A DNA stretch of 64,000 nt, taken from NCBI RefSeq assembly GCF_001445655.1, contig NZ_LNBE01000004.1:2108001-2172000 (forward strand), written 5' to 3'. This document shows, piece after piece, positions 1-64,000 of this stretch. The notes under the pieces were generated by a model, which saw nothing but the letters and a program-made list of their open reading frames with translations, made no database searches and was not told the origin of the DNA. The stretch comes from Streptomyces roseifaciens. GTDB taxonomy: Bacteria > Actinomycetota > Actinomycetes > Streptomycetales > Streptomycetaceae. The translations under genes were made by a program, and so were the position numbers. How positions within the stretch are numbered: the first letter of the stretch is position 1; every line of letters begins with the position of its first letter.

Positions 1-1
1 C

Positions 2-490
2 GCGGCAGCCCGCGCGGAGCTGCCGGGGATCGTGGCGGGCTCGGGCTTCGGCCGGGGTGCCTGGATCGAGGACAAGGGCCGGGCCCTCGCCGTCCACACC
101 CGGCGCACCGCCCACCCGCAAGCCGCCTTCGACGCCCTGCGCGAGCCCCTGTCCGCCCTCGCCGAGCGGCACGGGCTGATCGTCGAGCCCGGCAGGCTCG
201 TCCTGGAACTGCGGCCGCCGGGCGTCGACAAGGGCGCCGCCCTCGCCTCGTACGTGCGCGAGAGCGGCGCGGGCGCTGTCCTCTACGCCGGTGACGACCT
301 CGGCGACCTGGCCGCCTTCGCGGCCGTGGAGAAGCTGCGCTCCGAGGGCCTCCCGGGCCTGCTGGTGTGCAGCGGAAGCTCCGAGGTCGCCGAGCTCGCG
401 GACCGCGCCGACCTGGTCGTCGACGGCCCGGGCGGAGTCGTGGAGCTGCTCACGGCCCTCGCCGCCCGCCTCGGCCCCGCGGCGGAGTGA
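2..490 (+). CDS. otsB: Trehalose-6-phosphate phosphatase, C-terminal part (start outside window)
   Basis: The last 162 residues of a HAD-superfamily trehalose-6-phosphate phosphatase, which dephosphorylates trehalose 6-phosphate in the cytosol. The visible part carries the motif ELRPPGVDKGAAL, typical of the OtsB cap/core boundary with its conserved lysine, and YAGDDLGDLAAF, the acidic Mg-binding HAD motif. The reading frame is open to the left edge, so the gene begins before the window. It ends 24 nt from the convergent lipoprotein gene. The partner synthase otsA lies 1 kb away on the other strand, supporting a trehalose role; the two are not in one operon. Confidence 0.9.
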   Translation, partial: AAARAELPGIVAGSGFGRGAWIEDKGRALAVHTRRTAHPQAAFDALREPLSALAERHGLIVEPGRLVLELRPPGVDKGAALASYVRESGAGAVLYAGDDLGDLAAFAAVEKLRSEGLPGLLVCSGSSEVAELADRADLVVDGPGGVVELLTALAARLGPAAE

Positions 491-514
491 CCCGCTCGTC
501 CGGCCGTCGTCCGC

Positions 515-1435
515 TCAGCCGTCGTCGTCCGGGAGGCTCGTCGTCCCGCCCTTGGCGGGCTTGCCCGGGACGCCGAGGACGTCGAGCGCCGTCGTCCAGT
601 CGCGTGCGACGGCCTGCTGGGCCTTGACCAGGTCGGCCTTGCCCGAGCAGACGGCGTCCTTGAGCCTGGTCTCCACCACGTCCTTGGGGTTGCCGGCGCC
701 CTTCACCGCCTTGCGGCCGGGGGAGGGCGGCACGACCCACAGGTTGCGCGGGTCGTTGGGGTCGCCCCCGAGCTGCAGGCCGATCAGGTGGGTGTACTCG
801 GCGTCGCCCAGCGGCCCCTTGTAGCCGTACGCGGCGGCGTTGGCGGTCTTCTGGCGGCTGGTGATGTTCGTGGGCGGCCGGATGCCGGCGGTGTAGCCGC
901 TGCGGCAGATCGTCGTCTTGAGCGTGTCCCGGGTGACCTTCGGGTTGGTCGCGCCGGGGGTGCACGCGGGGTCGGGGAGCGGCTCCTTGGCCGGGGTGAA
1001 GCGGTAGTGGCAGCTGCCGGCGGCGGGCTGCTGCTGGACGGCGTAGGACGGCTGCGGCCCGGGGCCGACCGGTATGGATCCGCTCGGCGGGGGTGGGGTC
1101 GGGGAACCGGCCGGCGCCGAACGGGCCGGTGCCGAGCCGGCCGGTGCCGAGCCTGCGGGTGCCGAGCGGGCGGGCGGCGAACCGGTGCGCGGCGTGCCCG
1201 AGGGCGCGCCGCCGGAGGCGGCGGAGGAGGCCGACGGATTGGCCGACGAGTTGGACGACGGGTTGGCCGACGGGTTCGCCGATGGGTCGGACGGCGCCGC
1301 GGAGGAGCCCTTCGCCCCCTTGGCCTGCTTGCTGTCGTCGTCGTTCTTGGCGGAGTCCGAGGAGCAGCCGGCGACCGCGGTCAGGGCGGCGGCGCACGCC
1401 GTGGCAAGCACGGCCCAACGTGGGACATTTGACAT
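515..1435 (-). CDS. Secreted lipoprotein with degenerate HNH/His-Me-finger-like domain
   Basis: 306 aa. An N-terminal signal ends in a lipobox (LTAVAGC, Cys24), so the mature protein should be a membrane-anchored exported lipoprotein. Residues about 25-130 are a low-complexity Ser/Pro/Ala/Gly linker with repeated PSANPS and APAGS units. The C-terminal ~150 residues match a widespread actinobacterial domain recognised by a GYT...RPP segment, a LIxLxLGG.DPRNLW core and a late VCSG...DW motif. In most relatives remembered the core begins with a DH pair like HNH nucleases; here it reads EYTHLIGLQLGG, so the Asp is replaced by Thr. Nuclease activity is therefore doubtful. Substrate unknown. Confidence 0.7.
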   Translation of the reverse strand: MSNVPRWAVLATACAAALTAVAGCSSDSAKNDDDSKQAKGAKGSSAAPSDPSANPSANPSSNSSANPSASSAASGGAPSGTPRTGSPPARSAPAGSAPAGSAPARSAPAGSPTPPPPSGSIPVGPGPQPSYAVQQQPAAGSCHYRFTPAKEPLPDPACTPGATNPKVTRDTLKTTICRSGYTAGIRPPTNITSRQKTANAAAYGYKGPLGDAEYTHLIGLQLGGDPNDPRNLWVVPPSPGRKAVKGAGNPKDVVETRLKDAVCSGKADLVKAQQAVARDWTTALDVLGVPGKPAKGGTTSLPDDDG

Positions 1436-1531
1436 GCGCCATGGCTACCCGTGCCCGGATGCGGGCAGCCCGGGGCGCCGAAGCGCAGGCCGCTCAGACG
1501 GGGTCCGGAGGTGTGCGGCCCGCACTCCGGC

Positions 1532-3013
1532 TCACAGCGCCTGCAGCTGGTCCGTGAACCACCGGGCCGGCGGCAGCGCCGTCGCCGCCGCGGCCAGCCG
1601 CTTGGTGCGCTCCGCCCGCTCCCCGGGGTCCATCAGCAGCGCCAGGTGCAGCGCGCGGGCGGTGGCCTCCACGTCGTACGGGTTGACGGTGATCGCCTCG
1701 TCGCCCAGCTCGGCCGCCGCCCCGGCCTCGCGCGAGAGCACCAGCGCGCAGCCGTGGTCGGAGACCACCGGCACCTCCTTGGCGACGAGGTTCATCCCGT
1801 CCCGGATGGGGTTGACCAGGGCCACGTCCGCGAGCCGGTACGCGGCCAGCGAGCGTGCGAAGTCGTCCTTGACGTGCAGGGCGACCGGCTCCCAGCCCTC
1901 CGTGCCGAAGTCGGCGTTGATCCCGCGCGCGACCCGCTCCACCTGGGCGGTGTAGTCGCGGTAGACGGCGAGGTCCTGGCGGGAGGGGTAGGCGAAGGCG
2001 ACGTGCACGACCTTGCCGCGCCACTGCGGGTGGTCCTCCAGCAGCAGCCGGTACGCGTACAGCCCGCGCACGATGTTCTTGGACAGCTCCGTGCGGTCCA
2101 CGCGCACGATCGCCCTGCGGCCCGGGCCGATCTGCGCCCTGAGTGCCGCCATGCGCTCCTCGACGTCCGCCCGGTGCGCCCGCTCGCGCAGGAAGTCCCC
2201 GTCGGCGCCGAGGCCGTGCACGCCCAGCCGCGTCGTCCGCCCCTCGAAGCGCACCTCGGCGGCGCGCCCCTCGCCGTCCCGCACGACCTCCGCGCCCAGC
2301 ACGTCCGCGCAGCACGCGGCGAACGCCTCGGCCCAGCGCCGGGTCAGGAAGCCGGCCCGGTCGCCGCCGAGCACGCCCTGCAGCAGCTGCCCGGCCACGT
2401 CGTCCGGCAGCATCCGGAAGTAGTCCGGCGGGGCCCAGGGGGTGTGCGAGAAGTGGCCGATGCGCAGGTCTGGGCGGCGCGCCCGGAGCAGGCCCGGCAC
2501 GAGCGCCAGGTGGTAGTCCTGGACGAGCACCGCGGCGCCCTGCGCGGCCTCCTCGGCGACGGCGTCCGCGAACGCCGCGTTGTACTCCTCGTAGGCCGCC
2601 CACTGCGTCCGGAACTCCCGGTCGAAGGAGGGCTCCAGGGGCGTCTGGTAGAGCATGTGGTGCACGAACCACAGCACGGAGTTGGCGATGCCGTTGTACG
2701 CGGCGGCGAAGGTGTCCGGCGGGATGTCGAGCATCCGCACGTGGTGGCCGCCGGTGTCGTCCGTGGGGAGTCTTCGGCCGGCGGCGCGGGCCGCCTCGCG
2801 GTCGCCCTCGCCCAGGGCCGCGCACACCCACACCGCGGCCCCGCCCTCGGCGTCGCGCTGTATCGAGCTGAGCCCGGAGACCAGCCCGCCGCCGCCGCGC
2901 CCGGCCACGAGGGTGCCGTCCTCGCTGCGCCGGTACGAGACCGGGCCGCGGTTGGAGGCGACGACGATCGGCGCGGCGGCGATCGATGCGGTGTGCACGT
3001 GCTCAGCGACCAT
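1532..3013 (-). CDS. otsA: Trehalose-6-phosphate synthase (GT20)
   Basis: 493 aa, a normal length for bacterial OtsA. It transfers glucose from a nucleotide sugar to glucose 6-phosphate, giving trehalose 6-phosphate, the substrate of OtsB. Family signs are the N-terminal VVASNRGPVSYRR at residues 17-29, a Gly-rich GRGGGGLVSGL loop, and a late segment with HVKDDFARSL and NPIRDGMNLVAKE typical of the GT20 donor site. The frame stays open far upstream, but the ATG at 3013 is preceded by a short AAGG element and begins just before the conserved core, so it was chosen. It lies 41 nt downstream of gpgS on the same strand and may be cotranscribed with it. Confidence 0.93.
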   Translation of the reverse strand: MVAEHVHTASIAAAPIVVASNRGPVSYRRSEDGTLVAGRGGGGLVSGLSSIQRDAEGGAAVWVCAALGEGDREAARAAGRRLPTDDTGGHHVRMLDIPPDTFAAAYNGIANSVLWFVHHMLYQTPLEPSFDREFRTQWAAYEEYNAAFADAVAEEAAQGAAVLVQDYHLALVPGLLRARRPDLRIGHFSHTPWAPPDYFRMLPDDVAGQLLQGVLGGDRAGFLTRRWAEAFAACCADVLGAEVVRDGEGRAAEVRFEGRTTRLGVHGLGADGDFLRERAHRADVEERMAALRAQIGPGRRAIVRVDRTELSKNIVRGLYAYRLLLEDHPQWRGKVVHVAFAYPSRQDLAVYRDYTAQVERVARGINADFGTEGWEPVALHVKDDFARSLAAYRLADVALVNPIRDGMNLVAKEVPVVSDHGCALVLSREAGAAAELGDEAITVNPYDVEATARALHLALLMDPGERAERTKRLAAAATALPPARWFTDQLQAL

Positions 3014-3054
3014 GTGGCCAGCCTTGCCGCGGGAAGAACCGCTCAAACGTACGC

Positions 3055-4002
3055 TTACGCGGCGTGCCGCTGCGCGTACTCGGGTATTCCGGCCATCGGC
3101 GGCCGCTCCTCCGTGTCCACCGCGTACGTCCGCGGAACGAAGCCCTCCGAGGTCCGTTCGAACTGCGTCAGCGCAGGTCGCACCAGGTGCCCCCGGGCCA
3201 GCCGGAGCTGCGCGGTGCGGTAGATGGCGGCGGCCATCCGGCCCAGCGCCCGCCCGTCCTGGTGGCGGTGCTTGCGCACGCCCACGTCCACCTGGGCCAG
3301 CGCCCCCAGCCCGACCGTGTGCAGCGCGTCCACCAGAAGGCCCAGCTCCACGCCGTAGCCGACGGGGAACGGCAGCTGCTCCAGGAGCGAGCGGCGGGCC
3401 GCGTACTCGCCGCCGAGCGGCTGCACGAAACCGGCCAGCTGCGGCCAGTGCAGATTCAGCAGGGGACGGGCCACGAGCTCGGTCACCCGGCCGCCCTGGC
3501 CGACGGCCTCGCCCAGCGGGCGGTCGTACATCGCCTTGACGAAGTGCACGCCCGGGTCGGTCAGCAGCGGGCCCACGATCCCCGACACGAAGTCCGCCGA
3601 GAACTCGCGCAGGTCGGCGTCCACGAAGCAGACGATGTCGCCGGTCGTCGCCAGCAGGGAGCGCCACAGCACCTCGCCCTTGCCCGGCAGCGCAGGCAGG
3701 CTCGGCAGCACCTCGTCCCGGTGCACCACGCGCGCGCCGGCCGCCGCGGCGACCTCCGCCGTACGGTCCGTGGAGCCCGAGTCGATCACCACCAGCTCGT
3801 CCACCAGCGGCACCGCGTCCGACATCAGCTCGCGGCGGATCGTCGCCACGATGGTGCCGACCGTCGGCTCCTCGTTCAGCGCCGGCAGGACGACGCTCAC
3901 CGTGGTGCCGGAGGCCCGTTTGGCGGCCAGAAGCATGTCGAGCGGACGATCAGCAGCGGACCAGGACCGCTCGGCCAGCCAGCGCTCCACCTCTTCCAGC
4001 AC
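3055..4002 (-). CDS. gpgS: Glucosyl-3-phosphoglycerate synthase (GT81)
   Basis: 315 aa from the chosen start. GT-A type glycosyltransferase that makes glucosyl-3-phosphoglycerate from a nucleotide-glucose and 3-phosphoglycerate. Visible motifs are SVVLPALNEE (36-45), DSGSTDRT (74-81), GKGEVLW (107-113) and the metal-binding DAD (128-130), all characteristic of GpgS. A GTG at 4002 has a GGGAG box 8 nt upstream; an in-frame ATG at 4053 would add 17 Arg-rich residues and has no good ribosome site, so the GTG is preferred. The gene lies upstream of otsA, linking trehalose and glucosylglycerate synthesis, both osmolyte or glycan precursor routes. The final product in this organism cannot be told from sequence. 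Confidence 0.88.
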   Translation of the reverse strand: MLEEVERWLAERSWSAADRPLDMLLAAKRASGTTVSVVLPALNEEPTVGTIVATIRRELMSDAVPLVDELVVIDSGSTDRTAEVAAAAGARVVHRDEVLPSLPALPGKGEVLWRSLLATTGDIVCFVDADLREFSADFVSGIVGPLLTDPGVHFVKAMYDRPLGEAVGQGGRVTELVARPLLNLHWPQLAGFVQPLGGEYAARRSLLEQLPFPVGYGVELGLLVDALHTVGLGALAQVDVGVRKHRHQDGRALGRMAAAIYRTAQLRLARGHLVRPALTQFERTSEGFVPRTYAVDTEERPPMAGIPEYAQRHAA

Positions 4003-4180
4003 GTGTACGACTCCCTGTCTCACGGACGTTCTGCGACGCGTTCTGTGACGCATCTCGCGGTGCGGACGCCCCTCTCAACGGGCCGTCCCTTCCGTTACAG
4101 TCTTGAACAACGCGGACCGCCGTCCTATGTCGGGGGTCGCCGCGTGCACAAACGCCTGGGCCCTGCCCAGCGCCATACCG

Positions 4181-4320
4181 CTCATCCAGAGGGGCAGAGG
4201 GACACGGCCCGTTGAAGCCCCGGCAACCCTCCAGCCGGTCTCATCGCATATGCGGCGAGGCTCCCGGCGGGGAAGGTGCCAATTCCGTCTCGTGGCGACG
4301 TACGCCGCGAGGAAGATGAG
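4181..4320 (+). promoter_or_regulatory. SAM-I (S-box) riboswitch
   Basis: The leader before metM shows the S-box core in order: P1 5' strand CTCATC at 4181, CAGAGGGGCAGAGGGA, GGCCCGTTGAAGCCCCGGCA, CAACC, GGTGCCAATTCC at 4275-4286, and the P1 3' strand GATGAG at 4315-4320. The two P1 strands are complementary. No intrinsic terminator follows. Instead the end of P1 shares bases with AGGAG (4319-4323) and is followed by AAAGGG before the ATG at 4340, which fits translational control: ligand-stabilised P1 would mask the ribosome site. Class assignment is by eye; a covariance-model scan was not possible. Confidence 0.85.
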
Positions 4321-4339
4321 GAGAAAGGGCCTCGCCTCC

Positions 4340-5623
4340 ATGGCTGTGCAGTCTGTTGAACCCTCTACCACTTCTGTGGACCTCGGACCCGCCGCGGCAC
4401 TCTCCTGCCGCGAGTGCGGAGAGCGCTTCGACCTCGGTCCCATCTTCGCCTGCGCCCTGTGCTTCGGTCCCCTCGAAGTCGCCTACGAACTGCCCGCCGA
4501 CGGCTCGGAGGCCCTGCGCAAGCGGATCGAGGACGGCCCCGCGAACATCTGGCGCTACGCCCCCCTGCTGCCCGTCCCCGCCGACGTCGCGGACAAGCCC
4601 AGCCTCAACCCCGGCCTCACCAAGCTCGTCAAGGCCGACAACCTCGCCCGCGAGCTGGGCGTGACGGGCGGCCTGTACGTCAAGGACGACTCCGGCAACC
4701 CGACGCACTCCTTCAAGGACCGGGTCGTGGCCATCGCGGTCGAGGCCGCCCGCGCCTTCGGCTTCACCACGCTGTCGTGCTCCTCGACCGGGAACCTGGC
4801 GGGTGCGGTCGGGGCCGCGGCCGCCCGGGCCGGGTTCAAGTCGTGCGTCTTCATCCCGCACGACCTGGAGGCCGGGAAGGTCGTCATGGCCGCGGTGTAC
4901 GGCGGCGACCTCGTCGGCATCGAAGGCACGTACGACGACGTCAACCGCTTCTGCAGCGAACTGATCGGCGACCCGCTGGGGGAGGGCTGGGGCTTCGTCA
5001 ACGTCAACCTCCGGCCGTACTACGGCGAAGGGTCGAAGACGCTCGCCTACGAGATCTGTGAGCAGCTGGGCTGGCGGCTGCCGGACCAGATCGTCGTGCC
5101 GATCGCCTCGGGCTCACAGCTCACGAAGATCGACAAGGGGCTCAAGGAGCTCGTCGCGCTGGGGCTGGTCGAGGACCGCCCGTACAAGATCTTCGGAGCG
5201 CAGGCGGAGGGCTGCTCGCCGGTCGCGCGCGCCTTCAAGGACGGGCACGACGTGGTGCGGCCGGTGAAGCCGGACACGATCGCGAAGTCCCTCGCCATCG
5301 GCAACCCGGCCGACGGGCCGTACGTGCTGGACATTGCGCGGCGGACGGGTGGGGCGGTCGAGGACGTGAGCGATCCGGAGATCGTCGATGCGATCCGGCT
5401 GCTCGCCCGGACGGAGGGGATCTTTGCCGAGACGGCGGGTGGGGTGACGGTGGGGGTGACGCGGAAGCTGATCGAGAGTGGGCTGCTCGACCCCTCCCTC
5501 ACGACCGTCGTGCTCAATACGGGCGACGGGCTCAAGACGCTCGACGCCGTTGCGGCGGGGCCGACCGTGACGATCCGGCCGTCGTTGGCGGCGTTCCGCG
5601 ACGCGGGGCTTGCTGCCGTCTGA
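4340..5623 (+). CDS. metM: ThrC-like PLP enzyme, probable homocysteine-forming MetM
   Basis: 427 aa, fold-type II PLP enzyme of the threonine synthase family. It has an N-terminal zinc-ribbon-like pair of CxxC motifs (Cys23, 26, 38, 41), the PLP lysine in GNPTHSFKDR (Lys126) and a CSSTGNLAGA phosphate/cofactor loop. A plain homology search would call it threonine synthase. Two contexts argue otherwise: a SAM riboswitch controls it, and a CysO-like sulfur carrier follows in the same transcript. That is the arrangement remembered for Streptomyces MetM/MetO, where MetM uses O-phosphohomoserine and the thiocarboxylated carrier to make homocysteine. The ATG at 4340 was chosen because upstream in-frame sequence lies inside the riboswitch. 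Threonine synthase remains the alternative. Confidence 0.8.
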   Translation: MAVQSVEPSTTSVDLGPAAALSCRECGERFDLGPIFACALCFGPLEVAYELPADGSEALRKRIEDGPANIWRYAPLLPVPADVADKPSLNPGLTKLVKADNLARELGVTGGLYVKDDSGNPTHSFKDRVVAIAVEAARAFGFTTLSCSSTGNLAGAVGAAAARAGFKSCVFIPHDLEAGKVVMAAVYGGDLVGIEGTYDDVNRFCSELIGDPLGEGWGFVNVNLRPYYGEGSKTLAYEICEQLGWRLPDQIVVPIASGSQLTKIDKGLKELVALGLVEDRPYKIFGAQAEGCSPVARAFKDGHDVVRPVKPDTIAKSLAIGNPADGPYVLDIARRTGGAVEDVSDPEIVDAIRLLARTEGIFAETAGGVTVGVTRKLIESGLLDPSLTTVVLNTGDGLKTLDAVAAGPTVTIRPSLAAFRDAGLAAV

Positions 5624-5634
5624 CGCCTGCGGGC

Positions 5635-5703
5635 CGTTGTGCCCACCCTCCCCCAAACTTCGTCCGGGGGTGCCCCCAGCCCTGCGGAAGGCCTGCCCAC
5701 AAC
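5635..5703. repeat. Streptomyces-type intergenic hairpin repeat between metM and metO
   Basis: A foldable element with an outer stem GTTGTG (5636-5641) / CACAAC (5698-5703), and an inner C5/G5 stem (5650-5654 with 5666-5670) followed by CCCCC. The phrase CTCCCCCAAACTTCGTCC with the GGGGGTGCCCCC that follows is of a kind scattered in Streptomyces intergenic regions; a degenerate relative occurs near 34430. It could be a processing or attenuation site separating the enzyme and carrier mRNAs. Confidence 0.5.
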
Positions 5704-5726
5704 TTGTTCTCGAAGGAGCTCCTCCC

Positions 5727-6002
5727 ATGAGCGTCACCGTTCGTATCCCCACCATCCTGCGCACCTACACCGGCGGGAAGGCCGAGGTCTCCGCCGAAGG
5801 TGCGACCCTCGCCGATGTGCTCCGGTCCCTGGAGGAGAACCACGCCGGCATCGCCGCCCGTGTGCTCGACGACGCCGGCAAGCTGCGCCGGTTCGTCAAC
5901 GTCTACGTCAACGACGACGACGTCCGCTTCGAGCAGGGGCTGCAGACGCCCACCCCCGACGGCTCCGCCGTCTCCGTCATCCCCGCCGTCGCGGGCGGCT
6001 GA
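5727..6002 (+). CDS. metO: MoaD/ThiS-family sulfur carrier protein, CysO/MetO type
   Basis: 91 aa ubiquitin-fold protein ending in the diglycine AVAGG, the site that is adenylated and turned into a thiocarboxylate. It is strikingly like mycobacterial CysO as remembered: VTVRIPTILRTYTGG at the start, RFVNVYVNDDDVRF in the middle and SVIPAVAGG at the end. AAGGAG lies 9 nt before the ATG. It sits 103 nt after metM in the same direction, so both are probably expressed from the riboswitch leader. Inferred role: sulfur donor to MetM. An alternative is a second cysteine-biosynthetic CysO, but no CysM or Mec+ peptidase gene is adjacent. Confidence 0.85.
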   Translation: MSVTVRIPTILRTYTGGKAEVSAEGATLADVLRSLEENHAGIAARVLDDAGKLRRFVNVYVNDDDVRFEQGLQTPTPDGSAVSVIPAVAGG

Positions 6003-6042
6003 GGTTTCACAGGGTTCCTCCGTTATTGCCGCACGACGTCCC

Positions 6043-6081
6043 CGGAATCGCCCCGTCCGTGAAGCGGACGGGGCGATTCCG
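6043..6081 (+). terminator. Intrinsic terminator after metM-metO
   Basis: A perfect 17-bp hairpin (6043-6059 with 6065-6081) around the loop TGAAG, 40 nt after the metO stop. There is no clear U tract, as is usual in Streptomyces. Confidence 0.85.
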
Positions 6082-6425
6082 CCTGTTGAGCGCGATACAG
6101 TTGGGGCGATCCCCGCCCGGCGTCAGTGCCGAACGCATATGAGAACCCGTCAAGTTGTGCGCGAAGTGTGTGCACGAAATGCCGGGTTGGTTGCGTTATA
6201 CCCGGCCCGACTTGCCCTGAAATACCCGGAGTTCAGTCGATTTCCTCGATCGGCCATGCCCGGAATTCTCGTCCGAGTGACCTGTTGCAGACGGCATCCG
6301 TGCAGATACATTCAGCCGCGGTCGACGCGTTCCGGCGCACACCCACTGGGCTGCCAGGGGGTGAGGTCTGACCCGGGTCCGCGAAGTGCGGTCCTGCGCA
6401 AGGGCCAGTAATAGGGGAGTTAGGC
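6082..6425 (+). other. Long leader/promoter region of the cold-shock gene
   Basis: About 340 nt without an open frame of note. It is less GC-rich than its surroundings around 6160-6300, contains GCCGGG/CCCGGC self-complementary patches, and ends in GTAATAGGGGAGTTAGGC with a GGGGAG ribosome site before the csp ATG. A long structured 5' leader is common for cold-shock genes; no specific element could be defined. Confidence 0.4.
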
Positions 6426-6632
6426 ATGGCTCAGGGCACCGTCAAGTGGTTCAACGCGGAGAAGGGCTACGGCTTCATCGCGGTCGACGGTGGTGCGGAT
6501 GTATTCGTCCACTACAGCGCGATTCAGATGGACGGTTACCGCACCCTCGAGGAGGGTCAGCGGGTCGAGTTCGAGATCTCGCAGGGCCAGAAGGGGCCGC
6601 AGGCGGACATGGTGAAGCTGCAGCAGGTCTGA
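6426..6632 (+). CDS. CspA-family cold-shock protein
   Basis: 68 aa, a single OB-fold cold-shock domain that binds single-stranded RNA/DNA. Both RNA-binding motifs are present: RNP1 as KGYGFIAV and RNP2 as VFVHYSAI, after the invariant [11 protein letters not shown] start. A GGGGAG box precedes the ATG. It is monocistronic, with its own terminator downstream and a long leader upstream. It is one of two cold-shock genes in the window; the other (39680-40063) has a C-terminal extension, this one does not. Confidence 0.95.
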
Positions 6633-6668
6633 TCGCGGCGCATCGACCACCGGCTCGCTCGGTTTGCA

Positions 6669-6702
6669 GAGGGGCCCGCACCCGACGGGGTGCGGGCCCC
6701 TC
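6669..6702 (+). terminator. Intrinsic terminator after csp
   Basis: A perfect 15-bp hairpin, arms 6669-6683 and 6688-6702, tetraloop GACG, 36 nt past the csp stop. Confidence 0.9.
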
Positions 6703-6788
6703 GCGCGTGTGCGGGGCGCGTGGGGTGGGTACGGCTGCCTGGGGCCCCTGCTCCCGGCGCCCCGTGGGCGTGACCGTCCCCCGAGGCG

Positions 6789-6833
6789 CTTGCACTCTCC
6801 CTGGTCGAGTGCTAATCATTGGGCTTAGCACTC
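6789..6833 (+). promoter_or_regulatory. CIRCE (HrcA operator) upstream of groEL2, with an extra half-site
   Basis: CTTGCACTC (6789-6797), nine-base spacer, GAGTGCTAA (6807-6815) is a CIRCE element with two mismatches in its left arm. A further perfect half-site TTAGCACTC follows at 6825-6833, itself followed by GAGTGAGAGTG. This indicates HrcA-mediated heat-shock control of groEL2. Confidence 0.88.
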
Positions 6834-6848
6834 TCCGAGTGAGAGTGA

Positions 6849-8600
<1,752 letters not shown>

Positions 8601-8628
8601 TCCTGACGGATCACTTGTCCTGAACGCT

Positions 8629-8679
8629 GTACGCCGAGGGCGGCACTCCCTGCGAAGGGGGTGCCGCCCTCGGGCGTAC
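8629..8679 (+). terminator. Intrinsic terminator after groEL2 (bidirectional)
   Basis: A 13-bp perfect stem (8634-8646 with 8661-8673), extended by GTACGC/GCGTAC outside with one bulge. It lies between the convergent groEL2 and murP genes and can serve both. Confidence 0.85.
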
Positions 8680-8690
8680 CGCCTTTGCCC

Positions 8691-10259
8691 TCAGTCGCCG
8701 GACGGGCTTCTTTCCCCACCGGCGTTCAGCTCGCGCAGCGACTCGCGGCTCAGGCCGAACGCGTACGTCGCCACGAACCCCGCCGCGTAGCCCACCAGCA
8801 GGCCCGCCCCGTAGACCGCCACCGCCCGGACCGGGCCGTGGCCGCCCTGCAGCAGCGGGAACAGGGCCCAGCCCGACGGGCCGATGGCCGTCGAGCCGAC
8901 CGTGTCGCCCAGCTGCCCCAGCAGTCCCACGAACGCTCCTCCGAACGCGCCGCCGATGCAGGCGGTGACGAACGGGCGGCCCAGCGGCAGGGAGACGCCG
9001 TAGATCAAAGGCTCGCCGATGCCCAGGAGCCCGGCCGGCATTGCGAACCGGATCGTCCGGCGCACCGAGGTGTTGTGCGACAGGCGGACGTAGAGGGCGA
9101 GGGCCGCGCCCACCTGGCCGGCGCCCGCCATCGCGAGGATCGGCAGCAGCACCGTGTGGCCCTGCTGCTGGATCAGGGTCGTGTGGATGGGGATGAGGGC
9201 CTGGTGCAGGCCCAGCATCACCAGCGGCAGGAACAGCCCGCCGAGGACGAAGCCCGCCGCCGCCCCGCCGTTCGCGAGCAGCCAGTCGGCGAAGTGCCCG
9301 ATGGCCGTGGCGACCTCGCCCGCCGCGTACATCAGCCCGTACAGCGTGACCAGGCCCGCGACCAGGACCGTCACCGTCGGGGTGACCAGCACGTCCAGGG
9401 CCTCGGGGACGCGGCGCCGGCACCACCGTTCGACGTGCGCGGCGAGCAGGGCCGCGGCCAGCGCACCGAGCACCCCGCCCTGGCCGGGTACGAGCTTCTC
9501 GCCGAACGCGGTCACCCGGTCCACGCCGGGGAAGACGATGATCGCCGCGACGGCCCCGCCCAGGACGGGGGTGCCGCCGAACTCCTTCGCCGTGTTGTAG
9601 CCGACGAAGACCGCGATCAGGGACATGAAGCCCGACGCGCACGCGGTCAGCGCGGGGGCCAGCGCGGGCAGCCAGTGGAGGTTGGCGAGCAGCCCGGCCA
9701 GGCCCGCCACGATGCCGCAGCCGATCAGGGCGGGGATCAGCGGGACGAAGATCTGGGCGATCCGGCGCAGGAACTCCTTGGCCGGGGTGGCGTTGCGGGC
9801 CTTGCGCTCGGCCCGGAGCGCCGCGCCGCGCTCGGCCAGCGTCTCCGCGGTGACGGCCTCTCCGGTGACGGCCTCTCCGGTGACCGCCTCCCCGGTGACG
9901 GTCTCTCCGGTGACCGTTTCTGCGGTGACCGCTGCCGCGGTGGCCGCCTCCACGTGCCGCGCGAGCTCCGGCGCGACCTTGGCCACCGCGCCCGGACCGA
10001 GCACGATCTGGAGGGCCGCGCCGTCCTCGACGATGCCCAGCACCCCCGGAAGGGCCCGCAGTTCGCCGCGCCGGACGGCCGACGGGTCCCGGACGGTCAC
10101 CCGCAGCCGCGTCATGCAGTTCGTGACGGAGGTGAGGTTGCCGACGCCGCCGAGGAGGGGCAGGAGCGCGGCCGCCGTGCCGGCGCCGCGGCCGCGCTCC
10201 CCTCTCGGGCCGTCGTCCGGCGCGTCCGGAGGGTCCGGTGCCATGGTGCGGCTACCCAT
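8691..10259 (-). CDS. murP: PTS transporter EIIBC, probably N-acetylmuramic acid specific
   Basis: 522 aa. The N-terminal EIIB domain (about residues 25-105) has the phosphorylatable cysteine in TNCMTRLRV (Cys48). A repeat-rich linker follows, then a membrane EIIC domain with about ten hydrophobic segments and the GIGEPLIYGV motif of the sucrose/glucoside EIIC family. It imports and phosphorylates a sugar. Specificity for MurNAc is inferred from the overlapping murQ etherase gene: the ATG at 10259 overlaps the murQ stop by 8 nt, implying translational coupling. An internal ATG at 10244 is possible. No EIIA domain is present, so EIIA must be supplied in trans. Confidence 0.85.
   Translation of the reverse strand: MGSRTMAPDPPDAPDDGPRGERGRGAGTAAALLPLLGGVGNLTSVTNCMTRLRVTVRDPSAVRRGELRALPGVLGIVEDGAALQIVLGPGAVAKVAPELARHVEAATAAAVTAETVTGETVTGEAVTGEAVTGEAVTAETLAERGAALRAERKARNATPAKEFLRRIAQIFVPLIPALIGCGIVAGLAGLLANLHWLPALAPALTACASGFMSLIAVFVGYNTAKEFGGTPVLGGAVAAIIVFPGVDRVTAFGEKLVPGQGGVLGALAAALLAAHVERWCRRRVPEALDVLVTPTVTVLVAGLVTLYGLMYAAGEVATAIGHFADWLLANGGAAAGFVLGGLFLPLVMLGLHQALIPIHTTLIQQQGHTVLLPILAMAGAGQVGAALALYVRLSHNTSVRRTIRFAMPAGLLGIGEPLIYGVSLPLGRPFVTACIGGAFGGAFVGLLGQLGDTVGSTAIGPSGWALFPLLQGGHGPVRAVAVYGAGLLVGYAAGFVATYAFGLSRESLRELNAGGERSPSGD
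9840..9929 (-). repeat. Six 15-bp tandem repeats in the murP interdomain linker
   Basis: Residues 111-140 of MurP are six copies of the pentapeptide VT(A/G)E(T/A), encoded by near-identical 15-nt units. The array keeps the frame and lies exactly between the EIIB and EIIC domains, so copy-number changes would only alter linker length. Confidence 0.85.
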
Positions 10260-11433
10260 GTGCCGTTTGGAGGGCCGTGCGCAGGTGACCGCCCGACTCG
10301 TCCAGGAGGCGCGCGGCCGTGCGCCCGTCGACTCCGCCGAGGACGACGAGGATGGCGTGCTTCACCTCGCCGCCGGTCTCCGTCAGGGCGGCCTCTATCT
10401 CCTGCTCGGAGGCGCCCGTGGCCAGGGCGACGATCTGCCGGGAGCGGGCACGCAGCTTGTCGTTGGTGGCCCGCACGTCGACCATCAGGTTCCCGTACGT
10501 CTTGCCGAGCCGGATCATGGTGATCGTCGAGAGCATGTTGAGGACGAGCTTCTGGGCGGTGCCGGCCTTCAGCCGGGTCGAGCCGGTGAGCAGCTCGGGG
10601 CCGACGACGACCTCGATGGCGTGGTCGGCCGCCCGGCCGAGGGGCGAACCGGCGTTGCAGGACACGCCGATGGTCAGCGCCCCGGCGGCGCGGGCGTGCT
10701 CGACGGCCCCGACCGCGTAGGGGGTGCGGCCGGACGCGGAGATGCCGACGACGGTGTCGGCCGGGCCGACACCGAGGGCGGCCAGGTCGCCCGCGGCCAG
10801 CTCCAGGCTGTCCTCGGCGCCTTCGACGGCGGTGACGAGCGCCGTCGCGCCGCCCGCGATCACGCCCATGACCTGCGAGGGGTCGGTGTTGAAGGTCGGC
10901 GGGCACTCGCTGGCGTCGAGCACGCCGAGGCGGCCGGCGGTGCCCGCGCCCGCGTAGACGAGCCGGCCGCCGCGGGCCATCCGGGCGGCGGTGGCGTCGA
11001 TGGCGGCGGCGATCTCGGGCAGCCGGGCCGCGACGGCGGCGGGGACGCCGGCGTCCTCGCCGTTCATGATCCTGGCGATGTCGAGGGTGGGCAGCCGGTC
11101 GATGTCCGCGAGGTCGGGGCGGAAGGCCTCGGTGGTGAGGGCGGCGAGCTCGCTGCGGAGGGCGCTGCGCGCCCGCGATGCCGGGTCCGGCGAGGCGCCG
11201 GACGGTGCGGAGGCGCCCGGCGGGGCGGGGGTGCCGGATGCCGTGGCCGGGCCGGACGGCGTGGCTGGGCCGGATGGCGTGGACGAGCCTGTCCGCGCGG
11301 GCGCCTCCGCGCCGGACGTCGCGGGAGCGCCCGGCCCGGCGGCCGTGCCGGACGGCACCGGCGGGTCGGACGGCGCGGGGGAAGCGGCCGCGGCTGCGGC
11401 TGATGCGGATGACGAAGCAGAAGAAGAGGCCAT
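10252..11433 (-). CDS. murQ: N-acetylmuramic acid 6-phosphate etherase
   Basis: 393 aa. It cleaves the lactyl ether of MurNAc 6-phosphate to GlcNAc 6-phosphate and D-lactate, a step in peptidoglycan recycling. The SIS-type core begins near residue 90 and shows IMNGEDAGVPAAV, AGAGTAGRLGVLDASECPPT, VVGISASGRTPYA and LKAGTAQKLVLNMLST, all MurQ hallmarks. The first ~75 residues are an unusual Ser/Ala/Pro/Gly-rich tail, so the true start could be internal, but the ATG at 11433 has an AAGGAAAG box 12 nt upstream. It lies between the RpiR regulator and murP in one operon. Confidence 0.9.
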   Translation of the reverse strand: MASSSASSSASAAAAAASPAPSDPPVPSGTAAGPGAPATSGAEAPARTGSSTPSGPATPSGPATASGTPAPPGASAPSGASPDPASRARSALRSELAALTTEAFRPDLADIDRLPTLDIARIMNGEDAGVPAAVAARLPEIAAAIDATAARMARGGRLVYAGAGTAGRLGVLDASECPPTFNTDPSQVMGVIAGGATALVTAVEGAEDSLELAAGDLAALGVGPADTVVGISASGRTPYAVGAVEHARAAGALTIGVSCNAGSPLGRAADHAIEVVVGPELLTGSTRLKAGTAQKLVLNMLSTITMIRLGKTYGNLMVDVRATNDKLRARSRQIVALATGASEQEIEAALTETGGEVKHAILVVLGGVDGRTAARLLDESGGHLRTALQTAHG

Positions 11434-11477
11434 GGGCGGACGGCTCTTTCCTTGCGTGCCGGGCGGGCCGGCTTCGG

Positions 11478-12446
11478 TCAGCGCGGGGAGCGCGGGGCGT
11501 GGCGGTGGGCGAGCGCTTCGTACGAGGCGGACAGGGCCGGCGCCGCGGACTCGTACGTCCGCTGGGCGACGCCGATGAACAGGCAGTCCACCACGAGGAG
11601 CTGACTGGTGCGGCTCGACATGGCCGCGGGGCGCAGCTCGCTCTCCCGGGCGGAGGAGGTGGTGAGCACGTGGTCCGCGTACTGGGCGATCCCGCTCTCC
11701 GGGCGGCCGGTGATCGCGAGCGTCGTCGCGCCGTGCTCGAAGGCGACCCGCAGCGGTTCGATGACGTCGGTGGTGCGGCCGGAGTGGGTGATGGCGACGG
11801 CGACGTCGCCCGCGCGCAGCTGGACGGCGTTGGTGACGGCCAGGTGCGGGTCGGCCGGGGCGTGGGCGATCAGGCCGATGCGGAGCAGCTTCTGGACGAG
11901 GTCCTGGCCGACGAGGTTGGAGGCGCCGATGCCGTAGACGTCGATGCGCCGGGCGCCGGCGAGCGCCGCCACCGCGGCCTCCAGCTGCGCGGTGTCGAGG
12001 GCGGCGGCGGTGTCCGCCAGGCACTGCGCCTCCTCCTGGGCGAGCTTGGCGACGACGGCGGGCAGCGGGTCGTCGACCGCGATGTCGGCGGTGACGGCCG
12101 GGGCGCGGCCGGCCGCCTGCTCGGCGGCGAGCGCGGCGAGGGCGAGCCGCAGGTCGCGGTAGCCCGGATAGCCGAGGATGCGGGCGGTGCGCACGACGGT
12201 GGCCTCGCTCGTGCCGGTGCGCTCCGCGAGGCCGGTGACGGTGAGGGCGGCGGAGCCCGCGGGGTCGCTCGCCACGGTCTCGGCGACGCGCTGCATCGAG
12301 CGGGTCATGGAGGGGGCGAGCGTACGGACCTTGGCGGCGAGGGCACCGGGGGCGGGGGCGCCGCGGGCGGGCGGCGCGGCGGGGGCGTCGGCCGGCGCGG
12401 GGACCGCACGGTCGCCGCCGGTAGTTTCTTTCAGTTTGCTGCTCAC
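11478..12446 (-). CDS. RpiR-family transcriptional regulator of the mur operon
   Basis: 322 aa. It has an N-terminal RpiR helix-turn-helix (MTRSMQRVAE...LTVTGLAERTGTSEATVVRTARILG) and a C-terminal SIS domain with YGIGASNLVGQDLVQKL and VAVAITHSGRTTDVIEPL. RpiR proteins sense sugar phosphates; with murQ and murP directly downstream the ligand is probably MurNAc 6-phosphate or a related amino-sugar phosphate. The GTG start at 12446 was chosen because conserved sequence begins shortly after it and upstream sequence is the divergent promoter. A likely autoregulatory operator overlaps this start. Confidence 0.85.
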   Translation of the reverse strand: MSSKLKETTGGDRAVPAPADAPAAPPARGAPAPGALAAKVRTLAPSMTRSMQRVAETVASDPAGSAALTVTGLAERTGTSEATVVRTARILGYPGYRDLRLALAALAAEQAAGRAPAVTADIAVDDPLPAVVAKLAQEEAQCLADTAAALDTAQLEAAVAALAGARRIDVYGIGASNLVGQDLVQKLLRIGLIAHAPADPHLAVTNAVQLRAGDVAVAITHSGRTTDVIEPLRVAFEHGATTLAITGRPESGIAQYADHVLTTSSARESELRPAAMSSRTSQLLVVDCLFIGVAQRTYESAAPALSASYEALAHRHAPRSPR

Positions 12447-12465
12447 CTTTTGAAAGGTATTTTCA
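12445..12465. promoter_or_regulatory. Candidate RpiR operator
   Basis: Two overlapping symmetric motifs: ACCTTT-TG-AAAGGT (12445-12458) and TGAAA-GGTAT-TTTCA (12451-12465). The second has the TGAAA/TTTCA form reported for some RpiR-family operators. It lies in the divergent promoter region between the regulator and the gene at 12501, so it could control both. Confidence 0.5.
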
Positions 12466-12500
12466 GGGTGGTGAGCCGTCAACCGCCCCTGTCCGGGACA

Positions 12501-12869
12501 ATGGACCGTATGGAGCTCGAACAAACGCTGCACACGGCGCGCGCCCTGATCCTCGCCGACCTGGTCGCGGGTGATGTGGCGGAGGCCGATGTCGTCTCGC
12601 TCGTCGAGGACGCGGTGGCGCAGCGGCGCTGGTGGGTCGAGCAATGGCCGGAGGGTGCCGGGTTCGTGGTCGGGCTGATAGCCCAGGACGTCCAGGACGC
12701 CCTGCTGGAGCGGTACGGCCGCTGGCCGCTGTGCCCGGTCTGCACTCGATCCGGTGACCTGCACGCCCTGGAGGTCGAGCCGGAGCTGGGGCCCGACCCG
12801 CACTGGGCCTGCACCAAGCAGACGGTCCTGGTCGCACCCGTCGGCTCGCTCGCCGACGCCCTGCGGTGA
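12501..12869 (+). CDS. Conserved hypothetical protein with CPVC motif
   Basis: 122 aa. Function not recognised. The N-terminal half is an acidic helical region (LILADLVAGDVAEADVVSLVEDAV). The C-terminal half has PLCPVCTRSGD followed by a lone Cys in HWACTKQ, suggesting a small zinc site. Two in-frame ATGs (12501 and 12510) are candidate starts; CCGGGA precedes the first. Transcribed divergently from the RpiR gene and 10 nt upstream of the DUF4031 gene, with which it probably forms an operon. Confidence 0.8.
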   Translation: MDRMELEQTLHTARALILADLVAGDVAEADVVSLVEDAVAQRRWWVEQWPEGAGFVVGLIAQDVQDALLERYGRWPLCPVCTRSGDLHALEVEPELGPDPHWACTKQTVLVAPVGSLADALR

Positions 12870-12879
12870 GGCGCCGCCG

Positions 12880-13146
12880 ATGACGCTCTACATCGACCCG
12901 CCCGTCTGGCCCGGGCACGGCCGCATGTGGTCACACCTGATCAGCGATGTGTCGTACGACGAACTGCACGCCTTCGCCGCGCGGCTCGGCGCTCCCGCCC
13001 GCGCTTTCGACCGCGATCACTACGACGTGCCGTCGACGTCCTACGGGGACGCCGTGCGGCTGGGCGCGGTGGAGGCGAGCAGCAAGGAGCTGGTGCGGCT
13101 GCTGGCGGGCGCGGGGTTGCGGCGGCCGAAGCACGAGCGGCCGTAG
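12880..13146 (+). CDS. DUF4031 domain-containing protein
   Basis: 88 aa. Matches the small DUF4031 family: it opens with MTLYIDPPVWPGHGRMWSHL, continues with SDVSYDELHAFAARLG and ends with a GLRRPK motif. The His/Tyr/Asp-rich conserved face suggests an enzyme or binding protein, but no function is known. It follows the preceding gene after 10 nt. A 15-nt tandem array starts at its stop codon. Confidence 0.85.
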   Translation: MTLYIDPPVWPGHGRMWSHLISDVSYDELHAFAARLGAPARAFDRDHYDVPSTSYGDAVRLGAVEASSKELVRLLAGAGLRRPKHERP

Positions 13147-13214
13147 CCGGTGCGGTCGTGGTCCGTGCAGTCGTGGTCCGTGCGGGCGTAGCCCGTGTGG
13201 CCGCGGGCCGTGCA
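13140..13214. repeat. Five imperfect 15-nt tandem repeats
   Basis: Units start at 13140, 13155, 13170, 13185 and 13200, with the two central ones reading GTCGTGGTCCGTGCA/G. The array begins over the DUF4031 stop codon and fills the convergent gap before the HD-domain gene. Confidence 0.75.
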
Positions 13215-13223
13215 GGTGCGCGG

Positions 13224-13886
13224 TCAGTCGGCCAGCAGGCCCAGTTCGGTGCTGAGGTTGTGGCGCGCGACCGCCTCCCAGCGGTCGTAGCCCAGCGGCG
13301 TGCGGAAGAGCCGCGGCAGGTCCAGGAGCTGCCGCAGCACGGTGGAGCGCCCCTCGCGGAAGGCCGCGTCCGGCACGAAGCCGTACTCCTCGCGGACGGC
13401 GGCGGCGTAGGCCGCGTACTCCTGCGGGGAGCCCGCGAGCACGGCCAGGTCGGCGTCGGAGAGCACTTCGCCGTCCCGGTCGCCGGCCGCCGGGGCGTGG
13501 CCGACGGTCAGCCGTACGAGGCGGGCGACCTCGGCCGTACGGGCGGCGCCGATGCCCAGCTCGGGCAGGGCGCGCTCGGCCAGGTGGGCGCTGCGCTCCT
13601 CGTTCTCGGAGCGGTCGGGGCGGTAGACCGCGTCGTGGAACCAGGCGGCGAGGCGTACCGCGTCCGGGTCGTCGGCGTGCGCGGCCAGCTCCTCGACCCG
13701 GTCCAGGACCGCCACCAGGTGATCGACGGTGTGGTAGCGGCGCTGCGGCTCCGACCAGCGGCGCAGCAGGTCGTCGGCGTACGGGCCGGGGTCCGGGGAG
13801 GTCGCGCCGCCGCGGGCGCGGTCCACGGTCTCCTGCCAGCGGATGCGCAGGGCGGGGCCGGACGGGTGCTCGGTCGTAGCTGCCAT
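13224..13886 (-). CDS. HD-domain metal-dependent phosphohydrolase-like protein
   Basis: 220 aa. The HD signature is complete: first His in RYHTVDHL, the HD pair in AAWFHDAVY, and a distal Asp in LSDADLAVLAG. These ligands coordinate a divalent metal in phosphohydrolases acting on nucleotides or related esters. The substrate is not known. Start ATG at 13886. It is convergent with DUF4031 and divergent from cutC with a 59-nt gap. Confidence 0.85.
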   Translation of the reverse strand: MAATTEHPSGPALRIRWQETVDRARGGATSPDPGPYADDLLRRWSEPQRRYHTVDHLVAVLDRVEELAAHADDPDAVRLAAWFHDAVYRPDRSENEERSAHLAERALPELGIGAARTAEVARLVRLTVGHAPAAGDRDGEVLSDADLAVLAGSPQEYAAYAAAVREEYGFVPDAAFREGRSTVLRQLLDLPRLFRTPLGYDRWEAVARHNLSTELGLLAD

Positions 13887-13945
13887 GGGGCCAATTGTGG
13901 GGCACCGCTTTTGGCGCGGGGCCCCCGTATGGCAGGCTGTGCAAT

Positions 13946-14644
13946 ATGTCTAGACCAATTCTTGAGGTGATCGCGCTCGGTCCGCGGGACGCGGTGGCGG
14001 CGCAGGACGGCGGGGCGGACCGCCTCGAACTGGTCACCGACATGGCCGCGGACGGGCTCACCCCGCCCCTGGAGACCTTCACCGCCGTGCGGGACGCCGT
14101 CCGCATCCCCGTGCGCGTCATGCTGCGCGCCGCCGACGGCTTCTCCGCGGGTGACGCGGCGGCCCTGGACGCCCTGTGCGACCGGGCCCGCGCGCTGGTC
14201 GCGGAAGGCGCCTCGGAGTTCGTCCTCGGCTTCCTCGCCGACGACGGCCGCGCCGACCTCACGGCCGTCGCCGCGCTCGCCGACGCGATCGGGCCGCGGG
14301 CGCGCTGGACGTTCCACCGCGCCATCGACCGGGCGGCCGACCGCGACGCCCTGCGCAAGCAGCTCGCCGACCTGCCCGGCCTGGACACGTACCTGACGGC
14401 GGGCTCCGCCGCCGGCGTCGACGACGGCCTCGCCACGCTCGTCGCGGAGGCGGGCCGGGCCGACGAGCCCGGCTACGAGCCGCGGATCATGGTCGGCGGC
14501 GGGCTGCAGCTCAAGCACCTGCCGGTGCTGCGCGGGGCCGGGATCTCCGCCTTCCACATCGGCGGCGCCGCTCGGCCGGACGGGTGGGGCGGGCCGGTGG
14601 ACGCCGGTGCGGTGCGGACGTGGCGGGAGGCGCTGGACGCGTAG
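13946..14644 (+). CDS. cutC: CutC-family copper homeostasis protein
   Basis: 232 aa TIM-barrel protein. Family marks are LEVIALGPRDAVAAQDGGADRLEL near the start, RVMLR and a C-terminal IMVGGGL...FHIGGAAR. CutC proteins are linked to copper tolerance in some bacteria, though the biochemical role is uncertain. The ATG at 13946 follows AATATG without a strong ribosome site, so it may be nearly leaderless. A compact terminator separates it from the convergent MFS gene. Confidence 0.88.
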   Translation: MSRPILEVIALGPRDAVAAQDGGADRLELVTDMAADGLTPPLETFTAVRDAVRIPVRVMLRAADGFSAGDAAALDALCDRARALVAEGASEFVLGFLADDGRADLTAVAALADAIGPRARWTFHRAIDRAADRDALRKQLADLPGLDTYLTAGSAAGVDDGLATLVAEAGRADEPGYEPRIMVGGGLQLKHLPVLRGAGISAFHIGGAARPDGWGGPVDAGAVRTWREALDA

Positions 14645-14650
14645 GGCGAT

Positions 14651-14667
14651 CCGGGGCTCCGCCCCGG
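14651..14667. terminator. Bidirectional terminator between cutC and MFS gene
   Basis: CCGGGGC-TCC-GCCCCGG, 7-bp stem with 3-nt loop, followed by TCCTCAAACGCCGGAC, a phrase very common at Streptomyces gene ends. It lies in the 33-nt gap between convergent genes. Confidence 0.7.
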
Positions 14668-14677
14668 GCCCCGGTCC

Positions 14678-15913
14678 TCAAACGCCGGACGCGCTTGAAT
14701 TCTGCTGGGCCCGGTTCTCGGCTGCGGGCCCGGCCGGGGTCCGCGTGCGGCCTGCTCCCGAAGCTGCGGCAGCTGTCGCAGCCGGCCTCGTCGTCGCTGC
14801 CGACATCCCCAGCGCCACCAGCGCCAGCGCCGACGCCCCCAGCGGGAACCAGCGCTCTCCCAGGAGTGCCATCGCCAGGCTGCCCGTCCCGCCGCCCGCG
14901 GCCATGCCCAGGTACAGCGCGCTGCTGTTGAGGGAGAGCAGCAGCGGTGCGTCGGCGGGGCGCAGGGAGGCCAGGCGGTGGGGCTGGGCCACCGAGACCG
15001 ACCAGCCTGCGAGCGGCACCACCAGCGCGTAGACGAGCGCGCCCGTCATCGTCCGGCCCAGCCACGGCAGCGCTGCGAAGAACACCGCCGAGACCACGCT
15101 GCCGACCAGCAGGACCTTGCGGACGCCCCAGCGGTCCACGACGTGGCCGCCGAGCCAGCTGCCCGCGACCGAGGCGACGCCCGTCACCAGCAGGATGGTG
15201 CTCAGCCGGTCCGCGTCGCCGCCCGTCGCCGGGTGGACGGCCGTGCCCAGGTAGATGTAGACGGACTGGAACGCCATGAAGAAGGCGAAGGTCGTCGCCG
15301 CGGCGGCCAGGACGCGCCCGTCGCGCAGCGGGGCGAGCCGGTCCCGCAGGCCCACCGTCCGGGCGGGCGCGGGCAGTTCGCGGAGGAAGACGGCCAGGCC
15401 CAGCAGGGCCACGGCACCGAGCGCGGTGACGAGCCACATGGTCAGCCGCCAGTCCGCCCGGCCCACGTAGGTGCCGAGCGGCACGCCCAGGGCCGTGGCC
15501 ACGGTCATCCCGCCGAGCACGGTCGCGATGGCCCGGCCGCGCCGCTCCGGCGGGACGAGGGTGGTGGCGGCCGCGCTGGCGTTCGGGCTGTAGAGGGCGG
15601 CTCCGGCGGCGGCCAGGACGCGGGTCGCGAGAAGCGTCGGGTAGTCGGGTGCGAGGGCGCTCAGGGCGTTCGCGGCGGTGAACACGGCGAGTGCCGTGAG
15701 CAGCAGGCGGCGGCGCGGCCAGCGGGCGGTCGCGGCGGCGAGGACCGGGGCGAGCAGCGCGTACGCGAGCGCGAAGACCGTCACCACCTGGCCGGCCGCC
15801 AGGACGGAGACGCCGAGGTCGTCGGCCACCCGGCCGAGGATGCCGGCCATGACCATGGTGTCGGTGCCCACGGCAAAGGTGCCGAGGGCGAGCAGAAGCA
15901 GTCGCAGACGCAC
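14678..15913 (-). CDS. MFS drug/sugar exporter
   Basis: 411 aa with about twelve hydrophobic segments. It looks like the DHA1-type efflux family: GTDTMVMAGILGRVADDLGVS near the start and RWPRRRLLL in the loop after TM2. A GTG at 15913 with AAGGGGGA 6-7 nt upstream is the best start; the frame continues upstream but without support. The C-terminal ~40 residues are a soluble Ala/Pro/Thr-rich tail. Divergent from an ArsR-family gene whose candidate operators lie between them, so expression is probably repressor-controlled. Substrate not predictable. Confidence 0.85.
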   Translation of the reverse strand: MRLRLLLLALGTFAVGTDTMVMAGILGRVADDLGVSVLAAGQVVTVFALAYALLAPVLAAATARWPRRRLLLTALAVFTAANALSALAPDYPTLLATRVLAAAGAALYSPNASAAATTLVPPERRGRAIATVLGGMTVATALGVPLGTYVGRADWRLTMWLVTALGAVALLGLAVFLRELPAPARTVGLRDRLAPLRDGRVLAAAATTFAFFMAFQSVYIYLGTAVHPATGGDADRLSTILLVTGVASVAGSWLGGHVVDRWGVRKVLLVGSVVSAVFFAALPWLGRTMTGALVYALVVPLAGWSVSVAQPHRLASLRPADAPLLLSLNSSALYLGMAAGGGTGSLAMALLGERWFPLGASALALVALGMSAATTRPAATAAAASGAGRTRTPAGPAAENRAQQNSSASGV

Positions 15914-15947
15914 AGGATCCCCCTTCGAGACGCACCGTTGGATGCTC

Positions 15948-15988
15948 GTCAAACAATTGGGGATGGGTGGATAATTGTCAAACAATTG
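15948..15988. promoter_or_regulatory. Direct/inverted repeat operator between MFS and ArsR genes
   Basis: GTCAAACAATTG occurs twice (15948-15959 and 15977-15988), 29 bp apart, about three helical turns. The second copy is also the right half of a perfect inverted repeat AATTGT-CAA-ACAATT (15973-15987). AT-rich against the background and placed between divergent starts, it is the obvious binding site for the ArsR-family protein. Confidence 0.75.
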
Positions 15989-16013
15989 CCGGGGGGCGAG
16001 GAGGGAAGAGCAC

Positions 16014-16343
16014 ATGCAGGGCGAGTGGCTGCCGCAGCCCGCGGCCGAGGACATCCGGCTGGTGAGAGTGCTGCACGCGCTCGGCGACCCGGTGCGCCTG
16101 CAGCTCCTGTCGGTCTACTTGAGGGGCCAGGAGTTCGACTGCGACCTGAGCGGGCTCGGCCTGGACCACCTGCACAAGTCCACGGTGTCGCACCACATGA
16201 AGGTCCTGCGCGAGGCGGGGGTGACCTCGACGCGCGTCTCCGGCCGCAACCGGTTCGTGAAGCTGCGGCGGGTGGATCTCGACAAGCGGTTCCCCGGGCT
16301 GCTGGACGCCCTGCTCAGGGGGTTGGAGGGGGAGGCCTCGTAG
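16014..16343 (+). CDS. ArsR-family winged-helix repressor
   Basis: 109 aa. Standard ArsR fold: VRVLHALGDPVRLQLLSVY, then a recognition helix in HKSTVSHHMKVLREAGV and a wing GRNRFVKLRR. The metal-binding ELCVCDL motif of true arsenic sensors is absent; the corresponding stretch reads EFDCDLSGLGL with a single Cys. The effector may therefore be an organic compound exported by the divergent MFS protein. Start ATG at 16014 after GGGAAGAG. Confidence 0.88.
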   Translation: MQGEWLPQPAAEDIRLVRVLHALGDPVRLQLLSVYLRGQEFDCDLSGLGLDHLHKSTVSHHMKVLREAGVTSTRVSGRNRFVKLRRVDLDKRFPGLLDALLRGLEGEAS

Positions 16344-16376
16344 GGCCTCCCGGGCAGGGGTCCTGCGCGGCGGGGG

Positions 16377-18440
16377 TCACCCCAACTGCTGTGGCAGCGG
16401 CTCTGCGTGAAGCACCGTCAGCCCCGACACCGCACGCGTCAGCGCCACGTACAGCCGGCGCAGCCCCGTCCGCTCGTCCGGCTCGCCTGCGACGACCGCC
16501 GCCGGCTCGTCCAGGACCACGTAGTCGTACTCCAGGCCCTTCGCCAGCGAGGCCGGCACCAGCGTCAGGCGGGCCTCCGCCGTCGTCTCCTCGCCCGGGG
16601 ACAGGTGCGGCAGGCCCGCCGCCGCCAGCAGCGCGCCCAGCGCCTCGATCCGCGCGTCCGCCGCGATCAGGCCGATCGACCCCTCCCGCTCCAGCGACTC
16701 CCGGCACGCGGCCACGACCGCCGCGTCCAGCTCCCCGCCGGGCACCGCGCGCACCGCGAAGTCGCCCGCCGCCTCACGGACGGACGTGGCCTCGGCCAGG
16801 CCGGGGGCGATGGCGGGCAGCAGCCGCGACGCGTAGGCGATCACCTCGCGCGGCACGCGGAAGCCCTGCGTGAGCTCCTCCACCGCGGCCTCCGGCTTGC
16901 CGAGGTGCGTGAGCGCCTCCTGCCAACTGGCCGTCGCCCACGGCGTCGTGCCCTGCGCGAGGTCGCCGAGGATCGTCGCGGAACCGGTCGTGCAGCGCCG
17001 GCCCACCGCGCGGTACTGCATGGGGGAGAGGTCCTGGGCCTCGTCCAGGACCACGTGGCCCAGCGACGCCGTCCGCGCCACCAGGTCCGCCGCCTCGTCG
17101 ATCAGCACCGCGTCCGCCGCCGACCACTTCGCCGACTTCACGCCGCGCGCCGGCTTCGCCCACCGGATCTCCGCCTGCTCCTCCGCCGAGAGCACCCCGT
17201 CCGCGTGCTCCGCCAGGAACTCCGCGTCGGACAGCAGCCGCAGCACCAGCTTCACCGGATCGACCGCGGGCCACACCGCCTTGACGGCCGCCTTCACGGC
17301 GGCGTTGCGTGCGACCGCGTCCTGCACCCGGTCGTCCGGCGCCTCGCCCGCCTGCTCCATGCGCACCAGCACGGCGTGCGCGATCCGCTGCGGCAGGGCC
17401 TCGCGGGCGGCGCCGTAGCGGATGTCGCGGTCCAGGAGCTCGCGGACGATCTCCTCGATCTCGTACGCGGGCACCCGCCACCGCCGCGAGCCGCGCACGA
17501 CGACCACGGACTCCTCCGGCATCGTCACCCCGGAGCGCACGGCGCGCCGCAGCACCTCCGCCATGCGGGCGTCGCCCTTGATGCGGGCGGCCTCCGCGCC
17601 GTCCGTGCCGCGCACCTCCACGTGCGCGACGAGGTCGTCGACCGTCGCCTGCGCCACGTTCAACTCGCCCAGCGCGGGCAGAACTTGCTCGATGTAGTGC
17701 AGGAACGACCGGTTCGGTCCGATGACCAGCGTGCCCGTGCGGGCGAGGCGCTCGCGGTGCGCGTAGAGCAGATAGGCCACACGGTGCAGGCCGACCGCGG
17801 TCTTCCCGGTGCCGGGAGCCCCCTGGACGCACACCGTGCCGCCGATCCCCGCACGGACGATCTCGTCCTGCTCCGGCTGGATCGTGGCCACGATGTCCCG
17901 CATGGGGCCCACGCGCGGCCGCTCGATCTCCGCCTGCAGCAGCTTGCTGGCCTGGTCGGCGCCGGACGTGTCGGTGAGGTCCTCGTCCTCGTACGCGGTG
18001 AGTTCGCCGCCCGTGTAGCCGAAGCGACGGCGCATCCGCACGTCCATCGGCTCCTTCTTGGACGCCCGGTAGAACGGCTGCGAGACGGGCGCGCGCCAGT
18101 CGATCACCATCGGGTCGCCGTCCGCGTCGTGCACGTGGCGGCGGCCGATGTAGAACTGCTCGCCCTCGGCCCCTTCGGCCTGGTCCGCGCCCGGCGCGTG
18201 CGTGTAGTCCAAGCGCCCGAAGAACAGCGGGGTGTGCGCGAGATCGGCCAGCGCCGTGATGCGGTCCTCGATCTGCCGCTCCAGGACGGCGGCGTTGACC
18301 CAGTTCGCGGTGACGTCCTTGATGTCCAGGGCCTCGACGTCCTCCCGCATCGCGCGCAGGGCGGCGCGGGAGGAGGAGAGGTGGGTGCGCTCCCGCTCCA
18401 GGGGGTCGTTCGCGTGGGTGGTCACTTGCGGCGCGGGCAC
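16377..18440 (-). CDS. helR: HelD/HelR-type UvrD-like helicase (RNA polymerase recycling)
   Basis: 687 aa. SF1 helicase architecture with Walker A GAPGTGKT (207-214), Walker B VVLDEAQDLSP near residue 466 and late motifs QGFRVPREV and LRRLYVALTRAVSGL. The N-terminal 180 residues, including an early coiled coil and FYIGRRHVHDADGDPMVIDWRAPVS, are diagnostic of the HelD class that rescues stalled RNA polymerase. Actinobacterial HelR members can confer rifamycin tolerance. The GTG start at 18440 is well supported by GGAGG 9 nt upstream. Antibiotic protection is inference only; no rifamycin-associated promoter element was found. Confidence 0.85.
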   Translation of the reverse strand: MPAPQVTTHANDPLERERTHLSSSRAALRAMREDVEALDIKDVTANWVNAAVLERQIEDRITALADLAHTPLFFGRLDYTHAPGADQAEGAEGEQFYIGRRHVHDADGDPMVIDWRAPVSQPFYRASKKEPMDVRMRRRFGYTGGELTAYEDEDLTDTSGADQASKLLQAEIERPRVGPMRDIVATIQPEQDEIVRAGIGGTVCVQGAPGTGKTAVGLHRVAYLLYAHRERLARTGTLVIGPNRSFLHYIEQVLPALGELNVAQATVDDLVAHVEVRGTDGAEAARIKGDARMAEVLRRAVRSGVTMPEESVVVVRGSRRWRVPAYEIEEIVRELLDRDIRYGAAREALPQRIAHAVLVRMEQAGEAPDDRVQDAVARNAAVKAAVKAVWPAVDPVKLVLRLLSDAEFLAEHADGVLSAEEQAEIRWAKPARGVKSAKWSAADAVLIDEAADLVARTASLGHVVLDEAQDLSPMQYRAVGRRCTTGSATILGDLAQGTTPWATASWQEALTHLGKPEAAVEELTQGFRVPREVIAYASRLLPAIAPGLAEATSVREAAGDFAVRAVPGGELDAAVVAACRESLEREGSIGLIAADARIEALGALLAAAGLPHLSPGEETTAEARLTLVPASLAKGLEYDYVVLDEPAAVVAGEPDERTGLRRLYVALTRAVSGLTVLHAEPLPQQLG

Positions 18441-18759
18441 GGCAGAGCCTCCAGACGTACGGGGGACGATCGGAAGCCGCCGGTTTCCGTCCGGTCGGCG
18501 GCCGCGCTCCGTGCGGTGGACGCTGCGGGAGGCGGGCGGGAAGGGGAGATTCTAGTCAGCGGGCCGGGGGCGTGCGAGCGATTTTCCCGCGCTCCCCAGG
18601 GGCGTTTCAGGGTCGTCCCCGGGGCCGCCCCCAGGGACGTCCTCAGGGTCGGCGTCCACCTCCCGTAGGACGCCATGATCCTCGGGTCGTACGCGCGGGC
18701 CTGCGCTTTTACACCGGCAGGCCGATGTCCGGGGCGCGGCGGGGAACCATCATGGAGAC
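18441..18759. other. Divergent intergenic region upstream of helR
   Basis: 319 nt between helR and the small gene at 18760. No credible longer gene. It contains the helR ribosome site at its left edge and a run of GGGACGTCC/CCTCAGGG-like short repeats at 18600-18660. I looked for a rifamycin-associated palindrome of the GGGGCTTGC type and did not find one. Confidence 0.4.
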
Positions 18760-18900
18760 ATGAACACAGCAACCGTGAACCCGGACTCCGCCGCCGACGC
18801 GTCCCCCCTCGCGCACGCCCTCCGTGCGATCAAGGCCTTCGCCGGCGCGGCCGTCAGCGTCGTCGTCCTCGGGCAGTACGCGGACGGCCGCAGGGCCTGA
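18760..18900 (+). CDS. Small conserved-looking protein, 46 aa
   Basis: Begins MNTATVNPDSAADASPLA and ends VVLGQYADGRRA. Codon third positions are almost all G/C, as in real genes, and the end LGQYADGR looks constrained rather than random. A GGAG lies only 2 nt before the ATG, which is tight. The stop codon is the first base pair of a 9-bp terminator-like hairpin, which supports a transcribed gene ending here. Function unknown; a helical, Ala-rich central segment (AIKAFAGAAVSVVV) may be amphipathic. Confidence 0.5.
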   Translation: MNTATVNPDSAADASPLAHALRAIKAFAGAAVSVVVLGQYADGRRA

Positions 18901-18931
18901 CCCCGGCTCTCCTCCGTACGAGGCCGGGGTC
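18899..18931. terminator. Hairpin terminator between small gene and XPB helicase gene
   Basis: GACCCCGGC (18899-18907) pairs with GCCGGGGTC (18923-18931). It starts on the stop codon of the small gene and lies just beyond the XPB helicase stop, so it may act in both directions. Confidence 0.65.
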
Positions 18932-18948
18932 GTGCGCGGCCGTACGGC

Positions 18949-20595
18949 TTACGCCTCCTCGCCCGCGAGCAGCGAGTCCGCGTCCACGATGCGGTACGCG
19001 TAACCCTGCTCGGCCAGGAACCGCTGCCGGTGCGCCGCGAAGTCCTGGTCGACGGTGTCCCGGGCGACCACCGAGTAGAAGCGCGCCTCGTGCCCGTCCG
19101 CCTTCGGGCGCAGCACCCGGCCGAGGCGCTGTGCCTCCTCCTGCCGGGAGCCGAACGTGCCCGACACCTGGATGGCGACCGTCGCCTCCGGAAGGTCGAT
19201 GGAGAAGTTCGCGACCTTCGAGACCACGAGCACCGAGATCTCGCCCTGCCGGAAGGCGTCGAAGAGCTTCTCGCGCTGGGCATTGCTGGTCTCGCCCTTG
19301 ATCACGGGCGCGTCGAGGTGCTCGCCGAGCTCGTCGAGCTGGTCGATGTACTGCCCGATGACCAGCGTCTGCTCGCCCTGGTGCCGGGCCACCAGCGCCT
19401 CCGTGACGCGCCGCTTCGTGGCGGTCGTCGCGCAGTAGCGGTACTTCTCCTCCGTCTCGGCCGTCGCGTAGGCGAGCCGCTCGGAGTCCGTGAGGTTGAC
19501 GCGCACCTCCACGCAGTCGGCCGGCGCGATGTAGCCCTGCGCCTCGATCTCCTTCCACGGCGCGTCGAAGCGCTTCGGGCCGATGAGGGAGAAGACGTCG
19601 GACTCGCGCCCGTCCTCGCGCACGAGCGTCGCCGTCAGGCCGAGCCGCCGCCGCGCCTGCAGGTCGGCCGTGAACTTGAAGACCGGCGCCGGCAGCAGGT
19701 GCACCTCGTCGTAGACGACCAGGCCCCAGTCGCGGGAGTCGAACAGCTCCAGGTGCGGGTAGATGCCCTTCCGCTTGGTCGTGAGGACCTGGTACGTGGC
19801 GATGGTGACCGGCCGGATCTCCTTCTTCGTACCGCTGTACTCGCCGATCTCGTCCTCGGTCAGCGACGTGCGCCTCACCAGCTCGTGCTTCCACTGCCGC
19901 GCCGAGACCGTGTTCGTGACGAGGATCAGCGTGGTCGCCTTGGCCTTGGCCATCGCACCGGCGCCCACGAGCGTCTTGCCCGCGCCGCAGGGCAGCACGA
20001 CCACGCCCGAACCGCCGTGCCAGAACCCCTCGACGGCCTGCTGCTGGTACGGCCGCAGCGCCCAGCCGTCCTCCGCCAGCTCGATCGGGTGCGCCTCGCC
20101 GTCCACGTACCCGGCCAGGTCCTCCGCCGGCCAGCCCAGCTTCAGCAGCGTCTGCTTGATCTGCCCGCGCTCGGAGGGGTGCACGGCGACCGTGTCCGGG
20201 TCGATCCGGGCGCCGACGAGCGGCTGGATCTTCTTCGAGCGGAGGATCTCCTCCAGGACGGGGCGGTCCGTCGACTCCAGGACCAGCCCGTGCGTGGGGT
20301 GCTTGAGCAGCCGCAGCCGTCCGTAGCGGTCCATCGTCTCCGCGATGTCGACGAGGAGGGAGTGCGGGACGGGGTAGCGCGAGTACGTGACGAGGGCGTC
20401 GACGACCTGCTCGGCGTCGTGCCCGGCCGCCCGGGCGTTCCACAGGCCCAGCGGGGTGACCCGGTAGGTGTGGATGTGCTCCGGGGCGCGCTCCAGCTCG
20501 GCGAAGGGGGCGATGGCGCGACGGCATGCGTCGGCCTGCTCGTGGTCCACCTCCAGGAGCAGCGTCTTGTCGCTCTGGACGATCAAGCAGGACAC
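18949..20595 (-). CDS. XPB-type DNA repair helicase
   Basis: 548 aa SF2 helicase. The damage-recognition-like N-terminal domain (to about 170) is followed by RPYQQQAVEGF, Walker A PCGAGKT (202-208), DEVH (296-299), the SAT-like GLTATLVREDGR with the RED motif typical of XPB, and the C-terminal QRLGRVLRPK. It unwinds or translocates on damaged DNA. The GTG at 20595 has GGAGG 5 nt upstream and was chosen over upstream in-frame starts. The helicase-associated protein gene lies 189 nt upstream in the same direction, probably a functional partner. Confidence 0.93.
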   Translation of the reverse strand: MSCLIVQSDKTLLLEVDHEQADACRRAIAPFAELERAPEHIHTYRVTPLGLWNARAAGHDAEQVVDALVTYSRYPVPHSLLVDIAETMDRYGRLRLLKHPTHGLVLESTDRPVLEEILRSKKIQPLVGARIDPDTVAVHPSERGQIKQTLLKLGWPAEDLAGYVDGEAHPIELAEDGWALRPYQQQAVEGFWHGGSGVVVLPCGAGKTLVGAGAMAKAKATTLILVTNTVSARQWKHELVRRTSLTEDEIGEYSGTKKEIRPVTIATYQVLTTKRKGIYPHLELFDSRDWGLVVYDEVHLLPAPVFKFTADLQARRRLGLTATLVREDGRESDVFSLIGPKRFDAPWKEIEAQGYIAPADCVEVRVNLTDSERLAYATAETEEKYRYCATTATKRRVTEALVARHQGEQTLVIGQYIDQLDELGEHLDAPVIKGETSNAQREKLFDAFRQGEISVLVVSKVANFSIDLPEATVAIQVSGTFGSRQEEAQRLGRVLRPKADGHEARFYSVVARDTVDQDFAAHRQRFLAEQGYAYRIVDADSLLAGEEA

Positions 20596-20784
20596 TCGTA
20601 CCTCCACAACCGGGCCCGGCCGGCCCACCGCGCCAAACTCCCGAGTCTACTTGCTCGAACGTGGAGCCGGGGTGGAACGCCGGGGTGGAACGGGGCACGA
20701 CCGTTTGCGCACGGGCCGTCCGGGGGGGCGCGCCGGGCCGCGGGGGCGGGGGTGGCTGGTCGGGCCGGGCCGCGGCGCCGGGGG

Positions 20785-23334
20785 TCAGGCGTGTTCGTCC
20801 GCCAGTTCGGCCACGCCTGTGATCCGGTGCAGGGGGTACGTGCGGACCTCGTCCGCCGTGTGGTCGTAGCCGGTCACGAAGCCGCCCTCGACGCGCACCG
20901 GGGCGATGACGCGCTGGCTCGCCGCGCCCTCCGCGTTCACGTAGCCGATCCACACCGCGGCGCCCGTGAGCACCGCGGCCTGCATCGTGGCGAGGGTGTC
21001 CGCGGAGGTGGTGCGGGGCAGGCCGCCGTCGGCCGGGGCGGGGGCGGCGACCGGCTTGCGCTCGGCCGTGGAGGCCAGGTCCCCCGCGCGGATCGCCCGC
21101 ACCGCGGCGCCCAGCAGCGTCTCGTCGGGGACCGGCGGGCCCTCCGGGACGGGGGCCGGGGCGGTGCGCTGCGGAGTGCGGCGGGCGTCGGCGCGGGTGA
21201 CTACGACGTCGCCCTCGGCCGACTCGGCCGCCGGGGCGTACCCCATGGCCCGCAGGCCCTCCAGGAGGGCGTCCGGCGCGACCTGCGCGGCGAGCACGGT
21301 GGGGGCGAGGCGGCGCAGCCGCAGCGGGGCGGAGCGGCGGTCGGCGAGGATCTCGGCGAGCATCGCCTCGTCGTCGCAGCGCAGGTAGGAGGAGGCGGCG
21401 CCGACGCGCAGCCGGCCGTGGCGGCGGGCCACGTCGTCGATCAGGTAGGCCAGCGGCTGGGGCACGGGCGTACGGGAGTGCTCCGTGAGGAACGCCTTCA
21501 GGTCGGACGCGGTCTGCCCGGCGTCCAGCGCGCGGCGCACGGACGCGGGCGTGAAGCGGTAGACCGTGGCGCCGCCCTTGGACTCGACGTCCGCGAGGAC
21601 CCCGAGCACCTGGGCGAGCGGCCGCCTCAAGGGGCCCGGGGCGACGGCCGTCAGGTCGGCCTGGAGCAGGATGTGGTCGAGTGGCTCCGGCAGCAGCGGG
21701 GCCAGCAGGGCGGCCGCCCGTACGGCGCAGGCGCCCTGCTCGGCGTCGCTGAGCGGGAATGCGGGCTCCGTGCCCTCCGGTCCCGCCGGCCTCTCCGGCC
21801 TCTCGGGTCCCTCCGGCTTTTCCGGCCCCAGCAGGGCGCGGCCCGGGGCGGACAGGGCGCCGCGGTTGGTCACGCCCAGCAGCTCGGCCTCGGCCAGCGC
21901 CCAGCGGGCCAGGCGGGTGCGCAGGTCCTCCGTGCCGGGCTCGGCAGGCGTCCGCGGGGGGCGCTCCCAGTGCATGCGGTCCAGCAGCGTGTCCGCGGTG
22001 ACCGAGGCGCCCGGCGGGAGCGTGGCCAGGAGGGCGAGGGCGCGGTGGCGGACCTCGGGCGCGGGCGAGCGGTCCAGCTCCGCGGCGAGGACGTTGAGGG
22101 GCCGGCCCTTGGCGTCCCGGCTGCCCACCAGGCCCGGGGTGCGGGTGGCCGCGAGCCAGGCCGTGGCCAGGCGGGCCCAGCGCTGCTCGGCGGGCAGGTG
22201 CAGCCAGTCGTCGAAAGCGGGCGTGGGGGCGTAGCGCTCGTCGACCTCGCCGTCGGAGGCGAGCAGCCCCGCCGCGTACGCCAGCTCGATCCAGAAGGCC
22301 GCCGCCTCCTCGGTGGTGTCGAGGACGGCCGCGGCGCGCTTGAGGTCGCGCACGCTCAGGCCGCCCGCGCGCAGCACGAGCGGGCCGTCGGACTCCCAGG
22401 CGGCAAGCAGGTCCTCCACCGTCCCCAGGGCCGTGAACGCCTGGCCGGCGGCCGCCGCGTCCACCGTGCGGGCGGAGTGCGGAGTGGCGGGCGCCAGCTC
22501 GGGTGCCACCGGCTCGGGCGTACGGTGCGCGCGGCCGCCGCGCAGGTGCAGGGCCGCCTCGCGGGGCAGGACCACGTTGCCGGGCGAGGCTGGCAGCAGC
22601 AGGCCGCGGTCGAGCAGCCAGCGCAGGTGCGGGGCGGGATCGGCGGTGACCGTGCCGTAGGGCGGGCCCCACACCAACCTGCCCAGGACCGCTGTGGCCT
22701 CCGCGGGCGCACCCGCCAGCAGCTCCGCCATCCGGGTGCGGTCCTCGAACACGGTCGTGAGCGCGGCGACCGCCGACACCGGGTCGTGCGTCCCCGGCAG
22801 CCCCGCCGCCGCGATGATCTGCTGCAGCCGGCCCGGCGACATGCCCGCCGTGGCCTCCGCCACGGTCGGGCCGAGGCCGGTGGGGGAGGGGTGCGCCGGG
22901 CTCGGCGCCAGCAGCTCGCGGACGGTGCGGACCAGACGCAGCCGGTCCTCGCCGCCCCAGACCAGGGCCTGCTCGCGCAAGGTGGCCAGGGCGCGGGGCA
23001 GGGCCTCGGCGATGCGCGGGTCGCCGGGGGCGTCCCCGGTCATCAGGGCCGCGAGAGTGCCGTACGGGCACGGGTCCGGGGCGACGGCGAGGGCCTCGGC
23101 CGCCTGCAGGGCGAAGCGGTCCAGGCGCTCCAGGGCGCGCACGACGGAGGCGCGGGTGCCCGCGCGGGTCGCCAGCTGGGTCAGATCGCCCGGCACGGGA
23201 TTGAGGAGATCGGGGCGGGCCCGCAGCAGGCCCGCGAGCGCCCCGTCGGGCCGCGCCCGCAACTCCTCGGCCAGCGTCCGCGGCCCGCCGCGCGCGGCCC
23301 CGCCGCTACTGCCTGTCTCCCGCGGTGTGGTCAT
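20785..23334 (-). CDS. Helicase-associated (helicase C-terminal/WYL-like) domain protein
   Basis: 849 aa. It resembles the large actinobacterial 'helicase-associated domain' proteins found next to XPB. The N-terminal part has winged-helix-like segments (LTQLATRAGTRASVVRALERL), the middle is Ala/Leu-rich helical repeat, and the C-terminal ~80 residues look WYL-like (IGYVNAEGAAS, PVRVEGGFVTGYDHTAD, YPLHRITGV). No Walker motifs are visible, so it is not itself an ATPase. Probably a DNA-binding partner of the XPB helicase downstream. ATG at 23334. Confidence 0.8.
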   Translation of the reverse strand: MTTPRETGSSGGAARGGPRTLAEELRARPDGALAGLLRARPDLLNPVPGDLTQLATRAGTRASVVRALERLDRFALQAAEALAVAPDPCPYGTLAALMTGDAPGDPRIAEALPRALATLREQALVWGGEDRLRLVRTVRELLAPSPAHPSPTGLGPTVAEATAGMSPGRLQQIIAAAGLPGTHDPVSAVAALTTVFEDRTRMAELLAGAPAEATAVLGRLVWGPPYGTVTADPAPHLRWLLDRGLLLPASPGNVVLPREAALHLRGGRAHRTPEPVAPELAPATPHSARTVDAAAAGQAFTALGTVEDLLAAWESDGPLVLRAGGLSVRDLKRAAAVLDTTEEAAAFWIELAYAAGLLASDGEVDERYAPTPAFDDWLHLPAEQRWARLATAWLAATRTPGLVGSRDAKGRPLNVLAAELDRSPAPEVRHRALALLATLPPGASVTADTLLDRMHWERPPRTPAEPGTEDLRTRLARWALAEAELLGVTNRGALSAPGRALLGPEKPEGPERPERPAGPEGTEPAFPLSDAEQGACAVRAAALLAPLLPEPLDHILLQADLTAVAPGPLRRPLAQVLGVLADVESKGGATVYRFTPASVRRALDAGQTASDLKAFLTEHSRTPVPQPLAYLIDDVARRHGRLRVGAASSYLRCDDEAMLAEILADRRSAPLRLRRLAPTVLAAQVAPDALLEGLRAMGYAPAAESAEGDVVVTRADARRTPQRTAPAPVPEGPPVPDETLLGAAVRAIRAGDLASTAERKPVAAPAPADGGLPRTTSADTLATMQAAVLTGAAVWIGYVNAEGAASQRVIAPVRVEGGFVTGYDHTADEVRTYPLHRITGVAELADEHA

Positions 23335-23486
23335 TCTGTTTACGGTACCGGGTCGAGCGCCGCAGGCCAGGGGGTTGCGGGGCGCTGCGGCGGTGCGGGG
23401 GCGGTGCGGGGGCGCCGGTGCGCGGGGCGCCGCCGGTGGGTGGGGGGTGCCGGTGCGCGGGGCGCTGCCAGTGCGTGGGGGTGCCG

Positions 23487-23986
23487 GTGCGCGGGGCGGC
23501 TTCCCTGAGCCGCGTCGTCATCGACCGTTCCCAGCAGACCGAACTCGGCCAGGCGCTCATGGCCGAGCTGCACGTGACCTACAGCGACGACCTCGAAGCC
23601 TGACCAAGCCACCGACGCCGGCGGGAACGACGACGGGAGGTGTCGGGGGCGCAGGGGTGGGGGTTCGGGGCGCTGACGTGTATTTGTGGGCCCAATCTCC
23701 GGGCACGCACGACATCAGGGGGTCCGGGCCCGTAAATATACGGCCCCGGACCCCCTGATGTCGTGCGTGCCCGGAGATTGGGCCCACAAATACACGTCAG
23801 CGCCCCGAACCCCCACCCCTGCGCCCCCGACACCTCCCGTCGTCGTTCCCGCCGGCGTCGGTGGCTTGGTCAGGCTTCGAGGTCGTCGCTGTAGGTCACG
23901 TGCAGCTCGGCCATGAGCGCCTGGCCGAGTTCGGTCTGCTGGGAACGGTCGATGACGACGCGGCTCAGGGAAGCCGCCCCGCGCAC
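23487..23986. repeat. 500-bp near-perfect palindrome (arms 248 bp, loop 4 nt)
   Basis: Left arm 23487-23734 and right arm 23739-23986 are reverse complements with one mismatch by my reading (GGGCCC against GGCCCC close to the centre); loop AATA. The right arm holds the last 39 codons of the pentapeptide gene and its 3' flank; the left arm is an inverted copy of these, so a 36-residue C-terminal fragment of that protein is encoded again on the plus strand (to 23603). The outer left boundary falls in a GC-rich stretch (23400-23495) carrying repeated GGTGCGCGGGGCG, which also matches the right boundary. No transposase or target-site duplication seen. The rest of the 535-nt gap (23335-23486) holds only those GC-rich repeats. 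Confidence 0.97.
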
Positions 23987-24553
23987 GGCGGAGAGATCGT
24001 TGCCGCGAAGGTCGAGCCGCTGGTACCGGCCGGGGTTGAACTCGGTGTTCCGCAGAGTGCAGTCGCTGAGGACCGCGTCGCTCAGGTCGCAGTCGGTGAA
24101 TGTGGCTTCGGAGAGTGAGCAACGGGAGAAGACGGTCGGGCCGACGGCGCGGACCTTGGTGAAGGCGGTGAAATCGAGCTTGCAGGATTCGAACAGCACA
24201 TGGTCGAGGGTGAGGCCGTCGAGGGCCGCGCCCAAGAGCTTGCAATGGCGGAACACGACGCGGGTCAGCTTGCTCTCGGTCCATCGGGCCGAGCCCAGGT
24301 CGCAGGCGTCGATCTCGACCGAATGCAGGTTTACCCGTTCCAGCCGCAGGCGTGCCGTGTGCAGGTTTGTGATGCGGCCGGTGATGAGTTGCACGTCGGC
24401 GTGGTCGAGGTCGCGCAAGTCCGCGTCGGCGTAGTGGAAGTCCTGGACACTGCCGTGAGCCCTCTCCAGGGATTGAACGCGGTGCAGGTACAGGCCTGGC
24501 TCGGCGAGGTCGGGTACGACGATTCGGGCACGGCCGAAGAGGAGGTGGTCCAC
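23870..24553 (-). CDS. Pentapeptide-repeat protein in the RiPP operon
   Basis: 227 aa. From about residue 35 to 190 it shows five-residue periodicity with central Leu/Phe (ADADLRDLDHADVQL, CKLLGAALDGLTLDHVLF, DCDLSDAVLSDCTLRN), predicting a right-handed quadrilateral beta helix. Such proteins can mimic DNA and protect gyrase, or act as scaffolds. It lies 64 nt downstream of the precursor peptide gene on the same strand, so it belongs to that operon; self-protection or a maturation role are both possible. Its last 39 codons are duplicated in inverted orientation next door. Confidence 0.85.
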   Translation of the reverse strand: MDHLLFGRARIVVPDLAEPGLYLHRVQSLERAHGSVQDFHYADADLRDLDHADVQLITGRITNLHTARLRLERVNLHSVEIDACDLGSARWTESKLTRVVFRHCKLLGAALDGLTLDHVLFESCKLDFTAFTKVRAVGPTVFSRCSLSEATFTDCDLSDAVLSDCTLRNTEFNPGRYQRLDLRGNDLSAVRGAASLSRVVIDRSQQTELGQALMAELHVTYSDDLEA

Positions 24554-24617
24554 AGGACTCCGAGGGGTGGACGAGAGGGGTGTGGGCCGCCGAGGAGCGG
24601 CCCCACCGCCGGGGAAG

Positions 24618-24797
24618 CTACTTGGTCTTCTTGTTCCAGTTATCCCAGGTGGTCCGGTTGTCGAACTGTGGTGTGATGTTGTCCCAGGTGGGTCGATTAT
24701 CGAATCCGCCCCCCGGGGCAGTCGGCGACAAGGCCATCAGTGTTTGCAGGGCGTCCTTCGAGGCACGTACGCGGTCAGTGGCAGTGGGCGTCGGCAT
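24618..24797 (-). CDS. amcA: RiPP precursor peptide with FDN/WDN cyclophane motifs
   Basis: 59 aa. Leader residues 1-30 contain an amphipathic helix (DALQTLMAL, 15-23) and end in Gly-Gly-Gly at 29-31. The core has aromatic-X-Asn motifs F32-D-N34, W38-D-N40, F45-D-N47, W51-D-N53 and then W54-N-K56. The block FDNR-x-T-WDN occurs twice with a 13-residue period. Aromatic-X-X motifs of this form are the substrates of three-residue cyclophane (triceptide) radical SAM enzymes. AAGGAG lies 9 nt before the ATG. The gene overlaps the end of the maturase gene by 23 nt. The name follows the 'multiple cyclophane-containing RiPP AmcA' family as remembered, and is tentative. Confidence 0.85.
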   Translation of the reverse strand: MPTPTATDRVRASKDALQTLMALSPTAPGGGFDNRPTWDNITPQFDNRTTWDNWNKKTK

Positions 24798-25914
24798 AGC
24801 GGGTGACTCCTTCGAATAGGGCGATCTTCGAGGCGGTGCAGTAACGGGTGCGGGTGCCGTCCAGTCGGCCGTCGTGCTCGAAGTACCGGTTCGCGGGATG
24901 GGCGCCGCCGCAGAAGTCGAAGTACGGGCATGTGGCCTTGCACGCGTCGACGCCGCGCCAGAACTCGGCGAGCCACGACGTGCGTGCGTCAGCCTCGGAC
25001 AGCAGCGTCTTGAGGTCGGTACGCAGGACGTTGCCGCTGGTGAAATCACCGAGCCGTGGATCGAGGAACCCGGTCAGCTCGGGGGATACGAGGACCACCC
25101 CACCGTCGTACGCGATCGTGGGAAGCGGGTCCCACGACCGGCCGCCCCGGGAGATTGCTCCCTGGTCGTTCAGCACGGCCCGGGCGAAGTCCAGGACCCG
25201 GCTGATCTCCCGCACTCGGACGGCGGGGTTGGTCTGCCACGCCGCGGTCAGCGCTTCCCAGAACTCGGCCGCCTGCTCCGTCTCATGGTGAGCGGTGTTC
25301 ACGCCCTCGTGTTCTTCGATGTTGACGCCGAGCGAGCGGCAGCCGAGGCCGGCGAAGAACGTATAGAAGTCCGCTGCCTGTGCAGGGTCGGGATCGGAGA
25401 CGACAGCGATCACATCGAACGGGATTTCGTGACGCCGAAGCCTTTCGATACCGCGCATGATCACCTGGAATGCCGGATGACCGGCACGGGTGATGCGGTG
25501 GGAGTTCATCTCCGCAGGACCGTCGATGCTGACCCCTACGCCGATGTCCTTCTCCAGAAGGAAGGCGCACCAGGCGTCGTCGAGGAGCGCGGCGTTCGTC
25601 TGCACGGTGTGCTTCACGCCGCGGAACGGGGCCATCAGGGCCGCCAGGTGCTCCCGGCCGGCGGAGAGCGGTTCGCCTCCGTGCCACACCACCTCGAATG
25701 ACGAATCTTCCTTCGCCCAGGCGTTGACCGACGTGGCGACCGCTGCGGCCACTGCCAGTGGCATGAGGTGCTTGGCCTTGCGGAAGGGCAGATAGCAGTA
25801 TGTGCAGTCCAGGGGGCGGCACAGTGTCGTCGGCTGCATGACGACAGCCTCTGGTACCGCGGCAAGGCGCCTCGTCGGTGCTGCCGGAGTGGGAGCGGAC
25901 ACGCGTATCACCAC
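24775..25914 (-). CDS. amcB: Radical SAM/SPASM cyclophane-forming peptide maturase
   Basis: 379 aa. The radical SAM cluster motif sits in TTLCRPLDCTYCYLP (Cys32, Cys37, Cys40), followed by VWHGGEPLSAG, VSIDGPAEMN and a C-terminal SPASM-type Cys set (Cys325, 329, 335, 359 in CKATCPYFDFCGG and RYCTASK). It should install C-C crosslinks between aromatic residues and the third residue of the motifs in the overlapping precursor. The first spacing is C-x4-C rather than the usual C-x3-C. Start uncertain: GTG at 25914, 25911 or 25902; the last has GGTGGTGA just upstream. The naming as AmcB is tentative. Confidence 0.85.
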   Translation of the reverse strand: MVIRVSAPTPAAPTRRLAAVPEAVVMQPTTLCRPLDCTYCYLPFRKAKHLMPLAVAAAVATSVNAWAKEDSSFEVVWHGGEPLSAGREHLAALMAPFRGVKHTVQTNAALLDDAWCAFLLEKDIGVGVSIDGPAEMNSHRITRAGHPAFQVIMRGIERLRRHEIPFDVIAVVSDPDPAQAADFYTFFAGLGCRSLGVNIEEHEGVNTAHHETEQAAEFWEALTAAWQTNPAVRVREISRVLDFARAVLNDQGAISRGGRSWDPLPTIAYDGGVVLVSPELTGFLDPRLGDFTSGNVLRTDLKTLLSEADARTSWLAEFWRGVDACKATCPYFDFCGGAHPANRYFEHDGRLDGTRTRYCTASKIALFEGVTRYADAHCH

Positions 25915-25974
25915 CGATTCGTGGGGCGGTCAGGCTGCAAACAGCATCTGTAGGCGGACCGGCTGTGCTCAAGA

Positions 25975-25992
25975 AACTTGCACGCGCTTGCA
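25975..25992. promoter_or_regulatory. CTTGC direct-repeat motif upstream of the maturase gene
   Basis: AACTTGCACGCGCTTGCA: two CTTGC units with a 10-bp period, overlapping nothing but the gap between the XRE gene and the maturase gene (61-78 nt before the chosen start). The same layout recurs at 27670-27687, upstream of the first gene of this gene set. Confidence 0.55.
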
Positions 25993-25997
25993 GCGGT

Positions 25998-26849
25998 TCA
26001 TTCCAAGGCGTTGATCGCTGCGGCGATCAACGTGCGGGCTTCCTTGCCGTAGCAGGCGATCTGCGCGAGTTCGGAGAACATTTGTGCGTAGATGGCGACT
26101 TCGCTCGGTTGCTTCACGGTGACCTGGGCGGTGGCCAGCTCGATGATCACCTGGTCGTCATCGAAGATCCAGAAGCCTTCCAGTGGCCACATCGTGCGGT
26201 CGGCCGTCATGGGGACGATTCCGAGACTGACCTGTTGGAGCACGGATACGGTCAGTAGGTGGCCGAGCTGGCTGACCATGACCTCCGCGTCACCGAAGCG
26301 GGTTCGCAGTGCCGCTTCTTCCAGCAGGATGCCGAACTGCCGATTGGCCTGGCGCAGGACCCGCTGCCGCCCCATGCGGACAGCGACGGCGGCCTCGGTG
26401 TCGTCAGGGATGTCCCAGAAAGCAATGATGCGGCCCATGATCGACCGGGCGTAGGCCGGCGTTTGCAGCAGGCCGGGGATGACGCCCGGCTCGTAGATAC
26501 GGAAACGTCGGGTGCGCTCGTACAGCGGAACGTGCGCCTCTTGCACAGGGCGCAGCCCTTCACGCTGGAGGCGGCGCCACTCGACGTACATCTCCTCGAT
26601 GTTGTGGGCGGTGGCGAGGAGATCGGGGTACGTGTCGGTGGCCTGACACAGTTCGGCGTATCGCCACAGATCGTCATCGGACGGTTGCGTGATGCCGTTC
26701 TCGATGCGGGAGGCCTTGGACTCACTCCAGCCGGCACGGGCTGCGAAAGCCCGTGCCGTTTTGAAGCCGCCAGCTTTACGGATCTCCCGAAGCCGGCTGC
26801 CCAGAGCGACGCGGGCCTCCCGGACAGCGGAAGAGGGCGCTGATCTCAC
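25998..26849 (-). CDS. XRE-family regulator with DUF5753-type effector domain
   Basis: 283 aa. N-terminal helix-turn-helix (LGSRLREIRKAGGFKTARAFAARAGWSESKASRIENG) and the typical Streptomyces C-terminal region with PGLLQTPAYARSIM, LRTRFGDAEVMVSQLGHLL and a terminal FDDDQVIIELATA block. Such proteins usually pair with small DUF397 partners; here the neighbour is a DUF6879 gene 22 nt upstream. The GTG at 26849 was chosen because upstream sequence belongs to DUF6879. It lies 83 nt before the maturase gene in the same direction and is the natural candidate regulator of the RiPP genes. Confidence 0.85.
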   Translation of the reverse strand: MRSAPSSAVREARVALGSRLREIRKAGGFKTARAFAARAGWSESKASRIENGITQPSDDDLWRYAELCQATDTYPDLLATAHNIEEMYVEWRRLQREGLRPVQEAHVPLYERTRRFRIYEPGVIPGLLQTPAYARSIMGRIIAFWDIPDDTEAAVAVRMGRQRVLRQANRQFGILLEEAALRTRFGDAEVMVSQLGHLLTVSVLQQVSLGIVPMTADRTMWPLEGFWIFDDDQVIIELATAQVTVKQPSEVAIYAQMFSELAQIACYGKEARTLIAAAINALE

Positions 26850-26871
26850 AGGTCTGCTTCGTTGTCGTCGC

Positions 26872-27396
26872 TCAGGAGGGCCGGTATTCCGCGTGCGGGA
26901 CCGCCCGCTCCCAGACTGCCTCGAACGCACTCGTGCAAAGGCGGAGGACCCGCTCGTCCCGCGTGGGTTCCAGCCAGTCCGGCGCCGCCTCCCCGTCACC
27001 CGTGAAGTGCAGGACCACGACCAGCTGGTTGTCGAATACCCAGAAGTCGTTGCCCGGGAAAGGGATGTCGGTCGCCTGCCTGCGCGGCAGCCAGCGGATG
27101 TCCTCGCCCGCTTTCGCGTTGGCCTTCGAGACGTAGTGCTCGAAGCGGATGCAGTCCGACTCCGGTACGGAGAAAACCCGCGCCCGGCGGATGCCGACGC
27201 CGCGGCCGGTGGCAGCCCACACCGTCTCCAGCCACTGCTGGAATTCGACGTCGCCACCCACCGGATCGGTCAGGGTCCCGTTCTGCCAGGCGATGAAGGC
27301 GGGGTCGGACGGCATGTACGTGTCGCGCATCTCCAGATGCACCGCCGAGTGCTCGGCCGAGGCCAGAAGCTCCTCAATCGTCGGCACCCTTGCCAC
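26872..27396 (-). CDS. DUF6879 family protein
   Basis: 174 aa. Recognised by TIEELLASAEHSAVHLEMRD, a central GVGIRRARVFSVPESDCIRFEHY and the PGNDFWVFDNQLVVVLHFTGDGE segment usual in this Streptomyces family, which commonly accompanies XRE genes. Biochemical role unknown. A GTG at 27396 is preceded by GGAGG at 6 nt and overlaps the end of the 75-aa gene by 23 nt, implying coupled translation. The following XRE gene is 22 nt downstream. Confidence 0.82.
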   Translation of the reverse strand: MARVPTIEELLASAEHSAVHLEMRDTYMPSDPAFIAWQNGTLTDPVGGDVEFQQWLETVWAATGRGVGIRRARVFSVPESDCIRFEHYVSKANAKAGEDIRWLPRRQATDIPFPGNDFWVFDNQLVVVLHFTGDGEAAPDWLEPTRDERVLRLCTSAFEAVWERAVPHAEYRPS

Positions 27397-27601
27397 CCTG
27401 CACCTCCAGGAAGAACTGGACCATCCGCCGGGGAATCTCCACGACCGTCTCGTGCCTCGGAAGATCGAGCTGCGCCAGCCGCTCCATGTCGTCGACCTTC
27501 CACCCCTGGACAAGGTAGGTGTCCTTCTTCTCGTCCAGGTAAATCGTCGGTGATCCGCCCGACTTGCTCTCTGGATCCTTGCCAAGCCTGCGCAGAGCCA
27601 T
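27374..27601 (-). CDS. Small hypothetical protein coupled to DUF6879
   Basis: 75 aa, basic at the N-terminus and acidic at the C-terminus. Contains PTIYLDEKKDTYLVQGWKVDD, reminiscent of small proteins encoded next to DUF6879 genes. No catalytic motif. Start ATG at 27601 after GGAGGGA. It is the first gene of the leftward set 27601 to 23870 and has the CTTGC repeat motif about 70-90 nt upstream. Confidence 0.8.
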   Translation of the reverse strand: MALRRLGKDPESKSGGSPTIYLDEKKDTYLVQGWKVDDMERLAQLDLPRHETVVEIPRRMVQFFLEVQGGKGADD

Positions 27602-27669
27602 GGTTCCCTCCTAGCTCGGGGGCGATCTCCGGAGACCAGCCTTGCACCTGCCGCAGGAGAGACGCACGG

Positions 27670-27687
27670 AACTTGCGCCGACTTGCA
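27670..27687. promoter_or_regulatory. CTTGC direct-repeat motif upstream of the leftward gene set
   Basis: AACTTGCGCCGACTTGCA, two CTTGC units with a 10-bp period, same arrangement as the copy at 25975-25992. It lies in the promoter region of the 75-aa gene. The shared motif suggests one regulator for both transcripts, most simply the XRE protein encoded between them. Confidence 0.55.
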
Positions 27688-27709
27688 TGTGGACCGGCAG
27701 CCTGAGTGG

Positions 27710-27778
27710 TCACAGCCGGCCGGACCGGACCTCGTGGAGGAATGAGGTCCAGGCCGCTGGCTGCCCATGGAGCGGCAC
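27710..27778 (-). pseudogene. DUF397 C-terminal fragment
   Basis: About 22 codons ending AWTSFLHEVRSGRL and a TGA, matching the end of the intact DUF397 protein at 28649-28828. The 49-nt stretch 27708-27756 equals 28647-28695 with one difference. There is no start codon or N-terminal half, so it is a remnant. Together the two copies form a direct repeat flanking the methyltransferase gene. Confidence 0.75.
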
Positions 27779-27791
27779 GTCATCCACCTCT

Positions 27792-28607
27792 TCAGCACCG
27801 GCCCGTGGCCAGCAGGTGTGAACTGGCAGCGAGTAGATCCGGGTACGGCTCCGCGGCTCGGGCGGCGGCCAGGGCGGCCCGGAAGAGCGGCGAGTCGAGG
27901 GGCAACGGTTGTTGGGTGTGCTGCTCGGCGGCCTTGAGTAGGGACCACGTGGGGCCTTCGACGGCGTAGACACGGATGTCGTGGAGTCCGGCGGCGCGCA
28001 TTTCCTCCGCCAATTCCGGGGCGGTGTGGAAATAGGCCGCTGTGAAGCCCTTCCTGCCCGGCTCGTGCACGCCCGTGGCGAGGATGTCGGTTACGGCGCC
28101 GCGCACGCTCTCGCGGTCCAGCCACGTGGTGGCCGTGTGCTCGAAGAGGGATGCGTACCGGTTGATGGCCGCGGCGGCCACCAGGCCACCGGATGCGGTG
28201 ACGCGACGTGCCTCGGCCAGCGCCTGGTCGCGGTCGGCGCGGTCGAGCAGGTGGTAGAGCGGGCCGAGGAGGAGCGTGACGTCGTACGACCCGTCGGCGG
28301 CGGTGAGGTGGCGCGCGTCGCCGAGTTCGGCCGTGCATCCGGTTCCGGCGGCCTGTGTCACGTGCCTGGCCACCGGGTCCACGAGGTGGACCCGGTAACC
28401 GTCCGCGGTGAGCCACCGCGCGTGGGCTCCCGGCCCGCCGCCCACGTCGAGAAGTGCGGCCGGGGCGGGAGGGAGATGGCGCCGGAGCAGCTCTTGTGTG
28501 CGGGCCATCTCCAGCATGCCGTCCGCTGTTGCCGTCAGCCGGGTGGCCTCGTCGAAGGTGTCGGTGTAGAAGTCGATGATCTCCGGGGCCACTTGGGGGA
28601 TCGCCAT
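27792..28607 (-). CDS. Class I SAM-dependent methyltransferase
   Basis: 271 aa. Rossmann methyltransferase with SAM-binding motif I LLDVGGGPGAHARWL, an acidic residue ending strand 2 (VHLVDPVARHV), and YDVTLLLGPLYHLLDRADRDQAL, typical of small-molecule methyltransferases. Substrate unknown. The ATG at 28607 lacks a strong ribosome site. It lies between a broken and an intact DUF397 end, suggesting it arrived with, or caused, a duplication. A link to the nearby RiPP cluster is possible but unproven. Confidence 0.88.
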   Translation of the reverse strand: MAIPQVAPEIIDFYTDTFDEATRLTATADGMLEMARTQELLRRHLPPAPAALLDVGGGPGAHARWLTADGYRVHLVDPVARHVTQAAGTGCTAELGDARHLTAADGSYDVTLLLGPLYHLLDRADRDQALAEARRVTASGGLVAAAAINRYASLFEHTATTWLDRESVRGAVTDILATGVHEPGRKGFTAAYFHTAPELAEEMRAAGLHDIRVYAVEGPTWSLLKAAEQHTQQPLPLDSPLFRAALAAARAAEPYPDLLAASSHLLATGRC

Positions 28608-28648
28608 GGCGGCGATGTTCTACCGTGACCGGTCGACATGTCCAGCGG

Positions 28649-28828
28649 TCACAGCCGGCCGGACCGGACCTCGTGGAGGAACGAGGTCCAGGCCGATGGG
28701 TGTACGTGGAGTGACGGGATGCTCGTGTCCTTGGAGTCGCGGATGCCGATCCCCTCGGTGAGGGCGGCGACCTCGACGCAGTTGTGTTGCGCATTGCTGT
28801 AGGAGGACTTCATCCATATGTCATGCAT
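28649..28828 (-). CDS. DUF397 domain protein
   Basis: 59 aa. Typical DUF397 order: MKSSYSNAQHNCVEVAAL, GIGIRDSKD and the terminal AWTSFLHEVRSGRL. DUF397 proteins work with XRE/DUF5753 regulators in Streptomyces development and stress control. The ATG at 28828 overlaps the stop of the upstream XRE gene by 8 nt (start at 28813 is an alternative), a classic coupled pair. Confidence 0.9.
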   Translation of the reverse strand: MHDIWMKSSYSNAQHNCVEVAALTEGIGIRDSKDTSIPSLHVHPSAWTSFLHEVRSGRL

Positions 28829-29699
28829 CGCTGACCTCTCCTGATAGTTGTTGCAGAAAACGCACGGTCTTCTCCGGCGACATCGCCGTGGCGCTGAGGG
28901 AGCTGAACCTTCGGGAGAAGCGTCCGACCTCTCGTGGCTTGTCCGACATGCACAGGGACCCCCAGGGCACGTCGGCCTGGACCGTCGACGGCAATGCCTC
29001 GCCCAGGTCGAGGATGGTGAAGTCCGTGTCGAACCGGTAGCCGACCTCGTGGGTGCGCAGGATCTGCACTGTCACATTTTCCCGCTCCGACAGCGCGGCA
29101 ATCTCTGCATACTGCTCGCGCATGACCTCGGCGTTTCCGACGATGTGGCGTAGCGCCGCCTCCCCCAGGATCGCCCAGAGGTGCAGGGGATCCTCCTCGC
29201 GGGTCAGGAGTTCCTTGCGCATCATGCGCAGGCGAACGCCGTGGTCGACGTACTCGCTCGTGAACTCGTCGTGCAACTTCTCCATCTCGAAAATGGCGGT
29301 TGCGTACCTCTTCGTCTGGAGCAGGCCCAGGACCAGGGTCGGGTGCCATGCCTTGATGGCGCGGGCTACGGATTCGACGCCTGCGAACGTCCGCACCGTG
29401 GGGTGCACCGTGCTGGCGAAGGACGTCCATTCCTGGCTTGCGGACTCGCGGTGCAGCTGGGTGAGCGCAGCGATGTGGTCCTCGTCTGTGACGTCGTACC
29501 GCTTCAGCAGACTGCGCAGGTGACTGGATTGCTTGAGCGGAATGCTCCCCGTCTCGACGCGCTGGAGGTGGGACTCGCTGAAGCCCAGGCCCTTCACCGC
29601 CTGTTCGAGTGTCATCCCGGCTTCGCTGCGCATGCGGCGTAGTTCGGTGCCGAGTGCGATACGACGAGCTGTTGGTCCGATCCGTGCTCCCACTCTCAT
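28821..29699 (-). CDS. XRE-family regulator paired with DUF397
   Basis: 292 aa. Helix-turn-helix at about residues 17-60 (LRRMRSEAGMTLEQAVKGLGFSESHLQRVETG), then the DUF5753-like region with VLGLLQTKRYATAIFE, LWAILGEAALRHIVGNAEVM and a late FTILDLGE. The ATG at 29699 has GGAAGG at 3-4 nt; upstream in-frame starts add an Arg-rich stretch without support. It heads a two-gene unit with DUF397. Confidence 0.86.
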   Translation of the reverse strand: MRVGARIGPTARRIALGTELRRMRSEAGMTLEQAVKGLGFSESHLQRVETGSIPLKQSSHLRSLLKRYDVTDEDHIAALTQLHRESASQEWTSFASTVHPTVRTFAGVESVARAIKAWHPTLVLGLLQTKRYATAIFEMEKLHDEFTSEYVDHGVRLRMMRKELLTREEDPLHLWAILGEAALRHIVGNAEVMREQYAEIAALSERENVTVQILRTHEVGYRFDTDFTILDLGEALPSTVQADVPWGSLCMSDKPREVGRFSRRFSSLSATAMSPEKTVRFLQQLSGEVSDA

Positions 29700-29974
29700 C
29701 GCCTTCCGTGGTCGCCTGCGTCCTGGCTGAGTCTGGCACCGCGTGTTCATGCCGCGCTTCTCGCTGCTCCTCTTGTGTGCGCGCCTGTCGCCGTCAGGCA
29801 TCGCTCAAGTCCCGCCAGCCATGCACGTGTTGCCGTCCTGGCATGTGCCACTTCGGAGGCTAGCGGGATATCTGTGGGATGGCGCTTGAATCCTCAATTC
29901 GCCACCCGGCAGGGTGGTTCCCGTACCGAGTCGCAGGTCGGGGCGATGCCCCCGCACCGCTCGAAGGAGCCGTC
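29700..29974. other. Divergent promoter region
   Basis: 275 nt between the XRE gene and a rightward gene. GC content is lower than average near 29860-29910 (GATATCTGTGGGATGG, CTTGAATCCTCAATTC). No clear operator, RNA or gene; a GAAGGAG ribosome site for the next gene is at the right edge. Confidence 0.35.
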
Positions 29975-30367
29975 ATGCCTCCCTTCCCCCGTACCGCCCA
30001 CACCCCCGGCGAGATCACGCTCGCCCCCTCCGAGCCGTCCCCCGTTTCGATCGGTCAGGCCCTCCGTGAGGCCACCGCCATGGAGACGTGGTTGCCTGCC
30101 CCGTCGCGGCTGAGCGAGGTCACCGAGCGGCTTCTCGGGTACATCCGGGAGACCGTCCCGGCCGTGGAGGCGGCTGCGGGCCGTCGCCCCGTGGAGTGTC
30201 CGGTCCGCCGGTCCGCGTTCGGCGCGGTGGAGGAAGCCCGTCACCGGGCCGGGGGCGGGCCCGGCGACGGGTATGCGTCCGCGATCAGCTTCGCCCGGGG
30301 CCTGGGCAAGGCTGCGGGGGACCTGATGCACCAGCAGCGGCGGCTGCAACGGGAAGGCGAGCGGTGA
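29975..30367 (+). CDS. Small Streptomyces-type protein, DUF6415-like
   Basis: 130 aa. Contains SIGQALREATAMETWLPAPSR, LLGYIRETVPAVEAAAGRR and a C-terminal helical AISFARGLGKAAGDLMHQ. The pattern resembles DUF6415 proteins often found near natural-product genes, but this is from memory and uncertain. ATG at 29975 after GAAGGAG. It overlaps the next gene by 4 nt (GTGA). Confidence 0.7.
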   Translation: MPPFPRTAHTPGEITLAPSEPSPVSIGQALREATAMETWLPAPSRLSEVTERLLGYIRETVPAVEAAAGRRPVECPVRRSAFGAVEEARHRAGGGPGDGYASAISFARGLGKAAGDLMHQQRRLQREGER

Positions 30368-30576
30368 AGGGGGCGGCTGCGCGGCTGTGGGCGTGGTGGG
30401 GTCTGTACGGGCAGTTCTCCCGTCCCGTAGGGGCCTTGTGGCCGAGCCGCCGACGGACGTATGCCAAGCGGCGCAACGAGGTGGTGGCCGTCCCCCACAC
30501 CGGTGGCCCGCCCGCGCTCAAGCAACTGCCGGGCTGCACCTGTGAAGCCTTTGTCGGCGGGGAACAGAGGGCGTAG
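30364..30576 (+). CDS. Small hypothetical protein, translationally coupled
   Basis: 70 aa from a GTG that overlaps the previous stop (GTGA). It has Trp-rich AARLWAWWGLYGQFSRPVGALW, a basic RRRTYAKRRNE stretch, and ends in GCTCEAFVGGEQ. Not recognised. The strict overlap and GC-rich third positions support a real gene. Confidence 0.65.
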   Translation: MKGAAARLWAWWGLYGQFSRPVGALWPSRRRTYAKRRNEVVAVPHTGGPPALKQLPGCTCEAFVGGEQRA

Positions 30577-30641
30577 GCCGGTCGTTCAGGTCTCGCACGG
30601 TCCAGGCAGGCATGCCCGTTGCGGACTTTGGAGAGTGCTCG

Positions 30642-30911
30642 ATGCCCAAGTGGTTGGTCATGGAGGAGACGGTCGTGGCCGAGGGAGCGGCTCCGCATCA
30701 GCGGATCCTGCGGTCCTTGAGCGGGAACAAGACCCGGGATCAGGCGCTCGTGGAGTTGAGCAGAGTGGCCAAGCGCCACCGGCCCGACTGCCTCAAGAGC
30801 ACGCCGTGCGTCGTGGGGCAGGACGACGACGGGTCCTTTTGGATTCTGCCGAAGAACGGCAAAGGGCACGCCCGGTGCAACCTCCGGGTCATTGAGCAGA
30901 CGCACCCGTAA
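30642..30911 (+). CDS. Hypothetical protein, 89 aa
   Basis: Begins MPKWLVMEETVVAEGAAP and contains NKTRDQALVELSRVAKRHRP and DDDGSFWILPKNGKGHARC. Looks like a small globular protein with a beta-rich end (FWILPKNGKG); function unknown. GGAGAG lies 7 nt upstream of the ATG at 30642; an in-frame ATG at 30612 is less likely. A long hairpin terminator follows. Confidence 0.75.
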   Translation: MPKWLVMEETVVAEGAAPHQRILRSLSGNKTRDQALVELSRVAKRHRPDCLKSTPCVVGQDDDGSFWILPKNGKGHARCNLRVIEQTHP

Positions 30912-30922
30912 GTGACGGTCGT

Positions 30923-30976
30923 GAGCGGGATGGGGCGGTCGGTCCCTGTCTTCCTCGGGGCCGCCCCATCCCGCTC
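30923..30976. terminator. Bidirectional terminator with 16-bp stem
   Basis: Perfect inverted repeat 30923-30938 and 30961-30976 around a 22-nt loop, filling the gap between convergent genes. Confidence 0.85.
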
Positions 30977-30981
30977 GGCCG

Positions 30982-33900
30982 TCAGTCGAACCAGCGCGCC
31001 CGCGCCAGTTCCTCCGTGCGGCTCGGGTCCTCCAGGAGGGCCGCTGCCTCGAAGCGGCGGGACCAGGCTCCTGCCGCCCAGGCCAGGCCCGCCGCCACGC
31101 CCTCCAGCGTCGAGGCGTGCAGGATGCCGTCCGCTCCCAGGCGCCAGTCCAGTTCGACGCCGTCGACGACGAGTTCCTCGTGCTCCACGTACGTCTCCGG
31201 CGCGCCCGGCAGCAGGACGCGTACGCCTTCCGGGACCTCGCGGAGTTCGCCCTGGCCCGCCGGGGCGGATGCTTCCAGGGTCTCGCTCAGGCGGCGTACC
31301 TGGAGCAGGTCGGCCAGGTCCGCCGAGCGTGACGGCGTCACCGGGAGGAGGGCGTGACCCGTGGCCAAGGGGAGGAGGTCCGGGGCGTCGGCCACTACCG
31401 CGTCCGCCGCGTCCACCACCCGCACCTCGCCGTCGGTCACGGCCCGCAGCTCGTCCGGCAGCGTGACCTGGTCCGGGTCGAGGCGGGCGAGGAGGCCGTA
31501 CAGGGCGTGGAGCTGGGGTGCGGTCACCGGGAGGGCCGGGTCGGCCAGGCGGGAGAGGAGTTCCGCCGCGCCGCCCGGTTCGTCCAGCAGCGCGGCCGCG
31601 GACGTACGGACGCCGAGGGCGCGCAGCACCTGCTCGTCGGCGAGGCCGGCCGCGTCCACCGCCTCGTACAGGCCGCGCAGGAGCGGGTCGCCGCCCGCGA
31701 CGCGCAGACCTGCGGGGCGGCGGCCGTCGAGGACGGGGTGGCCGCGCAGCCACCAGGCGGTGTACGGGCGGACGGACTCCGTCGTGCCGTCGGGCAGCAG
31801 GATGCGCACGGGCGTGGTGAGGGCGTCGCGCAGCGGCGGCTCGGCGAGCAGGGCCAGGGCTTCCGGCCAGGCGTCGTCGTCGACGAGGTCGAGGTCGCGG
31901 ACGGCCACGATCTCCGTCGCGACGGGCGGCACGGGCGTGTCGGGCAGCCGGTCGAGGACGTCCTCGCACCACACGTCGACCGCGTCGAGCAGCCCGGCAT
32001 CGTCGGGCTCGGCGAAGTCGCCGTCGCGCGGTTCGAGTTCGTCGGGGTCGAGGACGACGTCCGTGGCGCGCACGAGCGCGAAGCCGGCCATGACGCCGAC
32101 GGCGGTGAGCGGCTGCTCGCCCCACCGCTCGGCGAGGGCGGCGTCGCACGCGGCGAGCTCGCCGGGCCGGATCACGCGTTCGAATACGCTTCCGGGCAGG
32201 ACGAGTTCGCCCGCGGGGGCGAGCTCGCCGTCCTCGTCGGGCAGGGCGAGGGCGCCGAGCCAGGGCTCGTCGCCGGGCGCGAGGTCGGCGTCGCGCACGA
32301 GGCCGAGGACGAGCTCGGCGAGGGCGTCCGCGTCGAGCGCGTCCTCGTCCCACACCTCGTCGGCGTCGAGGGAGGCGGCCACCGCGGCCCGCACCTGCGG
32401 GGTGGTCAGGACGGCCCGGGGAGAGGACGGGGTGGCGCCGAGCTTCTCCAGGAGCGGGTGCGCGGCGTCGGGGTGGGCGACCTTCAGCCCCAGGCGGGAG
32501 AGCCGCTCCGAGTCCGCGCCGTCCGGCGGCGGGAGCAGCACCTGCCGCGGGCCGATGGCCGTACGGCCGTCCGCGAGCGGCACGGGCAGGCCGGTGAGCC
32601 GGTCCGGGTCGATGCCGGCGAGGCTGTCGTAGAGCCGCTGCCACCAGGACGGGGCGCGCTCGACGCCGGCGAGCCGGTCGACGACCTCGCCGAGCGGGGC
32701 GCGCGCGACGCCGAGGGCGCGCAGCTCGGGGCGGCGCTCCAGGCCGGCGGGCAGCAGGCTCGGGAAGAGCTCGCCGAGGACGGCGACGGTCTCGGCGCCC
32801 GCACCCTCGACGACCTCGGCGTCGGCGGGGCGCAGCGCGTACGGCTCGCCGGGGCCGCCGGGCCCGCTCCGCGCGAACGGGTCGTCCCACGTGTCGGCGG
32901 CCGGCGGGGCGTCCGGGGCGGCGGCCGGCTCCGGCGTCTGCCGGGCCGCGTCCGGGCCCTCGGTCCACGGGATGCCCTCCACGCCGCCGCCCCGCGGCGC
33001 GGCCGTCTCCTGGGCGGGGACCCCGGCCGCGCTCGGCAGGAACGCGACGCCCGGCAGCCGGTCCAGGATCCGCCGGCGCAGCTCCGCGTCCAGCGCGCCC
33101 TGCGCCAGCGGGGAGGGCACGAGGTCGAGCGTTCCCGGGCCGACCGGGTGCCAGTCGCGCAGCAGCTGCGCGTACGCCTCGGCCGCGCGCCCGGTGAGGA
33201 AGTCCGTGAGGGCGCCGGGCGCGGCGTGGCGGCGCGTGGGCTCCAGCGGGAACGTGGCGACGAGCAGCGCCGGGACGCCCAGCGGCTCGTCCGTCGGCGT
33301 CGGCGCGTGCACGACGGGCGCGGTGCCGGGGCGTACGGGCGCGCCGTCCTCGCCCACCGGCACGGCCCACATGACCGACCAGTGCGGGCGCAGGCGCTCC
33401 TCCACGGGCCGGTCGGCGAGCAGCGCGGAGTCCAGGGCCCCGGCCGCCCGCTCGACCCGCCAGCGGGCCGTGGTGCCGCGCGCGGAGTCGTCCACGAGGA
33501 CGTACGGGCCCTCCTGGCGGCGCGTCAGGGTCCGTACGACGCCGTCCGTCTCGACGACGACCTCGGACAGGCCGGGCAGCGTCAGCAGCAGCGCGTCGTC
33601 GACGCCGGCCAGCAGACGGGAGGTCAGGTCCTCGGCGGCGCCGTCGCGCAGGGGCAGCACGACCACCGTGTCGTAGCCGGCCGGGGCGGAGCCCTCGGCG
33701 GGCAGCGGGAGCCTCAGCAGCGGCACGTGGCCCTCGCGGCGGCGGATCTCCTCCTCCAGGGCGGGGGCCCGGACGGCCTCGCGCGCCGCCAGCGCCCTCG
33801 CCTCCGCGAGCGACCAGCGGACGCCGCCGGAGCGGCCGACGACGGCCGGCTCGTCGCTGACGGCCAGGACCGCGGAGAAGCCGACGCCGAACCGGCCGAC

Positions 33901-34293
33901 GCTGCCGTGGCCGCCCGGCCCGGCGCCCTTGTCCGCGTCGCGCTTGGCGGAGGCGCGGAGGGTGGCCAGGGACTCGACGCCCGCGGCGTCCATGGGCGCC
34001 CCGGTGTTCGCCGCGGCCAGCACGGCCGGGCGGCTGCCGGCGGCCGCGTGCAGGGTCAGCCGCAGGCGGCCGGGGACGCCCGCGCGGGCCGCGGCGTCGG
34101 CGGCGTTCTGGGCGAGCTCGACGACGAGGCGGTCGCGGTAGCCGCCGAGCGCGAGGTCCTCCTCGGCGTTGGCGTCCTCCCGGAAACGGGCCGGCGACGC
34201 CGCCCAGGCGTCCAGCACGCCGCGCCGCAGGCGCGCGGTTCCGAACGGATCCGCGCCTTCGGCCGCGCCTCGCACCATTGCCGTGCCGCTCAC
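30982..34293 (-). CDS. Sacsin-like GHKL ATP-binding protein
   Basis: 1103 aa. The N-terminal ~170 residues form a Hsp90-like GHKL ATPase module: ELAQNAADA (Glu59, Asn63, Asp66), an adenine-site DAAGVESLATLRASAK and GRFGVGFSAVLAVSD. The remainder is Leu/Asp/Glu/Ala-rich without known motifs except repeated PDEDGE/DDAG segments. This architecture is annotated as 'sacsin N-terminal ATP-binding-like' and occurs in conserved form in Streptomyces. A chaperone-like role is inferred. The GTG at 34293 has GGAG 7 nt upstream. Confidence 0.85.
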   Translation of the reverse strand: MSGTAMVRGAAEGADPFGTARLRRGVLDAWAASPARFREDANAEEDLALGGYRDRLVVELAQNAADAAARAGVPGRLRLTLHAAAGSRPAVLAAANTGAPMDAAGVESLATLRASAKRDADKGAGPGGHGSVGRFGVGFSAVLAVSDEPAVVGRSGGVRWSLAEARALAAREAVRAPALEEEIRRREGHVPLLRLPLPAEGSAPAGYDTVVVLPLRDGAAEDLTSRLLAGVDDALLLTLPGLSEVVVETDGVVRTLTRRQEGPYVLVDDSARGTTARWRVERAAGALDSALLADRPVEERLRPHWSVMWAVPVGEDGAPVRPGTAPVVHAPTPTDEPLGVPALLVATFPLEPTRRHAAPGALTDFLTGRAAEAYAQLLRDWHPVGPGTLDLVPSPLAQGALDAELRRRILDRLPGVAFLPSAAGVPAQETAAPRGGGVEGIPWTEGPDAARQTPEPAAAPDAPPAADTWDDPFARSGPGGPGEPYALRPADAEVVEGAGAETVAVLGELFPSLLPAGLERRPELRALGVARAPLGEVVDRLAGVERAPSWWQRLYDSLAGIDPDRLTGLPVPLADGRTAIGPRQVLLPPPDGADSERLSRLGLKVAHPDAAHPLLEKLGATPSSPRAVLTTPQVRAAVAASLDADEVWDEDALDADALAELVLGLVRDADLAPGDEPWLGALALPDEDGELAPAGELVLPGSVFERVIRPGELAACDAALAERWGEQPLTAVGVMAGFALVRATDVVLDPDELEPRDGDFAEPDDAGLLDAVDVWCEDVLDRLPDTPVPPVATEIVAVRDLDLVDDDAWPEALALLAEPPLRDALTTPVRILLPDGTTESVRPYTAWWLRGHPVLDGRRPAGLRVAGGDPLLRGLYEAVDAAGLADEQVLRALGVRTSAAALLDEPGGAAELLSRLADPALPVTAPQLHALYGLLARLDPDQVTLPDELRAVTDGEVRVVDAADAVVADAPDLLPLATGHALLPVTPSRSADLADLLQVRRLSETLEASAPAGQGELREVPEGVRVLLPGAPETYVEHEELVVDGVELDWRLGADGILHASTLEGVAAGLAWAAGAWSRRFEAAALLEDPSRTEELARARWFD

Positions 34294-34423
34294 GTGTCGT
34301 CTCCTGCCGCCGGTGGGTGTTCCTACGGCAGAACGTACCGCGCGGGGGTGACAGGCCGGTGTCGCCCTACCCGTGGGCGGCCGTACGACAGGGCGGGGCC
34401 GTATCGCGCCCGGGGGGCGCTCG

Positions 34424-34582
34424 TCCTCAAACTCCCCCAGCTACTGCTGGGAGGTACCCCCGGACGGGCTGGATCGGCGTCGGGCTCGCCCGTCAGGGGC
34501 AGCCCCCGTCAGGAGGCCGGAGGCTCCGGCCCGTCCGTTCGCAGGCCGAGTGCGCAGGCCGAGTGCGCAGGCCGAGCGTACG
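34424..34582. repeat. Intergenic Streptomyces hairpin repeat and 13-nt tandem repeats
   Basis: The 333-nt gap 34294-34626 carries no gene. At 34424-34465 is CCTCAAACTCCCCCAGCTAC followed by GCTGGGAGG and TACCCCCGG, a degenerate relative of the element at 5635-5703. From about 34529 the unit CGCAGGCCGAGTG is repeated three times. The rest is GC-rich sequence, probably the 3' trailer of the DUF3027 transcript. Confidence 0.55.
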
Positions 34583-34626
34583 TCAGCCCGTCTGCGGAGG
34601 CGCCGGGCGCGAGCCCCCGGGGTGCC

Positions 34627-35529
34627 TCAGGAGTGCCCGAGCTCCTCGTCCTCCTCGTCGCCGGCCGGCTCGGAACGCAGCGGCAGCGGGTCGACGAGCG
34701 TCTCGTCGATCACCGGCGGCGCCGGCCGCGGCGGCTTCGGCATGACCGCGGCCTCGGAGTGCCCGCCGCAGCCGTACGACAGGGACACGAGGTGCCCGTC
34801 CGCCGGACCGAACTCGTTGGCGCAGACGCCGAACGCCTGTCCGAGGGAGCCCCCGATCGGCACGAGGAAGCCGCAGCTGACGCACGACGCCGGGGCGGCC
34901 TGCGCCATCGGGGTCTTCGCGCCGTGGGTCTCGTCCCAGCGGTCGGCGGCGGTGTGCAGCCCGTAGCGGGACAGGACGCGGGCGCGCCGCATCCCGAGCT
35001 CCTCGGCCACGGCCGCGATCGTGCCGCGCGCCGGGACGGCCGGCTGGGCGGCGGGGGAGCCGGGGACGACGTCGGCGTCCTCGGCCTCGGCGAGGCGGTC
35101 CATCTCCTCGGAGACGGCGGAGTTCGGCGGCGGGACGTCCTCGCCGCTCCAGCCGGGCACGAGCCGCAGGTCCTCGGCGTCGGTGGGGAGGAGGTCGCCC
35201 GGGCCCATGTCGCCGGGGCGCAGGCGCTCGCTCCAGGGGACCCACTCGGGGGCCATGAGGGCGTCGGGCCCGGGCAGCAGGACCGTCTCGTCGAGGGTGA
35301 CGTTCTTGGCGCGGGAGGCGCGGGCGACGGTGACGGCCCAGCGCCAGCCGCGGTAGGCCGGGTCCAGGCAGAGGAAGGAGTGGGTGACGACGCGGTCCCC
35401 GTCGGCTACGGCCTGGACATGCTCGCCGACCGTGCCGGGCAGCGCGGCCTCCTCGGCCGCAGCACGGGCCAGGTCGACCGCCTCGGCGCACAGGCGGTCC
35501 GGGGTACGGCTTCGCATCGCAGCACTCAC
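34627..35529 (-). CDS. DUF3027 family protein
   Basis: 300 aa. Typical DUF3027 features: LCAEAVDLARAAAEEAALPG, the YRGWRWAVTVARASRAKNVT block, and a zinc-ribbon-like CVSCGFLVPIGG with a later CANEFGPADGHLVSLSYGCG. Function unknown; conserved across Streptomyces. The GTG at 35529 lacks a strong ribosome site, but a 12-bp perfect palindrome AGAATCGATTCT (35531-35542) lies immediately upstream and could form an operator or mRNA hairpin. Confidence 0.85.
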   Translation of the reverse strand: MSAAMRSRTPDRLCAEAVDLARAAAEEAALPGTVGEHVQAVADGDRVVTHSFLCLDPAYRGWRWAVTVARASRAKNVTLDETVLLPGPDALMAPEWVPWSERLRPGDMGPGDLLPTDAEDLRLVPGWSGEDVPPPNSAVSEEMDRLAEAEDADVVPGSPAAQPAVPARGTIAAVAEELGMRRARVLSRYGLHTAADRWDETHGAKTPMAQAAPASCVSCGFLVPIGGSLGQAFGVCANEFGPADGHLVSLSYGCGGHSEAAVMPKPPRPAPPVIDETLVDPLPLRSEPAGDEEDEELGHS

Positions 35530-35864
35530 AAGAATCGATTCTCTCTTCCACGCCGTCTCACGAGTGCGCCAGCCGATCGGCCGGGTCGGCGGACGGAGCG
35601 GACCTCAGGACCGCGTCGACGTCCGCGCCCGAACGGCCTCGGGCACACCTAGTCACTCCCATTCTGCGGGATCGAGACTCGGAGCGCGGCCAAGAACGAC
35701 CGCCGGTGGCGCGCTACGCACGCTACCCCGCTCGGCGCCACCGGGGATAGCCGGGCCGCGGCGAGCCCCGCGCTCGCCCGGCCGCGAGGGGGCCGCGCCA
35801 GGCCCCGTGCGGCCCGCAGCGGCGGCGAAAGTGCCCTGCCCGGTGCGAGTTGGGGCAGTATGGC
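35530..35864. other. Divergent intergenic region
   Basis: 335 nt between DUF3027 and an MFS gene. Apart from the palindrome at 35531-35542 and GC-rich CCGCGGCGAGCCCCGCG-like patches near 35757, nothing clear is visible; no gene-sized frame has codon bias like its neighbours. Confidence 0.35.
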
Positions 35865-37340
35865 GTGGTGGGAGCCATCCGGTCGGTCGAGGGCGGTCCG
35901 CTGCGCCGCATGGCCCGGGGCGCCGGCCGCGTGCTGCGCGCCCCGTTCACGGCTGCCGCGCGGGGCGTGCGCAGGGCGACACACGCGCACGGCGCGGGCG
36001 AGTCGGGCCTGGGCAAGCTGATCGAGCTGCACGCGGTGAATTCCGCGGGCGACATGCTGATCACCGTCGCACTGGCGTCCACGGTGTTCTTCTCGGTCCC
36101 CACGGACCAGGCGCGCGGCCGGGTGGCCCTGTACCTGGCGATCACGATGGCGCCGTTCACCCTCCTGGCCCCGGTGATCGGGCCGCTGCTCGACCGGCTC
36201 CCGCACGGCCGCCGGGCGGCCATGGCGGGCGCGATGCTGACGCGGGCGCTGCTCGCGCTGACGATGTCGGGGGCGGTGGCGAGCGGCGGCCTGGAGCTGT
36301 ATCCGGCGGCGCTCGGCGTCCTGGTGGCGTCGAAGGCGTACGGGGTGGTGCGTTCGGCGGTCGTGCCACGGCTGCTGCCACCGCGGATCTCGCTGGTGAA
36401 GGCCAATTCCCGGGTGACCCTCGGCGGGCTGCTGGCCACGGGAGTGGCGGCCCCGCTGGGCGCGGGGCTGCACCGGCTGGGACCGGAATATCCGCTCTAC
36501 GGGGCCTTCGTCGTGTTCGTCCTCGGCACGGTGCTGTCCTTCTCGCTCCCGCACAAGGTCGACTCGGCGAAGGGCGAGGCGCGAGCCCGGCTGGTCTCCG
36601 GGGAGCACCTCCCGCACCGCCCCCGGCGGATGCATATGGCGAAGGGCAACAAAAACGGCAGGAAGGGATGGATCGGCAGGAACAGCAGGAACAGCGGGAA
36701 TGGCAACAGGAACGGCAACAAGAAGAGCAAGCCTCCCAAGCCGCCCGGCCTCCGCACCGTCGGCAGCTCCGTCCTGCACGCCCTGCAGGCCAACAGCGCC
36801 ATGCGCATGCTCTCGGGCTTCCTCACCTTCTTCCTGGCCTTCCTGCTGCGCGTCCACCCGATCGGCCACCTGAGCCCGGCCTTCTCGCTCGGCGTCGTCG
36901 CCGTCGCCGCGGGCGCCGGGAACGCCCTGGGCACGGCCATAGGGGCGCTGCTGCGCTCACGCGGCCCGGAGAAGACGATCGCGCTGGTGCTGACGGTGTC
37001 GCTGGGCACGACCGTGGCCGCGGCCGTGTTCTTCGGGGCCTTCTTCGTGGTGGTCGTGGCGGCCGTCGCCGGCATCTCCCAGGCGCTGGGGAAGCAGTCG
37101 CTGGACTCCCTCATCCAGCGCGACGTGCCGGAGGAGGTGCGCACCTCGGCGTTCGCCCGTTCCGAGACGCTGCTGCAGATGTGCTGGGTCGTCGGCGGGG
37201 CCGTCGGCATCCTCCTGCCGCTCAACGGCACCCTGGGCATGGCGGTCGCCGCCGGGGTCCTCGCACTGGGCGTCGCGACAGCCGTACGGGGTCTGCTGAC
37301 CGCGGCACGGCGTGGCTCACCGCACCCCCGCGTGGCCTGA
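35865..37340 (+). CDS. MFS transporter with Lys/Asn/Gly-rich cytoplasmic insert
   Basis: About 491 aa. MFS permease with roughly twelve membrane segments, conserved in Streptomyces (GKLIELHAVNSAGDMLITVALASTVFF, APVIGPLLDRLPHGRRAAMA). The central loop carries an unusual ~35-residue insert rich in Asn, Gly, Lys and Arg (from HMAKGNKNGRK to KKSKPPKPPG), encoded by AAC/AAG-rich DNA with short repeats. Start is uncertain: GTG at 35865 or 35868, with GGGGCAG upstream. Substrate unknown. The DUF2771 lipoprotein gene follows after 26 nt. Confidence 0.82.
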   Translation: MVGAIRSVEGGPLRRMARGAGRVLRAPFTAAARGVRRATHAHGAGESGLGKLIELHAVNSAGDMLITVALASTVFFSVPTDQARGRVALYLAITMAPFTLLAPVIGPLLDRLPHGRRAAMAGAMLTRALLALTMSGAVASGGLELYPAALGVLVASKAYGVVRSAVVPRLLPPRISLVKANSRVTLGGLLATGVAAPLGAGLHRLGPEYPLYGAFVVFVLGTVLSFSLPHKVDSAKGEARARLVSGEHLPHRPRRMHMAKGNKNGRKGWIGRNSRNSGNGNRNGNKKSKPPKPPGLRTVGSSVLHALQANSAMRMLSGFLTFFLAFLLRVHPIGHLSPAFSLGVVAVAAGAGNALGTAIGALLRSRGPEKTIALVLTVSLGTTVAAAVFFGAFFVVVVAAVAGISQALGKQSLDSLIQRDVPEEVRTSAFARSETLLQMCWVVGGAVGILLPLNGTLGMAVAAGVLALGVATAVRGLLTAARRGSPHPRVA

Positions 37341-37366
37341 CCTGGGCGGCCCGATAGCCTGCCCGC

Positions 37367-37834
37367 ATGACCGCTGCGATTTTCCGGGGCAAGCGCCGCC
37401 GCGCCGCTGCCGCTGTCGGCGCCGTGGCCTTCGGGCTCGTCGCCCTTTCCGCCTGCGACAAGCCGACGCCGCTGGCGACGGTGACCGTCGGCTCGACCAC
37501 CGTGACGACCGAGGCCGCCTGCTTCGAGAAGGGCAAGGAGCTCGACCGCGGCGACCTCGACAAGTGCATGGCCGACAAGTCCATCAAGTCCATCAAGGTC
37601 CAGCCGGGCGACAAGGTCCGCGTGGGCGTCGAGCCGGACATGGCCGAGCAGGGCTGGATCGTGGTGGGCAACGGCCAGCAGCAGACCAACCAGCTGAAGC
37701 AGACCTACACCTCCCTCGACGGCGAGCAGCTCTTCGTCAACCGGATGGCGCAGCGCCTGGAGAAGTCCGTGGTGCTGTCGGTCATCACCAAGGACGGCGT
37801 GTGGAGCGTCAAGCTCGAGCTGGACAAGAGCTGA
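37367..37834 (+). CDS. DUF2771 lipoprotein
   Basis: 155 aa. A signal peptide with twin basic start (RGKRRR) and lipobox LSAC (Cys30) indicates an exported lipoprotein. The mature part has TVTVGSTTVTTEAACFEKGKEL and EQGWIVVGN, consistent with the small DUF2771 family. Role unknown. Located between the MFS gene and mqnB in one direction with short gaps (26 and 19 nt), so likely cotranscribed. Confidence 0.8.
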   Translation: MTAAIFRGKRRRAAAAVGAVAFGLVALSACDKPTPLATVTVGSTTVTTEAACFEKGKELDRGDLDKCMADKSIKSIKVQPGDKVRVGVEPDMAEQGWIVVGNGQQQTNQLKQTYTSLDGEQLFVNRMAQRLEKSVVLSVITKDGVWSVKLELDKS

Positions 37835-37853
37835 CGGACCGGCGGTCCCGCTG

Positions 37854-38666
37854 ATGCGCGTCCTCGTCGTCACCGCCGTGGACGCCGAGCGCGACGCGGT
37901 CGTGCGCGGCGCCTCGGCGGCCGGTCCTGCAGGCACGGGCGAACCGATCGAACCGGTCGATCCGGTCGATCCGGTCGAGTTCGCCGTGCCGGGCTTCGTG
38001 CTGCGCCGGCCCGCCCCGGTCCCGGAGCCGCTCGTGATCGACGTGCTGGCCGCCGGCGTGGGCCCGGCCGCCGCGGCGGCCGGAGCGGCCACGGCCCTCA
38101 CGGCCGCGGCGCTCTCCGGCAGCCCCTACGACCTGGTGGTCTCCGCGGGCATCGGCGGCGGCTTCATGACCCCCGGCCGCAGCGCGGCCGTGGGGTCCGT
38201 CGTCGTCTCCGACGCGATCGTGGCGGCGGACCTGGGCGCCGAGACGCCCGCGGGCTTCGTCCCCGTCACGGACCTCGGCTTCGGCACGGTGGAGCACCGG
38301 CCGCCCGCGGCGCTGGTGCGCGCCGTGGCCGAGGCTGCCGGTGCGCAGCGCGGCGACGTGCTGACGGTCTCGACGGTGACCGGCACCGCCGAGCGGGCCG
38401 CGGCCCTGGTGACCGCGCGGCCCGCCGCGCTCGCCGAGGCCATGGAAGGCTTCGGCGTGGCCGAGGCGGCGGCCGTGCACGGCGTGCCCGCCCTGGAGAT
38501 CCGGGCCGTCTCCAACCCCGTCGGTCCGCGCGACCGTGCCGCCTGGCGCATCGGCGACGCCCTGGAGGCCCTCTCCGGTGCCTCCGCCGCCCTGCGGGAA
38601 GCGCTGCGGGCGGCTCCACCCGAGTCGTGGAGCGCCTCCGAGTCGTGGAGCACCTCCGAGACCTGA
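37854..38666 (+). CDS. mqnB: Futalosine hydrolase
   Basis: 270 aa. Nucleoside-phosphorylase-like fold. It removes hypoxanthine from futalosine to give dehypoxanthine futalosine in the futalosine route to menaquinone. Motifs are LVVTAVDAERDAV, LAAGVGPAAAAAG, VSAGIGGGF, STVTGTAERAA and AMEGFGVAEAAAVHGVPALEIRAVSN. Residues 35-45 hold an EPVDPVDPVE repeat. The last ~12 residues (SWSASESWSTSET) come from an 18-nt tandem array that runs on to the next gene. mqnD follows after 26 nt. Confidence 0.92.
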   Translation: MRVLVVTAVDAERDAVVRGASAAGPAGTGEPIEPVDPVDPVEFAVPGFVLRRPAPVPEPLVIDVLAAGVGPAAAAAGAATALTAAALSGSPYDLVVSAGIGGGFMTPGRSAAVGSVVVSDAIVAADLGAETPAGFVPVTDLGFGTVEHRPPAALVRAVAEAAGAQRGDVLTVSTVTGTAERAAALVTARPAALAEAMEGFGVAEAAAVHGVPALEIRAVSNPVGPRDRAAWRIGDALEALSGASAALREALRAAPPESWSASESWSTSET

Positions 38667-38692
38667 AGCACCTCCGAGACCTGGAGCACCTC
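38622..38692 (+). repeat. Four 18-nt tandem repeats bridging mqnB end and mqnD start
   Basis: Units start at 38622, 38640, 38658 and 38676 (last one 17 nt). Consensus GAGNCGTGGAGCACCTCC, with GAGACCTG in the last two. The mqnB stop lies in unit three and the mqnD ATG follows unit four directly; the GGAGC of unit four serves as its ribosome site. Confidence 0.9.
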
Positions 38693-39544
38693 ATGAGCGA
38701 GCCCCTGAAGATCGCCTACTCGCCCTGCCCGAACGACACGTTCGTCTTCGACGCCTGGGCGCACGGCCGGGTCCCCGGAGCCCCCGCCCTGGACGTCACG
38801 TTCGCCGACATCGACGTCACCAACGGCATGGCCGAGCGCGGCGAGTTCGACGTCCTGAAGGTCTCCTACGCGGTCCTGCCGTGGGTGCTGGACGAGTACG
38901 CCCTGCTGCCGGCCGGCGGCGCCCTGGGCCGCGGCTGCGGGCCGCTCGTGCTCACGCGGGAGGCGGGCAGCCCCGTGTCCCTGGCGGGGAAGACGGTGGC
39001 GGTGCCGAGCGAGCGCTCGACGGCCTACCTGCTCTTCCGGCTGTGGGCCGCCGCCGAGGTGCCGGGCGGGGTCGGCGAGGTCGTCGTCCTGCCGTTCCAC
39101 GAGATCATGCCGGCCGTCCGGGACGGCAAGGTGGACGCGGGCCTGGTCATCCACGAGGCGCGGTTCACGTACGGGAACTACGGCCTGCACTGCCTGGCCG
39201 ACATGGGCGAGCACTGGGAGAACAGCACCGGCCTGCCCATCCCGTTGGGGGCGATCATCGCCAAGCGCTCGCTGGGCGCCGAGCGGTTGCGCGAACTGGC
39301 GGAGGCGGCACGGACGTCCGTGCGGATGGCGTGGGACGATCCGGAGGCCTCGCGGCCGTACGTGCTGGAGCACGCGCAGGAGATGGACCCCAAGGTCGCC
39401 GACCAGCACATCGGGCTCTACGTCAACGAATTCACGGCCGGGCTCGGGGAGAACGGCTATGCGGCGGTCCGCGGGCTGCTCACCCGGGCCGCGGCCGAGG
39501 GGCTCGTACCGCCCCTCGGCCCGGACGCGCTCGCTTTCGTCTGA
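38693..39544 (+). CDS. mqnD: 1,4-dihydroxy-6-naphthoate synthase
   Basis: 283 aa. Periplasmic-binding-protein-like enzyme that converts cyclic dehypoxanthine futalosine to 1,4-dihydroxy-6-naphthoate. Signs: KIAYSPCPNDTFVFDAWAHG at the start, DVTNGMAERGEFDVLKVSYA, VIHEARFTYGNYGL and ENSTGLPIPLGAI. Translation starts at 38693, after GGAG at 7 nt; an upstream in-frame ATG at 38627 lies inside the repeat array and was rejected. With mqnB it forms the menaquinone unit; mqnA and mqnC are not in the window. Confidence 0.94.
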   Translation: MSEPLKIAYSPCPNDTFVFDAWAHGRVPGAPALDVTFADIDVTNGMAERGEFDVLKVSYAVLPWVLDEYALLPAGGALGRGCGPLVLTREAGSPVSLAGKTVAVPSERSTAYLLFRLWAAAEVPGGVGEVVVLPFHEIMPAVRDGKVDAGLVIHEARFTYGNYGLHCLADMGEHWENSTGLPIPLGAIIAKRSLGAERLRELAEAARTSVRMAWDDPEASRPYVLEHAQEMDPKVADQHIGLYVNEFTAGLGENGYAAVRGLLTRAAAEGLVPPLGPDALAFV

Positions 39545-39546
39545 GC

Positions 39547-39636
39547 GCGTCCTCTTCGGACTCTGCGTCCTCTTCGGACCCTTCGAACCCTTCGAACTCT
39601 GCGTCCTCTTCGGAGTCTGAGTCCTCCGCGGACTCT
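39547..39636. repeat. Five 18-nt tandem repeats after mqnD
   Basis: Units begin at 39547, 39565, 39583, 39601 and 39619; the best copies read GCGTCCTCTTCGGACTCT. The array starts two bases after the mqnD stop and occupies the convergent gap before the second cold-shock gene. Confidence 0.88.
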
Positions 39637-39679
39637 TCGGTTTCTGCGGGTTCGTCGGACGTCCCGTTCTGCGGGCCCG

Positions 39680-40063
39680 TCAGACGTCCAGCTGGTCGGC
39701 GACCGCGCGCAGCATGCCGGCGATCTTGGCGCCGTGGGCCTTGTCGGGGTAACGGCCGCGCTCGAGCTGCTGGGTGACGTTCTCCAGGAGGGTGGTGAGG
39801 TCCTGGACGATCGACGCCAGCTCGTCGGGCTTGCGGCGCTGGGCGGCCGCGACCGAGGGCGTGGGGTCGAGCAGCGTCACCGACAGCGCCTGGTCGCCCC
39901 GCTGGCCGGCCACGACACCGAATTCCACCCGCTGTCCGGGCTTGAGGGAATCGACCCCGTCCGGGAGCACCGAGGAGTGCACGAAGACGTCTCCGCCGTC
40001 GTCGCGGGAGAGAAAGCCGAAGCCCTTCTCGCTGTTGAACCACTTGACCTTGCCGGTAGGCAC
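39680..40063 (-). CDS. Cold-shock domain protein with C-terminal extension
   Basis: 127 aa. Residues 1-65 are a CspA-type domain ([25 protein letters not shown]). Instead of ending there it continues for about 60 residues with a helical tail ([38 protein letters not shown]), a form seen in Streptomyces beside mqnD. The tail may dimerise or bind partners. GTG at 40063 was chosen because the cold-shock domain begins there and GAGGA precedes it. Confidence 0.9.
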
Positions 40064-40174
40064 GTCTGTCCTCGTCCTCGTATCTCGTCGGAAATGGGGA
40101 ATTGAAGGGGAGACCGCCGGAAACCGTCGGTCATCGACGGCAATCGGCGGAAAAACAGCTCTTGATAGCACTAC

Positions 40175-40194
40175 AGCGGGTCGCAAGACCCGCT
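40175..40194. other. GNRA-capped hairpin upstream of the cold-shock gene
   Basis: AGCGGGTC-GCAA-GACCCGCT, 8-bp perfect stem with a GCAA tetraloop, 112 nt upstream of the leftward cold-shock start. It could be part of its 5' leader or a terminator for an unseen transcript. Confidence 0.45.
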
Positions 40195-40275
40195 ACCCCC
40201 CAAGGCTAATGGTCCCGGGCCCGGTGACAAGATGTCCCCGGCCCCACCCCACGCCCAGGCATCTACCCTGGTCGG

Positions 40276-40536
40276 GTGAGTAGCGAAACGCCCCGGGCCG
40301 GGGATCTGCTGGTACGCATCGGCGCCATCGTCTTCCTCGTCGGCGCGGTGGCCACCCTGGCGACGGTCGCCCCCCTGTTCCTGGGCGCCGCCCCGCTGCC
40401 TCCCGCAGCGTACTTCGTCTGCATGCTGATGGGGGTGGGATTCCTCATCGCGGGCGCCGGGGTGCTGCGGTCGATCGCCGAGCAGCGGCGTCAGGCGCGG
40501 GCGTCCTCCGCCGCGGGCCCGGCCGCGGCCAGGTAG
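40276..40536 (+). CDS. Small two-TM membrane protein
   Basis: 86 aa. Two clear hydrophobic helices (VRIGAIVFLVGAVATLATVAPLFL and AYFVCMLMGVGFLIAGAGVL) and a basic cytoplasmic tail. Function unknown. GTG start at 40276. Its last 46 nt overlap the end of the convergent HAD hydrolase gene. Confidence 0.8.
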   Translation: MSSETPRAGDLLVRIGAIVFLVGAVATLATVAPLFLGAAPLPPAAYFVCMLMGVGFLIAGAGVLRSIAEQRRQARASSAAGPAAAR

Positions 40537-41159
40537 CCGCGCAGCCACCCGGGGAAGTCCGCGAGCCCGGGCAGGACGACGTCCGCGCCGGCCGCCCGCA
40601 GCTCCTCGGCCCCGCAGGGCCCGGTCGTCACGGCCACCGACAGCGCACCGGCCGCCCGCGCGCCGCGGACGTCCCCGACGTGGTCGCCGACGTAGACGTC
40701 CGCGCCGTGCTCGCGCAGCGCGCCCGCCTTGGCCTCCGCCCACAGCGAGCCGACGAGCACGTCCGGCTCGATGCCCAGGTGGTCGAGGTGGAGACGGGCG
40801 TTGCGGGCGTTCTTGGCGGTGACGACGACGGCCCGGCCGCCCAGCCCGCGCACCGCGGCCACGGCCTCGCGGGCGCCCGGCAGGGCGGGCGAGGGCGTGA
40901 TGCCGTGCTCCGGGTACGCGGCCACGTAGAGGGCGGCGGCCTCGGCGACGCGCTCCTCGGGGAACCAGTGGGCCAGCTCCTGCTCCAGCGGCGGCCCGAT
41001 CCGGCTGACGACGAGGTCGATGTCGATGGCCGTGCCGGTGGCGGCGACCAGCGAGGCGTACGCGGCCCGGATGCCCGGGCGGGAGTCGACCAGGGTGAGG
41101 TCCAGATCGAAGCCGACCGTGAAGCGGGGCGTGCGCGCGGCGGAACTCATGGGCCCCAT
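40491..41159 (-). CDS. HAD-family hydrolase
   Basis: 222 aa. HAD motif I FDLDLTLVDSRPG with the nucleophile Asp, motif II VVVTAKN, and motifs III/IV in DVYVGDHVGDVRGARAAG. The cap is small and helical, as in phosphoglycolate-phosphatase-like members. Substrate unknown. ATG at 41159 or 41150. Convergent overlap with the small membrane protein gene; upstream lies the iron-transport promoter region. Confidence 0.88.
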   Translation of the reverse strand: MGPMSSAARTPRFTVGFDLDLTLVDSRPGIRAAYASLVAATGTAIDIDLVVSRIGPPLEQELAHWFPEERVAEAAALYVAAYPEHGITPSPALPGAREAVAAVRGLGGRAVVVTAKNARNARLHLDHLGIEPDVLVGSLWAEAKAGALREHGADVYVGDHVGDVRGARAAGALSVAVTTGPCGAEELRAAGADVVLPGLADFPGWLRGYLAAAGPAAEDARA

Positions 41160-41224
41160 TGTGCAGGGTGGCCCCGGGCCTCCCGGGGGTGGCCGCCCCC
41201 GGCCTTCCCGCCCGGCCCCCTACG

Positions 41225-41243
41225 TACACTTAGCCTGCCCTAA
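41225..41243 (-). promoter_or_regulatory. Iron box (DmdR/IdeR-type operator)
   Basis: On the minus strand it reads TTAGGGCAGGCTAAGTGTA, agreeing with the actinobacterial iron-box consensus TTAGGTTAGGCTAACCTAA at about 13 of 19 positions, best in the left and centre. It lies 47 nt upstream of the first permease gene, as expected for iron-repressed transport. Confidence 0.75.
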
Positions 41244-41289
41244 CCGCCTCATTCCGGCCCTCCGGCCGCCCGAACCACCCGTGGAAGCG

Positions 41290-42324
41290 ATGTCAGCCGC
41301 CGTCCCGATCAGCAGTCCCGGATCCTCCCTGGTCCGGCGCCGCATCGGCTGGACGGTGGCCGCGGCCGTCGTCCTGCTGGTCGCGGTGCTCCTCAGCCTG
41401 GCGGTGGGCGCCCGCCCGGTCGCCCCGGACCGCGTCCTCGACGCCCTGCTCCACGGCGGTGACGGCAGGGACGCCGTCGTCGTCCGCGAGATGCGGCTGC
41501 CGCGGACCCTCGTCGGCCTGATGGTCGGCGCCGCCCTCGCCCTCGCGGGCACGGCCCTGCAGGGCATCACCCGCAACCCGATCGCCGACCCCGGCGTCCT
41601 CGGCATCAGCCACGGCGCGGCCGTCGGCGTCGTCCTGGCGATCATGCTCGCCGGGGTGGAGAGCCTCACGGGCTACGTGTGGTGGGCGTTCGCGGGCGCG
41701 GGCGTCGCCTCCGTCGCCGTCTACGCCATCGCCTCGCGCGGCCGCGGCGGCGCCTCGCCGGTCAAGCTCGCCCTGGCCGGCGCCGCGATCAACGCCCTGC
41801 TCGTCTCCATGACCACGGCCGTGCTCACCACACAGGCGTCCGTCCTGGACAAGTTCCGCTTCTGGCAGGTCGGCTCGCTCTCCGCCAGCGACGCCGAGCT
41901 GGCGGGCCGGATCTGGCCGTTCCTGCTGGCCGGGGCGGTCCTGGTGCTGTCCGTGGCCCGCGGCCTGGACGCGCTGGCCCTCGGCGAGGACGTCGCGAAG
42001 GGCCTCGGGCAGAACGTCGCGGCCGTCCGGATCACCGGCGGGCTGGGCGCCACCGTCCTGACCGGCGCCGGCGTGGCCGCCGCCGGGCCCATCGCCTTCG
42101 TCGGCCTCGCCGTGCCGCACATCGCCCGCGCACTCGTCGGCGGCGACCACCGCTGGCTGCTGCCCCTGTCCGCCCTCCTCGGCCCCGCCGTCCTGCTGTC
42201 CGCCGACACCGCCGGCCGCGTGTTCTTCCCGCCGGGCGAGGTCCCGGCAGGCGTCATGACGGCCCTGATCGGCGTCCCCTTCCTCATCGCCCTCGTCCGC
42301 CGGAAGCGGGTGGCCGCCGCATGA
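41290..42324 (+). CDS. FecCD-family iron-siderophore ABC permease (first subunit)
   Basis: 344 aa with about nine or ten membrane helices. FecCD markers: [46 protein letters not shown] and the coupling-helix region [21 protein letters not shown]. It forms half of the membrane channel that imports ferric siderophores. ATG at 41290 after GGAAG; iron box upstream. It overlaps the next permease gene by 4 nt (ATGA). Confidence 0.92.
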
Positions 42325-43415
42325 GCACCACTGTCAACGGCCGCACCACCGTTCACGGCCGCGGCGCCCGCCCGGCCGGCTACGCCCTCGTCCGTGTCGG
42401 CCGCGGTTCTTTCCTCGTCCACCGGCGGGCCACAGCCGTCGCGACCGGCCTGGCCGTCCTGCTGGCCGCCGCGTGCCTGGCGTACCTGTGCACCGGCAAG
42501 TCGTTCACGGCACCCGGCGAGGTGCTGAAGGTCCTCCTCGGCGAACCCTCGCGCGAAGAGCTCGTCGTCGGCACGCTGCGGCTGCCGCGGATGACGGTGG
42601 GCGTCCTGGTGGGCCTTGCCTTCGGCGTCTCCGGCGCGCTCATCCAGACCGTCGCCCGCAACCCGCTCGCCAGCCCCGACATCATCGGCGTCACCCAGGG
42701 CGCGAGCGCCCTGACCGTCGGCGCCATGACGTTCGGCGTCACCTCGTACGCCGCCCTGCCCTACGTGTCCGTCGCCGGCGGCCTCCTCGCCGCCGTCCTC
42801 GTCTACGCCTTCGCGTGGCGCGGCGGCCTGCAAGCCACCCGCTTCGTCCTCATCGGCATCGGCTTCGCCGTCGCCCTGCGCTCCGTCACCCACCTGTTCA
42901 TGACCAAGGGCGACTACCTCGTCGCCCAGCGGGCGCAGGTGTGGATGACGGGCTCGCTCAACGGCCCCGGCTGGGACGAGGCCGCGCCCCTGGCCCTCGC
43001 GCTGCTCGTGCTCGCGCCCTTCGTGTGCTGGGCCGCCCGGGCGCAGCGCACCGTCTCCATGGACGACGACACGGCGACCGCGCTGGGCGTGCGGCTGGAC
43101 CGGGTGCGCTGCGGGCTCGCGCTCCTCGGCGTCGTCCTCGCGTCCATCGCCACGGGCGCGGCCGGGCCCGTCGACTTCGTGGCGCTGCTCGCCCCGCAGC
43201 TGGCCCGCCGCATGACGCGCACCGCGCAGATCCCGCTGCTGTCGTCGGCACTGACGGGCGCGGTCATCGTGGTCGTCGCGGACCTGCTGGGCCGCAAGCT
43301 CCTGGAGCCGACGCAACTGCCCGTGGGCGTGCTGACCGCAGCCGTCGGCGCCCCGTACCTGATCTGGCTCATCGTCAAGGGCCACAGCACCCGCCGCACC
43401 GGAGGAACAGCGTGA
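42321..43415 (+). CDS. FecCD-family iron-siderophore ABC permease (second subunit)
   Basis: 364 aa, homologous to the preceding subunit: [43 protein letters not shown] and [21 protein letters not shown]. The first ~25 residues are a hydrophilic tail. Start and stop both overlap neighbours (ATGA with the first permease, GTGA with the ATPase), indicating tight translational coupling in a four-gene operon. Confidence 0.92.
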
Positions 43416-44371
43416 CGAAGAGCGTGCCGGAGAACGCGAAGGGCGGCTCGGAGAGCGTGAAGGGTGGCTCGGTGGACGGCCCGGAGGGCGACGTGATGGA
43501 CGGCCCGGAGAGCATCGTGCAGGACGGCCCGGCGGGTGCGGGCAGCCGCCTCGCCGCCCGCGACCTGACCCTCGCCTACGAGGACCGCACCGTCGTCGAC
43601 GGCCTCGACCTGGCCGTCCCCGACGGCGAGGTCACCATCGTCATCGGCCCCAACGCGTGCGGGAAGTCCACGCTCCTGCGCGCGCTCGGCCGGCTGCTGA
43701 AGCCCGTCCGCGGCACGGTGCTGCTCGACGGCGAGGAGCTCGCCCGGATACCCACCCGGACGATCGCCAAGTCGCTCGGCCTGCTGCCGCAGACGCCCGT
43801 CGCACCCGAGGCCATCACCGTCGCGGACCTCGTCGCCCGCGGCCGCCAGCCGCACCAGCGCTGGTGGCAGCAGTGGTCGGAGGCGGACGAGCGGGCCGTC
43901 GCGGACGCCATGGCCCGTACGGACACGGCCGCCCTCGCCGAGCGGGCCGTGGACGAGCTCTCGGGCGGCCAGCGGCAGCGCGTGTGGATCGCGATGGCGC
44001 TCGCCCAGGAGACCGACCTGCTGCTCCTGGACGAGCCGACGACGTACCTCGACATCGCCCACCAGGTCGAGGTCCTCGACCTCGTACGGCGCCTCAACCG
44101 CGAGCGCGGCCGCACGGTCGTCGCCGTGCTGCACGACCTCAACCAGGCGGCGCGCTACGCCGACCACCTGGTGGCGATGAAGGCGGGCCGGATCGTCGCG
44201 CAGGGCCGCCCGGCGGAGATCGTCACGGCGGATCTGGTGCGGGAGGTCTTCGGACTGGAGTCGGTGGTGGTTCCGGACCCCGTGACGGGCAGTCCTCTGG
44301 TGGTGCCGGGGCGGCCGTGGGAGGCCGCACCGGCCGCCGGTGCACAGGCCGGCAGCAGCACGGCAGTCTGA
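43412..44371 (+). CDS. Iron-siderophore ABC transporter ATPase
   Basis: 319 aa. Walker [10 protein letters not shown] (79-87), the form typical of FecE/FepC ATPases; signature [10 protein letters not shown]; Walker [14 protein letters not shown]; switch [12 protein letters not shown]. The first ~45 residues are an unusual Gly/Ser/Asp/Glu-rich repeat ([21 protein letters not shown]) before the ATPase fold. GTG start at 43412 preceded by GGAGG. It energises the two permeases. Confidence 0.93.
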
Positions 44372-44422
44372 GCTCCCCGTCCTTCCCGTGGGGGCTCCTC
44401 CCCACGAAAGGCAGGCCGGGAC

Positions 44423-45403
44423 ATGAACCGGAACCCCCGACGCCGCCCCCGACGCCCCCTCCTTCTTGCTGCGGCCGCCTTCCTGGCGGCCGCAGCGCTC
44501 GGGCCCTCCCTGTCCGCCTGCACCTCCGGCTCCGGGGACGGCCCGGGCGGCGGTACGCACCTGGTGCGCACGGCCATGGGCGAGGTGAAGGTCAAGAAGC
44601 ACCCGCAGCGCGTGGTCGTCCTGGACACCGCCGAACTCGACTCCGCCGTCACCCTCGGCATACGGCCGGTCGGCGCCACCCGCGCCGACACCGCCTCCGG
44701 CTTCCCCGAGCACCTGCCCGCGGAGAGCGTCCGCGGCACCGAGGACGTCGGCAGGATCGGCGCCCCGGACCTGGAGGTCGTCGCCGCCCTGAAGCCCGAC
44801 CTCATCCTCACCAACAAGGACCGCGACGCACAGCGCTACGACGAGCTGTCGAAGATCGCCCCCACGGTGATGACGGCCGCGACGGGCTACCCCTGGAAGG
44901 ACAACTTCCGCACCCACGCGGAGGCGCTCGGCAAGACGTCCGAGGCCCGCAAGGCCGTCGCGGCGTACGAGGCCCACGCCCGCGAGGTCACCGAGGCGAT
45001 CGGCGGCACGGAGCGGGCCGCGGCGCTGAAGGTGAACGTCGTGCGGTTCGTGGAGGGCGCCGCCATCCGGATCTACGGCCGGAAGAACTTCATCGGCACC
45101 GTGCTGCAGGACGCGGGAGTGGGCCGCCCCGACGTCGTGGACCGGGCCAAGGACGGCTTCTCGTACGACGTGGGCCCCGAACAGATCGACCAGGCCGACG
45201 CGGACGCCCTCTTCACCTCCGTCTACGGGGACCCGGACCGCGCCCGGGTGCCGCGGACGACCGGCAGCGCGCTGTGGAAGGGCATGAAGGCCGTACGGGA
45301 GGGCCGGACGTTCAAGGTCGACGACCGGCTGTGGATCCAGGGCATCGGCTACACCTCGGCGCACCGGATCCTGGACGAACTACGGGCGCACCTGGCGGAC
45401 TGA
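44423..45403 (+). CDS. Iron-siderophore ABC substrate-binding lipoprotein
   Basis: 326 aa. Signal peptide with an Arg-rich start and lipobox LSAC (Cys33). Class III binding-protein fold with QRVVVLDTAELDSAVTLGIRPVG, PDLEVVAALKPDLILTNKDRD and WIQGIGYTSAHRILDEL. It captures the ferric siderophore outside the cell and passes it to the permeases encoded just upstream. The 51-nt gap contains a weak 7-bp hairpin (44387-44406), perhaps setting a different expression level from the ATPase. Confidence 0.92.
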   Translation: MNRNPRRRPRRPLLLAAAAFLAAAALGPSLSACTSGSGDGPGGGTHLVRTAMGEVKVKKHPQRVVVLDTAELDSAVTLGIRPVGATRADTASGFPEHLPAESVRGTEDVGRIGAPDLEVVAALKPDLILTNKDRDAQRYDELSKIAPTVMTAATGYPWKDNFRTHAEALGKTSEARKAVAAYEAHAREVTEAIGGTERAAALKVNVVRFVEGAAIRIYGRKNFIGTVLQDAGVGRPDVVDRAKDGFSYDVGPEQIDQADADALFTSVYGDPDRARVPRTTGSALWKGMKAVREGRTFKVDDRLWIQGIGYTSAHRILDELRAHLAD

Positions 45404-45439
45404 CGACGCGGGGTTCGGCCGGGCCTGCCCGGTGCCGGA

Positions 45440-46597
45440 TCAGCCCGGCCGTCGCGAACGCCACACCACGAACATCGCGGAGCCGACGGCCGCGGCCCGC
45501 AGCACCCACGGCCAGGTGTCCGACATCGCCGCGCCCAGGCCGCCCTCCGGCACCGGGTCGCCCCAGCGGCCCTCCGTACGCCCCCACAGCCAGACGATCC
45601 CGGCGGCCACGACCAGCCCGGGCACGCCCATCACCGCCCACTTGGACTCGCTGTGCGAGAGCTTGCGCGTCAGATAGGCGAGGCCCCAGCCGACCGCCAG
45701 GACGATCCAGTTGCCGAGCACGGCGCCCACGACCAGGATCAGGGCGACGAGCAGGAGCAGCGGGGGGACGGGGGCGCCGTCGGCGCGCCGGAACAAGGTC
45801 GCGCGCTGTGCGCCGTCCTCCTCCGCGTACTCGTCCACGCCCTCCGAGCCTTCCGTGCCGTGCTCGCCCTGCCGGCCGCCCGGCCCGGGGGCGCCGTCAG
45901 AGGGCTCCCGGTCGCCGGGGAGCGGGGGTGGCTTCAGTATGTCGGGGATCTCGATGCCGCCGGTGAACCCGTGGACCGTGCCGCGCGCCGCGCCGTGGGC
46001 GCCCTCGACGCCCGCGTACGGGGAGGCGTCGGTGCGCCACCAGTCCGGCATCTCATCGGAGTCGGCGCCCACGGGGGCCGCGGGGCGCTCCGGCGCGGCG
46101 TACGGGGGCGGCCCGGCGGGGACGGCCGCGCGGGCGGGCTCGCCCTCGCGGCGCGGCGCCGGGACCTTGCCGCTGCGGTCGCCGCGTCCTCTGGGGCGGG
46201 AGCCGGGGCCGGAGCCGGGGCCGGAGCCGGAGCCTGGGCCGGAGCGGGAGCCTGCGGCGGAGTTGGAGCCTGCGCTCGATCCGAAGCCCGCGCCCGACCC
46301 GAAGCCCGATCCGGATGCGGATCCGAAGCCCGATCCCGACCCTGATCCCGATCCTGTGCCGGAGTTGGTCGTTCCGGCGTCGGCGACCGCCTCGTCCGGG
46401 CTGCCGAGGCCGGTCAGGATGCGCTGCACGGCGGAGGGCGTGTCGGCGCCCTCGGTGGCCCTGCGGCGCTCGATCTCCGTCCGCAGCCGGGAGACCAGGC
46501 GCATCCGGTCGGCGGAGGTGAGATCCGCCCGCCGCTGGGCGATGTCGCCGACCCGGCTCAGATAGTCGTACACAAGCTGATCGCTCTCGATCCCCAC
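45440..46597 (-). CDS. Membrane protein with HAAS-like N-terminus and Gly/Ser linker
   Basis: 385 aa. Residues 1-75 (DQLVYDYLSRVGDIAQRR, RLVSRLRTEIERRR, SPDEAVADA) resemble the helical prefix domain of actinobacterial HAAS/permease-prefix proteins. Residues 76-140 are almost pure Gly/Ser/Ala/Pro with FGSGSG repeats. After an acidic region come about four membrane helices (LLLLVALILVVGAVLGNWIVLAVG and others). Function unknown; perhaps a signalling or sporulation-related membrane factor. Convergent with the iron transport operon. Confidence 0.78.
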   Translation of the reverse strand: MGIESDQLVYDYLSRVGDIAQRRADLTSADRMRLVSRLRTEIERRRATEGADTPSAVQRILTGLGSPDEAVADAGTTNSGTGSGSGSGSGFGSASGSGFGSGAGFGSSAGSNSAAGSRSGPGSGSGPGSGPGSRPRGRGDRSGKVPAPRREGEPARAAVPAGPPPYAAPERPAAPVGADSDEMPDWWRTDASPYAGVEGAHGAARGTVHGFTGGIEIPDILKPPPLPGDREPSDGAPGPGGRQGEHGTEGSEGVDEYAEEDGAQRATLFRRADGAPVPPLLLLVALILVVGAVLGNWIVLAVGWGLAYLTRKLSHSESKWAVMGVPGLVVAAGIVWLWGRTEGRWGDPVPEGGLGAAMSDTWPWVLRAAAVGSAMFVVWRSRRPG

Positions 46598-46722
46598 CGA
46601 ATCCCCTAAGGCCGCCCAAGACCACCAGCCGCTTTTCCCCCGAAGGTACCGGTTCTCCGGGAGGACGACAGGGGGAACGGAAGGGGCGGCGGGAGCGCGC
46701 GGGGGCGTCGGCGCACGGGGTG

Positions 46723-47247
46723 TCAGCGCACGGCCACCACGTCGAGCGCGATCCGCAGCCGACGGCCCGTCATCCCTTTGGCGTGGGTGACGCCGAATTC
46801 GTAGCGGTCGACGACGGCCGTGGCTTGCAGGGCCAAGCGCGAACCGTCCGCCTCGACCTGACTCAGCGTCAGCGCCACCGGCCGGGCGACACCGCGCACC
46901 GTCAACTCGCCGTGCACCGTCACCTCCCCGTCCGCGCGGCGCACGTCTCCGCCGTGGAAACGGATCTCGGGATGGAGCGCCGAGTCGAGATAGTCGGCCG
47001 AGCGGACGTGCCGGTCGCGCTGGGCGTGCCCGCTGGCGAAGCTGTCGACGGGGATCACGGCCTCGACGGTGGAGGCGGATTCGGGCTCCTCGACGGCGAT
47101 GCGGCCGTGCGCGACGGAGAGGGTCCCTTTGATGGGGAACAGCCCGAAGAGCGCCCGCATCCGGAACCGGACCCTCGACGCCTCGGGGTCGATGCGGTAG
47201 ACGCCCGGTAGCGGCCCGTTCTTTTGGTCTGCGCCCTGGATGCCCAT
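46723..47247 (-). CDS. YceI family protein
   Basis: 174 aa, a lipocalin-like barrel that binds isoprenoids or other hydrophobic ligands. Signs: YRIDPEASRVRFRMRALFGLFPIKGTL, DSFASGHAQRDRHVRSADYLDSALHPEIRF and LTVRGVARPVAL. No signal peptide, so probably cytosolic. Monocistronic. Confidence 0.9.
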   Translation of the reverse strand: MGIQGADQKNGPLPGVYRIDPEASRVRFRMRALFGLFPIKGTLSVAHGRIAVEEPESASTVEAVIPVDSFASGHAQRDRHVRSADYLDSALHPEIRFHGGDVRRADGEVTVHGELTVRGVARPVALTLSQVEADGSRLALQATAVVDRYEFGVTHAKGMTGRRLRIALDVVAVR

Positions 47248-47348
47248 GGAGCGGTCCCCTCCCGCCGGTGCCGGTGCAACGGTCCCTAGCCGGTACGGTA
47301 TCGGGCTTCCAGCCCGCTCGAACGGTAAACCGAAGAGCCCCGGGATCC

Positions 47349-47891
47349 CTACGACAGGGTGATCTCGTAGCGGAGACGCTGACGGTGGGCGGGCATGATC
47401 ATGACGTCCGCCTGGACGGGCTCCCCGGCGCCGTCGAGGGTGAGCCGGGTGAGCTGGATGACGGGTTCGTCGGGCGCGGTGTCGAGCGCCTGCCGTTCAC
47501 TGCCGGTGGGCATCCGCGCGACGACGTCCTCGCGGACGGTCGCCCCCGCGTACCCGAGCCGCGCCAGCAGGGTGACGGCCCCGCCGGGAATCTTCGCGGT
47601 GTCGGCGAGCGGGGTGCCCCGGGCGATACGGACGGGGTAGTAGGTGTCGGTGAGCTCGCTGGGCCGCTCGTCCAGCACCATCAGCCGCCGCCGCACGACG
47701 ACGACCTCACCGGGCCGGACGCCGAGCAGCCCGGCGACGGCGTCCGGGGCGGGCACCTCCCCGGCGTGGACGATCTTCTGCCGCCCGCGACGCCCCTGCG
47801 CGGCGGTCTCCGCACTCCAGGCGTCGGAACTGCCGTCGGGCCGAGCGGTGAGGTAGGGCAGGGAACTGCTGACCCAGCGGGTGTCGGTCAC
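47349..47891 (-). CDS. UTRA-domain protein lacking a GntR DNA-binding domain
   Basis: 180 aa. The whole protein corresponds to the ligand-binding UTRA module of GntR/HutC regulators: ARLLGVRPGEVVVVRRRLMVLD-like strand, ELTDTYYPVRIARGTPLAD, REDVVARMPTGSE and PVIQLTRLTLDGAGEPVQADVMIMPAHRQRLRYE. No winged helix precedes it; the GTG at 47891 overlaps the DUF397 stop by 4 nt (GTGA). It is thus the third gene of an XRE-DUF397-UTRA unit and may act as the ligand sensor for its neighbours. Confidence 0.82.
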   Translation of the reverse strand: MTDTRWVSSSLPYLTARPDGSSDAWSAETAAQGRRGRQKIVHAGEVPAPDAVAGLLGVRPGEVVVVRRRLMVLDERPSELTDTYYPVRIARGTPLADTAKIPGGAVTLLARLGYAGATVREDVVARMPTGSERQALDTAPDEPVIQLTRLTLDGAGEPVQADVMIMPAHRQRLRYEITLS

Positions 47892-48076
47892 GCGGCCCCC
47901 AACTCGCGGCTCTGGATCGCTCGTGCGAAGGAACGGTACGGCGCGGCGGCGACGCGGAGGGTTGGCCCGCCGGGCCGTTTGGAGTCGCGTATGAGTACGG
48001 GTTCGGAGCCCTCCGCGAGGGCGATCTCTACGCAATCCTCAACGGTGGCGCTGTAGCTGCTCTTCTTGAACCTCAT
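47888..48076 (-). CDS. DUF397 domain protein
   Basis: 62 aa. MRFKKSSYSATVEDCVEIAL, VLIRDSKRPGGPTLRVA and PYRSFARAI follow the DUF397 pattern. The ATG at 48076 overlaps the XRE stop (ATGA) and its own stop overlaps the UTRA start (GTGA), so the three proteins are translated as a chain. Confidence 0.9.
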   Translation of the reverse strand: MRFKKSSYSATVEDCVEIALAEGSEPVLIRDSKRPGGPTLRVAAAPYRSFARAIQSRELGAA

Positions 48077-48945
48077 CGTGCCTCCTTGGCAACCCTTGAG
48101 ATGAAGTCGCGGCTCGTGTCCGCGTCCAGGGCTTGTGCCCACAGGTGATCGAATGCAGCGGTGTACCGCGTGACGAGGGTGTCCTCATCCATGTACACAG
48201 AGGTCGCGAGCGGTTCCACTGCAACGACGGGATCGCCCACGTCGAAGTGGAAGACCGTGTAGGCGCCGTTGATTCCAGTGTGCGCCCCTGAGCTGAAGGG
48301 GAGAACCTGCAGCTCGACATTCGGCTGCTTCGACACGGCGATGAGGTGCTCCAGCTGCCCTCGGAGAACGTCGCGACTACCCATCTCGCGCCGGAGGCAG
48401 GCCTCGTCGAGGACACACCGCAATGAGAGCGGGGGCCTGGTGGTTTGAGCGCCCGGCGCACTCGCCAGGATCTCCTGTCGCTTCATGCGTAGGTCCACGA
48501 AATTCCGTACGTCACGTGGCGTGCTCCATGCGCTGCCGCCTTCGATGACGGCCTGGGCGTACGCCGCCGTCTGCAGCAGTCCCGGAATGACGATGGCCGC
48601 GTAGGCGTCGGTGCGGGTGGCGATCTCTTCCAGCTCGATGAAGTCGGCAAACGGTGGACGAATCACGTCCTTGTACTGCGCGTAAATGCTCCTCTGGCGG
48701 GCACTGTTGGCCAGTCTGGCGATCTCCTTCGTCTCCGCGATGCGCTCTTTGTCCCTGACCCCGTATGCAGCAAAGAGCTTCTCCAGGTCGGGGCGCTGCC
48801 TCCCGTTCTCGATCTTGCTCAAGGTCGGCCCGGACATGCCCAGCAGCCTCGCCCCCTCCGCGAGGTTGAGCCCGGCCCTCACCCGCATCGTCTTCAAGAT
48901 CGCCCCCAGCCTCCGGCGCAGCAGGGTGGGCGTGACATCGGGCAT
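48073..48945 (-). CDS. XRE-family regulator paired with DUF397
   Basis: 290 aa. Helix-turn-helix LGAILKTMRVRAGLNLAEGARLLGMSGPTLSKIENG, followed by DUF5753-like motifs IVIPGLLQTAAYAQAVI, LRCVLDEACLRREMGSRDVLRGQLEHLI and LQVLPFSSGAHTG. ATG at 48945 has GGAGG 7 nt upstream. A second DUF397 system distinct from that at 28.8 kb. Confidence 0.9.
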   Translation of the reverse strand: MPDVTPTLLRRRLGAILKTMRVRAGLNLAEGARLLGMSGPTLSKIENGRQRPDLEKLFAAYGVRDKERIAETKEIARLANSARQRSIYAQYKDVIRPPFADFIELEEIATRTDAYAAIVIPGLLQTAAYAQAVIEGGSAWSTPRDVRNFVDLRMKRQEILASAPGAQTTRPPLSLRCVLDEACLRREMGSRDVLRGQLEHLIAVSKQPNVELQVLPFSSGAHTGINGAYTVFHFDVGDPVVAVEPLATSVYMDEDTLVTRYTAAFDHLWAQALDADTSRDFISRVAKEAR

Positions 48946-48999
48946 GTGGTCACCTCCGTGGGCGCTGACTCTACCGATATCAACTCCCCTTGATGTGCC

Positions 49000-49176
49000 T
49001 CCTTGTTCACCCCCCTTGTTCACCCCTCTGTTCACCCCATCGTGTCAACTTTCCGGCGAAAGTATCGACCGAAAGTCTCGCCAGGCGCAGCATGAGGCCG
49101 TCGTGAGGCAGGCGTGAGGCCGTCGTGGGGCCGTCGTGAGGCAGGCGTGCCAGGCAGGCGTGCCAGGCAGGGGAGG
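49000..49176. repeat. Short tandem repeats in the divergent region upstream of the XRE gene
   Basis: Three copies of a 12-13 nt unit with TTGTTCACCCC lie at 49000-49040; then GAGGCCGTCGTGAGGCAGGC-like units repeat through 49092-49176. The repeats fill the 240-nt divergent promoter region and may include operator sites. Confidence 0.6.
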
Positions 49177-49185
49177 AGTGGGGCG

Positions 49186-49521
49186 ATGACGTACAGGATC
49201 GGTGCGTTCGTGGTGGACACGCGGGAGGGGCGGGTCGCGCAGGTGATCGGGGGTGCGGGGAGCCGTGTGACGTTGCGGCGGCCTGGGGGCGGGCTTGAGT
49301 GGGAGGCGCCGTTCGCTTCCCTGCGGCTTGCGACGCGGGAGGACCGGGAGGCTGCTGGGTTGTGGCCGGCCGGGTCGCGGCCCATGTACGGGTGCGGGGA
49401 GTGTGCGCAACTGGCGGCCGCCTACAAGGAAGCTGCCGCCGGGGACGATCCGGTGGAGACGGGGGACGCGCTGGTGCTGCAGCGCCGTCACTGGCGGACC
49501 GTGCATATGGGGGGTGCGTGA
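49186..49521 (+). CDS. Small hypothetical protein with CGEC motif
   Basis: 111 aa. Begins MTYRIGAFVVDTREGRVAQV (a beta-rich start), then GGLEWEAPFASLRLATREDREAAGL and YGCGECAQL, a likely metal or redox CxxC. Proteins of this type are often found beside XRE-DUF397 genes in Streptomyces. ATG at 49186 after GGGGAGGAG. Overlaps the next gene by 4 nt. Confidence 0.8.
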   Translation: MTYRIGAFVVDTREGRVAQVIGGAGSRVTLRRPGGGLEWEAPFASLRLATREDREAAGLWPAGSRPMYGCGECAQLAAAYKEAAAGDDPVETGDALVLQRRHWRTVHMGGA

Positions 49522-49772
49522 CCGTGCGGATGACCTGCACGCACCGTGGGGGCTGGTCGGCCCGGACCCGGGGCGAGGCCCGTTGCCGCGACTGCGGAAC
49601 CGTCCGCTTCACCGAGTACGCGGCCCTCAGGCCGCCGGGCCTCCCGCATGCGGCCACCCCGCCCCGCCGCAGCGCCGTCGCTGCGGATCGCGCCGCCACC
49701 CGGCGGGAAGGGTGCGCTCTGCGTGCTTGCGCGCTGGTTGGGGTTGAGTTCCGTGGTTCGGGTGGGGGTTAG
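49518..49772 (+). CDS. DUF6255-like small Cys-rich protein
   Basis: 84 aa from a GTG overlapping the previous stop (GTGA). MTCTHRGGWSARTRGEARCR, CRDCGTVRFTEYAALRPPGLP resembles the DUF6255 'natural product biosynthesis' family as remembered. Cys and His spacing suggests a small zinc ribbon. The C-terminal third is low complexity and may be poorly conserved. Confidence 0.7.
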   Translation: MTVRMTCTHRGGWSARTRGEARCRDCGTVRFTEYAALRPPGLPHAATPPRRSAVAADRAATRREGCALRACALVGVEFRGSGGG

Positions 49773-50054
49773 AACAGGCTGGCAGCGGGGGGAGGGGGCT
49801 TGGGCCCGTGGGATGGCTTGAGGCCGGTGGGGGGCCGGCGCACTCCTGCCGTCACGGATGCGGGCGCGTGAGGAGACCTTGCGCATAGGTCGTGGCTGAG
49901 GGGGAGCTGGCTGCTGCCGCGGTGCGGCTGGGGCCGGTGGGGGCGCGCCGCTCAGCGCGCCACCATCGTGGTTGCGCGGGTGGGTTCGGGTTCGGGTTGG
50001 TGGGGGCTGGGGGCTGTTTGGGCGCGGAAATCCACCGGCCTGGGAAGTACGGGT

Positions 50055-50100
50055 GGCGGATAAGTGGCCCGGGATGGCGGCCGAGTGTCTCAACCGCCCC
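50055..50100 (+). repeat. Dispersed repeat copy A
   Basis: Core begins GGCGGATAAGTGGCCCGGGA. Copies B (50931-50978) and C (51060-51107) have the same orientation and 75-85% similar cores; A and B also share CCGGCCTGGG about 20 nt upstream. Partial copies with GGCTGGCCGCCTCAGCA occur near 50190 and 50228. Non-coding by codon bias. Confidence 0.75.
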
Positions 50101-50347
50101 AGCCGTATCTCCCCACCTCACGAGCCTCTGGCTTGGGCCGGTAGCGGCGGCGGAATGCGGCGGGGGAGGGAGGCTGGCCGCCTCAGCAACCGCGGCGGGG
50201 TGGCCCCCACCCAGGGCGGCGGCTGGCCGCCTCAGCAGTCCCACCAGGGCCCTCTTGGATCGGGTGGTTCCGCTGGCCCGGGTAGGGGGTGTTGACGGTA
50301 GTCACGAACGTCGCCGGGGCAAGCAGGTCGCAGTTCCTGGTGATGAC

Positions 50348-50815
50348 TCAGTGTTGGATCAGGCCGCCGACCGGGACAGGAGCAACGTGGCCGGTTGCCG
50401 GAAGGGCCTGTGCCAGGGCGAGGCCGATGTCGACCAGCGATGACCGGCGCAGGCCGGCGACGTCGGAGACCCGAGTCCAGACTGACTCGGCGATTTCGCC
50501 GTTCGGCTCAGGCCGGAGCCGGCCGCCAGTGATACGGACCCGGTAGAAGATGCCGACATTCTGGTGCTCGACTCCCGCACGCGCGGCGGCCGCAGGGATC
50601 ACCCGTGAGTCCACTCCCAGCAGGCGATCCACCACCGCGGCGCAGCCGGTCTCCTCGGCGACCTCCCGGATCACCGCATCGAACGGATCCTCCCCGTGCT
50701 CGACCCTGCCGCCCGGAAGAGTCCAGCGACTCCCGCCCTCCGGTGGTACGTAGCGGGCGAGCAGCACCCGCCCGTCCTCGATACACACGGCGTACGCCGC
50801 CAACCGGAAGCTCAT
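50348..50815 (-). CDS. NUDIX hydrolase
   Basis: 155 aa. The Nudix box is complete at residues 36-58 (G36, E42, R50-E51, E54-E55, G57 in GRVEHGEDPFDAVIREVAEETG region). It hydrolyses nucleoside-diphosphate-linked substrates; which one is not clear. ATG at 50815 with GGGAGG 7 nt upstream. It lies alone in the centre of a long inverted repeat. Confidence 0.92.
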   Translation of the reverse strand: MSFRLAAYAVCIEDGRVLLARYVPPEGGSRWTLPGGRVEHGEDPFDAVIREVAEETGCAAVVDRLLGVDSRVIPAAAARAGVEHQNVGIFYRVRITGGRLRPEPNGEIAESVWTRVSDVAGLRRSSLVDIGLALAQALPATGHVAPVPVGGLIQH

Positions 50816-50930
50816 CCCCGCACCTCCCCGCCGGACCTTACCCAACGTCCAAGCTCCGCGCATCGCTACGCGGAGTGGGTGCTTACAAACACTCTTGGGC
50901 TCACAAACCCCCGGCCTGGGCCCGTAGCTT

Positions 50931-50978
50931 GGCGGATAGGCGCCCCGGGATGGCAGCCGAGCGCCTCAGAACCCCTGC
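50931..50978 (+). repeat. Dispersed repeat copy B
   Basis: Core GGCGGATAGGCGCCCCGGGA then TGGCAGCCGAGCGCCTCAG; see copy A at 50055. It lies between the NUDIX promoter and copy C. Confidence 0.72.
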
Positions 50979-51059
50979 ACGGCCTCCTCGCCCCACACAC
51001 CCGCAAGCCCGGGCCATAGCCTCGTTGCCTCGCAACCTTCCGGGCGTGGGCCGTGGCCC

Positions 51060-51107
51060 GGCGGATAAGTGGGCCGGGATGGCGGCTGTGCGCCTCAGCA
51101 GCCCCAC
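51060..51107 (+). repeat. Dispersed repeat copy C
   Basis: Core GGCGGATAAGTGGGCCGGGA then TGGCGGCTGTGCGCCTCAGC; see copies A and B. It ends next to the right inverted-repeat arm. Confidence 0.72.
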
Positions 51108-51468
51108 TAGAGTCTCCTCGTCTCACCAGCCCCCGCTCAGGGGCAGTTTGACGCCGGCCACGATGGTGGCGCGCTGAGCGAAGCGCCCACGACGGGCCCA
51201 ACCACATCGCGCCAGCTGCCAGCTCCCCCGTCAGCCACAACCGGACAGGCCGATCTCCTCACGCGCCCGCATCCGTGACGGCAGGAGTACGGCGGCCAAC
51301 CCCCACTCAGCGAGCAGTTCACCCACCGAACCCCAGCCCCCATCCCTCCCCTTGCTGCCAGCCTGCCTTGACCCTGACCACCCCCAAAGGGGCAGCCGGC
51401 CGCAGAGCGCGCGCCATCGCTCAGGCCGGTGTCCGCCGCCCGCCCGCAGGGCGCCGCTCGCCGCTCCC

Positions 51469-51552
51469 TGACGAAAGGTGGCGCGCCCTCGCCGGAAGAT
51501 GGCGCGCGCCTAGACGAAGGTGATGCGCTCCTAGACCAAAGGCGGACGCCTC
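51469..51552 (+). promoter_or_regulatory. Four 20-22 bp direct repeats upstream of the DUF418 gene
   Basis: Imperfect copies start at 51469, 51491, 51511 and 51532, consensus TAGACGAAGGTGGCGCGCC, spaced about two helical turns. They end 29 nt before the start codon, so they cover the promoter. They look like an array of binding sites for an activator or repressor. Confidence 0.6.
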
Positions 51553-51581
51553 ACCACCTGCTGTTTCCCTAGCGTCGAAGC

Positions 51582-52889
51582 ATGACGGTCGACACCACCG
51601 GCGGGGCCGGCAGCACCCCGGTCCCAGCCCCGGTCCCAGCCCCAGCCCCGCGCCGTGGCGGCGTACGCTCCGCCGAGCGGGCCCTCGCGCCCGATCTTGC
51701 GCGCGGGACCATGCTGCTGTTCATCGTGTTGTCGAACACCACGTTCCACTTGTGGAAGTCCGAGTACGGGCCCTCGGGGTGGCAGCCCGTGACCGGGGGA
51801 TGGCTGGACCACGCGGTCCAGTTCGCGATGATCACGGCGCTCGACCTGCGGGTCTATCCGCTCTTCGCCTTCCTCTTCGGCTACGGCATGATGCAGCTCT
51901 TCCTGCGCCTGACCGCCGCCGGGGCCGGGGCCGGGGCCGGCGAACGCGACGCGGTCGGGATCCTGCGCAGGCGCAGCCTGCTCCTGATAGTCATCGGGCT
52001 CGCCCACTCCTCCCTGCTCATGGCGGGCGACATCGTCGGCTACTACGGGCTGCTGAGCCTCGCCCTCGCCCCGCTCTTCCTCCGGCGGAGCGAGCGCGTC
52101 CTGAAGTGGTGGATCGCGATCGCCGCCGCGCAGCTGGTGCTCGTGTCCGCTCAGCCGGTCATATCGGCACTGCTCCGAGGGGAGCTGGGGTCGCTGGGGG
52201 ACGCGGGTGCGGAACCGGGGGCCGCGGCCTACGGCGCGGGCGAGGAGAGTTGGTTCGCGGCGGCCGGGACCCGGCTGACGACCGGCCTCTTCGTCACCTT
52301 CACCGCTGCTCCCTTCTCTCTGATCGGCGGAGGCTACGTCATCTTCCTGCTCGGCTTCTGGGCCGCGCGCCGCCGCATCCTGGAGGAGTCGGGCCGCCAC
52401 CTGCCGCTGCTGCGCCGCACGGCGGTCCTCGGCATCGCGGTCGGCTGGCTCGGCGCGCTGCCCGCGGCCCTCGCCCATGTCGGGGCACTCAAGGTGCCGG
52501 ACGATGCGCAGAGCGAGTCCGGGGCGCTGACGGTGCTCCGGGAGATCACGGGGTACGGGGCCGGGCTCGGCTACGTCGCGGTGGTGGCGTTGTTCGTGCA
52601 CTGGTGGAGCGGGCGGGCGGCACGGGGGAGCGCGAAGGCCGCAGTAGCCGTCACGGCCATAGCCGCCGTGGGCAAGCGGTCCCTGTCCAGCTACCTCGCC
52701 CACTCGCTGCTCTTCGCCCCGCTGCTCGCGGCCTGGGGCCTGGGTATAGGCGCCCGCCTGACCAGCGCCACGATGGCCCTGTTCGCGGTGGGGATATGGC
52801 TGGTGACGGTGGCCGGGGCGTACGCGCTGGAACGCCGGGGGTGGCGGGGGCCGGTGGAGGTGGTGCTGCGGCGGCTGATGTACCGGTAG
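51582..52889 (+). CDS. DUF418 membrane protein
   Basis: 435 aa with about ten membrane helices. Hallmarks of the DUF418 family: APDLARGTMLLFIVLSNTTFH near the start, LRVYPLFAFLFGYGM, RRRSLLLIVIGLAHSSLLMAGDIVGYYG and the C-terminal GKRSLSSYLAHSLLFAPLLAAWGLG. The family is distantly related to membrane acyltransferases; function unknown. N-terminal 30 residues contain a VPAPVPAPAP repeat. ATG at 51582. Confidence 0.9.
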   Translation: MTVDTTGGAGSTPVPAPVPAPAPRRGGVRSAERALAPDLARGTMLLFIVLSNTTFHLWKSEYGPSGWQPVTGGWLDHAVQFAMITALDLRVYPLFAFLFGYGMMQLFLRLTAAGAGAGAGERDAVGILRRRSLLLIVIGLAHSSLLMAGDIVGYYGLLSLALAPLFLRRSERVLKWWIAIAAAQLVLVSAQPVISALLRGELGSLGDAGAEPGAAAYGAGEESWFAAAGTRLTTGLFVTFTAAPFSLIGGGYVIFLLGFWAARRRILEESGRHLPLLRRTAVLGIAVGWLGALPAALAHVGALKVPDDAQSESGALTVLREITGYGAGLGYVAVVALFVHWWSGRAARGSAKAAVAVTAIAAVGKRSLSSYLAHSLLFAPLLAAWGLGIGARLTSATMALFAVGIWLVTVAGAYALERRGWRGPVEVVLRRLMYR

Positions 52890-52890
52890 C

Positions 52891-52997
52891 GGTCCAAGCG
52901 GTCCAAGCGGCCCACGCATCCGCTCGGTCCGCTGGGTCCACTGGGTCCGCTGGGTCCGCTGGGTCCGCTGGGTCCACTCGGTCCGCCGGATCCGCCG
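52891..52997. repeat. 9-nt tandem repeat array (GGTCCGCTG)
   Basis: Eight consecutive 9-nt units from 52926 to 52997, preceded by two GGTCCAAGC units and one variant (52891-52917). It begins just after the DUF418 stop and ends 7 nt before the convergent gene. Confidence 0.9.
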
Positions 52998-53004
52998 GCA
53001 GAAC

Positions 53005-54132
53005 CTAGCGCAACGCGTTCCCCAGCAAGTCCGCACCAAGGCGGCCGACGAGCTCGATGTCGAGCTCGTGGAAGACATACCGCCCTTGCCTGCGGGTGCG
53101 GGTGAGACCGGCCTTCTTCAGGACGCCGAGGTGCCGGGACACCTCAGGTGCGGTGAGGCCGTTGGCGTCTGCCAGTTCCGTGGTCGAGTGGGGCCCCCGG
53201 GCCAGGGTCCGGCACAGGCGAAGCCGGAGGGGGTGGGCGACGGCCTCCAGGCGTTGTTGGACCACCGCCAGCGAAAGCGCCGGCGGCAGCTCGGGCACGG
53301 CGACGGGGTACTGGAGGACCGGCCGGTCGCCGTGGGCGTCCCGGACGACGAGGTGCGGCCATCCGAAGGCCGTGGGGAGGAGGACCAGTCCGGTGGAGGT
53401 GGCTTTCACCCGGCCGTCCTGCAGTTTGTCGATCACCAGGTGGTGGCGTTCGGTGTCCAGAGTGATGGCGGGGGAGACCGCAGAGACGGCATGCGCCAGG
53501 CCGCGGCGCTTGAGAAGTTCGATCTTGTGGCGGGCGTCGGCGGCCAGTTGGGGGCGGACGTTCTGCCAGACCTCGCCGAAGAAGTGCCGTTCGCAGTCCT
53601 CCAGGAGCCGGCGGAGCCAGGCGCGTACCTTCTGGGGGTCCTCCAGCAGCCGGTCGGCGAACGCGGCCTGCCGCAGCCCGCGCGCTGCGGCGAGCTCCCG
53701 GGCCCGTCGGCGGTCCTCGGGCCGGCGCAGTGGTGACGGCCTGGGGTGGGCGAACGAGGTGGCGCAGGAGATCTCCACCGCGGCGACGACGAAGGCGTCG
53801 TCGTCCAGCCGGTCCCATGCGTCCAGCTCCTCTTCGAGGCGGGATGCTTTGAGGTCGGCCGCTGCGACATCGGTCCCGTTGAGGGCCGCCGCTGCGCTGC
53901 CGGGCAGGAACAGGTCCGATCGCGTGGAGCGCCAGAGGATGTCCGCCTCGTGGAGCCGGTCGGCCAGGTCCGGAGGGAGGTGGGCCCTGGTCCGGGAGGC
54001 CCAGTCGAGGAGGCCGGGGTGGTGGGACGGCTCGGCCAGGACGTGCAGCACCGCCCCCAGCTCGGCAAGGGGCGACACCGCGAAGGACACGCGGTCCAGC
54101 GGTACGTCCGAGACATCGATCACCACGCTCAC
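53005..54132 (-). CDS. ArsR-type regulator with DUF5937-like N-terminal domain
   Basis: 375 aa. The C-terminal ~80 residues are a winged helix (RLEAVAHPLRLRLCRTLARGPHSTTELADANGLTAPEVSRHLGVLKKAGLTRTRRQGRYVFHEL). The first 280 residues, starting VIDVSDVPLDRVSFAVSPLAELGAVLHVL, match the large N-terminal module annotated as DUF5937 in Streptomyces. Likely a one-component transcription factor; ligand and targets unknown. GTG at 54132. Confidence 0.85.
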   Translation of the reverse strand: MSVVIDVSDVPLDRVSFAVSPLAELGAVLHVLAEPSHHPGLLDWASRTRAHLPPDLADRLHEADILWRSTRSDLFLPGSAAAALNGTDVAAADLKASRLEEELDAWDRLDDDAFVVAAVEISCATSFAHPRPSPLRRPEDRRRARELAAARGLRQAAFADRLLEDPQKVRAWLRRLLEDCERHFFGEVWQNVRPQLAADARHKIELLKRRGLAHAVSAVSPAITLDTERHHLVIDKLQDGRVKATSTGLVLLPTAFGWPHLVVRDAHGDRPVLQYPVAVPELPPALSLAVVQQRLEAVAHPLRLRLCRTLARGPHSTTELADANGLTAPEVSRHLGVLKKAGLTRTRRQGRYVFHELDIELVGRLGADLLGNALR

Positions 54133-54184
54133 CGCTTCAGTCTGCCGTTCCCATGTGGGGAGCGGAGAAGGCGGGGAACGCGAA

Positions 54185-54212
54185 GCCCCCGGTGGCAGCG
54201 GCCACCGGGGGC
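54185..54212 (-). terminator. Terminator after the NCS2 permease gene
   Basis: 12-bp perfect stem (54185-54196 with 54201-54212), loop AGCG, located 28-56 nt past the stop of the leftward permease gene. Confidence 0.85.
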
Positions 54213-54240
54213 GAAGCGAGGGCGCAAGGCCGCGAGGGCG

Positions 54241-55710
54241 TTACTTCACGCCCAGCATCTGCTCGATCGGGTCGAGGAAGAAGTACACGAGGAAGCAGAG
54301 CCCGACGACGTTGAGCAGCCACGGGATCTCGCGGCCCCGCCGGTCGGCGATCCGCAGCAGGATGAAGGCGAGCACGCCGATCCCGATGCCGTTGGTGATC
54401 GAGTACGTGAACGGCATCGCGATGATCGTCAGGAACGCCGGCACCGCGATGGTGAAGTCGCTCCAGTCGATCTCCTTGACGTTGGCCGCCATGATCAGGA
54501 AGCCGACGACGAGGAGTGCGGGCGTGGCGGCCTGCGAGGGGACGACCGTGGCGAGCGGGGTGAAGACCAGGGCGAGGAGGAAGAGGCCGCCGGTCATCAG
54601 GTTGGCGAGGCCCGTGCGGGCGCCTTCGCCGACGCCCGCCGTGGACTCCACGAAGCAGGTGTTGGCCGAGGCCGAGCCCAGGCCGCCGGCGGCGACGGCG
54701 ACGCCGTCGACCATCAGGATCTTGCCCATGTTGGGCAGCTGGCCGTTCTCGTCGGTGAGCCCGGCCTCCTCGCCGACGCCGATGATCGTGCCCATCGCGT
54801 CGAAGAAGCCCGAGAGCAGCACGGTGAAGACGAACAGGCAGCCGGTCAGCAGCCCGACCTCCTGGAAGCCGCCGAAGAGGCTGATGTCACCGATGAGGCC
54901 GAAGTCGGGGGCGCCCACGATCTTGTCCGGCACCTGGGGGACGGACAGGCCCCAGCTCGCGCCGGGGATCTTGGCGATGGAGTTGATCAGGATGGCGACG
55001 AGCGTCATCGCGACGATGCCGATGAGGATCGCGCCGCGCGTCTTCCGTACGACGAGGATGAACGTCAGGGCGAGGCCGGCGACGAAGACCAGCACGGGCC
55101 AGCCCTGCAGCTGGCCGCCCTGGCCGAGGCCCAGCGGCACGGTGGTGTGGGCGGCGTCCGGGTTGCGGGTGACGAAGCCGGAGTCGACCAGTCCGATCAG
55201 CGAGATGAACAGGCCGATGCCGATCGCGATGGCGCGCCGCAGCCCGCCCGGGATGGCGTCCATGACGCGCTGCCGCAGGCCGGAGGCGACGAGCACCATC
55301 AGCACCAGGCCCGCCAGGACGACCATGCCCATAGCGTCCGGCCAGCTCATCTTGGGTGCGAGCTGGAGCGAGACGACGGCGTTGATACCGAGGCCGGCGG
55401 CGCAGGCGATCGGCACGTTGCCGATGACGCCCATGAGGACGGTGCTGAGCCCGGCCATCAGGGCGGTGGCCGTGACCAGCTGGGCGTTGTCCAGCTGGTG
55501 ACCGAACTTGTCCTGGCCGGCCCCGAGGATGATCGGGTTCAGGACGACGATGTAGGCCATCGCAAAGAAGGTGGCCAGGCCGCCGCGGAGCTCCCGGGAG
55601 ACGGAGGAGCCGCGCTCGGTGATCCGGAAGTACCGGTCGAGGGCGCCCTTGGGCTGGGACGGCGGGGGCGACTGCTGGGCGTCGACCGGGGAAGTGGCCG
55701 AGGTGGGCAT
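54241..55710 (-). CDS. NCS2-family purine permease (AzgA-like)
   Basis: 489 aa with about twelve to fourteen membrane segments. Signature stretches RYFRITERGSSVSRELRGGLATFFAMAYIVVLNPIIL, ACAAGLGINAVVSLQLAP and ASANTCFVESTAGVGEGARTGL identify the adenine/guanine/hypoxanthine transporter branch. ATG at 55710 with TGAGGT 6 nt upstream. A palindromic operator lies about 60 nt upstream, suggesting purine- or urate-type control. Monocistronic with its own terminator. Confidence 0.92.
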   Translation of the reverse strand: MPTSATSPVDAQQSPPPSQPKGALDRYFRITERGSSVSRELRGGLATFFAMAYIVVLNPIILGAGQDKFGHQLDNAQLVTATALMAGLSTVLMGVIGNVPIACAAGLGINAVVSLQLAPKMSWPDAMGMVVLAGLVLMVLVASGLRQRVMDAIPGGLRRAIAIGIGLFISLIGLVDSGFVTRNPDAAHTTVPLGLGQGGQLQGWPVLVFVAGLALTFILVVRKTRGAILIGIVAMTLVAILINSIAKIPGASWGLSVPQVPDKIVGAPDFGLIGDISLFGGFQEVGLLTGCLFVFTVLLSGFFDAMGTIIGVGEEAGLTDENGQLPNMGKILMVDGVAVAAGGLGSASANTCFVESTAGVGEGARTGLANLMTGGLFLLALVFTPLATVVPSQAATPALLVVGFLIMAANVKEIDWSDFTIAVPAFLTIIAMPFTYSITNGIGIGVLAFILLRIADRRGREIPWLLNVVGLCFLVYFFLDPIEQMLGVK

Positions 55711-55769
55711 ACGGGACCTCAGTCGGATGGGCCTACACGGGGGACGTAGGCGGCGGGGGGACGCGAATA

Positions 55770-55788
55770 GATCATGAACTGTATGATC
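55770..55788. promoter_or_regulatory. Candidate operator upstream of the NCS2 permease
   Basis: GATCAT-GAACTGT-ATGATC, perfect 6-bp arms with a 7-nt spacer, 19 bp in all, in an AT-rich patch 60-78 nt upstream of the permease start. Confidence 0.6.
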
Positions 55789-55955
55789 AAACAAAACCAG
55801 CCAGTCATTTTCCGTTCGATTCAGTATGAATAAACAAGCTCGCGATTGCTATCTCCGCGCGTAGACCCTTGTGCGCCAAGGGGTCCGCGCCGGGGCGCAC
55901 GTCGTCGGCAGGGCTTGCGCCGGGCCTCCGCCCCCCACGGACTACGCTTGCGCCC

Positions 55956-56240
55956 ATGACGAAGTGGACACCCAGGCACGAAGCGCCGGAGCCCCTGGAG
56001 GGCAACGTCGTCGCCACCATCACCGGCGGCACCGTCATCTGGTTCGTCCTCTTCCTCGTCCAGATCCCCTTCTACGGCTGGTTCCGGGACCACGGTCACC
56101 TGTGGTGGGTGTGGACGTGCCTGGCCGGCGGCGGTCTCGGCCTGATCGGCGTCTGGTACGTCCGCAAGCGCGACGCGGCGATCCGCCGCGCGGAGGCGGC
56201 CGCGCAGCGGGAAACGGCGGGAACGGGCCCTCAGGCCTGA
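55956..56240 (+). CDS. DUF2530 membrane protein
   Basis: 94 aa. EPLEGNVVATITGGTVIWFVLFLVQIPFYGWF then a second helix WVWTCLAGGGLGLIGVWYVRKRDAAIRRAE: the two-TM DUF2530 pattern. Function unknown. ATG at 55956; no clear ribosome site, possibly leaderless. Separate from the P-type ATPase gene 121 nt downstream. Confidence 0.85.
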   Translation: MTKWTPRHEAPEPLEGNVVATITGGTVIWFVLFLVQIPFYGWFRDHGHLWWVWTCLAGGGLGLIGVWYVRKRDAAIRRAEAAAQRETAGTGPQA

Positions 56241-56361
56241 CGGGCCTGCCGGCCCCGGGGCCACCACGGCTGGCCGCCCGGAATCCGGGGTGGCCGAAAC
56301 CGGCCGAAACCCCACCCCTCTCGACAGGTGAAGCGCCCAGCGCCCCCTTACCGTCGGACTC

Positions 56362-58806
56362 ATGAGCGATCCGGCGCAGACCGCGACCGAGGAACACCTG
56401 CCGGCGCCGCACCCGGGCCTGAGTGCGCCCGAGGTCGCCGAGCGGGTGGCCCGGGGCGAGGTCAACGACGTACCCGTCCGCTCCTCGCGTTCGACCACGG
56501 AGATCGTCCGGGCGAACGTCTTCACCCGGTTCAACGCCATCATCGGCGTCCTCTTCCTGATCATCCTGGTCGTGGGCCCGATCCAGGACGGCCTCTTCGG
56601 CTTCGTGATCGTCGCCAACACCGCGATCGGCATCATTCAGGAGCTGCGGGCCAAGAAGACCCTCGACTCGCTCGCCGTCATCGGCGAGGCGAAGCCGACC
56701 GTGCGCCGCGACGGCGCGCCCTGTGCGATCCCGACCGGGGAGATCGTCCTCGACGACGTGATCGAGCTCGGGCCCGGCGACAAGTGCGTCGTGGACGGCC
56801 GGGTCCTGGAGGCGGACGGGCTGGAGATCGACGAGTCGCTGCTGACCGGTGAGGCCGACCCGGTGCTGAAGCGGACCGGGGACCCCGTCATGTCCGGGTC
56901 CTTCGTCGTGGCGGGCGGCGGCGCCTTCACCGCCACCAAGGTCGGGCGCGAGGCGTACGCGGCCCAGCTCGCCGAGGAGGCGTCCCGCTTCACGCTCGTC
57001 CACTCCGAGCTGCGCTCCGGCATCAGCCGGATCCTCAAGTACGTGACGTGGATGATGATCCCGACGGCCGCCGGCCTGATCGTCAGCCAGTGGATCGTCC
57101 AGGACCACGACTGGAGGGAAGCGGTCCGGCGGATGGTCGCGGGGATCGTGCCCATGGTTCCCGAGGGGCTGGTGCTGCTCACCTCCGTGGCCTTCGCGAT
57201 CGGCGTGATCCGGCTGGGGCGCAAGCAGTGCCTGGTGCAGGAGCTGCCCGCGATCGAGGGCCTGGCCCGCGTCGACGTCGTCTGCCTGGACAAGACGGGC
57301 ACGCTCACCGAGGGTGGCATGGACGTCAGCGAGCTGCGCCTGCTGGACGGCGCCGTGGGCGCTGCGGCGGGCGGTGCGGCCGTCGGGCGGACGGGCGGCG
57401 CGGCGAGCGAGGCGGAGGAGGCCTACGTGCGCCAGGTGCTCGGCGCCCTCGGCGAGGCCGACCCCCGGCCCAACGCCAGCCTCCAGGCGATCATCGACGC
57501 CTATCCGGCACCGGCGCGCTGGCGTTGCACCGAGTCGCTGCCCTTCTCCTCCGCCCGGAAGTACAGCGGCGCCGCGCTGAGCACCCCCGACGGCGAGAGC
57601 GGCACGTGGCTGCTCGGCGCCCCCGACGTGCTGCTGGCCCCGGAGGCCCCGGCGCTCGCCCAGGTCGAGGAGCTCAACGCCCGGGGGCTGCGGGTGCTGC
57701 TGCTCGCCCGCGCCGCGCGCGAGCTGGACGACCCGCGCGTCACCGACGGTGTCCGGCCCACGGGGCTGGTCGTCCTGGAGCAGCGGCTGCGCCCGGACGC
57801 GGGCGACACCCTGCGCTACTTCGCCGAGCAGAACGTCTCCGCCAAGGTCATCTCGGGCGACAACGCGGTCTCCGTCGGCGCGGTCGCCGCCAAGCTGGGC
57901 CTGACCGGAGCGAAGGGCCCGGTCGACGCCCGGCGGCTGCCCGCCGGCCGGGAGGAGATGGGCGCCGCCCTGGACGAGAGCGCGGTCTTCGGGCGCGTCA
58001 CCCCACAGCAGAAGCGGGACATGGTCGGCGCGCTGCAGGCCCGGGGGCACACCGTCGCGATGACGGGCGACGGCGTCAACGACGTCCTCGCGCTGAAGGA
58101 CGCGGACATCGGCGTCTCGATGGGCTCGGGCTCCGAGGCGACCCGGGCCGTCGCCCAGATCGTGCTGCTGAACAACAGCTTCGCCACGCTGCCGTCGGTG
58201 GTGGCGGAGGGACGCCGCGTCATCGGCAACATCACGCGCGTGGCGACGCTGTTCCTGACGAAGACCGTCTACTCGGTGCTGCTGGCGATCCTCGTGGTCT
58301 GCTGGCAGGTGCCGTACCCGTTCCTGCCGCGCCACCTGACGCTGCTCTCCACGCTCACCATCGGCGTGCCCGCCTTCTTCCTGGCCCTCGCGCCGAACAA
58401 GGAGCGCGCGAAGCCGCACTTCGTACGCCGGGTGATGCGGTACGCCATCCCGGCCGGGATCATCGCGGCGGCCGCGACCTTCGCCGCGTACCTGCTGGCG
58501 CGGCACCACTACGCGGGCCCGGGCGCCCTGGACGCGGAGACCAGCGCGGCGACGCTGACGCTCTTCCTGATCTCCCTGTGGGTGCTCGCGATCATCGCGC
58601 GCCCGTACACGTGGTGGCGGATCGGCCTCGTCCTGGCCATGGGCGCGGGCTTCCTCGTCGTGCTCGTCACGCCCTGGCTGCAGCACTTCTTCGCGCTGAA
58701 GCTCGTGGGGACGACCATGCCCTGGGCCGCCGTCGCCATCGCGGCGACGGCCGCCGGGGCGCTGGAGCTGGCGTGGCGCTGGGTGGACCGGCGCTTCCCC
58801 GCGTGA
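56362..58806 (+). CDS. CtpE-like P-type cation ATPase
   Basis: 814 aa. All P-type motifs are present: TGEADP (actuator loop), PEGL in MVPEGLVLLTSVAFA, phosphorylated Asp310 in DKTGTLTEGG, and TGDGVNDVLALKDADIGVSMG. Overall it resembles mycobacterial CtpE, for which Ca2+ transport has been reported; QCLVQELPAIEGLARVDVVCLDKTG is nearly the same as remembered for that protein. No N-terminal CxxC metal-binding domain, arguing against copper. About ten membrane helices. ATG at 56362. Confidence 0.92.
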   Translation: MSDPAQTATEEHLPAPHPGLSAPEVAERVARGEVNDVPVRSSRSTTEIVRANVFTRFNAIIGVLFLIILVVGPIQDGLFGFVIVANTAIGIIQELRAKKTLDSLAVIGEAKPTVRRDGAPCAIPTGEIVLDDVIELGPGDKCVVDGRVLEADGLEIDESLLTGEADPVLKRTGDPVMSGSFVVAGGGAFTATKVGREAYAAQLAEEASRFTLVHSELRSGISRILKYVTWMMIPTAAGLIVSQWIVQDHDWREAVRRMVAGIVPMVPEGLVLLTSVAFAIGVIRLGRKQCLVQELPAIEGLARVDVVCLDKTGTLTEGGMDVSELRLLDGAVGAAAGGAAVGRTGGAASEAEEAYVRQVLGALGEADPRPNASLQAIIDAYPAPARWRCTESLPFSSARKYSGAALSTPDGESGTWLLGAPDVLLAPEAPALAQVEELNARGLRVLLLARAARELDDPRVTDGVRPTGLVVLEQRLRPDAGDTLRYFAEQNVSAKVISGDNAVSVGAVAAKLGLTGAKGPVDARRLPAGREEMGAALDESAVFGRVTPQQKRDMVGALQARGHTVAMTGDGVNDVLALKDADIGVSMGSGSEATRAVAQIVLLNNSFATLPSVVAEGRRVIGNITRVATLFLTKTVYSVLLAILVVCWQVPYPFLPRHLTLLSTLTIGVPAFFLALAPNKERAKPHFVRRVMRYAIPAGIIAAAATFAAYLLARHHYAGPGALDAETSAATLTLFLISLWVLAIIARPYTWWRIGLVLAMGAGFLVVLVTPWLQHFFALKLVGTTMPWAAVAIAATAAGALELAWRWVDRRFPA

Positions 58807-58835
58807 GCAACGAGCATGGGCGGGGAAGCATCTCC

Positions 58836-58912
58836 TCGGGCCTTCCTCGGGCCTTCCTCAGGCCTTCATCGGGCCTTCCTTGGGCCTTCCCCAGGCCTTC
58901 CTCAGGCGCTGG
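58836..58912. repeat. 11-nt tandem repeat array (TCGGGCCTTCC)
   Basis: Six full units from 58836 to 58901 and a degenerate seventh to 58912. The array starts 30 nt after the P-type ATPase stop and runs over the stop codon of the convergent DUF1059 gene. Confidence 0.9.
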
Positions 58913-59093
58913 CCTTCTCGTCCTCCAGGATTTCGCGGATCTGCTCGCGGAACGCGGCGCTGTCCTGGTGCTTGTGCACGGAGACGGCGTGCTCGCTCGC
59001 GGCGCGGATGACCTCGTCCTCCTCACCGGTGATGGTCAGCGAGCAGTCCGTCTCGCTGGGCAACCGGCTGCAGTCGGCGACTTTCCTGGTCAT
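58902..59093 (-). CDS. DUF1059 family protein
   Basis: 63 aa. MTRKVADCSRLPSETDCSLTI with two Cys, then GEEDEVIRAASEHAVSVHKHQDS, the DUF1059 pattern. Small soluble protein of unknown role. ATG at 59093 after GGGAGG. Its last codon lies at the edge of the 11-nt array. Confidence 0.88.
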   Translation of the reverse strand: MTRKVADCSRLPSETDCSLTITGEEDEVIRAASEHAVSVHKHQDSAAFREQIREILEDEKASA

Positions 59094-59114
59094 GACGGCC
59101 TCCCGGGTGTTCGT

Positions 59115-59951
59115 TCACTGGGCCGCACTTCCAGCGTAGGCGGTGGGGGCCGCCGTCCCCACGCCGTCCGCGCGCTCCCGGACCTCCGCGTCGACCATCT
59201 TCTCCATCGGGTCGGCGGCCAGCCCGCCGCCGACCAGCATCCCGGCGACGATCGCGACGCCCAGGATCACGTTCCCCAGCCACACCATCGTGTCGACCGG
59301 CAGGGTGTACGCGCCCACGACCCTGACGACGCACTCGGCCAGCAGCGCCGTCCCCCACACGAGGGAGAACGTCCGCTCGGTGCGCCGGAACCGCGCGTCG
59401 CGGGCCGACAGCCGGTCCCAGGCGGCCAGCCGCACGGGGTCGCCCTTGACCACCCACGGCTTGAGCCCGGTGGTCATCAGCGGCCGCCGCCCGAACGCGG
59501 AGACCAGCACGACGAGGCCGACGACGCTGCTCACGGCGCTGTCCTTGGCCAGCATCAGCCGGGCGTCCCCGCTGACCGTGCTGAGCAGCAGCCCCACGAT
59601 GTTGACGACGAGGATGAGCGCGGCGAGCCCGTTGAGCCGGCGGTCCTTCACCAGGCCCCAGCCCGTCCGCACGGCGGGCAGCGCGCTGCTCCAGCCCAGG
59701 GCCGCGACCGTGCTCATGCCGAACCCCTTGCTGAGCGCGTAGTACGCGGCCATCGGCAGGACGGCGTCCACCACCAGCGGCGCGAAGCTCTCCCAGAGCG
59801 CCCGCCCCCGCGGGACGGCCGGGCCGCCGCCGCCGACGCCGCCGGCCGGCTGTGCGGCGGCGGTCGTCGGCAGTACGGCGGTCGTTGCCGGCGCGGCGGT
59901 TGTCGACGGTACGGAGGTCGTCGACGGTGCGGTGACGGACGTGTTGCTCAT
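59115..59951 (-). CDS. VC0807-like membrane protein
   Basis: 278 aa. After a Thr/Ala/Pro-rich N-terminal tail (repeats of TTAAPATTAV type, residues 5-35) come about six helices with FAPLVVDAVLPMAAYYALSKGFG, AALGWSSALPAVRTGWGLVKDRRLNGLAALIL and WVVKGDPVRLAAWDRLSA, the pattern of the VC0807/intracellular-septation-like family. Function unknown. ATG at 59951. Confidence 0.78.
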   Translation of the reverse strand: MSNTSVTAPSTTSVPSTTAAPATTAVLPTTAAAQPAGGVGGGGPAVPRGRALWESFAPLVVDAVLPMAAYYALSKGFGMSTVAALGWSSALPAVRTGWGLVKDRRLNGLAALILVVNIVGLLLSTVSGDARLMLAKDSAVSSVVGLVVLVSAFGRRPLMTTGLKPWVVKGDPVRLAAWDRLSARDARFRRTERTFSLVWGTALLAECVVRVVGAYTLPVDTMVWLGNVILGVAIVAGMLVGGGLAADPMEKMVDAEVRERADGVGTAAPTAYAGSAAQ

Positions 59952-60077
59952 GATCGGAGGCCCCCGGGTCTGCGGCGTGTGCCCGTAAGCCGTGCGGCTT
60001 CCGGGCGTACACCTACCTTCGCGGCCGGTCCGGCGCCTCCGGCAGTGCCGTTGATCCACGACTGACCATGACTTTTG

Positions 60078-60950
60078 TCAGCGGCCGGACATGACGGGCA
60101 GGAGCCGGAGGTCCTCGCCCGTACGACCGGGGCCCGCGCCGAGGACGTCCGCCACGACCGCGCCCGCCAGCCCCGTCACCTGGGCGACGAACCGCCCCCG
60201 CCGCACCCCGAGCCGGCGCAGCGCCGCCCCGTGGTCCACGGCGACGAAGACGGCGGCGGCGCAGAGCAGCGCCCGCCAGCCGGCCATCGCGGGGCGGCGC
60301 AGCGGCCGGGGCAGGGTGCCCACCGACTGCCGCAGACGCAGGCAGTGGAAGGGGATGTGGCGCTGTTCGTCGGCCAGGATGCGGGCCGCGACCTCGGACG
60401 GCAGCGCCTGCCCGGCGCCGTCGCGGACCGCCCGGTAGTAGGGGACGGCGACGAGTTCGGCGATGGTGAGGACCATCAGTTCCAGGCGCAGTCCGAACAG
60501 CCGCCGGACCCGGACGAAGATCGCGTCGCTCCAGTGGCCGTCGAGGAGGGGCGCGCCGTCGGCGGCGAGCAGCCGGGCGAGCAGGCGCGCGTGGTTCTGC
60601 TCCTCGGCGACGAAGAGGCGGACGGCGGCGGCGTAGTCGGGATCGCCCGCCCGGTCCGCCTTGCCGATCAGGTTGGCGCCGTCGCCGCTCTCGCCGACCT
60701 GGAAGCGCTGGAGGCTGCTGCGGACGGCGCGGGGCAGGCGGACGTCCTGCGTCCAGTCCGGGTCGCCGGTCTGCCGCCGCCGCTCGGCTTCGTCGGTGAA
60801 GTGCTGCACCCAGTCGGCGAAGGTGGCCGGATGTGCAACCGCGCCCGGGTCTGCGGTCGTGTTCCTGTCTGCCGCCGTGTCGACGGTCGTGTCTACGGCT
60901 GTGTCTGCGGCCGTGTCTGTAGACGTGCGTGTGCTCGTGCGTGCACTCAT
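60078..60950 (-). CDS. Ferritin-like domain protein
   Basis: 290 aa. Two Glu/His helix motifs, FVAEEQNHARLLARLL and LADEQRHIPFHCLRL, plus an additional Glu in TIAELVAVPYY, give the four-helix diiron ligand set of ferritin-like oxidases. Residues 6-35 are a Thr/Asp/Ala repeat (TDTAADTAVDTTVDTAAD) from 12-nt tandem units at 60877-60924. The C-terminus has a hydrophobic stretch. Enzyme activity unknown. ATG at 60950 with GGGGGAA upstream. Confidence 0.82.
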   Translation of the reverse strand: MSARTSTRTSTDTAADTAVDTTVDTAADRNTTADPGAVAHPATFADWVQHFTDEAERRRQTGDPDWTQDVRLPRAVRSSLQRFQVGESGDGANLIGKADRAGDPDYAAAVRLFVAEEQNHARLLARLLAADGAPLLDGHWSDAIFVRVRRLFGLRLELMVLTIAELVAVPYYRAVRDGAGQALPSEVAARILADEQRHIPFHCLRLRQSVGTLPRPLRRPAMAGWRALLCAAAVFVAVDHGAALRRLGVRRGRFVAQVTGLAGAVVADVLGAGPGRTGEDLRLLPVMSGR

Positions 60951-61130
60951 GGCGTTCCCCCGATGATTCGCCGTGATAGTCCGGTGATCATACGGTTTGC
61001 CCCCGCGCATGCAAGGGGGCAGCGGTGCTCGCCACGCTTCCCCACCGTGCTTCCGGTGCCACGGGCGGCGCCTCCGGGCGCCCTGGTAACCCGCTTTATT
61101 TAGTCCGGGTAATGAGTTAAGCTAAAGAAC

Positions 61131-61568
61131 ATGTCGGACCGGGACCCCCATGTCGATACCGCAGCAGTGAACTCCCTGCGCTCCGGTGTCATGCGCCTGT
61201 CGCGTCGGCTCAAGCACCAGCGGGTCGACGAATCGCTCAGCCCCACGGAGATGTCGGTGCTGGGCACCCTCGCCGGATGTGGCAGCGCCACACCGGGCGA
61301 GCTCGCCCGCAAGGAGCACGTGCAGCCCCCGTCGATGACCCGCATCGTCGCCCTGCTCGAAGCCAAGGGCCTGGTCCGGCTGGAGCCGCACCCCGAGGAC
61401 CGCCGCCAGAAGGTGGTCACCCAGACCGAGCGGGCCGAGGCCATGCTCGAAGAGAGCCGCCGCAAGCGGAACGTCTGGCTCACCGAGCTCGTGGGGCGGC
61501 TCGACGAGGACGAGTGGGCGACGCTGCGCGCCGCCGCGCCCGTCCTCGAGAAACTCGCGCACCTGTAA
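61131..61568 (+). CDS. MarR-family regulator
   Basis: 145 aa. Winged helix LSPTEMSVLGTLAGCGSATPGELARKEHVQPPSMTRIVALLEAKGLVRLEPHPEDRRQKVV is a textbook MarR domain with the DxRxxxV wing. It precedes an MFS exporter gene by 27 nt and presumably represses the pair. The promoter just upstream is AT-rich (CTTTATTTAGTCC, GAGTTAAGCTAAAG) with TTTAG/CTAAA half-sites 18 nt apart that may be its operator. Confidence 0.92.
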   Translation: MSDRDPHVDTAAVNSLRSGVMRLSRRLKHQRVDESLSPTEMSVLGTLAGCGSATPGELARKEHVQPPSMTRIVALLEAKGLVRLEPHPEDRRQKVVTQTERAEAMLEESRRKRNVWLTELVGRLDEDEWATLRAAAPVLEKLAHL

Positions 61569-61595
61569 GACGCGCCAGGAGGAGGCGAACCCACT

Positions 61596-62993
61596 TTGAG
61601 TACGGGACACGGAGCAGACTCCGCACCCGCACCGAACAGCCACGACGACGCCATACGCAGCGCCGCCCTGAACAAGCCCGGCCGGACGACGAGCCCGGAG
61701 CCCAAGGGCGGCACCTTCAGTTCACTCAGAATCCGCAACTACCGCCTCTTCGCCACCGGCCAGGTCGTCTCCAACACCGGCACCTGGATGCAGCGCATCG
61801 CCCAGGACTGGCTGGTCCTCAGCCTCACCGGCTCGTCCGCAGCCGTCGGCATCACCACGGCCCTGCAGTTCCTGCCCATGCTGTTCCTCGGGCTCTACGG
61901 CGGCGTCATCGCCGACCGCTACCCCAAGCGCACGCTGCTCGTCGCCACCCAGGCGGCCATGGGCGTCACGGGCCTCGCGCTCGCCGTCCTCACCCTCTCC
62001 GGGCACGTGCAGGTCTGGCACGTGTACCTGACCGCGTTCGCGCTCGGCCTCGTCACCGTGGTCGACAACCCCGCCCGCCAGGCCTTCGTCGTGGAGATGG
62101 TCGGCCCCGCCGACCTGCGCAACGCCGTCAGCCTCAACTCCGCCAACTTCCAGTCCGCGCGGCTGGTGGGCCCCGCCGTCGCCGGTGTGCTGATCACCGC
62201 CGTGGGCAGCGGCTGGGCGTTCCTCCTCAACGGCCTGTCCTTCGTCGCGCCCGTCGCCGGACTGCTGCTGATGCGCACCTCCGAGCTCCACAAGGTCGAC
62301 CGCGCGCCGCGCGGCAAGGGCCAGCTCAGGGAGGGCCTGCGCTACGTGGCCGGGCGGCCGGACCTGATCTGGCCGATCGTCCTCGTCGGCTTCATCGGCA
62401 CCTTCGGGTTCAACTTCCCGATCTGGCTCACGGCCTTCGTCAACGACGTCTTCCACGGCGGCGCCGGCACCTACGGCCTGCTCAACACCCTGATGGCGGG
62501 CGGCTCCCTGGTGGGCGCCCTGCTCGCCGCGCGCCGGGGCAGCTCGCGGCTGCGGCTCCTCGTCGGCGCCGCCCTGCTCTTCGGCCTGCTGGAGATCACG
62601 GCAGCGCTCGCGCCCTCGTTCTGGGTCTTCGCGGTGCTCCTCGTGCCGATCGGGATGTTCGGCCTCACGATCAACGTGACGGCCAACTCCAGCGTGCAGC
62701 TGGCCACGGATCCCGCGATGCGCGGGCGTGTCATGAGCCTGTTCATGATGGTGTTCATGGGCGGCACGCCCCTCGGCGCCCCGCTGGTCGGCTGGGTGAC
62801 CGACGCCTACGGAGCCCGCGTCGGCTTCCTCGCCGGCGGCGCGGTCGCCACGCTCGCGGCGACCGGGGTGGGCCTGGCCCTGGCCCGGATCGGCGGCCTG
62901 CGCCTGAAGATCGACCTACGGCGAGGCCACCCGCACGTGGCCTTCGTCCCGCGCGAGCCGGCACCGGCGGAGGGGCTGGCGGCAGCGGCGTAG
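61596..62993 (+). CDS. MFS transporter (MarR-linked exporter)
   Basis: 465 aa with about twelve helices; FSSLRIRNYRLFATGQVVSNTGTWMQRIAQDWLVLSLTGS is typical of the actinobacterial ENT/MFS_3 exporters, as is GRVMSLFMMVFMGGTPLGAPLVGW. TTG start at 61596 after AGGAGGAGG. Drug or metabolite efflux under the MarR gene is inferred. A strong hairpin follows. Confidence 0.9.
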   Translation: MSTGHGADSAPAPNSHDDAIRSAALNKPGRTTSPEPKGGTFSSLRIRNYRLFATGQVVSNTGTWMQRIAQDWLVLSLTGSSAAVGITTALQFLPMLFLGLYGGVIADRYPKRTLLVATQAAMGVTGLALAVLTLSGHVQVWHVYLTAFALGLVTVVDNPARQAFVVEMVGPADLRNAVSLNSANFQSARLVGPAVAGVLITAVGSGWAFLLNGLSFVAPVAGLLLMRTSELHKVDRAPRGKGQLREGLRYVAGRPDLIWPIVLVGFIGTFGFNFPIWLTAFVNDVFHGGAGTYGLLNTLMAGGSLVGALLAARRGSSRLRLLVGAALLFGLLEITAALAPSFWVFAVLLVPIGMFGLTINVTANSSVQLATDPAMRGRVMSLFMMVFMGGTPLGAPLVGWVTDAYGARVGFLAGGAVATLAATGVGLALARIGGLRLKIDLRRGHPHVAFVPREPAPAEGLAAAA

Positions 62994-63059
62994 TCGCCGA
63001 CGGGCGGGACCCGGCCTCGTAGAAGCCCCGCGATAGCACGGTAAGCCCGGACACCCGGG

Positions 63060-63124
63060 GGCCCTGCCCGTTGCCCCCGGCCCTGCCCGTTGCCCCGGCC
63101 CAGGCCGGGGCAACGGGCAGGGCC
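63060..63124 (+). terminator. Terminator with duplicated left arm after the MFS gene
   Basis: Perfect 22-bp stem, 63079-63100 with 63103-63124. An 18-nt copy of the left arm (GGCCCTGCCCGTTGCCCC) also lies at 63060-63077, so the right arm could pair with either copy. Confidence 0.85.
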
Positions 63125-63188
63125 CGTCCCGTCCGCCGCTCCCGTCCGCCGGATCCGTAAACCCCTGCCCAAAGGGGAGACTGGTTCC

Positions 63189-63752
63189 ATGCGACTCTTC
63201 GCCGCTGTTCTGCCGCCGGAGGCGGCCGTCGTCGAGCTGACGGACGCGACCGCGTCCCTGCGCGGGCTGCCCGGTGCGGAGCAGCTGCGCTGGACCGAAC
63301 CGTCCGGCTGGCACTTCACGCTCGCCTTCCTCGGCGAGGTCGACCCGGAGCTGCTGCCGGAGCTCACCGAGCGGCTGGGGCGCGCCGCCCACCGCCACCC
63401 GCCGCACGAACTGCGCTTCGCCGGCGGCGGGCGGTTCGGGGACCGGGTGCTGTGGGTCGGGGCCGACGGCGAGCGGACGATCCTGCGCGACCTGGCGCGC
63501 TCGGCCGCGGCCGGGGCGCGCCGGGCGGGCGTCGCCGTCGACACCACGCACGACTTCCGGCCCCACCTCACCCTCGCCCGCGCCGCGGGTCCCGTGAACC
63601 TCCGGCCGTACGCCGAGAGCCTCGCCGGCTTCAGCGGCACGCCCTGGACCGTGGCGCGGCTGGAGCTCATGCGGAGCAGGCTTCCGGGCGGCGGCGTTCC
63701 CGGGGAGCGTCCCCGTTACGAGACGGTGGCCGCCTGGGATCTGGGCGGGTAG
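63189..63752 (+). CDS. thpR: RNA 2',3'-cyclic phosphodiesterase
   Basis: 187 aa. 2H phosphoesterase with both HxTx motifs: H42-F-T44-L and H126-L-T128-L, and the family start MRLFAAVLPP. It opens 2',3'-cyclic phosphates on RNA ends. ATG at 63189 after GGGGAGA. Confidence 0.93.
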   Translation: MRLFAAVLPPEAAVVELTDATASLRGLPGAEQLRWTEPSGWHFTLAFLGEVDPELLPELTERLGRAAHRHPPHELRFAGGGRFGDRVLWVGADGERTILRDLARSAAAGARRAGVAVDTTHDFRPHLTLARAAGPVNLRPYAESLAGFSGTPWTVARLELMRSRLPGGGVPGERPRYETVAAWDLGG

Positions 63753-63823
63753 CAGGCGGGTAGCAGGCGGGTGGGCGGGGCCCGAGGGCCGGGCCACTAC
63801 CCGCCGCCCGTTACGCTCGATGC

Positions 63824-63910
63824 GTGGACCCGAAGACCAGAAACCGCATCATGACCGCCGCGCTCGCCGCGATGCTCGTCGTCGTCGCCGTGGTGGCGGC
63901 GGTGAAGTGA
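63824..63910 (+). CDS. Small single-TM peptide, 28 aa
   Basis: GTG start, MDPKTRNRIMTAALAAMLVV then an Ala/Val run and a terminal Lys. A short basic head and a ~18-residue hydrophobic helix predict a membrane peptide. Codon bias matches real genes. No strong ribosome site is visible, so confidence is limited. Confidence 0.5.
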   Translation: MDPKTRNRIMTAALAAMLVVVAVVAAVK

Positions 63911-63961
63911 CGCCGTAGGCCGGGCGCGGAGGCTTACGGCGAAGCCTTCCGGCGGAGGTCT

Positions 63962-64000
63962 TCAGGGGGTCGCGCCGGTGGTGGTCGCCGCCCGCGCAGT
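63962..64000 (-). CDS. C-terminal end of a leftward gene cut by the window edge
   Basis: Twelve codons ending ATTTGATP and TGA, with GC at nearly every third position. Too short to identify. A competing frame (stop at 63934) has poorer codon bias. Confidence 0.35.
   Translation of the reverse strand, partial: TARAATTTGATP

Follow-up and report, generated by a model that had tools for sequence, protein, structure and literature searches.

Multiple cyclophane-containing RiPPs are represented at NCBI by two curated families, the AmcA precursors (NF041721) and the AmcB maturases (NF041718), whose names and descriptions mention neither a pentapeptide-repeat protein (PRP) partner nor a fourth gene. 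The 3-CyFE enzymes of triceptides, XncB, OscB and MscB, are radical SAM/SPASM enzymes with an adjacent aromatic-X-X precursor, of which OscB and XncB crosslink Asn with Trp or Phe, according to the accessible text of PMC11002830; this is the bond type that FDN and WDN motifs would need. The bioactivities of triceptides were stated as not elucidated in the accessible part of a 2025 paper (PMC12257519). Among PRPs, AlbG is titled a resistance factor against the topoisomerase poison albicidin, the immunity protein of the microcin B17 operon closely resembles MfpA (PMC10886550, accessible text), and the operon for a gyrase-targeting peptide has a PRP resistance gene (PMC12406682, accessible text).

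The locus described here lies in a 64,000-nucleotide stretch of Streptomyces roseifaciens DNA (the window). We propose that its genes produce a peptide with several cyclophane crosslinks and also guard the producing cell against it, a reading whose chances as a whole we hold to be evenly balanced. The amcB gene (24775..25914, minus strand) encodes a 379-aa predicted radical SAM/SPASM cyclophane-forming peptide maturase. A 59-aa precursor peptide is encoded by amcA (24618..24797, minus strand; in the ORF list), the start codon of which lies 23 nt inside amcB; the ORF coordinates agree with the overlap described in an earlier sequence-only reading of the window. A Shine-Dalgarno sequence, AAGGAG (24807..24812, minus strand), lies within amcB 9 nt 5' of the ATG, and the overlap would probably couple translation of amcA to that of amcB. 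Profile searches, which the same reading had suggested, placed AmcB above the cut-offs of NF041718 (442.1 bits over residues 17-372, cut-off 425) and of the radical SAM domain PF04055 (47.7 bits, gathering cut-off 29.5), and AmcA above that of NF041721, AmcA type 1 (65.3 bits, cut-off 40). The closest homologues of both proteins already carry the names AmcB and AmcA at NCBI. Since both genes exceed curated NCBIfam cut-offs, the pair is, judged by sequence, a member of a family that NCBI already knows and has named. The two equivalog matches, and an aromatic-X-X precursor adjoining a radical SAM/SPASM maturase, bear out the cyclophane (triceptide) class proposed from the sequence alone. Against the GrrM/OscB model, AmcB scored 223.7 bits, under the cut-off of 310.

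The AmcA peptide reads MPTPTATDRVRASKDALQTLMALSPTAPGGG-FDNRPTWDNITPQ-FDNRTTWDNWNKKTK, and in the precursor alignment its putative core spans residues 32-59 (24621..24704, minus strand). Five candidate cyclophane triads were found there, as many as had been anticipated: F32-N34, W38-N40, F45-N47, W51-N53 and W54-K56, in the order FDN, WDN, FDN, WDN, WNK. None of 200,000 shuffled AmcA sequences held four [FW][DN]N triads, and the frame is conserved in 18 other proteins found by homologue search, which together rule out a chance repeat as the origin of the blocks. The second-block FDNR..WDNWN is invariant in all 19 aligned precursors. In the same 19 the third position of the final triad is K, N or R, so the fifth ring is less sure than the first four. 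The block period of 13 residues holds in the window but is not the regular pattern of the family that had been predicted, as the spacing varies between 12 and 16 residues and one precursor (L092) has a single block. From these sequence matches we consider it very probable that AmcB forms cyclophanes on AmcA. The enzyme would join F or W to the beta-carbon two residues on, in FDN, WDN and probably WNK, and from the family we infer a product with four or five strained three-residue rings, with 2.016 Da lost for each. Calculated monoisotopic masses are 6630.256 for AmcA with Met1, 6622.193 with four rings and 6620.178 with five. At two loci of one family (L099:3951-5207 and L101:1694-2533) the AmcB frame reads into an FDN/WDN core with no intervening stop, giving an apparent maturase-precursor fusion; both are on draft contigs where a frame error is possible, and L101 is broken or masked in its front portion.

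The cysteine motif of the window AmcB, C32-RPLD-C37-TY-C40 (25795..25821, minus strand; aligned across loci and homologues), is CX4CX2C, with one more residue than the canonical CX3CX2C. Radical SAM membership is claimed here from the profile and the three cysteines, not from their spacing. Within the 55 loci surveyed below, CX4CX2C is present in all 14 of the clade that contains the window (support 100/100) and CX3CX2C in 40 others, the motif of L101 being unreadable. Among the best 120 AmcB homologues, 63 have CX4CX2C, 52 have CX3CX2C and the other 5 start within the motif or beyond it, and many proteins named AmcB by NCBI share the longer form. The presence of the extra codon in 14/55 loci and 63/120 homologues ruled out a sequencing slip. 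Three CX3CX2C proteins (P0201, P0205 and P0208) are 63-66% identical to the window AmcB, no more distant from it than some of the CX4CX2C proteins, so by sequence the trait may have been gained or lost more than once. No correlation with block spacing was seen by eye. GenD1 of the gentamicin pathway is described with Cx4Cx2C in the accessible text of PMC4340712 and shares the spacing of AmcB, but it is presented there as a radical SAM methyltransferase and not as a SPASM peptide maturase. Another paper assigned CX4CX2C to LipA (PMC8300815), an assignment that we consider unreliable. No report of CX4CX2C in a peptide maturase was found in the open-licence literature. The CX4CX2C clade and the CX3CX2C enzymes, with the same substrate type, form a natural pair for work on radical SAM cluster-loop variability.

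The comparison covered 55 distinct AmcB-like loci: the window, six from named genomes (eight, less the duplicates L007 = L073 and L012 = L076) and 48 found by surveying 394 genomes of the class and 392 of the genus. AmcB was found in at least 11 of the class genomes and at least 35 of the genus genomes, which are lower bounds because 4-5 candidates were scored per genome. An FDN/WDN-type core adjoins the enzyme at 33 of the 55 loci, with loci in which AmcB is broken (L013, L088 and L101) retained among the 33. The 22 loci without such a core divide into 13 with AmcB above the cut-off, which come from two clades (11 and two loci), and 9 below it. The expectation that relatives keeping the maturase would also keep the precursor frame held at 14/14 loci within the window clade, but not at these 13. 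The peptide at L096 matched a further NCBIfam model, AmcA_3a (120.8 bits, cut-off 65), and five other peptides of such loci gave no match above cut-off to curated families. On sequence grounds, the enzymes grouped by the equivalog NF041718 seem to act on more than one class of substrate.

AmcB-like enzymes overlap assorted unrelated small ORFs at L058, L060, L064, L066-L068, L071 and L072, and likewise at L083, L084, L096 and L097, with LYSGG, PWEGP, IFGWAY, FHKF and FYNWNN among the endings of these ORFs. The window genome has a second AmcB of its own (G000 C1:75138-76211; L069:6009-7302), which is 47% identical and above the NCBIfam cut-off, thus one of the 13, and which overlaps an unrelated small ORF ending GGDYSYSGALHRTDLGPSGAPALT. 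No PRP was seen near this second AmcB.

In the window, a PRP gene (23870..24553, minus strand; 227 aa) starts 64 nt 3' of the amcA stop. The sequence-only reading had rightly included a pentapeptide protein in the operon, but had drawn the operon too short to contain it. We propose this PRP as a self-protection protein from its match to PF13599 (71.4 bits), its structure model, its fold matches and its genomic linkage. A PRP was observed at most 1.4 kb away at 33/33 FDN-type loci, against 0/22 of the other AmcB-like loci; a weak PRP 5.4 kb from the enzyme at L087, which has no FDN core and is below the AmcB cut-off, was left out of this count. Because related loci are not independent, a fairer measure of linkage is given by the AmcB tree (53 rows, L013 and L101 having been left out as too short; the tree carries a long-branch warning), on which the PRP label needs 3 changes, against a shuffle mean of 17.1 and with 0 of 500 shuffles as low. 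Six loci (L009, L010, L011, L013, L099 and L101) have the PRP gene on the other strand, pointing towards the precursor, an arrangement in which co-transcription does not account for the pairing. AmcA_1 scored above its cut-off in 24 of the 392 genus genomes, a count independent of AmcB, and a PRP matched at E <= 1e-40 in 31, including G437 and G759 in which it is broken. Both were found in 23 genomes, PRP only in 8 and AmcA only in one, G715, which retains fragments of PRP and amcB. No earlier report of a linkage of PRP to such precursors was found in the open-licence literature. Gene neighbours in related genomes can persist by descent alone, and seven PRP copies have decayed, as might befit a passenger that does nothing but share a transcription unit. 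We nevertheless regard a passenger role as very improbable, given 33/33 linkage across several families and in two strand arrangements, and the absence of PRP at AmcB loci with other precursors.

Membership of the PRP in the Qnr or MfpA families was ruled out by scores far under the NCBIfam cut-offs (29.1 bits against 240 and 21.1 bits against 360, respectively). An AlphaFold2 model built from 40 of the 120 homologues listed (pLDDT 92.8) predicted a full-length pentapeptide solenoid with a C-terminal helix at residues 203-217, the architecture looked for in gyrase-protecting PRPs. Foldseek with this model ranked EfsQnr first and AlbG fourth. In VIA-align, EfsQnr (25.2; rmsd 2.5, 207 residues) and a Clostridium botulinum PRP (25.1) stood out from AlbG (22.0), a designed solenoid (20.4), MfpA (19.8), QnrB1 (19.5) and HetL (19.2), yet the fold is common to all PRPs. 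The 33 linked PRPs are acidic (charge -1 to -16, from match start). In its acidity and its predicted solenoid with C-terminal helix, the window PRP resembles AlbG, the microcin B17 immunity protein and Qnr/MfpA.

From the linkage and the modelled fold together we infer self-protection, and we lean slightly towards the PRP being the cognate protection protein. In this role the acidic solenoid would resemble DNA, probably pair into a dimer via the C-terminal helix, and shield whatever the mature peptide attacks. If AlbG and the immunity protein of microcin B17 are taken as models, DNA gyrase or topoisomerase IV would be the most likely target, an identification that we offer tentatively and with more doubt than belief; of all the steps in the explanation, that from peptide to target is the least secure. 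Somewhat less likely again is the full combination, in which AmcA-type triceptides are topoisomerase-directed, gyrase is guarded by a DNA-mimic PRP that co-evolves with the core, the maturase in one Streptomyces clade is of the CX4CX2C kind, and the product is normally completed by a MicC-like oxygenase that has been lost in this strain. If true, the topoisomerase reading would give triceptides both a target and a resistance mechanism, and a core-tracking PRP with the gyrase-protector fold suggests a first testable idea about triceptide function. Our searches of the open-licence literature found no account that brings together the PRP linked to the core, the clade with CX4CX2C and the loss of the oxygenase, although the primary triceptide papers may mention such neighbours.

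A PRP could instead serve as a scaffold or chaperone that attaches to the beta-strand-like FDN/WDN core while AmcB modifies it, a role that would suit both the strict link to the core type and the position of the PRP gene directly after amcA. PRP copies that have parted from amcAB argue against this. Near-full-length PRPs are present in seven genomes with no AmcA_1 or AmcB above cut-offs (G708, G585, G609, G541, G761, G453 and G654), and G507 has an intact locus and two extra copies, one of which is short at the N-terminus. These nine copies, eight of them near full length, have no adjoining amcAB, where a scaffold would be needless, and they fall in up to seven places on the PRP tree, several weakly supported. 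Furthermore, the 22 other AmcB-like loci manage without a PRP, and we consider a scaffold role unlikely. On the PRP tree, the orphan label has to change 9 times to fit 11 orphans, among them L103 and L109 that still have a precursor; starred branches force 6 or more of these changes, and shuffled labels average 10. The final precursor codons (...NRPTWDNWNKK) persist upstream of the PRP in G761, so loss of amcAB with retention of the PRP is directly visible there; the other orphans possibly arose by duplication or transfer of the PRP gene.

This pattern of loss fits the protection gene that we favour, required alongside the product and later dispensable. No FDN-type locus lacks a PRP (0/33), and every broken PRP seen was at a place where amcB, too, was damaged or missing, as expected of self-immunity. 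The PRP is open at L088, L103 and L109, where a precursor is present and amcB is broken or gone, with the L109 PRP matching from residue 25 only. Among the loci surveyed we saw none in which an intact amcB and an FDN precursor accompany a broken PRP. Counting against the pattern, seven loci (L113-L119) hold broken PRPs only. Values of dN/dS were 0.22-0.38 for six linked PRP pairs, 0.33 and 0.72 for two orphan sister pairs, and 0.25-0.51 for three other orphan pairs.

Many relatives have a fourth gene, which encodes a protein of about 238 aa directly 3' of the PRP in 21/33 FDN-type loci (19 full length, two partial) and is present in all 13 other loci of the window clade. The profile of this family matched MicC (PDB 9vkm), an alpha-ketoglutarate-dependent non-haem iron oxygenase, with E 3.7e-12 over 112-222, a region that includes the HxD and distal His; these residues are conserved in 28/32 rows of the family. 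The assignment rests on this sequence match to MicC, as a structure prediction from 4 sequences had a pLDDT of 42.7 and was not used, and one member (L006:9063-9779) matched no Pfam or NCBIfam family above cut-off. Six AmcB-like loci that are not of the FDN type (L083, L084, L087, L089, L090 and L091) have homologues nearby as well, so the fourth gene looks like a general partner of AmcB-like maturases. No copy was found in the window or in its whole genome by a search that gave matches in three control genomes. At the corresponding position the window has an inverted repeat whose 248-nt arms match perfectly across a 4-nt spacer (23487..23986). It is centred on a GC-rich hairpin, and it contains a second copy of the final 38 codons of the PRP gene. 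This palindrome is either a fold-back rearrangement at the hairpin or an assembly artefact. The window copy might be decaying, with the oxygenase-like gene lost, the palindrome a trace of rearrangement and the final product no longer made; the presence of that gene at 13/13 other clade loci, its absence from this genome and the repeat in its place would all suit such decay. However, amcB, amcA and the PRP gene are all open and resemble those of relatives, the amcA core keeps five triads, and the palindrome could be the artefact. Moreover, 12/33 FDN-type loci, the window among them, are without the fourth gene, which is hence not essential to the family, and we judge decay to be quite improbable.

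The region upstream of amcB (25998-27601) holds an HTH/DUF5753 gene, a DUF6879 gene and a 75-aa gene. The HTH/DUF5753 regulator (25998..26849, minus strand; Pfam) runs in the same direction as amcB and is accompanied by the DUF6879 gene (26872..27390, minus strand; Pfam). Both recur near the same 6/33 FDN-type loci, so the regulator is optional to the locus, as by its distribution the DUF6879 gene is too. The genes that recur within 6.5 kb in at least 4 of the 33 FDN-type loci included no recognisable exporter or protease, in agreement with the earlier remark that neither is adjacent; for this, the fourth gene and four other recurring neighbours were checked against Pfam and the remainder were judged by eye. 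The matches were to a NUDIX protein and to HTH proteins, one of them weak, and one protein had no match. The microcin B17 operon differs in having export genes (PMC10886550, accessible text). In the locus proposed here, leader cleavage and export would be carried out by proteins encoded elsewhere.

A locus with no linked exporter or protease seen would also suit a peptide that is an endogenous signal, with the PRP blocking the site of the peptide on a regulator such as the HTH/DUF5753 protein. HetL, which is the top NCBIfam row for the PRP (34.9 bits, far under the cut-off of 260), provides a precedent for immunity to a peptide, as it confers immunity to a pentapeptide derived from PatX and docks on HetR at the interface used by PatS (PMC7476756, accessible text). 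However, the HTH gene is near only 6/33 FDN-type loci and the fold ranking places EfsQnr and AlbG above HetL, which leaves a HetL-like role, in our estimate, a little less probable than a scaffold and well behind the self-protection that we favour.

Other kinds of element were considered for the region. A defence system was rejected, as PADLOC gave nothing for the PRP, only HTH hits for the regulator and weak viperin hits for the radical SAM domain. No tRNA was found in the window, and hence no tRNA-linked insertion signal. Two rearranged relatives were also seen. The PRP P0101 of Streptomyces sp. 1331.2 starts MTFDNRPTWDSCSKKSK, apparently a degenerate AmcA core fused into the PRP. At L117 (5795-7046), a deletion joins the N-terminal part of AmcB (residues 17-83) to the C-terminal part of the PRP, and the fourth gene of this locus is matched along its entire length.
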